IMG/VR virus record: IMGVR_UViG_3300005293_000047
Span: 1 to 33,666 of that record
DNA from: a virus
Direction: 5' to 3' (one strand)
Length of the DNA: 33,666 nt
In this document: piece after piece, positions 1-33,666 of the stretch
Position numbering within the stretch: position 1 is the first letter of the stretch
How the letters are laid out: each line of letters starts with the position of its first letter
The notes under the pieces: model-generated
The model's input: the letters and a program-made list of their open reading frames with translations, nothing else
Database searches by the model: none
Told to the model about the DNA's origin: nothing
Translations under genes and position numbers: made by a program

Positions 1-21
1 TTTTTTTTTTTTTTTTTTTTT
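1..21. repeat. Poly-T run at the window edge
   Basis: The first 21 bases are an unbroken T run, directly followed by ordinary sequence and, 14 bases later, by a good ribosome binding site. No other homopolymer of this length occurs in the window. It may be a sequencing or assembly artefact at a contig end, or a true physical end. The sequence alone cannot decide. Confidence 0.6.
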
Positions 22-49
22 ACTAACCAATCATAAGGAGAATAAGTGA

Positions 50-1408
50 TTGATCTATGAATTAAGTAATATGACAGAGTATGATGTCTATGCTGTTAAC
101 CTACAGTGTGTAAGAAGCTATATCTATTACCATGAATCTAAATACTACAAGAAGATAGTAGATGATGTGATGGAGCATACTAAATACAAATGGGAAGATG
201 CAGTTAGATGGTGGGTGTCTAACTCTGCTCGTGCAATCAAGAAGAAAGCTAATGGATTTGTCTTTAGCTTGGATAGGAATGCATATAGCAAGACAAAACA
301 AGGTATCAACTACAGAAAGGTTAAATCTCTTGTTGATTTCTTGGAGGAGAAAGGGTATATTGACCTTTATAAAGGATACGTTAAGTCTTGGAAGATGGAG
401 AAAGGAAAGCTTGTCCCTGATGAAGCAATTGCTTCTTGTATGATCTTCAGGAAGCGTACAAAAGAGATGTGGGAGAATGTTAATACGTCCTACAATCTTT
501 GGAAAGAATTAGAAGATAATGATTTAGCTATCATTCGTGATCGGGAGACTAAAGAACAAATGCCTACTCGTGGACATAAAGGTTTTAAAGAAATTAAAAA
601 TGAGGTACGAGATATGAATGACACTCTGCAAGGCAGTTCGATTACATTTGATGGCGTTCCTATTGCTGATGTGTCCTATCGTCGCATCTTTAGTGGGGAT
701 ATGGATAGTGGAGGTCGGCTGTACACATTAGGTGGTGGTGTGCAATTACTCCCTCAGCATGTGCGGGCGTCATCTCTAATGATTGATGGCGAGTCATGTG
801 TGGAACTGGACTACTCTGCAATCCACCCATCTATCTGCTATCAGTTGATGTACAAAACAAACGGATTTAATATTTATGACGTGATGGGTAAAGACTTTTC
901 TCCATATGATGCAGACTTGTCATTCCTGAAGGTTGATGGTCGATTGAAAGATGAGTGGGAAAAGAAGACGGGTAAGAAACACAACCCTGTCCGTCAATTA
1001 GCTAAGTTAGCTATCTTGATTGGTATGAACTCTAACGACAAGAATAGTGCAGCATGGACACTTGGTAACAAGGTTAAACAAGATCGTTCCAAGGCTGTTG
1101 AAGATCAGGATTTCTATGCTTTGATTGGTGAGACAGATTATTGTGCTGTTCTTGAGGCTGTGCAAACACATAATGATTTTATTAAAGATCGTTTCTTCTC
1201 TGATGCTGGTATTGTTCTTCAAAACATTGATAGTAAGATCATGATGCGTATTGTTGGGGCAATGGGGGCTAAGGGACACACAGTATTGGCTTATCACGAC
1301 AGTTGCCTAGTTAAAGCTTCTGTTGAAGATGACTTGAGAGAGGCTATGTTCTCAGCTTGGGAAACAGTATTGGGTGATACTACATTCTGTAAGGTGGATA
1401 AGAAATGA
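50..1408 (+). CDS. Divergent polymerase-palm-like protein (family A / single-subunit RNA polymerase type motifs)
   Basis: This 452-residue protein carries three blocks that resemble the A, B and C motifs of family A DNA polymerases and T7-like RNA polymerases. Motif A is D254-YSAIHP, motif B-like is R315-QLA-K319 followed by an IGMNS segment, and motif C is YHDS with D417. Ser418 follows the motif C Asp, as in T7 RNA polymerase, where DNA polymerases have Glu. The helix position usually held by Tyr in motif B is Asn. I see no 3'-5' exonuclease domain; residues 1-240 are unassigned. A likely role is nucleotidyl transfer in phage replication, but this is inference. The start is TTG, chosen because AAGGAG lies at 35-40 with good spacing; an ATG at 71 has no ribosome binding site. 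It overlaps the next gene by ATGA. Confidence 0.72.
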   Translation: MIYELSNMTEYDVYAVNLQCVRSYIYYHESKYYKKIVDDVMEHTKYKWEDAVRWWVSNSARAIKKKANGFVFSLDRNAYSKTKQGINYRKVKSLVDFLEEKGYIDLYKGYVKSWKMEKGKLVPDEAIASCMIFRKRTKEMWENVNTSYNLWKELEDNDLAIIRDRETKEQMPTRGHKGFKEIKNEVRDMNDTLQGSSITFDGVPIADVSYRRIFSGDMDSGGRLYTLGGGVQLLPQHVRASSLMIDGESCVELDYSAIHPSICYQLMYKTNGFNIYDVMGKDFSPYDADLSFLKVDGRLKDEWEKKTGKKHNPVRQLAKLAILIGMNSNDKNSAAWTLGNKVKQDRSKAVEDQDFYALIGETDYCAVLEAVQTHNDFIKDRFFSDAGIVLQNIDSKIMMRIVGAMGAKGHTVLAYHDSCLVKASVEDDLREAMFSAWETVLGDTTFCKVDKK

Positions 1409-1692
1409 GTGATTGGTGGAAAAGCTATCCCGGATACTCTGGACGCATAGACCTTCTAAAATCTTTCAAGACTGAAGAGGAATTTACAGACTTAATCCCT
1501 TATGATTTAAAACTGAGCATCAACAAAATCAAGCTTACTGAATCTTGTGTATGGATTCAGTATTTCTACAAATATAATTCTTGGCCTACAACTAAGAAAA
1601 TTAACGAAGCTCGTGGCAGTAGGTTGGAATGTAAGAATTGGTATTCTGTAGAGGATTTGTTGGTGAATGATAACTACGGAGAACATTTTTAA
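1405..1692 (+). CDS. Hypothetical protein, 95 aa
   Basis: I do not recognise this small protein. It is rich in Trp and Tyr (WW near the start, several WY/YF pairs), with no signal peptide, membrane segment or metal-binding motif. Its ATG overlaps the TGA of the polymerase-like gene (ATGA), so the two are probably translationally coupled and may act in the same process. An AAGGTG lies just upstream inside the preceding gene. It ends about 20 bases before a promoter-like TTGACA, so it is probably the last gene of its transcription unit. Confidence 0.65.
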   Translation: MSDWWKSYPGYSGRIDLLKSFKTEEEFTDLIPYDLKLSINKIKLTESCVWIQYFYKYNSWPTTKKINEARGSRLECKNWYSVEDLLVNDNYGEHF

Positions 1693-1711
1693 TATTTATT
1701 TTCCTAAAACC

Positions 1712-1740
1712 TTGACAGAACGAGCTCAATTGTGTTTTAC
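1712..1740 (+). promoter_or_regulatory. Candidate phage promoter (TTGACA at 1712)
   Basis: TTGACA at 1712-1717 is followed 17 bases later by a poor -10 (TTTTAC, 1735-1740). The surrounding DNA, from the AT-rich ATTTATTTTC upstream through TTGACAG-ACG and TCAAT to GAAACAAC and GGAG downstream, is clearly related to the region around 9172-9252. Two related copies upstream of two short genes support a real promoter despite the weak -10. Confidence 0.5.
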
Positions 1741-1777
1741 TACATGAACTTGAGAAACAACTAACGGAGTCCACATT

Positions 1778-1954
1778 ATGGGCGAGATTTGCTTTTGCTC
1801 ACAATGTGGGCGTATTAATAATTATTGTGTATGTGATATTGAAGTAGAATATTTGGAAGATAGTATTGAAGTGTTTCGGATGGAATATCAGTTTGAATCA
1901 CTAACAGACCCTGATTTCAGTGTTTATAAGACTATTTTACCTAAATACGAATAA
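1778..1954 (+). CDS. Small cysteine-rich protein, 58 aa, putative zinc-binding
   Basis: The gene starts at ATG 1778, with ACGGAG ending 9 bases upstream, and stops at TAA 1952-1954. The first 20 residues hold five cysteines as C-F-C-S-Q-C and C-V-C, a pattern typical of small zinc-ribbon or knuckle proteins. The remainder is acidic and has no recognised domain. It has its own promoter-like sequence at 1712 and lies between two promoters, so it may be expressed early as a small host-directed or regulatory protein. That role is inference; the family is not recognised. Confidence 0.6.
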   Translation: MGEICFCSQCGRINNYCVCDIEVEYLEDSIEVFRMEYQFESLTDPDFSVYKTILPKYE

Positions 1955-1960
1955 TAGTTG

Positions 1961-1989
1961 TTGACAACTAACCTAAAACGTGCAATAAT
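1961..1989 (+). promoter_or_regulatory. Sigma70-like promoter
   Basis: A perfect -35 (TTGACA, 1961-1966) is followed by a 17-base spacer and AATAAT at 1984-1989, one base from the -10 consensus. It begins 7 bases after the stop of the cysteine-rich gene and points at the 2026 gene, the hammerhead and the tRNAs. A small hairpin (CCAGT 1999-2003 with ACTGG 2009-2013) lies in the leader just before the GGAG ribosome binding site. Confidence 0.62.
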
Positions 1990-2025
1990 CAAGTATATCC
2001 AGTCGAGAACTGGGCGGAGAAAACC

Positions 2026-2286
2026 ATGAATTCTGAAAGCTTCACATATTGGCTCCAAGGCTTCATAGAACTATCCGACACAGACACCATCTCTGAAAAA
2101 CAATGGTTGATTATTAAAGATCATTTGAAGCTTGTGTTTGATAAAGTCACGCCAGTGCGTACACCTGATTGTAACAAAGAAGTATTCGTAGGGGTTGGTG
2201 ACATACCTACTCGGGTGTATCCTTCAGACTACTTCAAACAGTGGAAGTTGACAGACTTTCAAAGTCCTGTTCAGATCACTTGTTAA
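2026..2286 (+). CDS. Conserved-looking phage protein with WLQGF motif, 86 aa
   Basis: The protein begins with a YWLQGFIEL segment (residues 8-16). To my knowledge this opening is common in short uncharacterised proteins of many tailed phages. The rest is mixed alpha/beta with no catalytic motif, signal peptide or membrane segment. GGAG lies 8 bases upstream of the ATG. It is the only protein-coding gene between the 1961 promoter and the ribozyme/tRNA block, so it probably shares their transcript. Function unknown. Confidence 0.68.
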   Translation: MNSESFTYWLQGFIELSDTDTISEKQWLIIKDHLKLVFDKVTPVRTPDCNKEVFVGVGDIPTRVYPSDYFKQWKLTDFQSPVQITC

Positions 2287-2395
2287 AGAATGCGCAGTTG
2301 CTGGATTCTGCCACCTCGTGATAAAGACGAGATAAACAACACCAGCATTAATTTACGAGCGTACGATACCACCGCTCTGCAAGTAGGTATCCAGT
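2287..2395 (+). other. Structured spacer upstream of the hammerhead
   Basis: No gene is visible here. The bases can pair locally: GCTGG with CCAGC encloses a second hairpin CTCGT/ACGAG. Further on, GATACC/GGTATC and GAGCG/CGCTC are mutually exclusive pairings. This suggests an RNA leader or 3' UTR that folds, but I cannot match it to a known RNA class. Confidence 0.3.
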
Positions 2396-2478
2396 CAGAC
2401 ACACTTATTTAATACGCCTGATGAGACTTTGTAATAAGTCGAAACCTTATTAGGTCGCGTAGCTTCCCGAAGTGTCTG
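2396..2478 (+). ncRNA. Hammerhead ribozyme, type I
   Basis: All elements of a hammerhead are present. The core CTGATGA is at 2418-2424. Stem II is GACTT (2425-2429) with AAGTC (2436-2440) around a 6-base loop. GAAA is at 2441-2444. Stem III is ACCT (2444-2447) with AGGT (2452-2455) around TATT. The cleavage nucleotide is C2456 in GTC. Stem I is TACGC (2413-2417) with GCGTA (2457-2461). Beyond an internal loop (2407-2412 and 2462-2469), stem I continues with ACACTT (2401-2406) paired to AAGTGT (2470-2475) and CAG (2396-2398) to CTG (2476-2478), leaving a two-base bulge. An internal loop at this distance is where natural type I hammerheads contact loop II. Stem I is the open end, hence type I. 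Self-cleavage would fall after 2456, 63 nt before tRNA-Pro. Confidence 0.9.
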
Positions 2479-2519
2479 TGGGTTGGGAAGGTGAGCAGAG
2501 CATCTATTTTAAGTTTTAT

Positions 2520-2595
2520 CTAAGCGTAGCGAAAGTGGTAATCGTCTCGGTTTGGAACCGAGTACTCGCAGGTTCGATCCCTGCCGCTTAGACCA
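2520..2595 (+). tRNA. tRNA-Pro, anticodon UGG
   Basis: The acceptor stem CTAAGCG (2520-2526) pairs perfectly with CGCTTAG, followed by discriminator A and encoded CCA (2593-2595). The anticodon stem CTCGG/CCGAG holds the loop TTTGGAA, giving anticodon UGG (codon CCA, with wobble to other CCN). The T arm is GCAGG-TTCGATC-CCTGC. The D arm pairs weakly and base 26 seems absent, so folding may be slightly irregular. It lies 63 nt downstream of the hammerhead cleavage site. Confidence 0.93.
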
Positions 2596-2599
2596 ATTT

Positions 2600-2683
2600 G
2601 CGGAACTGATGTAATGGTAGCCATGGCAGTCTTAGAAACTGCTGTCGAAAGACGTGTAAGTTCGAGTCTTACGTTCCGCACCA
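2600..2683 (+). tRNA. tRNA-Leu, anticodon UAG
   Basis: The acceptor stem GCGGAAC (2600-2606) pairs perfectly with GTTCCGC, followed by A and encoded CCA. The anticodon stem GCAGT/ACTGC holds CTTAGAA, giving anticodon UAG (codon CUA). A long variable arm, as expected for class II tRNA-Leu, precedes the T arm GTAAG-TTCGAGT-CTTAC. Only four bases separate it from tRNA-Pro, so the pair is surely cotranscribed. Confidence 0.93.
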
Positions 2684-2729
2684 GTTTCACCACACCACGA
2701 AGGTCAAATTCTAGAAAGGTGTGTTCCTC

Positions 2730-2786
2730 CCGGCGTCTCTCCTCCTCTATGCCGGATCTTAAAGATAACTGATCCTCTCCTATCAG
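2730..2786 (+). ncRNA. Two tandem hairpins with CUCUCC loops downstream of the tRNAs
   Basis: Hairpin A pairs CCGGC (2730-2734) with GCCGG (2751-2755) and has a 16-base pyrimidine-rich loop. Hairpin B pairs CTGAT (2769-2773) with ATCAG (2782-2786) around the loop CCTCTCCT. Both loops contain CTCTCC, and the loop of the adjacent terminator-like hairpin at 2797-2836 does too. Read on the other strand, the same loops show AGGAGAG. No protein gene on either strand is convincing here. The strand and function are unproven; + is assumed from the tRNA operon. Confidence 0.5.
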
Positions 2787-2796
2787 CTTGTCTTTC

Positions 2797-2840
2797 ATAT
2801 TCTCTTAAGTGTCTCTCTCCTCGCTTAAGAGAATATTTTC
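2797..2840 (+). terminator. Long hairpin with short U-run, likely end of the tRNA transcript
   Basis: A 13-bp perfect inverted repeat (2797-2809 with 2824-2836) is followed by TTTTC. The 14-base loop again contains CTCTCC. The stem is mostly A/T, which is atypical for an intrinsic terminator. Its position after the tRNAs and before the tailspike gene fits a transcript end. Confidence 0.55.
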
Positions 2841-2917
2841 TTAATCATTTTGTTATCCATTGATATTATTGCAAGTAGTCTTGCCAGAATGATTTAGAAA
2901 ATTCAATTAAAACAATA

Positions 2918-2931
2918 TGTGATTTATCACA
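2918..2931. promoter_or_regulatory. Palindrome TGTGATTTATCACA upstream of the tailspike gene
   Basis: A perfect 6+2+6 inverted repeat lies 20 bases before the tailspike ATG. It could be an operator for a dimeric regulator, or an RNA hairpin affecting translation. Weak promoter-like bases (TTGCCA at 2881, CAATTA at 2904) lie just upstream. Confidence 0.3.
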
Positions 2932-2950
2932 ATCATTCAGTAGGGACAAT

Positions 2951-5479
2951 ATGATTCTTTCAGGTATTCTTCTAACCCCTACAGGTGTTCCATATTCAAA
3001 CTCACTTGTACGGATTACAGCTAATAATACATCTCCCGATGTCTTGATGTTTGTCACTAAAGATTTTAAGACAGACATTGACGGGGAATACGAGATTGAT
3101 GTTCCTAATGGTTGGTATAAAGTAAGTGTATTCGTAAATGATTACCATGCATTTACAAGCATTGGTAATATTGAAATTACAGATGATACAACAGAGACAA
3201 CTATTAACGCTCTGTTGATGGTTGGGCAAACTGCTGGGAGTGATCCTTTAGTAGCTCAAGTTGCAGCTAACGCTGCTGCTGCATTGGCTAGTAAGAATGC
3301 TGCTGCTATATCAGCTACGAATTCTACTAACAGTGCTACCGCCAGTGCCAATAGTGCAATAGCCTCTCAAACGTCAGCGGTAGCAAGTCAAACCTCTGCA
3401 ACTAACTCGGCTAATAGTGCATCATCTGCTAGTACTTTTGCGGGTGTATCTACCACTAAGGCTACTGAAGCTTCCACATCTGCACAGGATTCTTTGGATT
3501 CGGCTAATGCCGCTGAAGCTAGTGCTGTGTATACTGAAGGGCTTCTTTCTACTAAAGCTGATATCGCAGATCTATCCAACAACTCCGATCATTTAAAAGG
3601 CGCAGCCTTGATCGGTATTGATCTTGATGGCACACCAGCCACTATTTACTCCATACTTGGTGACTCTCGTGTGCCTATTGAATTGTTTGGTGCAGTTGGT
3701 GACTATGACCCAGATACCCAGATTGGTACGGATTGTACACCAGCCTTCCTTGCAGCTGAAGCTTCGGGCTTACCAATCAAGCTTAAAAGAAACAAGAAGT
3801 ACATGATCACTGATACAATACATGCGTGGTCTTCAATGGATATATTAGGGGATGACACTTATTCACCTGTAATCTATTGTAAGTTTCCATCTTCTGGTAA
3901 GCTGTTCTTTGCAAGCCCATTCACTGGACCAAGACTTAAGAACATATCCTTGAAGGGATTCACTGTAGCTCGTATTGGTACTCATGCCGAACATGGTATA
4001 TTGCTAGATAATACAGATGGTCTATTCCTAGATTTGAAAGTAATTTCAGATGGCACTGCTTTGGGTGGAGCCGTAGGCGTTAGTGCTTTTTATCCATATA
4101 ACAGACCGTCCACTAACTGCTATGGAAAACTTATCTGTGAGAAAGGCGGTAACTTCGGCCTTCAATATGGGAACGTAGATCATGGTAGTATGCAGGTGTT
4201 CTCTACCGACACTATGCGTGAAGTTATTGGTATAGAGCCATACACTTTAGGTAAATACGATTTTACCACATCTTCCGCAAATGCTCTCACCCTGACAGCG
4301 CACGGATTGACTACAGGTTACCCTTTAATTTACTCCCGCCAGAACAACACAGCGATTACTGGTTTTGGACGGGCCAATTACTATTTCGCTATTGTAGTTG
4401 ACGCTAACACTATTAAAGTAGCTGAAACCAAGGAAGATGCTATCACAGGTACTTACAAAACTATTGGTGCTTTCACAGGTACTCATCGTTTGTACAAGTG
4501 TGGTATCGCCAGTAATATTGAAGTTCTTCCGTCTGCCCTCAGTGTAGGTGATGTACCAGCAGCCGGCTCCGCAACAGGTGTGGCTATTATCGCGGCGGCC
4601 TCTGGCGGCTACCACGAGCATGTTGTCATGCGCGGTGTTGATATTATAGAGAGGAACCCCACCTCCGGATCACATTCGTTCTCGGTATACGGCGCTCAAA
4701 ATGCAAGCATTGAGAACTGCTCTGCCGTAGGTAGTAAGGCTAATGCCTACATGATTACTAGTGCATTCCTGAACAACGTGGCAGATGTCACAGGTGACAT
4801 CTCCCCCACTGGAGGTCTTGAGCTTCTTCCTGATGTTGTTGTAAAAGACGTAACAGCATACCAATTCAATGGGTCTGGTATTAGGGTAAACAAAGGTAAG
4901 GCTATTGTTGAGGGCTGTTATCTACACTCAGGCGTTGCTGGGGCATCTGGGATATCTATCTCCACTGACTCTGAGGGTTCCAAAGGAGCAAGAGCAAGGT
5001 ATAACACCGTTAACGTCCCACTGGGAACTTCCTATGATTTTATCACTGGTGTGGGTAATCGTGACGAGAACAGCACAGCACGTAGGGACTATTCATCTAA
5101 AAGGATCAACACTGCATCACAGACAATCTCCAAGAACCTGACAACCACCGGAAACGTGGTTGGTACTTGTGTTTCACAAGATGGTACAGCAACCAACTTT
5201 TCCGGTGTATTGTTCATTACAGTTAAACAAGTCGATGCAAATGCTTCTGAGACAGCACACTACATCCTTCAGGTAGCTAAGGGAGCCACGTCTCTTGCTC
5301 CTCAATTGGTAACTGTCAGTGCTGTTGGGCTTCTAACTGGTGCTGGTGGAACATTCCCATCGTTCACATGGTCTATTGACGCCTCTTCACAATTGAAGGC
5401 TACACCTATTGGATCAACAAACCCTAATGCTACTTGGAACTTTTTTACAAGCACTTTGGGGGACCTTTATGTTTCATAA
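2951..5479 (+). CDS. Tailspike / side tail fibre with beta-helix domain
   Basis: This 842-residue protein has three parts. Residues 1-93 form a beta-rich domain like the N-terminal prophage tail-fibre domain (lambda Stf type), related to carboxypeptidase regulatory folds. Residues about 100-200 are a low-complexity Ala/Ser/Asn/Thr stretch typical of fibre coiled coils. From about residue 238 a segment IELFGAVGDYDPDT with a following DCTPAF resembles the entry of pectate-lyase-like beta-helices of tailspikes; the remaining 600 residues are repeat-like with many Asn and Gly. It probably binds, and may degrade, a surface polysaccharide. I cannot assign catalytic residues. AGGGA precedes the ATG. 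It lies far from the baseplate operon, next to other receptor-binding genes. Confidence 0.8.
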   Translation: MILSGILLTPTGVPYSNSLVRITANNTSPDVLMFVTKDFKTDIDGEYEIDVPNGWYKVSVFVNDYHAFTSIGNIEITDDTTETTINALLMVGQTAGSDPLVAQVAANAAAALASKNAAAISATNSTNSATASANSAIASQTSAVASQTSATNSANSASSASTFAGVSTTKATEASTSAQDSLDSANAAEASAVYTEGLLSTKADIADLSNNSDHLKGAALIGIDLDGTPATIYSILGDSRVPIELFGAVGDYDPDTQIGTDCTPAFLAAEASGLPIKLKRNKKYMITDTIHAWSSMDILGDDTYSPVIYCKFPSSGKLFFASPFTGPRLKNISLKGFTVARIGTHAEHGILLDNTDGLFLDLKVISDGTALGGAVGVSAFYPYNRPSTNCYGKLICEKGGNFGLQYGNVDHGSMQVFSTDTMREVIGIEPYTLGKYDFTTSSANALTLTAHGLTTGYPLIYSRQNNTAITGFGRANYYFAIVVDANTIKVAETKEDAITGTYKTIGAFTGTHRLYKCGIASNIEVLPSALSVGDVPAAGSATGVAIIAAASGGYHEHVVMRGVDIIERNPTSGSHSFSVYGAQNASIENCSAVGSKANAYMITSAFLNNVADVTGDISPTGGLELLPDVVVKDVTAYQFNGSGIRVNKGKAIVEGCYLHSGVAGASGISISTDSEGSKGARARYNTVNVPLGTSYDFITGVGNRDENSTARRDYSSKRINTASQTISKNLTTTGNVVGTCVSQDGTATNFSGVLFITVKQVDANASETAHYILQVAKGATSLAPQLVTVSAVGLLTGAGGTFPSFTWSIDASSQLKATPIGSTNPNATWNFFTSTLGDLYVS

Positions 5480-5508
5480 TTCAAGCTGCTTTAATGTAAG
5501 GTACTAAA

Positions 5509-5922
5509 ATGGCTAAGAAAATTACAAATCCGAACCCATCACCTGATACTAGGTTTGATGGACCACGTTCGAATAGGAACACGAAATCGAACAGTAAAAT
5601 TCGCATCCAGAAATCAAAGCTTCGTGCGACGGCCGAAAAACTTCGTGAAATCGAACCAACTGCACTTGAGAATATCAAGAAGAGTGTAGAAGGCGAGAAA
5701 GTAGAATCTCAGCAGTTAGATTCTTCGAAGTGGGTCGTTTCCAGCATCATAGCGCTCGACCGTGCTGCAGCAAGTGAAGAAGCTAGTCTGACTAAGATCC
5801 GTATGGAAGGTAAGCGTTCGGATGATGACGAAGAAAGTGAAGAGCAAACTCCGGAACAGATCAAATCTGAAATGAAGCCACGTTTGTCATTGGTGTTTGT
5901 TGAACCTGACGAAGACGAGTAG
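5509..5922 (+). CDS. Putative terminase small subunit
   Basis: The 137-residue protein opens with TNPNPSPDTRFDG, similar to the start of DUF5681-type proteins often annotated as small terminase-like. It continues with a basic region (residues 15-45), a likely helical pair, and a very acidic tail (DDDEESEE, and EPDEDE at the C-terminus). Small terminases recognise phage DNA and activate the large subunit. The large subunit lies 5.5 kb downstream, which is far but not unusual for large phages. The charge pattern would also fit another DNA-binding or assembly protein. TAAGG precedes the ATG; a hairpin follows the stop. Confidence 0.45.
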   Translation: MAKKITNPNPSPDTRFDGPRSNRNTKSNSKIRIQKSKLRATAEKLREIEPTALENIKKSVEGEKVESQQLDSSKWVVSSIIALDRAAASEEASLTKIRMEGKRSDDDEESEEQTPEQIKSEMKPRLSLVFVEPDEDE

Positions 5923-6277
5923 TAAAAGTAACATATACTAAACATTCATGTGTAAATGTAATGTTTGAGTAACATAAAAGCTGAACAGTATCAGATGGCT
6001 TGGTATTGTGCTGAATTGTTGTTACTGAAAAGAATTTCTGAGCTGCCTAGTTCGGAAACCCGTGGTTCTGGCGGATCACTGATGTAAATGCTGATAGGTA
6101 AGCTATCAAAGTGGAGAAGCTGAATGACTTTGCATTCAGAGAGCTTGTCAGGCCATGGTAGTGTGGGTGCTGATGACACAAATTCAATATACAACTGTGC
6201 ATACAGTTGAAGTGTATATTCCCCTTTGTAACAATAACAATAAGGCTCAAAGAGCCATCTCTGAAGGGAGAATAACG
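5923..6277. other. 355-nt gap with several strong hairpins, no convincing gene
   Basis: Four inverted repeats are visible. They are AAACATT/AATGTTT (5940-5966), CTGAATG/CATTCAG (6120-6139), CAACTGT/ACAGTTG inside an outer AATATA/TATATT (6186-6220), and GGCTC/GAGCC (6244-6256). Three very short reading frames overlap head to tail: 5965 TTG or 5995 ATG to 6087, then ATG 6088, then ATG 6124 to 6210. Only the last has a GGAG nearby. The region may be a structured leader for the 6278 gene, a small RNA or a decayed gene. Confidence 0.4.
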
Positions 6278-6553
6278 ATGGCAACCCTGCCTGACGTTCT
6301 ACTGACTGGCACTGCCTATCAGAATTTAAACCTCGCAACCTCACTAATTACTGGCACTCCCCTCTCTATTCAGAACAAGGGAAGTGAACCTGTACGCATT
6401 ATTATTGCAGCATCTCTCCCAGCAGCCTCCTCTGAAAATGGTCAAGTGATTGAACCTTTAAAGTATCTGTATATCGAAAACGAAACAGATATCGTTTGGG
6501 CTAAGGCTGCAAAGATTGGTAACACTCACGTCTCCGTACAACAACTTGTATAA
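6278..6553 (+). CDS. Small structural or fibre-associated protein, 91 aa
   Basis: I chose ATG 6278 because GGGAG sits 7 bases upstream; an in-frame ATG at 6155 has no good site and its extension crosses two hairpins. The product is a compact beta-rich protein with short alternating hydrophobic stretches (PVRIIIAASLP, LKYLYIENETDIVWAKA), like small beta-sandwich head-decoration or fibre-associated proteins that phages often encode beside fibre genes. The gene lies 11 bases before the tail-fibre gene with an AAGGAG between, so the two are coexpressed. The exact role is unknown. Confidence 0.6.
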   Translation: MATLPDVLLTGTAYQNLNLATSLITGTPLSIQNKGSEPVRIIIAASLPAASSENGQVIEPLKYLYIENETDIVWAKAAKIGNTHVSVQQLV

Positions 6554-6564
6554 GGAGATAGACT

Positions 6565-8775
6565 ATGAGTGCAACTGACACACGAATTAGTAAATCCCTT
6601 CGTATGGGTCCACAGACTCATGACTTCATGGGTGCGGATAGGACAGCAGCAGAAGCTGCACGAGATAGCTATTTTGTTAGTAACCCGTCTAACTTAGCTG
6701 TCTACGATGGTAACAGTGATCTTCTAGTTAGACTTATCTACACAGACACGGCACTCACTTCTTCGTTTATGCAGCGTGTTGCCGGACAATGGGTAGACAT
6801 CACACCTGTCGTACAAGGCCCGAATGGTGAAGTTGTTTCTCTTGCTGGTGTACCTATTGGTGAACTTCCTTACAAACTCCTAGATGGAACCTTTGGTGGT
6901 TCTGGCATGCGTGTTCTGGAAGATGGTACAATTCTAGCACCTCCGGGCTTCGGAGTAGAAAGTGGGTCTGTTACCTTCGGCGATGTCCTGAAGCTGTCCG
7001 AAGTGGCTGGTTTCCTCGGTATATCCAACCTTTTGAATGACCGTCAGTATACGATTGTGGACTTCTATACTCCACGTACTGCTGCATCTTCTGAACCTAC
7101 TGTATTTCATTTGATTGAGCCTGAATTTGAATTTGGTGCTCAGCCTATTGACAGTACAAATCTCCCAGACAATCCGCTGACATTCTTGTACGTTGTGCAG
7201 AACAATGCCAGAACCAACGCTATTAAGTTCCGCACTTATGCTCCAATGACTAATGTCAGGATTAAAGTTAGTCAAACCAGTAATGGCGTTGCTTTAAAAT
7301 ACATCCCAAACAAGACCTCATTCGAGAAGGATACTGATGGGCTTACTTGGGTGTTGGGTGATAACACATTCGATTTCACAGACAGCCCTGTAATCCTATC
7401 AGCGGGTGTTGAACTTCAATTTGAAATTAGAGCTGATGTCGTAGCTTTGAAAGGTAGTCCGGCTGGAAGTGCATACTTCGCTAGTATGATTCAACGCGGT
7501 GTTTTCGACGATGTAATCACTGATCGTGTCTACTCTGCCACAGATATCAAAACTAAACTAGAAACGCTTTTGAGCCCTAATAAGCTCAGTAAAAGTGCCA
7601 TTCAAGATGTAGTAAATACAATCAATGGCGGTACGGGTGATGTGGTTATCACAACTACCTCTATCGGTGCTCAACCAGTTGATGCTACACTGACGGCTCT
7701 AGCTGCTCAAGTTACAGCCTCTGATGGACTGACCTATAGCACTGGTGTAGATACCTTTGCTCAAACAGTCCTCACTCCTTTTGCACGTACAATCCTAGAT
7801 GACACTTCTGCTGCCACTACTCGTGCAACATTGGGCCTTGGTGACATGGCATTGCAGAATGCTGCTAACGTGGCAATCACAGGAGGTAGTGTAGTAGGGA
7901 TTACGGATATTACTATTGCTGATGGCGGCACTGGAGCAAGTACTACCTCAGACGCACGTACTAATCTCGGCTTAGGCAGTATCGCTACTCAGAATAGTAA
8001 CAGCGTAAGTATTACTGGTGGTTCTGTAACAGGCATCACTGATATTACTATTGCTGATGGTGGGACAGGAAGTTCTACTGCAAGTGGTGCTCGTACAAAC
8101 TTAGGTTTGGTTATCGGTACGGATGTACAGGCTTGGGATAATACACTACAACAGTTCTCTGCCTTCGGTACTGTGGCTGATAGGTTGTTCTATTCTGCTG
8201 GTGTAGATGCTTACGGTGAAACATCCCTGACGGTGTTTGGTCGTAGTTTGATTGATGATGTGGATGCACCATCTGCTAGGACTACACTAGGTCTTGGTAC
8301 AATGGCTGTACAGAACGGTAATAGCGTTACCATTACAGGTGGTAGCATTACTGGTATCACTGACCTAGATATAGCAGATGGTGGCACTGGAGCCAGTACA
8401 GCAGCAAATGCACGTACAAACCTTGGGATTACTTCCAGTACGTACACACCAACAATCACCAACATCAGCAACATCCAAGCTGTCACTCCTGCTGTCTGTA
8501 TGTTCACTCAGATTGGTACAATGGTTACTGTGAATGGTCGCGTTAACATTGACCCGACAACAAACGGTAGTGCTACAGCTATTGAAATGACTCTCCCTGT
8601 TGCATCTAACCTTGGAGCTGTAGGTGATTTGATTGGTGTTAGTAGCTGCGCTCAAACTACACAATCAGGCGCTCTATCCGCTAATACAACAACTGACAGA
8701 GCACTCATGGAGTTTCAAGCTGGTTCCAATGCTGCTCGTGACCATGTATTCACCTTCACTTACAAGGTAATTTAG
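6565..8775 (+). CDS. Tail fibre protein with triplicated GG-rich repeat
   Basis: This 736-residue fibre begins with an unassigned N-terminal part that probably attaches to the virion (residues 1-110), followed by beta-rich segments to about 350. Residues 423-467, 468-512 and 575-619 are three copies of a 45-residue repeat built on ITGGSVTGITDITIADGG and an ARTNLGL end, a pattern seen in many long tail fibres. The last 115 residues form a beta-rich tip, probably the receptor-binding part. AAGGAG precedes the ATG at good spacing. The next gene starts 1 base after its stop and may encode a partner of the tip. Confidence 0.82.
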   Translation: MSATDTRISKSLRMGPQTHDFMGADRTAAEAARDSYFVSNPSNLAVYDGNSDLLVRLIYTDTALTSSFMQRVAGQWVDITPVVQGPNGEVVSLAGVPIGELPYKLLDGTFGGSGMRVLEDGTILAPPGFGVESGSVTFGDVLKLSEVAGFLGISNLLNDRQYTIVDFYTPRTAASSEPTVFHLIEPEFEFGAQPIDSTNLPDNPLTFLYVVQNNARTNAIKFRTYAPMTNVRIKVSQTSNGVALKYIPNKTSFEKDTDGLTWVLGDNTFDFTDSPVILSAGVELQFEIRADVVALKGSPAGSAYFASMIQRGVFDDVITDRVYSATDIKTKLETLLSPNKLSKSAIQDVVNTINGGTGDVVITTTSIGAQPVDATLTALAAQVTASDGLTYSTGVDTFAQTVLTPFARTILDDTSAATTRATLGLGDMALQNAANVAITGGSVVGITDITIADGGTGASTTSDARTNLGLGSIATQNSNSVSITGGSVTGITDITIADGGTGSSTASGARTNLGLVIGTDVQAWDNTLQQFSAFGTVADRLFYSAGVDAYGETSLTVFGRSLIDDVDAPSARTTLGLGTMAVQNGNSVTITGGSITGITDLDIADGGTGASTAANARTNLGITSSTYTPTITNISNIQAVTPAVCMFTQIGTMVTVNGRVNIDPTTNGSATAIEMTLPVASNLGAVGDLIGVSSCAQTTQSGALSANTTTDRALMEFQAGSNAARDHVFTFTYKVI
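7831..8421 (+). repeat. Three copies of a 135-bp in-frame repeat in the fibre gene
   Basis: The copies are at 7831-7965, 7966-8100 and 8287-8421. The first two are directly adjacent; the third follows an insertion of 186 bases. Each encodes the 45-residue fibre repeat starting LGLG or NLGL and ending ARTN. Such repeats set fibre length and are sites of recombination between phages. Confidence 0.8.
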
Positions 8776-8776
8776 T

Positions 8777-9121
8777 ATGTCTGATCATGTTGCTGTATGG
8801 GCGTACAACTCAAATGGGATTATGAATGGTCCTGTTATGTGGCTTGGGACAACTACAACGACTGGTGGTACTTGGAGCGTAGACTACACAGCAGCAGGGT
8901 TTATTACTGCTCCTGTTGTACAAGCTACAGCAATCTTATCTGCTGCTAACGTTTATGATAGAGCTTGGGCTACATTGAGCACTGCACCGACCACTACTAG
9001 TGCTAGTGGGTATGGTTTAAGAGGTGCTAACTTGCTAGCTCTTGGTGCTACCACAAGGACTGTCCCAGATGGTACAGTGATACAGGTTACTGTTATTGGT
9101 GAGACTTCTACCGGCGGTTAA
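8777..9121 (+). CDS. Small fibre-associated / receptor-binding protein, 114 aa
   Basis: The protein is rich in Thr, Ala and Gly. Its core resembles C-terminal tip domains or small proteins encoded directly after tail fibre genes, with TAPVVQATAIL followed by a conserved-looking ANVYDRAWATL stretch. It starts one base after the fibre stop and has no Cys, signal peptide or membrane segment. It could cap the fibre, act in fibre assembly or decorate the virion; the context favours a link with the fibre. A hairpin follows the stop. Confidence 0.6.
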   Translation: MSDHVAVWAYNSNGIMNGPVMWLGTTTTTGGTWSVDYTAAGFITAPVVQATAILSAANVYDRAWATLSTAPTTTSASGYGLRGANLLALGATTRTVPDGTVIQVTVIGETSTGG

Positions 9122-9136
9122 GTAAGTAACTTTACA

Positions 9137-9162
9137 ATAAGCATTCTTAATTGAGTGCTTAT
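9137..9162 (+). terminator. Hairpin after the fibre operon
   Basis: ATAAGCATTC pairs with GAGTGCTTAT (one G-T pair) around TTAATT. There is no U-run, so it may be a weak terminator or a 3'-end stabiliser. It separates the fibre genes from the promoter at 9194. Confidence 0.4.
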
Positions 9163-9193
9163 CAATAAATTTACTATTTATTTTCACAAAGGG

Positions 9194-9220
9194 TTGACAG
9201 GACGTCAATATGTTTGATAC
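9194..9220 (+). promoter_or_regulatory. Candidate phage promoter related to the one at 1712
   Basis: TTGACA at 9194-9199 is followed by TGATAC at 9215-9220 with a 15-base spacer. Upstream ATTTATTTTC and downstream GACG, TCAAT and GAAACAACGGAG match the 1691-1768 region closely. The match implies that transcription starts after the ATG at 9210, which argues for the later TTG start of the next gene. Confidence 0.5.
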
Positions 9221-9260
9221 ACTTCTCCCATCAAAGAAAGAAACAACGGAGAGAAGAATT

Positions 9261-9602
9261 TTGAATAAGTACAAACTTTTGATTACAAGCCAAGACTATT
9301 ACGGTCATAACTTTATTGACAACATCATCAAATACTCTGGGAAGGGTGGTGTTTTGGACAAGAAAGAGCGATTCTTTAATGACTATCCTCATGCATGTGT
9401 AATGAATATTGAGACTGGAGAGTTTCTTAAGTCAGAGCCTAGTGTTGAGGTTGTGGTGATTAAAGAGGAATATTCGAAAGAAACTCTTGAAGCGATGGAC
9501 TGGGATGAGTTGAGAGCTTTGGCTAAGAAGCTCCACGGGATTACTGGTCGGGATCGTAGTCAGGTGATCAGGCAGTTCTTGGAAAAGAATGAAGCTGTTT
9601 AA
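9261..9602 (+). CDS. Hypothetical protein with SAP/Rho-N-like C-terminus, 113 aa
   Basis: From TTG 9261 the product is 113 residues. The C-terminal about 40 residues (AMDWDELRALAKKLHG, then GRDRSQVIRQFLE) resemble the short helix-extended-helix of SAP or Rho N-terminal domains, which bind nucleic acid. The first 60 residues are unassigned. I prefer TTG because GGAGAG lies 7 bases upstream and the 9194 promoter would place the ATG at 9210 between -35 and -10; from 9210 the protein would be 130 residues with AGGA upstream. It is the first gene of a unit leading into the terminase region. Confidence 0.62.
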   Translation: MNKYKLLITSQDYYGHNFIDNIIKYSGKGGVLDKKERFFNDYPHACVMNIETGEFLKSEPSVEVVVIKEEYSKETLEAMDWDELRALAKKLHGITGRDRSQVIRQFLEKNEAV

Positions 9603-9640
9603 GTAGTACAATTTAATAATCCGCTATGGAGTAAGATGCT

Positions 9641-10288
9641 ATGTCAAAAGTAATATTTGCAACAAAGATGCAGAAAGAAGTTTTGGAAAGTGATGGGAAG
9701 CTGACGGTGATTACAGCAGAGCCGGGAGCTGGTTCAACTGTAGCCCTTCTAATGAAGGCTTATAAAGAAGCCAGTGATAATCAAGATGTCAATGTAACCT
9801 TCTTTGTTCCCACGCCTCATCACCTAAAAGTTTGTGGTGGTGTTCGTGAAACATTTATGAAGTTGTTCGGTCAAGACTGCCGTTACTCTGAAACTTCTTG
9901 CATTGCAACATTGAAGAATGGTTCAAAGATTAAGTTTGTAGCTTGCCACGGGGATGTTAGTACAACCTTTGGCTTGGCTAATGAACTCATGTTGTTTGAT
10001 GCCAATATCTCTAAAGACTTTGTTGTTGCTCATTTGTTTCGAGCTAAGAAAATGGTTGTAGTTGACTCAATTGAGAATCTTGAGAAAGACGACTCTTGGG
10101 CTAACAAAGCAAACCTTCTTGATAAAGTTAACGGTCAGGTTGTTGGCTTCTGTGATTCTGTAAAACATATTACCGGGACAATTGAAGAAAACTTCTTGTT
10201 TGAAGGTGATCGGAATCGCTATAAAGAATTGGTAATGCAGTCAATTCCCGGACGAATGAAAGTTCAGTTTGGGAGTGTTGTAGTTTGA
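9641..10288 (+). CDS. Terminase-ATPase-like paralogue with degenerate Walker A, 215 aa
   Basis: The order of segments follows the N-terminal half of the true large terminase at 11399. A Gln-containing start (KMQKEVL) is followed by a P-loop-like AEPGAGSTV (26-34), a strand with TP-x-x-LK, a block ending in DCRY, and an hydrophobic stretch near residue 120 in the Walker B position. A second Walker B-like stretch, MVVVDSIEN, follows near residue 140. The P-loop Lys is Ser32, so ATP hydrolysis is probably lost or altered. There is no nuclease domain. It may regulate packaging, bind terminase subunits, or be a domesticated duplicate. The similarity was judged by eye. Its stop overlaps the HNH gene start. 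Confidence 0.55.
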   Translation: MSKVIFATKMQKEVLESDGKLTVITAEPGAGSTVALLMKAYKEASDNQDVNVTFFVPTPHHLKVCGGVRETFMKLFGQDCRYSETSCIATLKNGSKIKFVACHGDVSTTFGLANELMLFDANISKDFVVAHLFRAKKMVVVDSIENLEKDDSWANKANLLDKVNGQVVGFCDSVKHITGTIEENFLFEGDRNRYKELVMQSIPGRMKVQFGSVVV

Positions 10289-11463
10289 ATTACAGTAAAA
10301 TTTATGACCAATTAGTTGCAAAAGCAAAGCCTCGCGGATTGAATAAGAACTCTGTAGATTTCTACACGGAGATTCATCATATAGTACCCAGAAGTATTGG
10401 TGGTACTGACGAGTCTAGTAATCTTGTTATGTTCTCAGGTCGTGAGCATTTTGTAGCACATATGTTGCTATGGAAATCTTACCCAGAAGATATCAGCTTA
10501 ATGCGCGCTGCTTTCATGATGTCCTCTCGTTGGAAGACACGAGATATTCCTGATGAGCACCCTCAAAACTCTAGGACATATTCTAGGTTGCGAGAAGAGT
10601 ATGCTCAAGCGGTTAGTATCCAGTGTTCTGGTGAAAACAATCCTATGTTTGGTGTTACTCACTCCGCTGAACTTCGTGAGCAAATTGAAAAGACACGGAA
10701 GAAAACAAATCGTAGGAAACAATTGGCCGACTGGCGAAACAGCAATGAAAAGTACATGTCGCAGTTTAAGCCTAAGCAAACTGAACTCCAGCCTTTTCTT
10801 ATAAATATAGGTTCAAGCTTTCCTACCTTCAGGTATAAAGGTGAGCTTAAAGATTGGTTAGCGTTTGAAGTTTATAAAGACTTCTGGTCGCGCTCTGGAA
10901 AGACTGGAAAGAAAGACCTTTCAACCAAAATTGTGAAAGTTTCAGGTAAAGAGTTCAGCACTAGTTATTTTACAACTATGACAGGAAGATTTGTTGAGGA
11001 TTTTGATCCTTCCTCAAATTCAGACTATGTAGCCAAGGCTTTGAACAACAACTCAGACGAATATATTACAGAAATGGAATACGCCCTGAGAAAGACATTA
11101 GTTGAAATTGAAGACGATTACATCTCTGATTGGATGGACAACAGAGAAGATAATAGATCTAAGATACAAGATGCTTTGACGAAACTTAAAGTTGAAAAGC
11201 ACAAGTATAATAGTAAAGCTATTTTCTCATTGGTTGACGTAACAGAAGCGCTAATACTGTGGCGATCAGGTTTTGTAGAACAAAAGTTTCTTGCAAATCT
11301 TTACGGTGTAGCTAGAAATTCAGTTTCTAACGCACTAGAGACTAAAGAGCGATGGCTTGAAGTTAAAAACAAAATTGAAGAAATTGAGGTAAGCGTCTTT
11401 GACAACTACAAACGTAGTAGCGCCTGCCAGCAAACCACAAGCGATGTTTTTGTCCACCCCTGA
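10285..11463 (+). CDS. HNH homing endonuclease with NUMOD3-like segment
   Basis: Residues 29-63 form an HNH nuclease: H31-H32 followed by VPRSIGG, N46 in SSNLV, and REHFVAH with H55 and H59. Residues 116 to about 140 (GENNPMFG, then a basic helix) resemble NUMOD3 DNA-binding motifs of phage homing endonucleases. Residues about 310-365 look like a helix-turn-helix. Such enzymes cut at related sites in phages lacking the gene and so spread it. It starts at TTG 10285 (GGGAG upstream), overlapping the previous stop, and its last 65 bases overlap the large terminase gene in another frame. That tight fit suggests insertion at the terminase start rather than an intron. Confidence 0.85.
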   Translation: MNYSKIYDQLVAKAKPRGLNKNSVDFYTEIHHIVPRSIGGTDESSNLVMFSGREHFVAHMLLWKSYPEDISLMRAAFMMSSRWKTRDIPDEHPQNSRTYSRLREEYAQAVSIQCSGENNPMFGVTHSAELREQIEKTRKKTNRRKQLADWRNSNEKYMSQFKPKQTELQPFLINIGSSFPTFRYKGELKDWLAFEVYKDFWSRSGKTGKKDLSTKIVKVSGKEFSTSYFTTMTGRFVEDFDPSSNSDYVAKALNNNSDEYITEMEYALRKTLVEIEDDYISDWMDNREDNRSKIQDALTKLKVEKHKYNSKAIFSLVDVTEALILWRSGFVEQKFLANLYGVARNSVSNALETKERWLEVKNKIEEIEVSVFDNYKRSSACQQTTSDVFVHP

Positions 11464-12865
11464 TTGGGTGGACATCTGTTTCTACGGGGGTCAGGCTGGC
11501 GGAGGTAAGACTTGGGCTGGATTGGCCCATCACGCCAAATATATGCATGACCCGCTTTACCGTGGACTAACGTTACGCCGAACAACACCAATGCTACTTA
11601 AGCCGGGTGCTGTTTGGGATGAAGCAAAACAATTATATAGGCTTCTTGATCCAGATTGTAGAATTAGGATTAAAGACTTAAAGATCATCGCAAGTTCAGA
11701 TGCAGAAGTATTCTTCTCTCACTTTGAACGAGTTGATGATACAGACAACTTTCAAGGTGCTCAAATCTCCAGTTGTGTAATGGAGGAGTTGTGTCAGTTT
11801 GAAGAATCTCAGTTTAACTACATCCTATCTCGTTTGCGTACTAAGGCTAACATGAAGCCTAACATGCGAGCCACCATGAACCCGGACCCAGATAGTTGGG
11901 TGAGAAAGTGGGTTGACTGGTACTTGTATCCAGAAGGTCATGAATTGTTTGGTCGTCCTGACCCAGCAAAGCAAGGTGTAATTAGGTGGTTTGTTCGTCT
12001 AGATAATGAAATGTTCTGGGCTGATACTAAAGAAGAGCTTGATGAACGTTTCCCTGATTGTGTCCCTCTTTCGTTTAGATTCATCGCAGCTTCCGTCTAT
12101 GATAATCCGCATATTGAAAAGAGTTATATCGCTTTTCTTCAAGGTCTTCCTCGCATACAAAAAGAAATTTTGCTCTACGGGAATTGGGAAGCGCGTCCTG
12201 AATCAAATTCGCTAATACGACGTGAGTGGTTTGTGGAATGTGCTGAAGAACCTGCATGGACAGAGATTGTTAAAACAGTAAGAACGTATGACTTTGCTGG
12301 CACTTTGAAAGGTCCAGATACAGTCTACGATCCTGACTACACAGCTAGTATTAAAATCTCTAAATTAAAGAATGGTGAATATTTTATCCATGACATTATC
12401 CGTACAAGGATTCGTTTTGGTGAGTGGAGCCGTTTTGTTCTAGAGAATGCACTTCGGGATGGCGTTAAAGTTGACATTGTAATCCCAGAAGATCCGGGAC
12501 CAAGTGCTAAAGCTGCAACTATGATGCTTGCAAGAGAGATATCTGAGCAAGGTTACTTTGTAAGAACTTTAAAAACCAACCAGAAAAAGATTGATAGGTT
12601 TCGCCCATTTGCATCGTTCACTATGAACGGTGGTATGAAGATCCTAAAGAATTGTGGTAATGACTTTGAGAACAAAGTTTACAATGACCTTTCATTCTTC
12701 TATAAGGAACTTGAGACTTTCACAGGCGAGCGTAAGTCGGGCTCACAAGGCCACGATGATCTCGTCGATGTTTGCTCTGATGGATTTATTGTTCTAGCTC
12801 AGAAGTTGAGTATTCCGCTGTTTACACTCCCCAGCATGACAAAATCCAATGAATTCAGCTTTTAA
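11399..12865 (+). CDS. terL: Terminase large subunit (packaging ATPase/nuclease)
   Basis: This 488-residue protein powers DNA packaging into the prohead and cuts concatemers. Visible motifs are the Q-motif-like KPQ (12-14), Walker A GGQAGGGKT (30-38), Walker B with VMEE (127-130), and the coupling motif TMNP (159-162). An RNase H-type nuclease follows with D298 (TYDFAGT), E364 (IPEDPG) and HDD plus Asp at 452-457. The start is TTG 11399 with GAGGT upstream; a later ATG at 11444 would lose the conserved KPQ. Length is normal for the family. The gene sits between an HNH endonuclease and the portal gene. Confidence 0.96.
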   Translation: MTTTNVVAPASKPQAMFLSTPDWVDICFYGGQAGGGKTWAGLAHHAKYMHDPLYRGLTLRRTTPMLLKPGAVWDEAKQLYRLLDPDCRIRIKDLKIIASSDAEVFFSHFERVDDTDNFQGAQISSCVMEELCQFEESQFNYILSRLRTKANMKPNMRATMNPDPDSWVRKWVDWYLYPEGHELFGRPDPAKQGVIRWFVRLDNEMFWADTKEELDERFPDCVPLSFRFIAASVYDNPHIEKSYIAFLQGLPRIQKEILLYGNWEARPESNSLIRREWFVECAEEPAWTEIVKTVRTYDFAGTLKGPDTVYDPDYTASIKISKLKNGEYFIHDIIRTRIRFGEWSRFVLENALRDGVKVDIVIPEDPGPSAKAATMMLAREISEQGYFVRTLKTNQKKIDRFRPFASFTMNGGMKILKNCGNDFENKVYNDLSFFYKELETFTGERKSGSQGHDDLVDVCSDGFIVLAQKLSIPLFTLPSMTKSNEFSF

Positions 12866-12891
12866 TTAGCCTATCTTTACAAAGGAATAAC

Positions 12892-14370
12892 ATGGCAGAA
12901 AATGACAATCTAGACCTCTCTGCCGGTGATAATCCAGCCTTAAGAATTAAGATGGGTGAAACTGGATGGATTGGACTCCGCGAGTTCGATGGTATTATTC
13001 TTGAACAAATGAGAAAGGATCTCACTTGGCCTAGAGCCAATAGAACCTATCAAGAGATGGCTGAAGATTCTACAATCGCTTCTGCTCTCTCTTTGTTCTC
13101 AATGATGATCAGCAGAGTTAATTGGAAAGTAGTTCCACCTGTAGATCCTACTGAAGATGACCTTAAGAAAGTTCAATTCCTTCAGCAATGCATGGACGAC
13201 ATGGAGCACAGTTGGTTTTCTTTTATTAAAGAAGTAACCAGCATGTTTACATATGGATACTGTGTAAATGAAAAGGTCTTCCGTCGCCGGCGTAAGGCAG
13301 CAGGCTCTAAGTTTGATGATGGTCTTGTAGGTATTCGCAAGCTCCCTGTACGTTCTCAGACTACCATTTACCGTTGGTTGTTTGACGATACTGGACGTGA
13401 ACTTACTGGTGTTGTGCAAGATACATCGTTCCTTGTAGATGGTTATCGTCTAGCTAATAGCTCTCAGTATGGCGGACAGATTGATATTGAGCGTAAGAAG
13501 TTTCTTCTCTTTCGTACAGATGTAAGCCGTGACAATCCGACTGGTACGTCACCCCTTTCCAAAGTATATAAAAGCTGGCGCTATCGGAAGCAAATCGAAG
13601 AAGCTGAGTCCGTAGGTATTACTCGTGGTCTTGGCGGTATTCCTCGCTTTGATATCCCCGCCGATTATCTGAAGTCTGATGCTACACAAGACCAGAAAGA
13701 TACAGTAGAGGCATTTAAGAACATCGGTCGTAATTTGCAAAGCAACGAACAAGCTTGCATCATTATGCCTAAGTTCTATGACGATCAAAACAACAGCTTA
13801 TTTGATTTTGAGTTGGTTGGCCCTCCGAACGCCTCGCAGTATGACACAGATAAAGCCATCACCCGCTGGGATAATAAAATCCTACAGGCACTGTTTGCAG
13901 ATATCCTTCAAATGGGTAACTCAAAAGGTGGTAGTTTTAACTTAGCAGACAGTAAGTCGTCTATTGTCCACATGGCCGTGGAATGCTATCTGAAAGAGAT
14001 TCAAGACCCATTGAACACGGATTTGATACCACAACTATTCGCGCTGAATGGATGGGAATTGGATCGTCTACCTAAGTTTGAATATCAGCAGATCAAAGAA
14101 GAAGACTTGGATGTTCTATCTAAATATCTCCAACGTGCTGGTAGTCAAGGTCTTATCCAGAAAACTCCGGGTAACATTAATCAAATTGCTGATTGGATTG
14201 GACTTCCTGACCGTATTGATTCTGAAGAAGAACTTTCGGCTTATGAAAGCACTATGACAGCATTCAGCTCCAATGCCGGTGAAGGTATGACTTCTGGGCT
14301 CCCATCTGGGACAGGTAAAGCTGATGGTAGTTCAGGTGACAGCTCATCTTCTAATTCGGAGAATACATAG
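12892..14370 (+). CDS. Portal protein
   Basis: The 492-residue protein directly follows the large terminase and has features of the DUF935/Mu-gp29-like portal family. These are an early MRKDLTWPRANRTYQEM helix region, a WKVVPP strand, a clip/stem region around residues 200-300 with RYRKQIEEAES, and a Ser/Gly-rich disordered tail. Portals form a 12-subunit ring at one capsid vertex, binding terminase for packaging and later the neck. AAGGA precedes the ATG. The gene abuts the protease gene with no gap. Confidence 0.9.
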   Translation: MAENDNLDLSAGDNPALRIKMGETGWIGLREFDGIILEQMRKDLTWPRANRTYQEMAEDSTIASALSLFSMMISRVNWKVVPPVDPTEDDLKKVQFLQQCMDDMEHSWFSFIKEVTSMFTYGYCVNEKVFRRRRKAAGSKFDDGLVGIRKLPVRSQTTIYRWLFDDTGRELTGVVQDTSFLVDGYRLANSSQYGGQIDIERKKFLLFRTDVSRDNPTGTSPLSKVYKSWRYRKQIEEAESVGITRGLGGIPRFDIPADYLKSDATQDQKDTVEAFKNIGRNLQSNEQACIIMPKFYDDQNNSLFDFELVGPPNASQYDTDKAITRWDNKILQALFADILQMGNSKGGSFNLADSKSSIVHMAVECYLKEIQDPLNTDLIPQLFALNGWELDRLPKFEYQQIKEEDLDVLSKYLQRAGSQGLIQKTPGNINQIADWIGLPDRIDSEEELSAYESTMTAFSSNAGEGMTSGLPSGTGKADGSSGDSSSSNSENT

Positions 14371-15075
14371 ATGACAACATACGCATATAATCCAGACCCA
14401 GAAGATGAGTCTAAAGCAAAGCTTAATATCTCTGATGCCCGACATACAGCAGACGCGGTTGCAGCTCTTGGTAAAGGTTTCAGAGGTAACAAAGTAGATA
14501 TCCCGGAAGCTGATCTTCCAGCAGTAAAGAAGAAAGTTCGTGCTGCTTACAAGAAATTCTATCCAGATAATGAACTACCTGACATCCTCAAAGCTTCTGA
14601 AATGATTGACATGTTCTCTAGCTTCATTGAAAAGTTCTTCGGGGCTGCTTCTGACGAAGCTCCAGTAGTTGAAGAAATCAATGAAGAGATGGTGTCTTAC
14701 GAAGTTGTCTATGAGCCTCTAGTGAAGGATGCTCATGGGGAATGGATGTCTGAGTCTACCATTGAAAAGGCTTGTGAGAACTTCAACCAGAACCTTGAGA
14801 AAGGGGTGGTTAATTCTAACCTCTTTCATCTTGAATCTACTGATGCGTTCACCATTGAATCTACATGGGTTCAAAAGGAATTGGATGTAAAGGTTGTTCA
14901 AACTGACGAAGTTATTAAAGCTGGTACTTGGGTTGCCAAGATTAAATACCACAGTGAGGATCTTTGGAACCTCAAGAAGTCTGGTGTTATTGGTGGTGTA
15001 AGTATTGGCGGTAAAGGAAAGATTAACCAAAAGACTGGTGAAATCACCAATGTCACATTCGATGGTGGTGAATAA
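14371..15075 (+). CDS. XkdF-like prohead protease
   Basis: Residues 20-75 match the N-terminal region often found in XkdF proteins (ALGKGFRGNKVDIP, VKKKVRAAYKKFYP). Residues 110-215 form the XkdF domain, thought to be a serine protease: H153 after NLF, E163 in TIES, and S211 in GGVSIGG are the expected catalytic-type residues. It would cleave scaffold and capsid during maturation. At 234 residues it is of usual size. Its stop shares a base with the next start (TAATG), coupling protease and scaffold as in many phages. Confidence 0.85.
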   Translation: MTTYAYNPDPEDESKAKLNISDARHTADAVAALGKGFRGNKVDIPEADLPAVKKKVRAAYKKFYPDNELPDILKASEMIDMFSSFIEKFFGAASDEAPVVEEINEEMVSYEVVYEPLVKDAHGEWMSESTIEKACENFNQNLEKGVVNSNLFHLESTDAFTIESTWVQKELDVKVVQTDEVIKAGTWVAKIKYHSEDLWNLKKSGVIGGVSIGGKGKINQKTGEITNVTFDGGE

Positions 15076-16019
15076 TGCCTTTGATTATTAAAACAAAAGA
15101 TGATAGTAAACGTCCTCACCTAGCACTTACTCATATGGAACTCCAACAGGGTAGTGCTAATGGGCGTAATGTATCCCTTCTTATGAAGTCCGATGCAACT
15201 ATCACAGAAGATGTTGAAAAGGCTCTTGTAGCTCTTGGTATTACTAAATCAATGTTTGCTTCTAAGATTAGCGAGGCACTTTCTAGTGCAGTTCGTGAAG
15301 CCTTTGGGGATAAAGATGATAAGTATTGGCTGTATGTAGAAGATTATAATGATTCCATTGTTCTCTTCTGTAGTGAGGGTGGTCTATTTTCGGTAGATTA
15401 CACTCTTGTAGATGGAAAAGTCACCCTTGGTGATTTGGCCAAACCCATGACTCGTGTTATTTCATATGTACCTGAGTCTGGGGAAATGCTTCTGTCTGAA
15501 GACGCGGAAGATAAACTAGAAGAAGGAATCTATAGCCTTGTAACTAAAGCCCTTCAAAACAAAGATACGCAAGAGCATCTGTTGTTGATGCATAAAGCGC
15601 AAGAACTTAAAAAATCTGAGGTAGAAATTTTGGAACAAGAAATCAAGAAAGCAGTTGATGCTGCTGAAGCAATTCTTAAAGCACAACTCGTAGAAAAAGA
15701 ATCTGCCCTGACCAAAGCACTCGCTGACTTGGAAGTGTTCAAGGCCGAGAAACTGGAAGTTGTAGCTAAAGCTCGTAAAGAAAAGCTTGAAGCTGTAGTT
15801 AGCAAAGAAGAAGCAGAAGGTCTGTTCAAAGCAACTGAAGCTCTGGCTGATGAAGCATTTGAAGCAGTTCTGAAGTCGCTTGGTGGTAAAGCCAAAGACG
15901 AACAAAACTCTGACCTTTTCAAAGAGAAAGGTGTTAGCGGTGAAGGTGAACCGAAGAAACAAGAAGAAGCTGGTCTGAATCTTGTTGGTGAACTTATTAA
16001 CAAAAGTAAAAAACAATAA
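15075..16019 (+). CDS. Capsid scaffolding protein
   Basis: The first about 140 residues are a folded domain with a YWLYVEDYNDSIVLF strand pair, seen in scaffold-like proteins next to XkdF proteases. Residues 140-270 are a long Glu/Lys/Ala-rich coiled coil, and the tail is basic and flexible. Scaffolds shape the prohead interior and are removed by the protease. The position between protease and capsid genes fits. The 3' end is AT-rich and runs into an inverted repeat. Confidence 0.8.
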   Translation: MPLIIKTKDDSKRPHLALTHMELQQGSANGRNVSLLMKSDATITEDVEKALVALGITKSMFASKISEALSSAVREAFGDKDDKYWLYVEDYNDSIVLFCSEGGLFSVDYTLVDGKVTLGDLAKPMTRVISYVPESGEMLLSEDAEDKLEEGIYSLVTKALQNKDTQEHLLLMHKAQELKKSEVEILEQEIKKAVDAAEAILKAQLVEKESALTKALADLEVFKAEKLEVVAKARKEKLEAVVSKEEAEGLFKATEALADEAFEAVLKSLGGKAKDEQNSDLFKEKGVSGEGEPKKQEEAGLNLVGELINKSKKQ

Positions 16020-16048
16020 TATTGTTTATCAATAAAATCCTAGCTAGG
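16012..16048. promoter_or_regulatory. Two inverted repeats before the decoration/capsid genes
   Basis: AACAATA-A-TATTGTT (16012-16026) spans the scaffold stop, and CCTAGCTAGG (16039-16048) is a perfect 10-bp palindrome overlapping the AGGAG of the next gene. TATCAATAAA between them also occurs at 9161 as ATCAATAAA. This may be a late-gene control site or a processing site; there is no clear -35/-10 pair. Confidence 0.35.
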
Positions 16049-16061
16049 AGTTTCAAATAAT

Positions 16062-16490
16062 ATGGCTGCAATTGACACTCGCTCTACTCGCCTTGGCGCT
16101 GTACTGCAATATGAAGATCATCCTGAATACGGCCACTGCCGTAAAGTTGTAACCGCTAACGAAGCTGCTATCAAATCCTACGTGATTGGTACTGTTCTTG
16201 GTTTGGTTACTGCCACTGGTAAATACAAGATTCTGGAAGCTACTGCCGTAGATGGTAGCCAGAACTTCGCTGGTATCTATATCGGCAAGCCTGATGGTGA
16301 CAACAAGCAATCCATCGCTGCCACCACTGATACCTCGGTAACTGTATTGTTCCGTGGTCCTGCTGGCGTTGGTAAGTCTTACTTGGTTTTTGGTGCATCT
16401 GTTGATACTGCTCCTGAGCTTGCTGCTGTGTACGCACAGATGGAAGCTGTAGGGATTCAAGTACTCGATCAACCGAACCAATTTGTTTAA
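16062..16490 (+). CDS. Head decoration protein (lambda gpD-like)
   Basis: The 142-residue protein resembles the gpD-like decoration family: a Thr/Gly-rich beta-tulip with IGTVLGLVTATGKYKIL and an AGIYIGKP motif. These trimers bind the outside of the expanded capsid and stabilise it. The gene lies immediately before the capsid gene, the usual position. The start has AGGAG upstream. Codon use is biased to the same set as in the capsid gene, consistent with high expression. Confidence 0.8.
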   Translation: MAAIDTRSTRLGAVLQYEDHPEYGHCRKVVTANEAAIKSYVIGTVLGLVTATGKYKILEATAVDGSQNFAGIYIGKPDGDNKQSIAATTDTSVTVLFRGPAGVGKSYLVFGASVDTAPELAAVYAQMEAVGIQVLDQPNQFV

Positions 16491-16503
16491 GGAATAATAA
16501 ATA

Positions 16504-17547
16504 ATGGCTACTACCCGCAGTTTTGGCAATGGGTTCCAACTTGTAGATTGGACATCCGAAATTAATAACCTTGATAACCAAGCTGGCCTGATTGGCGGCA
16601 TGGATCTGTTCCGCACCCAAGGCACTTCCCAAACCGCTATTGTCTTTGACAAGAGCATGAACGACACCACCTTGCTTCCACAAGTAAGCCGTCGTTCCCG
16701 TGACACCACCAAAGGTAACGACCGTAAAGTTGAAACCTTCTCCCTACCTTTGGCTTACTTCAAGCATAGTGATTATATCACTCCTGAAGATATTCAAGGC
16801 TGGCGTATGCCAGGCACCCCAGACTCTCCTGAGCAACTGGCCCGTGTTCGTGTACAGAAACTGACTGACATGCGTGCGCAAGTTGAGCAATCGCTTGAGT
16901 ACATGAAACTGCAAGCAGCTAAGGGTATCATGAAGACCCCTGACGGCGCTGTTATTGCTGACATGTTCACCCAGTTTGGTATCACCCAACAAGTGATTGA
17001 CTTCGATCTTGGTGATGCGTCCACCGACGTTAACGCTAAAATCTCGCAACTGAAGCGCTACCTGCAAACCAACCTGAAAACTGGTTCCACCATTGGTGGT
17101 GGTATTCGTGTTGTTGTTGATGGTTCGTTCTTCGATAAACTGGTTAGTCACCCGATGATTCGCCAAGCTTATCTGTACTACGCTTCGCAAGTTGAGATTA
17201 ACCGTAACAGCACCAACCAGTTCATGGCTTGGGGTTCGGTAGATCAGTTCACCTACAAAGGTGTAACTTTCATCACCTACGATCATATCTTCAAACTGCC
17301 TAACGATACCACCGAAGTAGCCGTTGCTACCGACACTGGTCACGTTCTGCCTGTTGTGAATGATCTGTTCCGTGGTTACTATGGCCCAAGCAACAAGTTG
17401 GGCGGTGCTAACGGTGTTGGTGTTGAGATGTTCGCATACGAGTTCACTGACCCTAAAGATGAGTTCCACGAGATGCAAGTTGAGACTTCTCCTCTGTACT
17501 TCGTTACTCAGCCTCAAGTACTCGTTAAGCTGATTTCTTCGACTTAA
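16504..17547 (+). CDS. Major capsid protein
   Basis: The 347-residue protein is the expected size for an HK97-fold capsid subunit of the type with an early LLPQVSRRSRDTT region, a spine-helix-like segment of Gln/Arg (RVQKLTDMRAQVEQSLEYMK, about residues 115-135) and a VEMFAYEFTDPKDEFHEM stretch near the end. It follows scaffold and decoration genes. Codons are strongly biased (ACC, AAC, CTG), unlike neighbouring genes, as expected for the most abundant virion protein. A GGAATAATA leader precedes the ATG. A strong hairpin follows the stop. Confidence 0.93.
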   Translation: MATTRSFGNGFQLVDWTSEINNLDNQAGLIGGMDLFRTQGTSQTAIVFDKSMNDTTLLPQVSRRSRDTTKGNDRKVETFSLPLAYFKHSDYITPEDIQGWRMPGTPDSPEQLARVRVQKLTDMRAQVEQSLEYMKLQAAKGIMKTPDGAVIADMFTQFGITQQVIDFDLGDASTDVNAKISQLKRYLQTNLKTGSTIGGGIRVVVDGSFFDKLVSHPMIRQAYLYYASQVEINRNSTNQFMAWGSVDQFTYKGVTFITYDHIFKLPNDTTEVAVATDTGHVLPVVNDLFRGYYGPSNKLGGANGVGVEMFAYEFTDPKDEFHEMQVETSPLYFVTQPQVLVKLISST

Positions 17548-17560
17548 TAGTCTTGGAATA

Positions 17561-17582
17561 AAGGGCATCGTTTGGTGCCCTT
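17561..17582 (+). terminator. Hairpin after the major capsid gene
   Basis: AAGGGCA (17561-17567) pairs with TGCCCTT (17576-17582) around 8 bases. A U-run is lacking (TACAGTTT follows), so partial termination or mRNA 3'-end protection is more likely than full stop. Confidence 0.5.
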
Positions 17583-17609
17583 ACAGTTTAAATAGATTAG
17601 GAGTTTGAA

Positions 17610-17870
17610 ATGGCTATTGTAAAAACAACTATCCAAGAGCGTTCTTGGGGCGATGTCTTCACTGTAATTGATCGTGTTGTTACAGAGGCTAATGCTGGTG
17701 ATACTGCCGCAACTACCCCCGCTGCAACCACTTCTGTAGCTGGTAAAGTAAAGCAAATTACTTTCACTGCTCAACAGTCTCCAGCCTTCGCTGACCTGAC
17801 TGCTGTCACCACGGCATATAATGCTTTGCTGACAAAACTTATTACTGCCGGGATTATGCCTGCCAGTTGA
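17610..17870 (+). CDS. Small structural protein, possible head fibre / minor capsid protein, 86 aa
   Basis: The 86-residue protein has a short N-terminal part, an Ala/Thr-rich linker (residues 28-45) and a C-terminal helix DLTAVTTAYNALLTKLITAGIM. That helix pattern resembles trimeric coiled-coil ends of small phage head-fibre or virion proteins. It is flanked by hairpins on both sides and follows the capsid gene, so it is probably expressed late and abundantly. The function is not certain. Confidence 0.55.
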   Translation: MAIVKTTIQERSWGDVFTVIDRVVTEANAGDTAATTPAATTSVAGKVKQITFTAQQSPAFADLTAVTTAYNALLTKLITAGIMPAS

Positions 17871-17873
17871 TTG

Positions 17874-17894
17874 TGGGGCAGCTTGTCTGCCCTC
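17874..17894 (+). terminator. GC-rich hairpin, copy 1 of a repeated 21-nt element
   Basis: GGGCAG (17876-17881), loop CTTGT, CTGCCC (17887-17892). The same 21 bases recur at 22559-22579. CCTTTACTTT follows, a poor U-run. It lies between a small structural gene and the neck operon. Confidence 0.5.
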
Positions 17895-17916
17895 CTTTAC
17901 TTTATAAGGAGGCTAC

Positions 17917-18411
17917 ATGGCGCTCACGGATACAGACAAGGTTAAAATCATTGTAGGTGATGTAGAGGGAAACCCTCTCTATCCAATCCTAGATGACGAA
18001 ACCTATGAATATCTTTTAGAAACAACTAATGGTGATGTTTGGCAAGCTGCTATTAAAGCTGCAATCATCATTTCATTACGAATTGCTAGTTATCCTACTC
18101 GTGAAAGAGCTGGATCGTATGAGGTCTGGAACACTTATTCCACATCTTATCTCGCTGCACTTCAGAACGTTATTAAAACCCCTGCCTCACTATTGTCTAC
18201 AAGGATTATCCCTTATGCTGGTGGTGTGAGTAAGGTTGATATGTTCAACAACGATAGCAACCAAGATAACAACATTCAACCTATTTATCAAGGATTTGAT
18301 AAGGGTGAGAAGCCTTATAATCATGGTAACTCTACAAGAGATGCTTCTACTTTCTTTGGTATCGATTCTGCCATCCAATTCGTTGGTTGGGAGTTGGATG
18401 CTTTCGAATGA
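17917..18411 (+). CDS. Head-tail connector / adaptor (gp6-like)
   Basis: The 164-residue protein starts with LTDTDKVKIIVGD and an early acidic DDETYEYLLE helix, followed by an alpha-helical middle (AAIKAAIIISLRIASYPTRERAG). This is the layout of HK97 gp6-like adaptors that bind the portal ring. The C-terminal part (about 100-164) is polar and Asn-rich. It is the first of four neck genes, overlapping the next by ATGA, in standard order. AAGGAGG gives a strong ribosome binding site. Confidence 0.72.
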   Translation: MALTDTDKVKIIVGDVEGNPLYPILDDETYEYLLETTNGDVWQAAIKAAIIISLRIASYPTRERAGSYEVWNTYSTSYLAALQNVIKTPASLLSTRIIPYAGGVSKVDMFNNDSNQDNNIQPIYQGFDKGEKPYNHGNSTRDASTFFGIDSAIQFVGWELDAFE

Positions 18412-18881
18412 GTTTCAAACTAAAAGTAGATAAGTCTGGTTGGAATAAATTAAAGAAAGAACTTCTTAAAGGTTCTCAAGAAGAACTTCGTATTGGTTGG
18501 TTTGAAGGATCAAACTACGGACCTGAGAATGATAACCTACCTGTTGCTCAAGTAGCACAGTGGAACGAAGAAGGTTCAACAACTAACCCAACAAGACCTT
18601 TCATACGAGTAGGTTTTATGGGACCAGTTAAGAAGGGAGTCTACGATAAGCTCTTTGTAGAAAGTATGCAAAGGATTGCTGAAGGTAAGAGTTCTTTCAA
18701 ACAAGAGTACACAAAGCTTGGTCCGGTATTTGTAACAGACATGAAAGATGTTATTGCTAAATGGGACACACCACCAAACAGCCCTAAAACAATCGAGAAT
18801 AAAGGATTTAATAATCCTCTGATTGATAGTGGGACCATGTATGAAACAACAGACTTCGAAGTAGCTAAACGGGGGAGATGA
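18408..18881 (+). CDS. Neck / tail completion protein (HK97 gp10-like)
   Basis: The start is ATG 18408, overlapping the adaptor stop (ATGA); an in-frame ATG further upstream at 18387 lies inside the adaptor gene. The 157-residue product has the hallmark VAQVAQWNEEGSTT and TRPFIRVGF segments (residues 46-70) of the HK97-gp10/virion morphogenesis family, which joins head to tail. It is followed closely by the next neck gene. Confidence 0.75.
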   Translation: MSFKLKVDKSGWNKLKKELLKGSQEELRIGWFEGSNYGPENDNLPVAQVAQWNEEGSTTNPTRPFIRVGFMGPVKKGVYDKLFVESMQRIAEGKSSFKQEYTKLGPVFVTDMKDVIAKWDTPPNSPKTIENKGFNNPLIDSGTMYETTDFEVAKRGR

Positions 18882-18884
18882 CTA

Positions 18885-19253
18885 ATGTCAGTTGCAGAAT
18901 TTACTTTAGTTAGAAAAACTCCTGTCGTTATTACTCGACAAGCAGCAGGTTCGTATGTTGATGGTGAATGGATTGAAGGTGCTGACTCAACCGTTACTGT
19001 ACAAGCTAACGTCCATCCTTTTACTGATTATCAAGTAATGCTTCTTCCTGAGTCTGATAGAACAAAAGCTTGGTTGTGGTTCTTCACGGCTGACCCTATT
19101 CGACACAAGAAGGAAGGTACTGCCGGATATGGTGGGGATCGATTCACATGGAATGGTGAACTTTACGAAATGATGAAGGTCCAGCAATACCAGATGGGGC
19201 CTCGTGATCATTTTGAGGGTAAAGCCGCAAGAATAGAACTAACCCCAAACTAA
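18885..19253 (+). CDS. Neck / head-closure-like protein, 122 aa
   Basis: A beta-rich protein with the recognisable ending RFTWNGELYEMMKVQQY and MGPRDHFEGKAAR, a layout seen in small neck or head-closure proteins of myoviruses. Position between the gp10-like and the tail terminator gene supports a role in closing the head-tail junction. A GGGGGAG ribosome binding site lies 7 bases upstream of the ATG, just before the previous stop. The specific subtype cannot be named from sequence alone. Confidence 0.6.
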   Translation: MSVAEFTLVRKTPVVITRQAAGSYVDGEWIEGADSTVTVQANVHPFTDYQVMLLPESDRTKAWLWFFTADPIRHKKEGTAGYGGDRFTWNGELYEMMKVQQYQMGPRDHFEGKAARIELTPN

Positions 19254-19262
19254 GGACATCAT

Positions 19263-19793
19263 ATGCCAATTTACACAGATGTCCGAAAAGCAATCAGACT
19301 TGGGGCTCTTGCAGCATTATCAGAATATCCAACTACTCCGGTAATCTTCAGTCACAATAATGGTACAGAACCTGCTGAGAGTTATGTTGTAATTAATATT
19401 CTTAATATTGAACAACAGGGTCATCATAGTACTTCAGCTCAAACACGTACCGATTATAAGTTAGATGTTAGGGTTGTGTACGAAGTGATGGTTCAATTTA
19501 GCTTTGTCGGTAGCTTGTCTGGTGACATGTCTCAAAGCTTTACTCAGAGAATTAACAATGTCCCTGTGTCAAGAGAAGCTTTAACAAAGAATAATTTAGC
19601 ATTTATGCGTAAGAGTCAAATACGCAGAGCCCCACAGAAAAGAGATACCAAGTGGGTGGAATATCACAACTTAGACGTAACCTTTAACTACATCGTGAAT
19701 ACTTCAGAGATTAGCGATTGGGTCGAATCTATTATTGTGGACTCCGAACAAACGGGAGTTTTTACAGTTCCCGAAGGTATCATAATTCCGTAA
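19263..19793 (+). CDS. Tail terminator / neck protein (gp12-like)
   Basis: The 176-residue protein resembles the neck-terminator family. An N-terminal helix is followed by strands (PTTPVIFSHNNG, SYVVINILNIEQQG), then a YEVMVQFSFVG strand, a helix with FTQRINN, and later strands. Terminator proteins cap the tube and sheath and dock on the head. It is placed directly before the sheath gene, the standard position. The stop is followed by a short hairpin. Confidence 0.68.
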   Translation: MPIYTDVRKAIRLGALAALSEYPTTPVIFSHNNGTEPAESYVVINILNIEQQGHHSTSAQTRTDYKLDVRVVYEVMVQFSFVGSLSGDMSQSFTQRINNVPVSREALTKNNLAFMRKSQIRRAPQKRDTKWVEYHNLDVTFNYIVNTSEISDWVESIIVDSEQTGVFTVPEGIIIP

Positions 19794-19796
19794 GAA

Positions 19797-19810
19797 GGCA
19801 TTCGTATGCC
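19797..19810 (+). promoter_or_regulatory. Short hairpin before the sheath leader
   Basis: GGCAT (19797-19801), loop TCGT, ATGCC (19806-19810), then GCAGTTT. It resembles in size the hairpins around the capsid gene and may protect or end mRNA. Confidence 0.4.
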
Positions 19811-19840
19811 GCAGTTTAACAATAAAATAAGGATTAACGA

Positions 19841-19873
19841 ATGTCTTTTAATTACACAGAGGTGAACCAATGA
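19841..19873 (+). CDS. Possible 10-residue leader peptide overlapping the sheath start
   Basis: ATG 19841 with AAGGA about 7 bases upstream encodes MSFNYTEVNQ and stops at TGA 19871-19873, which overlaps the sheath ATG as ATGA. Ribosomes ending this minigene would sit on the sheath start. The sheath has its own GAGGTG, so the minigene could be chance. Confidence 0.35.
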   Translation: MSFNYTEVNQ

Positions 19874-21150
19874 GTGAATTGGACCAGATCGTTTCTATCA
19901 CGATCACCCGTGAGTCTACAGCCGTAGCCACCGCAAGCTTCCAGATTCCGTTGGTTCTTGCAACCTTTACAAATTTCTCCGAACGCACCCGTACTTACAC
20001 TGATATCACTGCTGTAGGCGATGATTTCGAATCTACCAGTAACGTATCTAAGATTGCAACTAAGTTGTTTGGTCAATCTTCTGTTGGTGCTGTACCTCCT
20101 TCGATTGTTGTAGGTCGTCGTCAAGTTGATGCTGTAACCTATACCCCAACTGTAGCAGACAATACCCTGTATAGTGTTACCTTGAATGGTGCTCCATACA
20201 CCTTCACTTCGGGTGTTGGCGCGACTGCTACCACTATCGTTACTGGTCTGAAAGCCGCTATTGGTACTCCTACAGGTATTACAGTATCCGGTACTACCAC
20301 GCTAGTTCTGACCACCACTGTACTTGGTACTCCTTGGAGTGTTACAGCTTCGGCTAATCTTGTTGGCGTTAACACTGTAACTGAAGATTGGGTTGAAGCT
20401 CTTGAAGCTGTAGAACAAGAAAACAATGTTTGGTACGGTATTGTTTCCGAGACTCATGTTTCTGCTGACGTAGAAGCTCTGAGTGATGCGATTAATGCAC
20501 GTCGTAAGTTGTATGGTACTTCCACTGCTGATACTGTAACTCCAACTACTGGTATTACAGACATCGCTAAGAAGTTGAGTGATAAGACTGCTGATCGCAC
20601 TTATGGTATCTATCTGCCAACTGCTGACACTGAATTTCCAGAAGCTGCTTGGATGGGTGCTCAACTCCCCTACACTCCGGGTTCGAACGACTGGGACTTC
20701 AAACGTGCTGTTGGTGTAACCGTAAGTAATCTTACTGACACTCAACGTGTAAATCTTCGTAATAAAAACTGCAACATGTACACCACTGTTGCCGGTGTTA
20801 ACATCTTCCAAGATGGTGATACTTTTGGTGGTTCGCCTATTGACGAAATTGTAGGGATCGACTGGCTTTATGCCCGACTTCAGGAAGGCGTGTATTTCCG
20901 TTTGATTAATAGTTTGAAAGTTCCGATGACAAATCCGGGTCTTGCTATTATCGAAAATGAAATTCGTTCTGTACTTTCTCAAGCAGAAGCAAATGGCCTG
21001 ATTGATCGTGGTTGGAGCGTGAGTACCCCAGATGTAAGTACCATCAGCCCAACACTCCGCGCTCAACGTACTGCCGGTGTCTTTGTATTCCGCGCTCGTC
21101 TTGCGGGAAGTATCAGACGTGTGCAAATTAATGGGTTCCTTTCAGTCTGA
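19870..21150 (+). CDS. Tail sheath protein (DUF3383-like)
   Basis: The 426-residue protein begins with IVSITITRESTAVATASF and PLVLATF, typical of DUF3383 sheath proteins. It has a Thr/Val-rich Ig-like insertion (about residues 90-165) and ends with the sheath-type C-terminal domain (RTAGVFVFRARLAGSIRRV, then a final strand). Sheath subunits contract to drive the tube through the host envelope. Codon bias is strong, fitting high expression. GAGGTG precedes the ATG. A GIY-YIG gene separates it from the tube genes. Confidence 0.88.
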   Translation: MSELDQIVSITITRESTAVATASFQIPLVLATFTNFSERTRTYTDITAVGDDFESTSNVSKIATKLFGQSSVGAVPPSIVVGRRQVDAVTYTPTVADNTLYSVTLNGAPYTFTSGVGATATTIVTGLKAAIGTPTGITVSGTTTLVLTTTVLGTPWSVTASANLVGVNTVTEDWVEALEAVEQENNVWYGIVSETHVSADVEALSDAINARRKLYGTSTADTVTPTTGITDIAKKLSDKTADRTYGIYLPTADTEFPEAAWMGAQLPYTPGSNDWDFKRAVGVTVSNLTDTQRVNLRNKNCNMYTTVAGVNIFQDGDTFGGSPIDEIVGIDWLYARLQEGVYFRLINSLKVPMTNPGLAIIENEIRSVLSQAEANGLIDRGWSVSTPDVSTISPTLRAQRTAGVFVFRARLAGSIRRVQINGFLSV

Positions 21151-21171
21151 GTCCTTTACATGGAACCTTTT
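21134..21171 (+). terminator. Hairpin with U-run at the end of the sheath gene
   Basis: GGTTCC (21134-21139) pairs with GGAACC (21162-21167), followed by TTTT. The stem starts inside the last sheath codons and has a 22-base loop. It would limit readthrough into the endonuclease gene; moderate support. Confidence 0.42.
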
Positions 21172-21209
21172 AGGTGATATGATTTAAGTCATTTTATTTA
21201 GGAGGTTCT

Positions 21210-22013
21210 ATGAAAGATTGCTACTTGTATAAAATTGTTAACCAAATCAACGGTAAGATGTATATAGGCATTACTTCAAATCCAGCTAATAGAAAACAAA
21301 GGCATTTCTCGAAAACGGGGCATAGTGCATTTTCTATTATACGTGTTGCCATGGATAAATATGGGAGGGAGAACTTTTCTTTTGAAATTACCTGTATTGG
21401 CACGAAGGACTATATCTTAGATCTTGAAGTAAAGGCTATTTCATTGTACAGAACTTGTGAAAAGAAGTTCGGTTATAATATTAAGCCGGGTGGTCAAGCT
21501 GGTCGCGGATATTCAGTTAACGGAAGTAAGCGAGATACGCCAGTTTTCGTAAGTGGTTTTTGGTTCCCTGTTCGAAGGGTTGCTATCAAAGCATTAAATA
21601 TTACCACATCTACTTATAAAAATCGCCAAAGGAACGGAACTCTCGGTGATATTATTCGTGGTAGGAAGGATATTGTTTACAAACAAACTGAGGTTTATAA
21701 TCCAGTTTTTGTAGGCGACTTTTGGTTTCCTAATCGAAAAACAGCGGCTGATAAACTAGCCCTTTCTTATGCCACTGTACAGAATCGTGTAGATAAGGGT
21801 TTTACCGGAACAAAGAAAAGACAAAAGGATCAATATGGAGAGAAGAATAACTTCTTTGGTATTGATCCTAAAGATCATAACAGTTCTGTTGCTGTAATTA
21901 TTAATGATATTAAGTTTGACTGTATTAAACACGCCACAGAGGCTACCGGTCATTCGAAATATATCATTCACAAAAGAATTAAAGAAAATCATCCTGATTT
22001 TCAATACGCATAG
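21210..22013 (+). CDS. GIY-YIG homing endonuclease with three NUMOD-like repeats
   Basis: Residues 1-95 form a complete GIY-YIG nuclease: Y5-L-Y7, Y18-I-G20, R28, H32, catalytic-type E73, and YNIKPGG near 89-95. Residues about 110-150, 167-205 and 230-267 are three related DNA-binding repeats; two share VFV-x-x-FWFP followed by a helix-turn-helix-like segment (NUMOD1-like). Such enzymes recognise long sites near their insertion point. The gene sits alone between sheath and tube genes with its own AGGAGG. It lacks the highly biased codons of its neighbours, consistent with being a mobile insertion. Confidence 0.88.
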   Translation: MKDCYLYKIVNQINGKMYIGITSNPANRKQRHFSKTGHSAFSIIRVAMDKYGRENFSFEITCIGTKDYILDLEVKAISLYRTCEKKFGYNIKPGGQAGRGYSVNGSKRDTPVFVSGFWFPVRRVAIKALNITTSTYKNRQRNGTLGDIIRGRKDIVYKQTEVYNPVFVGDFWFPNRKTAADKLALSYATVQNRVDKGFTGTKKRQKDQYGEKNNFFGIDPKDHNSSVAVIINDIKFDCIKHATEATGHSKYIIHKRIKENHPDFQYA

Positions 22014-22022
22014 GAAAATCTA

Positions 22023-22553
22023 ATGGCCGATAATTTTATTGGTAGTTATTCCCCCGATGATTTCACGATTGTAATTTCTAAGGGTGATTTTGTTCATACT
22101 GTTACTGGCTTCGCAGACGGAACCTTTGTTAGTATGGACAGGTTACAGCCGAGTTCGATTCCTTATCAGGGGATTGGGGGCGCAGCCTTCGGTAGAGTAC
22201 GTCGTCGGAACACAGGTATGAATGTAACTATTACACTTCATCAGTACTCTCCAAGTAATACTGTACTACAGCAGTTGCAATTGGCTGATGCTAACACAAC
22301 TAATAACGATTGGGTGTTCAACTGCACCCTAAAAGATCCCAGTGGTCAGACTGTTGCTAGTTCCAATACCGCAATCATCGTCGCACCACCAGCAGTTCAA
22401 TTTGCTTCAGACACTAGCACCCGCGACTGGGCTATCTACTTGTTTGGTTCTGACCTCTTTATTGGGGGCAATATTCCGCTTAGTGATTCCGAAGTTGCGG
22501 CAGTTGAAGCTGCTGGTGGTGAAGTTGATCCGCGCTGGCAGTTGAATCCATAA
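22023..22553 (+). CDS. Tail tube-like protein 1 (DUF3277-like)
   Basis: The 176-residue protein has the tube pattern YSPDDFTIVIS, GFADGTFVSM, an Arg-rich loop, a strand VTITLHQYSPSN, and later KDPSGQTVASSNTAII and DWAIY strands. It is one of three adjacent paralogues, all with this order of motifs. By position after the sheath and by stronger codon bias it may be the main tube subunit. It ends before a hairpin that is also found at 17874. Confidence 0.78.
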   Translation: MADNFIGSYSPDDFTIVISKGDFVHTVTGFADGTFVSMDRLQPSSIPYQGIGGAAFGRVRRRNTGMNVTITLHQYSPSNTVLQQLQLADANTTNNDWVFNCTLKDPSGQTVASSNTAIIVAPPAVQFASDTSTRDWAIYLFGSDLFIGGNIPLSDSEVAAVEAAGGEVDPRWQLNP

Positions 22554-22558
22554 TTGAA

Positions 22559-22586
22559 TGGGGCAGCTTGTCTGCCCTCTCTTTTC
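22559..22586 (+). terminator. GC-rich hairpin, copy 2, with U-rich tail
   Basis: GGGCAG (22561-22566), loop CTTGT, CTGCCC (22572-22577), then TCTCTTTTCT. It is identical over 21 bases to 17874-17894 but with a better U-rich tail. It lies between tube paralogues 1 and 2, so paralogue 1 could be made in excess. Confidence 0.55.
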
Positions 22587-22598
22587 TAAGGAGCTTTT

Positions 22599-23102
22599 AT
22601 GGCTGGAATTTTCAACTACTGTCCAGACGATGTAGTTTGCCTTATTGGTGGTATCTTGCCAGTTGAGGGTTTTGTAGATGGAACTTTCATATCCATTAAT
22701 AAAGATATGATGCCATTCACATCTGTTAAGACAGCGGATGGTCAGATGGGTAGGCTGTATCAGAGTGATCAGACTTATACAATCACACTGACCCTTCACG
22801 CTGGATCCTTCTCAAATGATGTGTTGACTAAGTTTTGGCAGCTTGATGAAATAAGTCAAAGAGGGAAATTCGCCTTCCTCTGTAAAGATTCCTCTGGCTC
22901 TGATTTATTCTTCAGTACCACTACATGGATTGAGGGTCTTCCAACTTTGTCAAAGAGCGCTTCTGTAGATACACGGACATGGGTATTGAGAAGTTCACAA
23001 GCAGTTATCAACATTGGCAGCAATGCAAATGAACAAAGTATCCTCCAAGACTTAATTAATATTGCCACAGGTGCTCTACCAATTCTAGAAGGAATTATCT
23101 GA
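22599..23102 (+). CDS. Tail tube-like protein 2 (DUF3277-like)
   Basis: The 167-residue paralogue repeats the tube pattern: YCPDDVVCLIGG, GFVDGTFISI, a strand YTITLTLHAGSFSND, then KDSSGSDLFFS and TRTWVLRSS. Compared with paralogue 1 it is clearly divergent and more hydrophobic at the C-terminus. It may form a specialised tube or tube-initiator ring. It is coupled to paralogue 3: the last base of its TGA is followed by the next ATG (TGATG). Confidence 0.75.
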   Translation: MAGIFNYCPDDVVCLIGGILPVEGFVDGTFISINKDMMPFTSVKTADGQMGRLYQSDQTYTITLTLHAGSFSNDVLTKFWQLDEISQRGKFAFLCKDSSGSDLFFSTTTWIEGLPTLSKSASVDTRTWVLRSSQAVINIGSNANEQSILQDLINIATGALPILEGII

Positions 23103-23599
23103 TGGCAAATAGTTTTACGGTAACAACTTATAGTCCCGGTGATGTTAAACTCACCATCGGTGGCTATCAAGTTGTTGGCTGGCAATCCATCTCTATATCC
23201 AGAACTGTCAAAGGTTTTAGTGTTGTCAGGGGTATTCGTGGTAAAAACACACGAGTGCCCAACAGAGATACTTCAGCAACTATTCAATTCTCCTTAGCTC
23301 AATTCTCCCCAACTAATGATGTACTTTCATATATCCATGAGTTGGATTTAGAGGAAGGTACAGCAAGGATCGCCCTTACGTTGAAAGATGGCTCTGGTGG
23401 AAGTGTGTTCTCATCCAATGAGGCATACATTACTGGATACCCAACTACCACTTATTCAGGTGGCTTTGAATACAGAGGTTGGGAAATCTTTTGCCAGTCA
23501 ACAGACACATATAAAATTGGTGGCAACACTCGTCCGTCTACAAGTCTATTTGACAGTGCGGTAAATGAAGCAACTGATTTTATTAGTAACATTTTCTAA
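23102..23599 (+). CDS. Tail tube-like protein 3 (DUF3277-like)
   Basis: The 165-residue paralogue shows YSPGDVKLTIGG, a strand ATIQFSLAQFSPTND, KDGSGGSVFSSNEAYI, then YRGWEIF and a GGN. Its N-terminus and the Arg-containing loop differ from the other two. It probably forms another tube-like ring. The start overlaps the stop of paralogue 2. The gene precedes the chaperone by 26 bases. Confidence 0.75.
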   Translation: MANSFTVTTYSPGDVKLTIGGYQVVGWQSISISRTVKGFSVVRGIRGKNTRVPNRDTSATIQFSLAQFSPTNDVLSYIHELDLEEGTARIALTLKDGSGGSVFSSNEAYITGYPTTTYSGGFEYRGWEIFCQSTDTYKIGGNTRPSTSLFDSAVNEATDFISNIF

Positions 23600-23625
23600 C
23601 TGATGTAATTTCTGAGATAAAATAA

Positions 23626-23946
23626 ATGGCAGCTCCAAAATTTGAAGTACTTGAACAAACAACTATTACAGTTGATGATATTGAATACCTTGTATCAGCT
23701 ATGCCTGCAACCAAGGGTCTAATCTTTATTGAAAAGCACCAAGAAGCTATTGACGCAGGCAAAGCTGACCTTAGTCAGATGAAACAAATCATCTGCAACT
23801 ATGTGTCTAAAGATAATATGCAGATCACTGAGAAGTCTTTTGATGTTTTCTTCTCTCGCAAATATGCCCACTTGAACAAGCTCTATAAGGAAGTGTTGAA
23901 CTTTAACTTCGAAGAGCTTTTTCAGGCACCCGATACAGAAGAATAA
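23626..23946 (+). CDS. Tail assembly chaperone (G-type product)
   Basis: The 106-residue acidic protein lies between tube and tape-measure genes, where tailed phages keep their G/GT chaperone. It is mostly helical (FIEKHQEAIDAG, then KQIICNYVSKDN), as expected for proteins that coat the tape measure during assembly. Near the 3' end, CTTTTTC could allow a -1 frameshift into the following reading frame, giving a longer form of about 190 residues. Confidence 0.7.
   Translation: MAAPKFEVLEQTTITVDDIEYLVSAMPATKGLIFIEKHQEAIDAGKADLSQMKQIICNYVSKDNMQITEKSFDVFFSRKYAHLNKLYKEVLNFNFEELFQAPDTEE
23917..23923 (+). promoter_or_regulatory. Possible -1 frameshift site CTTTTTC
   Basis: In the chaperone frame the codons are CTT TTT CAG. 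A -1 slip of the TTT codon on the T run continues in the frame that is open from 23907 to 24197. It is not a classical X-XXY-YYZ heptamer, so efficiency would be modest; position matches the usual G-to-GT switch. Confidence 0.45.
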
Positions 23947-23984
23947 TACAGTCCAATGGACAGCCTGTATCGGGTAAAACAAGA

Positions 23985-24197
23985 TTGGATCAAGAGATAG
24001 ACAAAACCTTTTCTCAACATTGGAGTATTTACAGAATTGCAATGCATGAGAAAGGTGGGTTGGAATTAGCATCTGAGATGGAATGGAAATATTCTACAAG
24101 ACAGATGCTTAAGTTGATTGAAATGCTGGATGTGTATGATTCTCTACATCAGCAAGCTATAGAAAAAGCTAAAGCAGATAAAAATAAACTAAAGTGA
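23985..24197 (+). CDS. C-terminal part of the tail chaperone fusion, or separate 70-aa protein
   Basis: The frame is open from 23907 without an ATG. From TTG 23985 it would encode 70 helical residues (HWSIYRIAMHEKGG, LELASEMEWKYS, KLIEMLDVY). No ribosome binding site precedes the TTG, and the upstream open part also reads well, so I favour expression by a -1 frameshift from the chaperone (99 residues plus 91). It ends 14 bases before the tape measure gene, typical of the T part of GT chaperones. Confidence 0.55.
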   Translation: MDQEIDKTFSQHWSIYRIAMHEKGGLELASEMEWKYSTRQMLKLIEMLDVYDSLHQQAIEKAKADKNKLK

Positions 24198-24211
24198 CGG
24201 AGTAATAAACA

Positions 24212-26098
24212 GTGCAGATTGCAAAATACTTTGCGTCACTCGGTTTTGATGTAGACACCAAAGGATTGAAGAAGGTTGATAAAGCCCTAGATACTCTTGA
24301 GAAAAAACTTAAGAAGTTTAGTGCTTTTGGTAATCTAAGCTTTGGTATTGGTAACTTTACAGTTGACCAACGCAAACTTGAAAGAGTTCTTGGTACTGCT
24401 TTTGACATAGCTAGTAATCGTGTTGTCTTCGACATTAACAGATTTGTTGTCAACCAAGCTGCACTGAATCAGACTGTTGGCTTGGCAATGGCCCGAGCCG
24501 GGATGGCCCACCCTCTAAGGCCAACTATTCAACCTCCGCACATCCCTCCTGTCACTCCACCGGGGAGGCGTGTAAGAGAGGCCGCTGTTACTGGGGCAGT
24601 TGCTGGAGGAGTTGGTCGTACTCGTGGAATGCCAAGTTTACTTGGTCCTGCCATTGCGCTTGGTCTTGGTGGTTATGGGCTTAATGCTCTTAATAAACGT
24701 AACCAAGAAGTAGTTGCTGCTCAGCTTCAAACTCAAGCAGTGATCACAGGGAATGGCGGTACGGCTGAACAAGGTGAACAATCTTTTGATTGGCTGCGCA
24801 AGACTGCGAACCGTGTAGGTTTCAACTACCTTGACTCATCTGGTGATTTCAACGTACTTACCTCTAACCTCTTAGGTGCTGGTGGTACTGTAGCGCAGTC
24901 ACAGAACATCTTTAAAGGTTTTGCTGAATACGGGCGTGTTAACAAGCTCTCTCCAGCAAGACAGAAACTAGTATTTAACGCACTCTCTCAAATTGCCGGT
25001 AAAGATAAACTGCAAGCAGAAGAGCTGACAAAACAACTTGGCAACAGCCTTCCCGGTGCCAAAGATATCTTTGCACAAGCTTATCAACAGCAGTTGAGAG
25101 AAACTGGTAAGGGAAAGGGGGATCTTACAGGAAGCGCTGCTATCATTGCACTTGAAGCTGCAATGAAGAAGGGGCAAGTTCGTGGTAATATCCTCAACTA
25201 CGCAGCCAATATTGCAAGTGAACGTTCCCAGCCGGGATTGGTAAAGGCTTCTCAGGCATCTCAGGCTGAACAAGCCCGTTATCAGAATACTGTTAATGAT
25301 ATGGCTATTGTAGCCTCTGATGCTGGTGTAGAAGAGGGTTTTGCGCGTATATTCCGTACATTAAACGCAGGATTGAGTGAGAGTGGTACTCTGGTTAAGG
25401 GGTTGGCTGAGGGCTTTAATGAGGCCACTAAGTGGGCCGATGATCTACTCCTTTTTCCACAATCGTTCATGAGGGCTTTAGAAGGCAAGGATAGTGTTGT
25501 AGCTGATTGGTTAGGTGCTGATAAGACGGCACAACTCAAGAAAGACTGGACAGATATTAAGCAAATCTTCACAGATATCTCCAGTATTAAGTTTGACTTC
25601 CTCCCAACACTTGAAGCCACAGCAAAAGAAATTGCCTCTATCATGAATGCGATTGCTGAATTCCAGAAGTGGAAAAGTGGATCGCTTCCAACTTCCGAGA
25701 CAAGTAATAGTTCCACTGAAAAAGCTAATTTGTTTGGTTTAGAGTATGCTTCACCAGCAGCCATTGTTGGTGACATTATAAACAACACTGGCTTTAACAT
25801 GAACAAAGCCCGCGAAAGAGGCCGTGCGGTTTATGACGATCCTAATTCTCTCTACTACCATGATGCTGCTGGTTATGATGATCAACAAGCTGAAATGGCC
25901 AAGGCAGCGGCTGAAGATAAAGCAATGGGTATTGTGAATAACAATAGCAATGAAATCAACATTGAAGTTAATGTTGATGGCTCAACGCTTCAGGGTATGG
26001 ACGCAAATGCTCAAGCTCAAGCTATTGGTGAAGCTGTAGCAAATATGTTTGTTCAATCATTCGATCAAGTTAATGTCCAGTTCCCAGTAAAACAATAA
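24212..26098 (+). CDS. Tape measure protein
   Basis: The 628-residue protein starts at GTG 24212 with GGAG upstream. It has an N-terminal helix of Lys/Leu heptads (KKVDKALDTLEKKLKKF), a hydrophobic Gly-rich segment (PAIALGLGGYGLNAL, about residues 147-161), a long helical body with SERSQ and DWLRK stretches, and a C-terminal EINIEVNVDG region common in tape measures. Tape length sets tail length; 628 residues implies a moderately short tail, by the usual rule of about 0.15 nm per residue. It precedes the baseplate genes as expected. Confidence 0.88.
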   Translation: MQIAKYFASLGFDVDTKGLKKVDKALDTLEKKLKKFSAFGNLSFGIGNFTVDQRKLERVLGTAFDIASNRVVFDINRFVVNQAALNQTVGLAMARAGMAHPLRPTIQPPHIPPVTPPGRRVREAAVTGAVAGGVGRTRGMPSLLGPAIALGLGGYGLNALNKRNQEVVAAQLQTQAVITGNGGTAEQGEQSFDWLRKTANRVGFNYLDSSGDFNVLTSNLLGAGGTVAQSQNIFKGFAEYGRVNKLSPARQKLVFNALSQIAGKDKLQAEELTKQLGNSLPGAKDIFAQAYQQQLRETGKGKGDLTGSAAIIALEAAMKKGQVRGNILNYAANIASERSQPGLVKASQASQAEQARYQNTVNDMAIVASDAGVEEGFARIFRTLNAGLSESGTLVKGLAEGFNEATKWADDLLLFPQSFMRALEGKDSVVADWLGADKTAQLKKDWTDIKQIFTDISSIKFDFLPTLEATAKEIASIMNAIAEFQKWKSGSLPTSETSNSSTEKANLFGLEYASPAAIVGDIINNTGFNMNKARERGRAVYDDPNSLYYHDAAGYDDQQAEMAKAAAEDKAMGIVNNNSNEINIEVNVDGSTLQGMDANAQAQAIGEAVANMFVQSFDQVNVQFPVKQ

Positions 26099-26108
26099 GG
26101 AGTCACCT

Positions 26109-26894
26109 ATGAGTTTGGCAATCGAATGGGGTGACTCCTCAATTCAAGATGGCGGATTCATCTATCTGGATGCGACGGTCGCGTACACTCAAAGTTATAC
26201 TGGTAGTGTGACAAAACACCCAATTGACGGCGGATCTAATGTTACTGATCACTTTATCCGTAATAATCCCACCTTTACAATTGGTGCCGTAATTACTGGT
26301 GTAGATATCTCTACTGGTACTTACCTAATTCAAGACTTGGATGGCAACAACCCTTACAACAGTAACGAAGCTCCTAATGCTGTTAGTGTAAACTCCACAG
26401 ATCAAAGTGTCTTGAAGAAGTTTATCCCGGACAGCATTGGTCAGTTTCTGTCAGACAGTACTCCTGAAGTAGTTATTGATAGTAGGCGTGCTGATCTTAT
26501 TGAGCAGATTAGACAAGCTCTTATTGATCTTACTGCCGGTGTTGTTTTTAACGACAAGACCGGTCAATTTGATCCGAGTATTCAGCTCGTACGCTTGTTT
26601 GAGTATGATAACACACTGCTACGTAAAGTAATCAATAATCTTGTAATGACTAAGATTACTTTCAAAGAAGATCCTAACACTGGGTATGGTCTTTATTGTG
26701 ACATCACGTTTGAGCAAGTTACTTTTGCTTTCTTGAAGAAAACTGTCATTCCCAAAGATGTGCAGGATGCTTTGAAAAAGAAAGCTTCTAGTAAGAACTC
26801 TAAAGGTAAACAAGACAGTACACCACAAGATGTTGGTAGTGGTAACTCCCCTAAAGACACTGATCCGCTAAGGCAGGCAAGAGCTAATGGCTGA
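26109..26894 (+). CDS. Dit-like baseplate / distal tail protein
   Basis: The 261-residue protein contains VTKHPIDGGSNVTDHFIRNNPTF in pieces typical of Dit-like tail proteins: a KHPI turn (residue 37), a VTDH motif (47) and a following strand. The middle is helical (RRADLIEQIRQAL) and the C-terminus is a basic, disordered tail (KKKASSKNSKGKQ). Dit-like rings link the tube to the hub. AAGGAG is upstream; it overlaps the next gene by 8 bases. Confidence 0.72.
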   Translation: MSLAIEWGDSSIQDGGFIYLDATVAYTQSYTGSVTKHPIDGGSNVTDHFIRNNPTFTIGAVITGVDISTGTYLIQDLDGNNPYNSNEAPNAVSVNSTDQSVLKKFIPDSIGQFLSDSTPEVVIDSRRADLIEQIRQALIDLTAGVVFNDKTGQFDPSIQLVRLFEYDNTLLRKVINNLVMTKITFKEDPNTGYGLYCDITFEQVTFAFLKKTVIPKDVQDALKKKASSKNSKGKQDSTPQDVGSGNSPKDTDPLRQARANG

Positions 26895-27225
26895 TAAATA
26901 TATAGCAATGCCTTTGTTTGGTGACACATATTACACTTATACCATAGCCTTTCAAGGTGACTCATACATCTTTGAGTTTATCTATAATGAAAGGGCTAAG
27001 CTGTACTTTATCAATTTGTATGATGCTGATAACAATCCTGTTGTTTTAGGTGAAGCTCTAGTTCCTAATTATCCAATATTCTTGGACTATGCAATCTTTC
27101 CGTTGACAGGATTTATCTGGATGGAAGAGAAAGCAGATATTATTAGTGAACCTTATAAAGTTTATCCTGATTCAATTGATCAGTATTACAATCTCTTCTA
27201 CATCTATACCACCGAGGAAGATTAA
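26887..27225 (+). CDS. Baseplate plug-like protein, 112 aa
   Basis: A Tyr- and acid-rich beta protein (GDTYYTYTIAFQGDSYIFEF, then FINLYDADNNPVV and a GEAL-containing turn). The layout resembles the small plug proteins (DUF6983-like) encoded between Dit-like and hub genes in simple contractile phages. Its start lies in the previous gene and its last base is the first base of the hub start codon, so the three are tightly coupled. Assignment is from context and pattern. Confidence 0.6.
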   Translation: MADKYIAMPLFGDTYYTYTIAFQGDSYIFEFIYNERAKLYFINLYDADNNPVVLGEALVPNYPIFLDYAIFPLTGFIWMEEKADIISEPYKVYPDSIDQYYNLFYIYTTEED

Positions 27226-28127
27226 TGGACTTAATCCAGAGGAATCGCCAGTACGAACTTATCATTGGGGATTTTCAGACTGGAGAAGGTTTGCAGGTCA
27301 CTGATCTTCAAGTTACATTTGACATTAGTAAAAGCTCAGATAATAAAAAGAAAACTAATAGTGCAAGTATTGAAGTGTACAACCTATCTCTTGAGCATAT
27401 CAAACTCCTAGATACTGACTACCCAGCAGCAGTCTTCAGCGCTGGTTACTTGGATACTGGTGGGCCCAAGCGTCTATTTTCAGGTCAAGTAACCCACACC
27501 TCAACACGTAAATCAGGTACTGATCGTGTTACCCAAATCACAATGGGTACAGGCTACACCGAACTTAACCATCAAGTTTTATCTGAGTTTGTCCCAGAAG
27601 GCCAAAGCCCTAAAGATGCAGCTAATCGGCTTATCAAGGCCATTGGTGCAGATCGTGGAGTATTTAACGGAACTAATCTTAGCAATCCTCTCATATACGG
27701 ATATCCACTAAGCGGCACGCCCAAAGAGATGTTGGATGAGATTTGTGAGAAGTACGCTTGCAACTGGCAACTAGATGATGGTGTTGTCTATATTCATGAC
27801 AATGACAGAGGAAACTCTGAGAACTTTCAGCAAGCTTATGTTATATCGGAAGGTACGGGCTTAATTGAAAGTGCTTACAGAGTTTCTGGTGATCGACAAC
27901 GCTCTAAGAAAGATAAAGTTAAAAAGCCCGGTGTACAGATGAAGATTCTGTTAAATCCCGACATACGGGCGGGTGATATCATTAGGCTTGAAGATACGTT
28001 AATTACTGGGTGGTTTAAGGTGGACACTTTAAGACATTCTGGTGGTTGGAGAAGTTCAGGTTGGTACACTGAGATACGTGCTACTAGTCTTGAGAAAGTT
28101 ATTCAACAAGGAGCTGCAACTAAATGA
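27225..28127 (+). CDS. Baseplate hub protein (gp27-like)
   Basis: The 300-residue protein has the hub layout: an N-terminal beta domain with a NSASIEVYNLS strand (residues 46-56), FSAGY and FSGQVTHTSTRK, a helix pair with SPKDAANRLIKAIG, and a C-terminal beta domain with LNPDIRAGDIIRLED (residues 244-258). This is typical of the gp27/gpD hub family that trimerises under the tube and holds the spike. It is coupled to the spike gene by a 4-base overlap (ATGA). Confidence 0.8.
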   Translation: MDLIQRNRQYELIIGDFQTGEGLQVTDLQVTFDISKSSDNKKKTNSASIEVYNLSLEHIKLLDTDYPAAVFSAGYLDTGGPKRLFSGQVTHTSTRKSGTDRVTQITMGTGYTELNHQVLSEFVPEGQSPKDAANRLIKAIGADRGVFNGTNLSNPLIYGYPLSGTPKEMLDEICEKYACNWQLDDGVVYIHDNDRGNSENFQQAYVISEGTGLIESAYRVSGDRQRSKKDKVKKPGVQMKILLNPDIRAGDIIRLEDTLITGWFKVDTLRHSGGWRSSGWYTEIRATSLEKVIQQGAATK

Positions 28128-28909
28128 GTTCAGAAGCTGTAGCAGCTATCCAAGCCTCTCTAGTAAGCGCTTTCGATAGTCAGATGGATAATGTCTTTAC
28201 CAATATTCCTTGTATCGTTGTTGCTGTACGTGACGGATTAAATGGGCAGATGGTAGATATCCAACCAACCATCAATCAAAAGTTTCAAGACGGGACTGTA
28301 AAAGAGTACCCCACTATTGGCGGTGTTCCTATCTCGTTCCAAGTCTCTAAGAAGGCAGGCTTCACATTCCCAATTGAAGTTGGGGATACGGGTATGGCAA
28401 TATTCTCGATGAGAAATATGGATGGTTGGAAAGGTGGAAATGGCAGACCATCTAGTCCAGCCAACTTTGCCAAGATGGACAAAGGAGATGCAATATTCCT
28501 TCCGGGGATTCAGCCTCCCGGTGTAGCTGTTAATAACCCAGCAAAGCATGTACTCACTCACGATACTAAGGATACTGTTCTATTCGGCAATCTTGGTGGC
28601 GTAGAAGCTGAAGTTAGAATTAAGTCAGACGGCAGTATTGGAATTACAACAAGCAATATGCCGATTATTATTGAAGGTTCCGACGTCACTATTAATGCTG
28701 CAACAAGCATTAATTTGAATACCCCAAGTATGGTAGTTGATGCGGACGTTACAACTTGGATTGGTAATATCAACCTACAAGGTAATCTTGTTCAAATTGG
28801 TAATTATACAATCACTGGGATTGCAACCTTCAACGGTATTCCATTCTCTACCCACAAACACATTGGCGTTACAGTTGGCGGTGGTACTTCTGGTACTCCT
28901 ACAGCATAA
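28124..28909 (+). CDS. Baseplate central spike (Gp138-like N-terminus)
   Basis: The 261-residue protein has an OB-fold-like N-terminal domain (IPCIVVAVRDG, then MVDIQP; VGDTGMAIF) as in Gp138/gpV spikes, followed by a beta-helix of Thr/Ile/Asn repeats. A tip at H244-K-H246 forms the HxH pattern that binds iron in known spike tips. It punctures the outer membrane on contraction. An AAGGAG after the stop serves the following gene. Confidence 0.85.
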   Translation: MSSEAVAAIQASLVSAFDSQMDNVFTNIPCIVVAVRDGLNGQMVDIQPTINQKFQDGTVKEYPTIGGVPISFQVSKKAGFTFPIEVGDTGMAIFSMRNMDGWKGGNGRPSSPANFAKMDKGDAIFLPGIQPPGVAVNNPAKHVLTHDTKDTVLFGNLGGVEAEVRIKSDGSIGITTSNMPIIIEGSDVTINAATSINLNTPSMVVDADVTTWIGNINLQGNLVQIGNYTITGIATFNGIPFSTHKHIGVTVGGGTSGTPTA

Positions 28910-28919
28910 GGAGATACTT

Positions 28920-29294
28920 TTGGACTTCAAACTTGAGCCCGCATCTTGGGATATTATCTGGCACAACGGGCCATTGCAGAGAGAAGATACAACTCAACCT
29001 CTTACTGAAACTGTTGGACAACGGCTAAAGATACGTTTACTTACTTTTCGTCAAGAATGGTTTTTGGACACTACTTATGGTGTTCCTTGGTTCCAAAGAC
29101 TCCTTGGACAAAAGCAAACTTCTAAAGCAGCGGCTGATCTGATTTTCCAACAGGAAATATTAAAAGAGCAGGGTGTAAAGGAAATTGTTACCTTTAATTC
29201 TACTTTTGTAAATCGTAAGTATTCTCTGGTATTCAGCGTAAGAGTTGTTACTGGGGAAATTACAACACCCATTTCTCTTGATCCGTTGAATTGA
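28920..29294 (+). CDS. Baseplate wedge protein (gp25/gpW-like)
   Basis: The start is TTG 28920 because AAGGAG lies 6 bases upstream; upstream in-frame ATGs fall within the spike gene. The 124-residue product has the gp25-like core: LTETVGQRLKIRLLTFRQEWFLD, with YGVPWFQRLLG following, then a terminal strand region. The EWFLDxxYG(V)PW pattern is characteristic of phage gp25/Mu gp46-like wedge proteins. Its last bases overlap the following endonuclease start. Confidence 0.82.
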   Translation: MDFKLEPASWDIIWHNGPLQREDTTQPLTETVGQRLKIRLLTFRQEWFLDTTYGVPWFQRLLGQKQTSKAAADLIFQQEILKEQGVKEIVTFNSTFVNRKYSLVFSVRVVTGEITTPISLDPLN

Positions 29295-29296
29295 AT

Positions 29297-30244
29297 ATGC
29301 TTTTATCAGAATATTATAAAGATAGTATTTACTCCCAAAATGGGGCTAATTACGAAGTTCTAGAGTTTGGCAAAAATCAACGATCAAGGTTTACCGTTAA
29401 ATGTATTATCTGTTCTCTGGTTTCCACTGTAACAGCAGCTTCAATTTTATCAGGCCGGAAGCCTTGTATTTGTAGTGGTAAGTTTGGCACGAACTCTGAG
29501 AGAAAAATTGAAAGAATGTTGCCGATTCTTAATAAACTTGGTATTACCCTATTAGACGAAGTTATTGGTAAGTCCCACGACCCTATAAAACTAAAATGTA
29601 ATACTTGTGACTTCCACTGGGAAGGTACTTACAGTGGCGTTGCTTTTAGTCAAAAAGGTTGTAGGGTTTGTGCAAACAACACTCGTCCATCTAAAGAAGA
29701 TCTTTTTAATAAGGTTTCTGAAAAAGGTCAGAAGAATAATTTTACAGTTAACTTTGTAGATTACAAGATCGAGAAAAGGGTCAGAGAAATAGAGTTTAGT
29801 CTTAATTGCGATTTTTGTGGTAAGGATTGGATAACTAAAATAGGCAGTATTAGGAGAAACTGTGCCTGTCCTCACTGTGCCTTTTCAGGCTTCAACCCTT
29901 CGTTACCAGCAAAGCTATATATTCTACGAGTGATTTCTGAAGATAATATCTTACAAGGTTATAAGTACGGGATTACTTGTGATATTGAAAGACGTCTTTA
30001 CGAACACAAAAGAGACTGTCGTCCATTAGATATTAATTTTGAATTAGCTTACTCTTGGGATTATTCAACAGGTCTCGATGCCCAGCTACATGAAAGGTTG
30101 ATTAGGAAAACATTCGGTTCATATTTTTCACAATGGGAACTTCCCAGCGGATTTACTGAAACCATATCTATTACAGATTTGGGGGAACTAGTAGATTTTC
30201 AAACAAACCAGTATAAGGATCTAGCTAATGGCAGGTATTACTGA
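29297..30244 (+). CDS. Zinc-ribbon GIY-YIG homing endonuclease
   Basis: Counting from a possible TTG at 29291 (317 residues; ATG 29297 gives 315). Three Cys pairs of pairs are present: C38-x2-C41 with C59/C61, C103-x2-C106 with C124-x2-C127, and C173-x2-C176 with C191/C193-x2-C196. These are probable zinc ribbons that bind DNA. The C-terminal part is GIY-YIG-like: L209-YI, Y224-K-YG-I, R234/R235, E238-H239 and a catalytic-type Glu at 268 (HERL). No strong ribosome binding site is visible, so translation may be coupled to the wedge gene. Its last 17 bases overlap baseplate J. Confidence 0.75.
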   Translation: MLLSEYYKDSIYSQNGANYEVLEFGKNQRSRFTVKCIICSLVSTVTAASILSGRKPCICSGKFGTNSERKIERMLPILNKLGITLLDEVIGKSHDPIKLKCNTCDFHWEGTYSGVAFSQKGCRVCANNTRPSKEDLFNKVSEKGQKNNFTVNFVDYKIEKRVREIEFSLNCDFCGKDWITKIGSIRRNCACPHCAFSGFNPSLPAKLYILRVISEDNILQGYKYGITCDIERRLYEHKRDCRPLDINFELAYSWDYSTGLDAQLHERLIRKTFGSYFSQWELPSGFTETISITDLGELVDFQTNQYKDLANGRYY

Positions 30245-31667
30245 TCAGGGATTTATTATAAAAAGATTGGCTGATATCCTTGCTGATGACAGGGCCTTGG
30301 CTGTTCAATTATTTCAAGATTTGACGATTCCCGGTGATACGGTCGACGTTTCAGACTCTTCAGCACTAGGTCGCCTAATCTCCCTAGCTGCTCCAAGTGA
30401 AGCTGACCTTTGGGAAGCTGCTCAAGAAGTATACGCAGCCTTTGACCCAAACTCTGGAACAGGGATTGCTCTAGATAATCTGGTAGCATACGCTGGTATT
30501 ACACGTAAAGAACAAACTTTCACCACATCATCTATTCTGGTAGCTGGGGATACGAACACTCTTATCCCTGTTGGACAGACAGTAAGTAGCTCTACAACTG
30601 GTGAACAATTCACTACAGTTGGTGCTATTTCTCTATCTCCCAGCAACGCTAGCGGTATCACCGTCTCCGTAGTCACCTTACAGAATAGCACAGCTTACAC
30701 CATCACTTATACCAATACAACAACCTCTAACACCATCACATTTACATCTGATGCAAGTGCTACTGTAGCTGAAATCTTGGCTGGGTTGCAAGGCGTTATT
30801 GCTGGTGCTCATCCTAGTCTTGTATCTTCAGTTGTTGGCACAACGCTTGTAATTGATCGTTTAGATATCTTCCAGACTGTTAACTTTACAACATCTGTTA
30901 ATCTTGGTATTAACAAAGTACGAACAGTTGGTGAAGTTGTTGCTGTTAATTCCGGCATTATCGTACAGCCTGCAAACACCGTTGACACTATCCTCACACC
31001 GATGCTTGGTTGGGACAGTGTAATCAACCCAATTGCAGCAACTCCCGGCGAAGATCGTGAGACGGATGAGCAGCTTCGTTTACGCTTTCGTAACGGTAAG
31101 TTTGATCGTGCAACTAACACTTTAGATGCTATCTACTCCGCTCTCATCAACTTAGATAATGTTAGTGAAGTAACTATTTATGAGAATGATACAAGTGTTG
31201 TAGATGGTAATGGTGTTCCTGCACACAGCTTTCTTCCAATCGTTGTTGGTGGTTTGAGTACAGATATTGCAAATGCTATTTGGGATAACAAACCAATTGG
31301 TATTTTGAGTTATGGCAATACTACCGTATCAATTAACGATATACAGGGCATCGCTCACGACGTAAGCTTCTCTAGACCAACCCCTGTTGTTATCTACATT
31401 AGTATTGACATCACCACTAATGTCAACTTCCCAGCTAATGGTAACGCAGCTATCCAGAGTGCCTTGATTCAATACTTCGCTGATAACTTAGGTACAGGTG
31501 ATGATGTTATTTATAGCCGTTTGTATACTCCAATAAATTCTATCCCCGGCCATGAAGTTGTATCTTTGAAGATTGGCACTTCACCAAGTCCTGTCGGTAC
31601 TAGTAACGTAGTTATAAACTTTGACCAGATAGCATCCCTGTCAAGCGTCAACATCATCATTACATAA
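30228..31667 (+). CDS. Baseplate J-like wedge protein
   Basis: The 479-residue protein matches the BppJ family. The N-terminal part has SALGRLISLAAPSEADLWEAAQEVYAAF in pieces (about residues 44-70). NGTGIALDNLVAY-like text follows as GTGIALDNLVAYAGI (78-92), and PGEDRETDEQLRLRFR (272-287) is a family hallmark. A Thr-rich Ig-like insertion of about 100 residues lies between. J proteins form the wedges that trigger contraction. Its start lies within the endonuclease gene, showing that the endonuclease was inserted without harming the J start. Confidence 0.9.
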   Translation: MAGITDQGFIIKRLADILADDRALAVQLFQDLTIPGDTVDVSDSSALGRLISLAAPSEADLWEAAQEVYAAFDPNSGTGIALDNLVAYAGITRKEQTFTTSSILVAGDTNTLIPVGQTVSSSTTGEQFTTVGAISLSPSNASGITVSVVTLQNSTAYTITYTNTTTSNTITFTSDASATVAEILAGLQGVIAGAHPSLVSSVVGTTLVIDRLDIFQTVNFTTSVNLGINKVRTVGEVVAVNSGIIVQPANTVDTILTPMLGWDSVINPIAATPGEDRETDEQLRLRFRNGKFDRATNTLDAIYSALINLDNVSEVTIYENDTSVVDGNGVPAHSFLPIVVGGLSTDIANAIWDNKPIGILSYGNTTVSINDIQGIAHDVSFSRPTPVVIYISIDITTNVNFPANGNAAIQSALIQYFADNLGTGDDVIYSRLYTPINSIPGHEVVSLKIGTSPSPVGTSNVVINFDQIASLSSVNIIIT

Positions 31668-31676
31668 GGGGCTTCT

Positions 31677-32438
31677 ATGTCTGAGCTAAATCAATTTTTC
31701 ATAGAAGAATACCTCTCTGTTGCTCGTTCTCGTGTAACTCAGCAATTTATGCTAGATGCTGACGGTTCTGGGCCAATCGTGTTCGATAAGTACCTCCAAC
31801 TCCTCCTTGGCGGAAAGATTGAGCTTCAAGAAGTCTTCCGTCAACTTATGCAAGAACGTTCTCTTGACACTGCTGTCGGTGCTCAACTAGACATCATTGG
31901 AGATATTGTTGGTCAACCTAGAGAACTTATTGACACAGCACTTCTTACCTTCTTTGCTTTTGTTGGTTATCCAGATGCTCAGTCATATGGCGACTTGAAC
32001 AATCCATCTTTAGGTGGCCCGTATTACGATATCAATAATCCACTAGCTGGTAACACACTACTGACAGACGAACAGTATCGTTTGTTTATTAAAGCTAAGA
32101 TTATTAAGAATAATACAAATGCAACACCAAATCAATTTATTGAATTTATGCAGTTTGTCTTCGGTATTGATATCAACTTGATTGTTGCTGAAGGTAATGC
32201 TGAATTTACTTTGATGATGGGCAGAGAGCTTACATCTTTTGAAAAAGTATTGCTCAACTACACCTCATATTCTTCTGGTTACCCTTCAAGATTCATTCCA
32301 AAACCAATTGGTGTAAGAGTGAACTTTGGGGAATTTATTGCTGATAACGTTTTTGGATTTCAAGGCTTTCCTAATGCCAAAGGGTATGGAGACTTGAGCG
32401 ATTTATCATTGGGTGGGCAATATGCTCAGCTCATCTAA
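31677..32438 (+). CDS. Baseplate protein (DUF2612-like, P2 gpI position)
   Basis: The 253-residue protein has LDTAVGAQLDIIGDIVGQPR (residues 60-79), the hallmark of DUF2612 and gpI-like proteins that link wedges to tail fibres. YSDLN-type turns (YGDLNNPSLGG and YGDLSDLSLGG) appear twice, near residues 104 and 240. A helical segment with TPNQFIEFMQFVFG lies in between. It sits between baseplate J and the fibre gene, the normal order. Confidence 0.82.
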   Translation: MSELNQFFIEEYLSVARSRVTQQFMLDADGSGPIVFDKYLQLLLGGKIELQEVFRQLMQERSLDTAVGAQLDIIGDIVGQPRELIDTALLTFFAFVGYPDAQSYGDLNNPSLGGPYYDINNPLAGNTLLTDEQYRLFIKAKIIKNNTNATPNQFIEFMQFVFGIDINLIVAEGNAEFTLMMGRELTSFEKVLLNYTSYSSGYPSRFIPKPIGVRVNFGEFIADNVFGFQGFPNAKGYGDLSDLSLGGQYAQLI

Positions 32439-32454
32439 CAAAGGAAATTATTAA

Positions 32455-33666
32455 ATGACAGAGATTTCACGTCCAGACTTTACCTACCAATGGTCAAGTG
32501 GTGGGGCTATTGTAGCTCCTAGCAACGCTAAGATTCAAACTGGTTGGACTGCTGAAGTTCCACCATTTCAGTGGGAGAACTGGTCACAGAATCGTCAAGA
32601 TAATGCTCTTGTTCATATCTTCCAAAAGGGTATTAGTGTTTGGTCTAGTACACAAGATTACTACTTCACTGCATCTGCCCCTAAAGCGTTTGTACAAGGT
32701 AGTGATGGTCTTATTTACGAAGCTGTGCAAAGCAGCACCAACCAAAACCCAACCACAGATACCACTAATTCATACTGGCGCCAAGCCTTCAGAAACCAGT
32801 CTGGCAGCCCTATTTATGCATTGGATACGGGCACAGCAAACACCTATAAAGCTGACTATGTTCCTGTAGTAAAAACACTTGTTGATGGTATGGTGTTGAG
32901 GTTTAAGGCACTCAATGCCAACACCGGCGCATCTACCTTTACACCAAATAATGGTGTTATTACAGCAGCCCCCATTGTTGGTACTGGTCATACAGCCCTA
33001 ACAATGGGAGTTATCTCTGTAAATGGCGATGTGTGGCTTCAGTGGAACTCATCTATTGGTGGGGGTTCGTGGGTATTGATTGCTAGTACTGGTGTGAATA
33101 CGTCTGGAGGTAGGCTGCTTGGTGCGCCTCAGATTTTCAGTACTCCCGGCACCTTCACTTATACGCCAACACCAGGCACCGCGAGAGTAATCGTAGAAGT
33201 TCAGGCTGCAGGCGGCGCGGGCGGTGGTGCAGTAGCAACAGGCGCAGGGCAGAATGCAATCGGTGCGCCTGGTGGCGCAGGCTCATACGCCAAGAGCCTT
33301 CTGTCTTCTGGGTTTTCAGGTGCAACTGTTGTAGTCGGGGCTGGTGGCGCTGGGGTAACGGCTTCGGCGGGCGGTAACGGAGGGACGTCGTCGTTTGGCG
33401 CTGGTATCAGTTGCCCTGGCGGACGAGGCGGCCCAATCGCAGGGCCGTCAGGCGGCCAATTTGATACGTTCTCACTAAATAGCCCAGCCCCTACGGGCGG
33501 AAATATAACCTCAAATGTTGGAAGCGCTAGCATTAACATGATTTCGCAGGCAGCAGGGCTTATTGTTGGCGCTCTGCCGGGCGGTACGATATTCGGGCCC
33601 GGCGCTCAATATACCGCCGCCGGAACCAACGGCACAGCTTCTACGTCTTTTGGTTCCGGCGGCGGA
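32455..33666 (+). CDS. Tail fibre with glycine-rich tip (cut by window end)
   Basis: The frame is open from ATG 32455 (AAGGAA upstream) to the last base, giving 404 residues with no stop. The N-terminal 230 residues fit a baseplate-attached fibre (TYQWSSGG, then WENWSQNRQ). From about residue 222 to 245 a strand region (PQIFSTPGTFTYTPTPGTAR) leads to VIVEVQAAGGAGGGAVATG and many Gly-rich loops, a tip layout of glycine-rich receptor-binding domains. The base composition rises sharply in G and C from about 33180, unlike the rest of the window, suggesting the tip came from a GC-rich source. Confidence 0.83.
   Translation, partial: MTEISRPDFTYQWSSGGAIVAPSNAKIQTGWTAEVPPFQWENWSQNRQDNALVHIFQKGISVWSSTQDYYFTASAPKAFVQGSDGLIYEAVQSSTNQNPTTDTTNSYWRQAFRNQSGSPIYALDTGTANTYKADYVPVVKTLVDGMVLRFKALNANTGASTFTPNNGVITAAPIVGTGHTALTMGVISVNGDVWLQWNSSIGGGSWVLIASTGVNTSGGRLLGAPQIFSTPGTFTYTPTPGTARVIVEVQAAGGAGGGAVATGAGQNAIGAPGGAGSYAKSLLSSGFSGATVVVGAGGAGVTASAGGNGGTSSFGAGISCPGGRGGPIAGPSGGQFDTFSLNSPAPTGGNITSNVGSASINMISQAAGLIVGALPGGTIFGPGAQYTAAGTNGTASTSFGSGGG

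Follow-up and report, generated by a model that had tools for sequence, protein, structure and literature searches.

A predicted type I hammerhead ribozyme set within a larger double-pseudoknot RNA of phage genomes

Background

Perreault et al. (2011, PMC3088659) reported hammerhead ribozymes beside prophage genes, with stems I and II braced by pseudoknots. The roles of prokaryotic hammerheads have been called open (De la Pena review, PMC6155905). Another class of self-cleaving RNA, the theta ribozymes, is HDV-like and lies 3' of phage tRNAs, where a role in 3' trailer processing has been proposed (PMC10879173).

The element described here shares several features with the type I hammerheads of Perreault et al. 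(2011): the CUGANGA/GAAA/NUH core, three stems, a stem I open to the flanks, and a location in phages. It differs from them in two added pseudoknots, b/b' and d/d', which lie outside the hammerhead in a separate fold that also occurs alone. The PaP3 hammerhead from the same study lies on the opposite strand, away from its tRNAs, and was rejected as a member of this family. Like the theta ribozymes, the element would be a self-cleaving RNA adjoining phage tRNAs. However, it has a hammerhead core and lies 5' of the tRNAs, where a theta ribozyme would have an HDV-like fold and cut at the 3' end of a tRNA, and most of its relatives have no tRNA.

The locus

The window, the whole stretch of DNA that was analysed, is an IMG/VR virus record of 33,666 bases. 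Genes for terminase, portal, sheath and baseplate proteins mark it as a phage with a contractile tail. Its large terminase subunit is nearest to those of Pseudomonas phages, with a top identity of 47% (to vB_PsaM_M1). The large terminase gene is apparently split (9641-12865), with a homing endonuclease ORF at 10285-11463 between two terminase parts. The surroundings of the element are as follows.

1961-1989, plus strand: candidate sigma-70-like promoter, by consensus match (11/12, extended -10)
2026-2286: small ORF, the upstream neighbour of the element
2357-2501, plus strand: whole conserved element, a double-pseudoknot RNA with an embedded type I hammerhead, delimited by covariation and a leave-out covariance model (R2)
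2520-2595, plus strand: tRNA-Pro (UGG), starting 18 bases past the element and outside the conserved unit
2600-2683, plus strand: tRNA-Leu (UAG), outside the conserved unit
2951 (start): tail-fibre gene, downstream of the tRNA pair

A transcript running through the element could start at the promoter-like sequence.

The hammerhead

A first-pass annotation had recognized a type I hammerhead at 2396-2478, between a phage mRNA and a tRNA pair, and an internal loop in its stem I. Its location stands, and the invariant core bases, the three stems and the C2456|G2457 site are all where they had been placed; the internal loop is present between inner and outer stem I. The extent does not stand, as the conserved element is 2357-2501 and includes two pseudoknots. 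The parts of the hammerhead are listed below.

2396-2402, plus strand: helix c (outer stem I), 5' strand CAGACAC, paired with 2472-2478 and covarying
2413-2417, plus strand: inner stem I, 5' strand TACGC, paired with 2457-2461 (97.7% of cells paired)
2418-2424, plus strand: core CUGAUGA (CTGATGA in DNA), unchanged in 26 members save at position 7
2425-2440, plus strand: stem II hairpin GACTT-TGTAAT-AAGTC, 2425-2429 pairing with 2436-2440
2441-2444, plus strand: core GAAA, invariant in 26 members
2444-2455, plus strand: stem III hairpin ACCT-TATT-AGGT, 2444-2447 pairing with 2452-2455
2454-2456, plus strand: cleavage triplet GTC, followed after the site by G2457
2456-2457, plus strand: predicted cleavage site C17|G1.1, with residue 17 a C in 11, an A in 8, a U in 7 and a G in none of the 26 members
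2457-2462, plus strand: GCGTAG, the 3' strand of inner stem I plus a G; CGTAG is retained in hammerhead-less members
2472-2478, plus strand: helix c (outer stem I), 3' strand GTGTCTG, paired with 2396-2402

The anatomy is that of type I. A CUGANGA...GAAA core is present with an NUH triplet (GUC in the window), and three helices surround the core, with stem I open to the flanks and compensatory changes in stems I-III. Loops close stems II and III, and the stem I internal loop and loop II are both present. Across the 26 distinct hammerhead-bearing members, the sole change in the core sequence is one U to C at the free position 7. Pair 10.1-11.1, a G-C in the window, is mismatched in 11 of them.

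Examined as a single sequence, the hammerhead is less distinct. The window has one match to a loose core pattern, against a mean of 0.14 in shuffled windows, 13 of 100 of which have one; because shuffled windows also yield it, the core pattern alone is weak evidence. The first-pass annotation had proposed a search with the Rfam hammerhead models as a check, and this search leaves the element uncalled. RF02275 (Hammerhead_HH9), which has the same core and a CCUAUUAGGUC-like stem III loop, matches in part (positions 14-59 of 77) with 23.4 bits against a gathering threshold of 52, and its model does not contain the outer fold. RF03152 (RAGATH-1 hammerhead), which has the same core and stem II start, scores 17.9 bits against 56.3, and its upstream hairpin has no counterpart in the window. 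RNAfold, whose model does not cover pseudoknots and tertiary contacts, gives a minimum-energy fold of -24.1 kcal/mol that is not the hammerhead, compared with -21.5 kcal/mol for the hammerhead fold. In the best fold CCUGAUGAG pairs with CUUAUUAGG, and part of the core is bound to a stem III strand. With a weak pattern, Rfam scores below threshold and another fold preferred, the case for the hammerhead therefore rests on comparison.

The outer fold

Comparison indicates that the hammerhead is set, on helix c, within a larger RNA that contains two pseudoknots. The parts of this outer fold, in addition to helix c, are given below.

2357-2364, plus strand: conserved 5' segment GAGCGTAC, consensus GAGCRUAC, with A7 and C8 invariant; no partner was found in alignments A1 and A2
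2365-2370, plus strand: helix a, 5' strand GATACC, paired with 2386-2391 (100% of cells paired, double changes at 5/6 pairs)
2374-2380, plus strand: pseudoknot helix b, 5' strand GCTCTGC, within the loop of helix a and paired with 2495-2501
2381-2385, plus strand: joining segment AAGTA, invariant with and without the hammerhead
2386-2391, plus strand: helix a, 3' strand GGTATC, from covariation
2463-2468, plus strand: pseudoknot helix d, 5' strand CTTCCC, paired with 2485-2490 (93-100% of cells paired)
2485-2490, plus strand: pseudoknot helix d, 3' strand GGGAAG, from covariation
2491-2494, plus strand: joining segment GTGA, invariant in both classes
2495-2501, plus strand: pseudoknot helix b, 3' strand GCAGAGC, from covariation

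The members follow the plan GAGCRUAC - a - b - AAGUA - a' - c - inner stem I/hammerhead - CGUAG - d - c' - d' - GUGA - b'. Helix b runs from the loop of hairpin a to the very end of the element, and helix d from the stem I internal loop to beyond c'; each is thus a pseudoknot. Helix b is paired in 98.9% of cells, with double changes at all 7 pairs.

In topology only, this fold is like the nested double pseudoknot of HDV-like ribozymes: a, b, a', the inner domain, the joining segment and b' correspond to P1, P2, P1', P4, J4/2 and P2'. The catalytic C of HDV lies in the J4/2 joining segment. The outer fold, in contrast, has no P3 hairpin, as AAGUA alone lies between b and a', and at the J4/2 position it carries GUGA, which has no cytosine. 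An HDV-like ribozyme was dropped as an identity for the outer fold on these two points. Pistol, twister and hatchet were dropped on their anatomy.

No family in Rfam 15 reaches threshold on the element, and a gathering-level search of the window yields tRNAs only. The outer fold, being absent from Rfam 15, would be a new entry there. No description of it was found in the open papers searched; supplementary lists may hold individual hammerheads of its family.

The family

By blastn, the stretch 2357-2502 is also present in Klebsiella and E. coli phages. Relatives found in this way were combined with scans of IMG/VR to give 37 distinct members. L007 was excluded as an independent member because it is 100% identical to the window. 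The scan patterns fixed some sequence motifs, so the conservation of those motifs is partly an effect of hit selection; pairing partners were left free in the later scans. Ten records, complete or partial, gave a match, and each has a single copy of the element.

Covariation was measured over 40 pairs in an alignment of the 26 distinct hammerhead-bearing members. Paired cells make up 93.4%, compared with a mean of 69.4% in shuffles and 29-40% in slides, and none of these controls approaches the observed level. Double changes occur at 33 of the 40 pairs, and there are 242 compensatory cells against 67 in shuffles. R2, a covariance model trained with the window and its closest relative left out, finds 2357-2501 as its sole match in the window (108.7 bits, E 6e-22). 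Homology thus argues for a real hammerhead, and settles that question. Scans that did not require the core gave 18 distinct members, 14 with intact cores and 4 from which the hammerhead is cleanly absent, and no half-decayed copies. By these comparisons, the hammerhead is under selection.

Several searches gave no further members. A pattern scan of genome contigs gave 13 matches, of which 0 had paired strands and 0 matched the covariance model, and one viral-contig pattern gave, besides L007, chance matches in coding sequence. There was no match in 398 Pseudomonadota genomes, a result that carries no weight given the strict filters and the lack of a positive control, or, with two queries, in E. 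coli genomes.

A separate type I hammerhead subfamily with another outer fold was seen in L091 (1305-1356) and in L081, L080 and L087. The L091 copy lies directly 3' of the end of a tRNA-like gene.

Members lacking the hammerhead

Four of the 37 distinct members (L008, L010, L125 and L130) keep the outer fold without the hammerhead. They retain a, b, c, d, GAGCRUAC, AAGUA, CGUAG and GUGA, and score 56-66 bits with model R1. The 5' outer domain is identical in L008 and L009; the cassette is absent from L008 and present in L009. The hammerhead thus looks, from these sequences, like a removable cassette in the outer fold. In hammerhead-bearing members CGUAG forms the 3' side of inner stem I, which puts the end of the cassette at or beside the cleavage site. 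Because these four members lack the hammerhead, the role of the outer fold, whatever it is, would need no cleavage.

Genomic contexts

In lambdoid-type genomes (L008, L011, L066 and L068) the element lies between the Q antiterminator and the holin. L072 likewise has Q upstream of the element, and L069 has a holin on its downstream side. The element lies ahead of the terminase small subunit in L039, L064 and L083, and within about 0.5-1 kb of the terminase large subunit in L070 and L131. Terminator-like hairpins, judged by eye, or untranslated genes often lie 3' of the element. By gene order, the element lies at the starts of phage transcription units.

Other structured sequences were seen nearby. 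L008 and L011 share a structured stretch (GGCGGC ... CCGCC, AGTTGGT ... CCAACC) after the Q gene, about 100 bases upstream of the element. In the related phages L009, L039 and L063, differing structured-looking sequences lie upstream of the element and before the terminase small subunit gene. A second RNA module, GGTG-AATGCGCAGGCTGATGCGC ... GCCGGAGATCAGCACCGGC-CACC, encloses the element in L064, L083 and L131, and in L005 and L022 is found immediately 5' of it; its AATGCGCAG also occurs upstream of the element in the window, at about 2288-2350. Finally, L005 (Klebsiella phage OP558003) has about 3 kb (700-4134) with no annotated genes and with dense tRNA-like and hairpin structures. It includes a match to the sRNA family STnc100 (3089-3302), and the region looks like a structured-RNA array.

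The link to tRNAs

A tRNA lies within 300 bases of the element in 7 of the 37 distinct members, compared with a baseline at those loci of 3.4% of positions. Transfer RNAs are therefore enriched near the element, yet they are not the rule, and at this frequency tRNA arrays are one habitat of the element and not a defining one. The tRNA follows after 7 bases in L022 and 9 in L130; in L018 the nearest tRNA is upstream, 8 bases before the element.

The closest comparison is with L006/L144, which is syntenic with the window and 94% identical to it over 2018-2516 and 90% over 2931-3922. In L006/L144 the tRNA segment has been swapped for other sequence with no tRNA, and the element is retained. Its outer stem I reads CATTC/GAATG where the window has CAGAC/GTCTG, a compensatory change, and its d/d' pseudoknot is altered and still paired, save for one pair lost at the d end. 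Conversely, the tRNA-Pro occurs without the element in the Pseudomonas phages vB_PsaM_M1 and SYP. In these genomes, element and tRNAs come and go independently. A dedicated tRNA-processing element would be constantly linked to tRNAs, and this linkage was not found.

Possible functions

We lean towards the element being a self-cleaving leader or spacer RNA of phages, which gives the downstream RNA a pseudoknot-anchored 5'-OH start. The transcript would run from the small ORF toward the tRNAs and the tail-fibre gene, and the hammerhead would fold during transcription and cut between C2456 and G2457. Hammerhead cleavage leaves a 2',3'-cyclic phosphate on the upstream product and a 5'-OH on the downstream one. 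The b/b' and c/c' helices would keep the two halves joined after the cut, so that the downstream RNA would begin with a 5'-OH buried in a compact knot. With the two predicted products still held together by these helices, cleavage need not release them. Such a start may shield the downstream RNA from decay at its 5' end, namely the tRNAs here and late mRNA for lysis or packaging elsewhere, and the cut would set a uniform 5' boundary regardless of the upstream sequence.

Other readings place the function elsewhere. The double-pseudoknot RNA may represent a class of phage RNA not described before, acting in its own right where late operons and tRNA arrays begin. The hammerhead would then be an optional, removable catalytic module, and its cleavage would set the knot in one state or switch it to another; we hold this tentatively, as somewhat less than an even prospect. 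The hammerhead could also be a mere passenger, a removable cassette in an RNA whose function needs no cleavage, for example RNA polymerase binding that averts termination of untranslated transcripts, or protein binding. The four members that keep fold and motifs without it, the L008/L009 pair, and the terminator-like hairpins or untranslated genes that often follow the element all fit such a cassette. Antitermination was considered as a possible role of the outer fold, and its position would suit this. A passenger would be expected to decay. In the 26 aligned hammerheads, however, no catalytic base is lost and the NUH rule always holds, and the core-blind scans found no half-decayed copies, which makes a passenger rather unlikely. 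The first-pass annotation had suggested that the hammerhead separates the upstream mRNA from the tRNA precursor, a step that would aid tRNA maturation. The 18-base distance to tRNA-Pro, the enrichment of tRNAs above baseline and the role proposed for theta ribozymes beside phage tRNAs (PMC10879173) speak for it. The family at large does not bear it out: in 30 of the 37 members any tRNA is more than 300 bases away, some members are followed by holin or terminase genes instead, the element persists in L006/L144 where the tRNAs are absent, and vB_PsaM_M1 has tRNAs and no element. Moreover, the cut would leave a long 5' leader for RNase P, with the halves still paired. A role of this kind is quite improbable.

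A reversible or ligand-gated switch has been given little credence. Here CGUAG would be sequestered in stem I of the intact hammerhead until cleavage, or a partner binding to the knot, released it and gave the outer fold the state of the hammerhead-less members; ligation could reset the switch because the halves stay paired. CGUAG is indeed kept whether or not its stem I partner is there, the products would still be joined by b/b' and c/c', and the unpaired GAGCRUAC, AAGUA and GUGA vary little or not at all, as would the residues of a binding pocket. However, no partner for CGUAG was found in the four hammerhead-less members, which are too few sequences for a test, and we know of no ligand or protein for the element. 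Chance resemblance or a dead relic can hardly be credited: a loose core pattern is expected 0.14 times per window and the Rfam thresholds are not reached, but the E-value of the leave-out model, the covariation, and the compensatory changes within the closest pair of relatives stand against it.

Significance

A knotted RNA bearing a predicted hammerhead recurs in many unrelated phages. Since members occur in phages of Klebsiella, E. coli and Pseudomonas aeruginosa that can be cultured, such as Klebsiella phages BaqKoxi and DP01 and temperate P. aeruginosa phages of the phita81A type, cleavage and its effects on lysis genes, packaging genes and tRNAs are directly testable. One fold that occurs naturally with and without the hammerhead, and with and without tRNAs, offers a handle on the function of hammerheads in phages.

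Follow-up and report, generated by a model that had tools for sequence, protein, structure and literature searches.

The window, that is, the whole stretch of 33,666 nt that was analysed (IMG/VR record IMGVR_UViG_3300005293_000047), contains on its + strand two tRNA genes called by ARAGORN, tRNA-Pro(tgg) at 2520-2595 and tRNA-Leu(tag) at 2600-2683. The latter is directly 5′ of a conserved RNA located at 2685-2907 (+), an extent given by the covariance model R2 and by the fold, and a tail-fiber gene lies directly 3′ of this RNA. In the relatives, the tRNAs are a variable neighbor of the RNA.

The region preceding the tRNAs has features of its own. A noncoding element at 2280-2412 (+) is conserved, with 93% identity in L013, and is directly followed by a hammerhead ribozyme-like fold at 2413-2461 (+), with a CTGATGA...CGAAA core, a predicted cleavage after C2456 and a sub-threshold match to Rfam HH9 (23.4 bits vs 52). 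The 3′ part of the element together with the hammerhead is ~74% identical in the phages BaqKoxi and PD205 (the latter an N4-like phage), where it is located beside tRNA genes. The hammerhead was considered as the maker of the RNA's 5′ end and rejected; by pattern it lies upstream in only 3 of the 42 relatives and thus is not part of the system. At 50-1408 (+), a 452-aa protein of phrog_4756 is encoded, conserved in phages of Aeromonas, Vibrio, and Rheinheimera, labelled "DNA polymerase" in phage M1 and without a Pfam match.

The + strand of 2685-2907 folds with −63.9 kcal/mol (z −7.18) into five domains, which are in order a 5′ stem (P1), three hairpins that each present CUCUCC in the loop, and a three-way junction at the 3′ end. 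In detail, the TTTCACC leader and the helix P1 (arms 2691-2696/2718-2723) occupy 2685-2723, and the large conserved loop of P1 carries an AAATTCT motif; TTTCACC and AAATTCT are kept among the relatives and the arms of P1 vary. Hairpin 1 (2730-2755, stem 2730-2736/2749-2755) exposes the loop CUCUCCUCCUCU. Hairpin 2 (2761-2795) has its stem at 2761-2773/2782-2795, with a bulge at 2787 and the loop CCUCUCCU, and hairpin 3 (2797-2836) is a stem of 15 pairs (2797-2811/2822-2836) closing the loop UCUCUCUCCU. The terminal domain (2837-2900, UAUUGCAAG...CUUGCCAG) is supported by covariation on the alignment A3 of 34 relatives, and no U-tract follows it. In L033, L048, L057, and L061, a tRNA-like sequence seemingly stands after the terminal domain, with no ARAGORN call.

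An earlier note on this DNA had described three CUCUCC-loop hairpins at 2730-2840. The fold confirms them and the shuffles exclude chance: when the window was dinucleotide-shuffled 200 times, three CTCTCC hairpins never fell within 120 nt, and none of 1000 shuffles of 2690-2910 reached three. All three sites stand, but the second stem, placed at 2769-2786, was drawn too short and extends over 2761-2795. Moreover, 2730-2840 is just the middle part of the RNA, to which P1 (2691-2723) and the junction (2837-2900) also belong.

The RNA family is found in phages of soil and the root zone. IMG/VR was scanned with the protein family of the neighboring ORF (5509-5922), which gave 46 contigs, and a detector located a C-loop hairpin cluster upstream in 42 of them. 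Among the other four, L026 is located in the same record as L010, which has a shortened form of the RNA that R2 later matched (G018, E = 1.8e-6); the matching gene of L032 and L054 is close to a contig end, and L059 has just 1.3 kb of upstream sequence. A scan with a pattern of the P1 motifs returned 89 stretches, 11 of them with the RNA (10 in known contigs and one new, L163), and a stricter pattern matched one contig. R2 found exactly one match in 25 of the 28 family records (the window and 27 others), missing three divergent forms (G005, G021, and G022). In the window, the match is the sole one of the record and scores 181 bits with a model that itself contains the window sequence, as L025. 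Since most of the records matched by R2 had also gone into its construction, these matches confirm the single copy and the position of the RNA and are not a discovery. It is practically certain that a conserved phage RNA family exists.

Outside the family, no match of R2 was obtained in six outgroup phage records, and the 59 pattern-matching stretches of bacterial genomes included none that encodes a relative. A distant DNA search of phage records gave matches to the tRNA and the upstream element and nothing across the hairpins, and the downstream ORF had no match in a distant search of such records. Compared with cultured phages, the terminase of the window is closest to those of the Pseudomonas phages M1 (47%), phiPMW (44%), and SYP (42%), which makes Pseudomonas, or a bacterium closely related to it, the probable host.

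The earlier note also held that selection acts on the loops and not on the stems, and the relatives bear this out: they exchange the stems and retain the loops. RNAalifold on A3 recovered the terminal domain only, because the unequal stem lengths of the C-loop hairpins misalign, and the hairpins were thus parsed one by one. When the core hairpins of the 34 relatives were folded with no motif requirement, a C-rich loop was present in 90 of the 93, that is, three per RNA in 22 RNAs and two in 12. These 34 sequences of A3 come from 41 distinct RNA segments, the divergent or oddly built ones (L036, L038, L040, L046, L049, L067, and L069) being left out. Equivalents of hairpin 1, for instance, combine a C-rich loop with differing stems.

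Among 111 distinct hairpins anchored on C-rich motifs there are 97 distinct stems; mean pairwise identity is 0.69 for the loops and 0.43-0.44 for the stem arms (1500 sampled pairs), and the commonest loop hexamers, TCTCCT and CTCTCC, occur in 80 of the 111 each. Because of this anchoring, the unanchored count (90/93) is the fairer measure of loop conservation. A strict hairpin search found 52 hairpins on the + strand and 0 on the − strand of 13.6 kb of RNA segments, and 30, both strands together, in the upstream blocks of the family (350 kb). Stems kept and loops lost, which the earlier note had named as evidence against its proposal, is the reverse of what the relatives show.

The terminal domain is strongly supported by covariation. 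Its 18 pairs on A3 are formed in 92.1% of the cells, with two-sided changes in 13 of them, and slid controls reach 35-58% pairing. On four of the five measures, none of 500 shuffles was as high; the fifth, further pair types, was unexceptional (170/500). Alignment A4 took 28 of the 29 terminal-domain stretches, omitting L039 with its shortened domain, and lost the outer helix, so the model R1 derived from it was not used.

The same helices determine the strand. G.U pairs outnumber A.C in the C-loop stems (57 vs 18) and in the terminal domain (55 vs 15), and since a G.U pair becomes an A.C mismatch on the opposite strand, the RNA is the C-rich + strand. The − strand also folds more weakly (−57.9, z −3.51). 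The earlier note had considered both strands. Its + strand proposal, an anti-Shine-Dalgarno-like RNA beside tRNAs, agrees with this asymmetry, with the z-score of the fold and with the match of the loops to early-block ribosome-binding sites (RBSs) described below. On the − strand it had seen a CsrA/RsmA sponge, for which speak the GGA exposed in the reverse-complement loops and the nearest cultured phages being those of Pseudomonas. This reading is very improbable, however, because the asymmetry favors the + strand in two independent sets, the − fold is the weaker one, and the adjoining tRNAs and late genes are on the + strand. Membership of the CsrB/RsmY-Z group, with GGA loops on the transcribed strand, was rejected on the same grounds, as asymmetry and energies give the C-rich strand.

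In searches of Rfam at the gathering score, the window returned only its tRNAs, and ten relatives only tRNAs and group I introns, with no ar14; known phage RNA families of Rfam (GOLLD, ROOL, and others) did not match the RNA of the window at this score. In a permissive search, the nearest family was ar14 (RF02344), with 24 bits (E = 0.023), where the gathering score is 58.8. The phage RNA resembles the ar14 family in anatomy, having likewise three hairpins that share a loop type and differ in their stems, but is not assigned to it, as the score is below gathering and the ultraconserved loop motif CCUCCUCCC is absent. The wider CCUCCUCCC sRNAs of alphaproteobacteria bear the name "cuckoo". The loops of the phage RNA are CUCUCC(U) instead, a 5′ domain and a terminal three-way junction are added, and the gene is phage-encoded beside tRNAs; ar14/NfeR1 is alpha-r14, an alphaproteobacterial RNA, whereas the nearest cultured relatives of our phage infect gammaproteobacteria. 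As described in passages of PMC10746234, NfeR1 has three hairpins with identical anti-SD loops on very different stems, which redundantly block translation initiation regions, and ar14-related RNAs consist of two to four hairpin modules according to passages of PMC3927594.

Two phage systems offer further likenesses. The sRNA1 and sRNA2 of the Pakpunavirus PAK_P3 are, like the present RNA, intergenic at phage tRNAs and are abundant late in infection, but have about 100 nt, as described in passages of PMC4933390; R2 had no match in the Pakpunavirus PA10. The c4 antisense RNA of P1/P7, in a passage of PMC12197685, is also a phage RNA whose loops bind mRNA at the RBS, but with a single target and specific complementarity, unlike the repeated generic SD complements proposed here. 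In the open-access literature, covered by titles, abstract openings, and some passages, no description of the RNA was found.

The loop hexamer UCUCCU is complementary to AGGAGA, and in 20 genomes AGGAGA is the top hexamer at −18 to −4 of those ORFs of the divergent upstream block that lie on its main strand. This block probably consists of early or middle genes, judging from its strand and its gene content (for instance, dCMP deaminase, DprA-like, methyltransferase, and protease genes in L088). AGGAGA precedes 113 of 579 upstream-block ORFs and 18 of 208 late genes (Fisher p = 2e-4). The bias holds when averaged by genome (0.196 vs 0.088, p = 0.0014) and by protein family (0.163 in 265 families vs 0.014 in 49 late families, p = 0.005). 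AAGGA, another SD core, showed no difference between early and late genes, and GGAGAG alone was marginally enriched early (p = 0.06). For these statistics, ORFs were called simply, from the longest ATG frame, and exact duplicates among the upstream sequences were dropped; the initial tally had used a looser, strand-based gene split.

Duplex energies point in the same direction, with better pairing of the loops to early-block than to late RBSs. The SDs of early genes are also the stronger ones with respect to the 16S rRNA, and this could account for much of the bias; when RBSs are compared at matched anti-SD energy, the early ones are still the better partners of the loop consensus in three of four bins. 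Coevolution of loops and RBSs across phages was considered and rejected. It had been suggested by the outgroups M1 and PA10, where GGAGG exceeds GGAGA, but L067 and L069 have CCUCC-type loops and yet GGAGG in 0 of 29 and 0 of 35 RBSs of their upstream blocks, and the outgroup phiPMW is also contrary (GGAGA 14 vs GGAGG 8 on the − strand and 3 vs 0 on the + strand).

The best reading, to which we give a probability of about one half, is a trans-acting anti-SD RNA aimed at the early genes of the phage. We infer that a + strand noncoding RNA of ~220 nt is expressed and probably released by processing from the transcript of the tRNA and virion genes. As redundant anti-SD seeds, the three CUCUCC loops would pair in vivo with AGGAGA/GGAGAG RBSs, which are common in the early block but which few late genes have, and the pairing would block translation of early genes as the late transcript appears. 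NfeR1/ar14 is the mechanistic precedent (passages of PMC10746234), and PAK_P3 is a precedent for sRNAs that are located near the tRNAs of a phage and become abundant late (passages of PMC4933390). Against this reading weigh the stronger SDs of early genes, the loops of L067 and L069 with no GGAGG RBSs to match, the marginal result for GGAGAG and the transcription signals: no intrinsic terminator (GC-rich hairpin and U-tract) was found at 2200-3000 on either strand, and the one promoter-like match, at 2926-2955, is weak and lies 3′ of the RNA.

The same pairing may be directed mainly at host mRNAs and thus aid the shut-off of host translation. SDs of the general kind (AGGAG) pair with the loops as well, and many cellular mRNAs are targeted by ar14 RNAs in passages of PMC10746234. 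We regard host mRNAs as rather unlikely main targets, though, given that most loops are UCUCC, the complement of GGAGA, and not the canonical CCUCC, and that the matching RBS is avoided by the phage's own late genes. The missing terminator may instead indicate that the RNA is a leader in cis of the late block, whose hairpins have a part in stabilizing or processing the late mRNA or serve there as a protein-binding site (as a stability cap, in antitermination, or in translation control). In most loci the RNA is on the late strand immediately 5′ of the next ORF, and its 3′ end is often tens of bases from it, which makes a role in cis possible. Nevertheless, this role is unlikely: the downstream gene differs, being a tail fiber of ~840-1030 aa or a gene of ~135 aa, a tRNA-like sequence or a longer gap follows the RNA in some loci, and a leader has no obvious need for three to four redundant SD-complement loops.

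Protein sponges, such as CsrB and RsmZ, also typically repeat the same loop on stems that can be exchanged, and the RNA might accordingly serve as a decoy or scaffold, recognized through its C-rich loops by an RNA-binding protein of the host or the phage. Such a function does not predict the match of the loops to the RBS bias and is considered improbable.

If the trans-acting anti-SD reading is true, one small RNA made of interchangeable hairpin modules would control a whole class of phage genes through their shared RBS, which gives a simple, testable timing of infection, and the architecture of anti-SD sRNAs would have arisen in phages apart from alphaproteobacteria. More tentatively, the RNA may be a general early-to-late translational switch, in which the late-transcribed RNA silences AGGAGA-led early mRNAs and late RBSs evolve to escape. 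The T4 endoribonuclease RegB shuts off early phage mRNAs late via the GGAG of their SD; RegB is a protein nuclease and not an RNA, and such a switch would be its RNA counterpart. Irrespective of the mechanism, the RNA family itself is well supported, and it is missing from Rfam 15 as far as the searches of the window and ten relatives go.

Hairpins were noticed in two of the outgroup phages. In Pseudomonas phage M1 (L020), a hairpin with a TTCTCCTC loop and ATCCTCCTAC nearby is located at 5840-5900, between a hypothetical and the next gene, and is not matched by R2. In PA10 (Pakpunavirus, L083), a lone hairpin with the loop core TTTCCTCCTCCTTTCC lies at 12050-12105, in the gap that separates the terminase gene from the last tRNA, and may be distantly analogous to the C-loop RNA. 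Within the family, the match to the portal protein is split into two or three pieces in G016 and G023, and group I introns at the gathering score were identified in the late region of L036 (9498-9780), L045 (11441-11667), and L049 (12784-13005).
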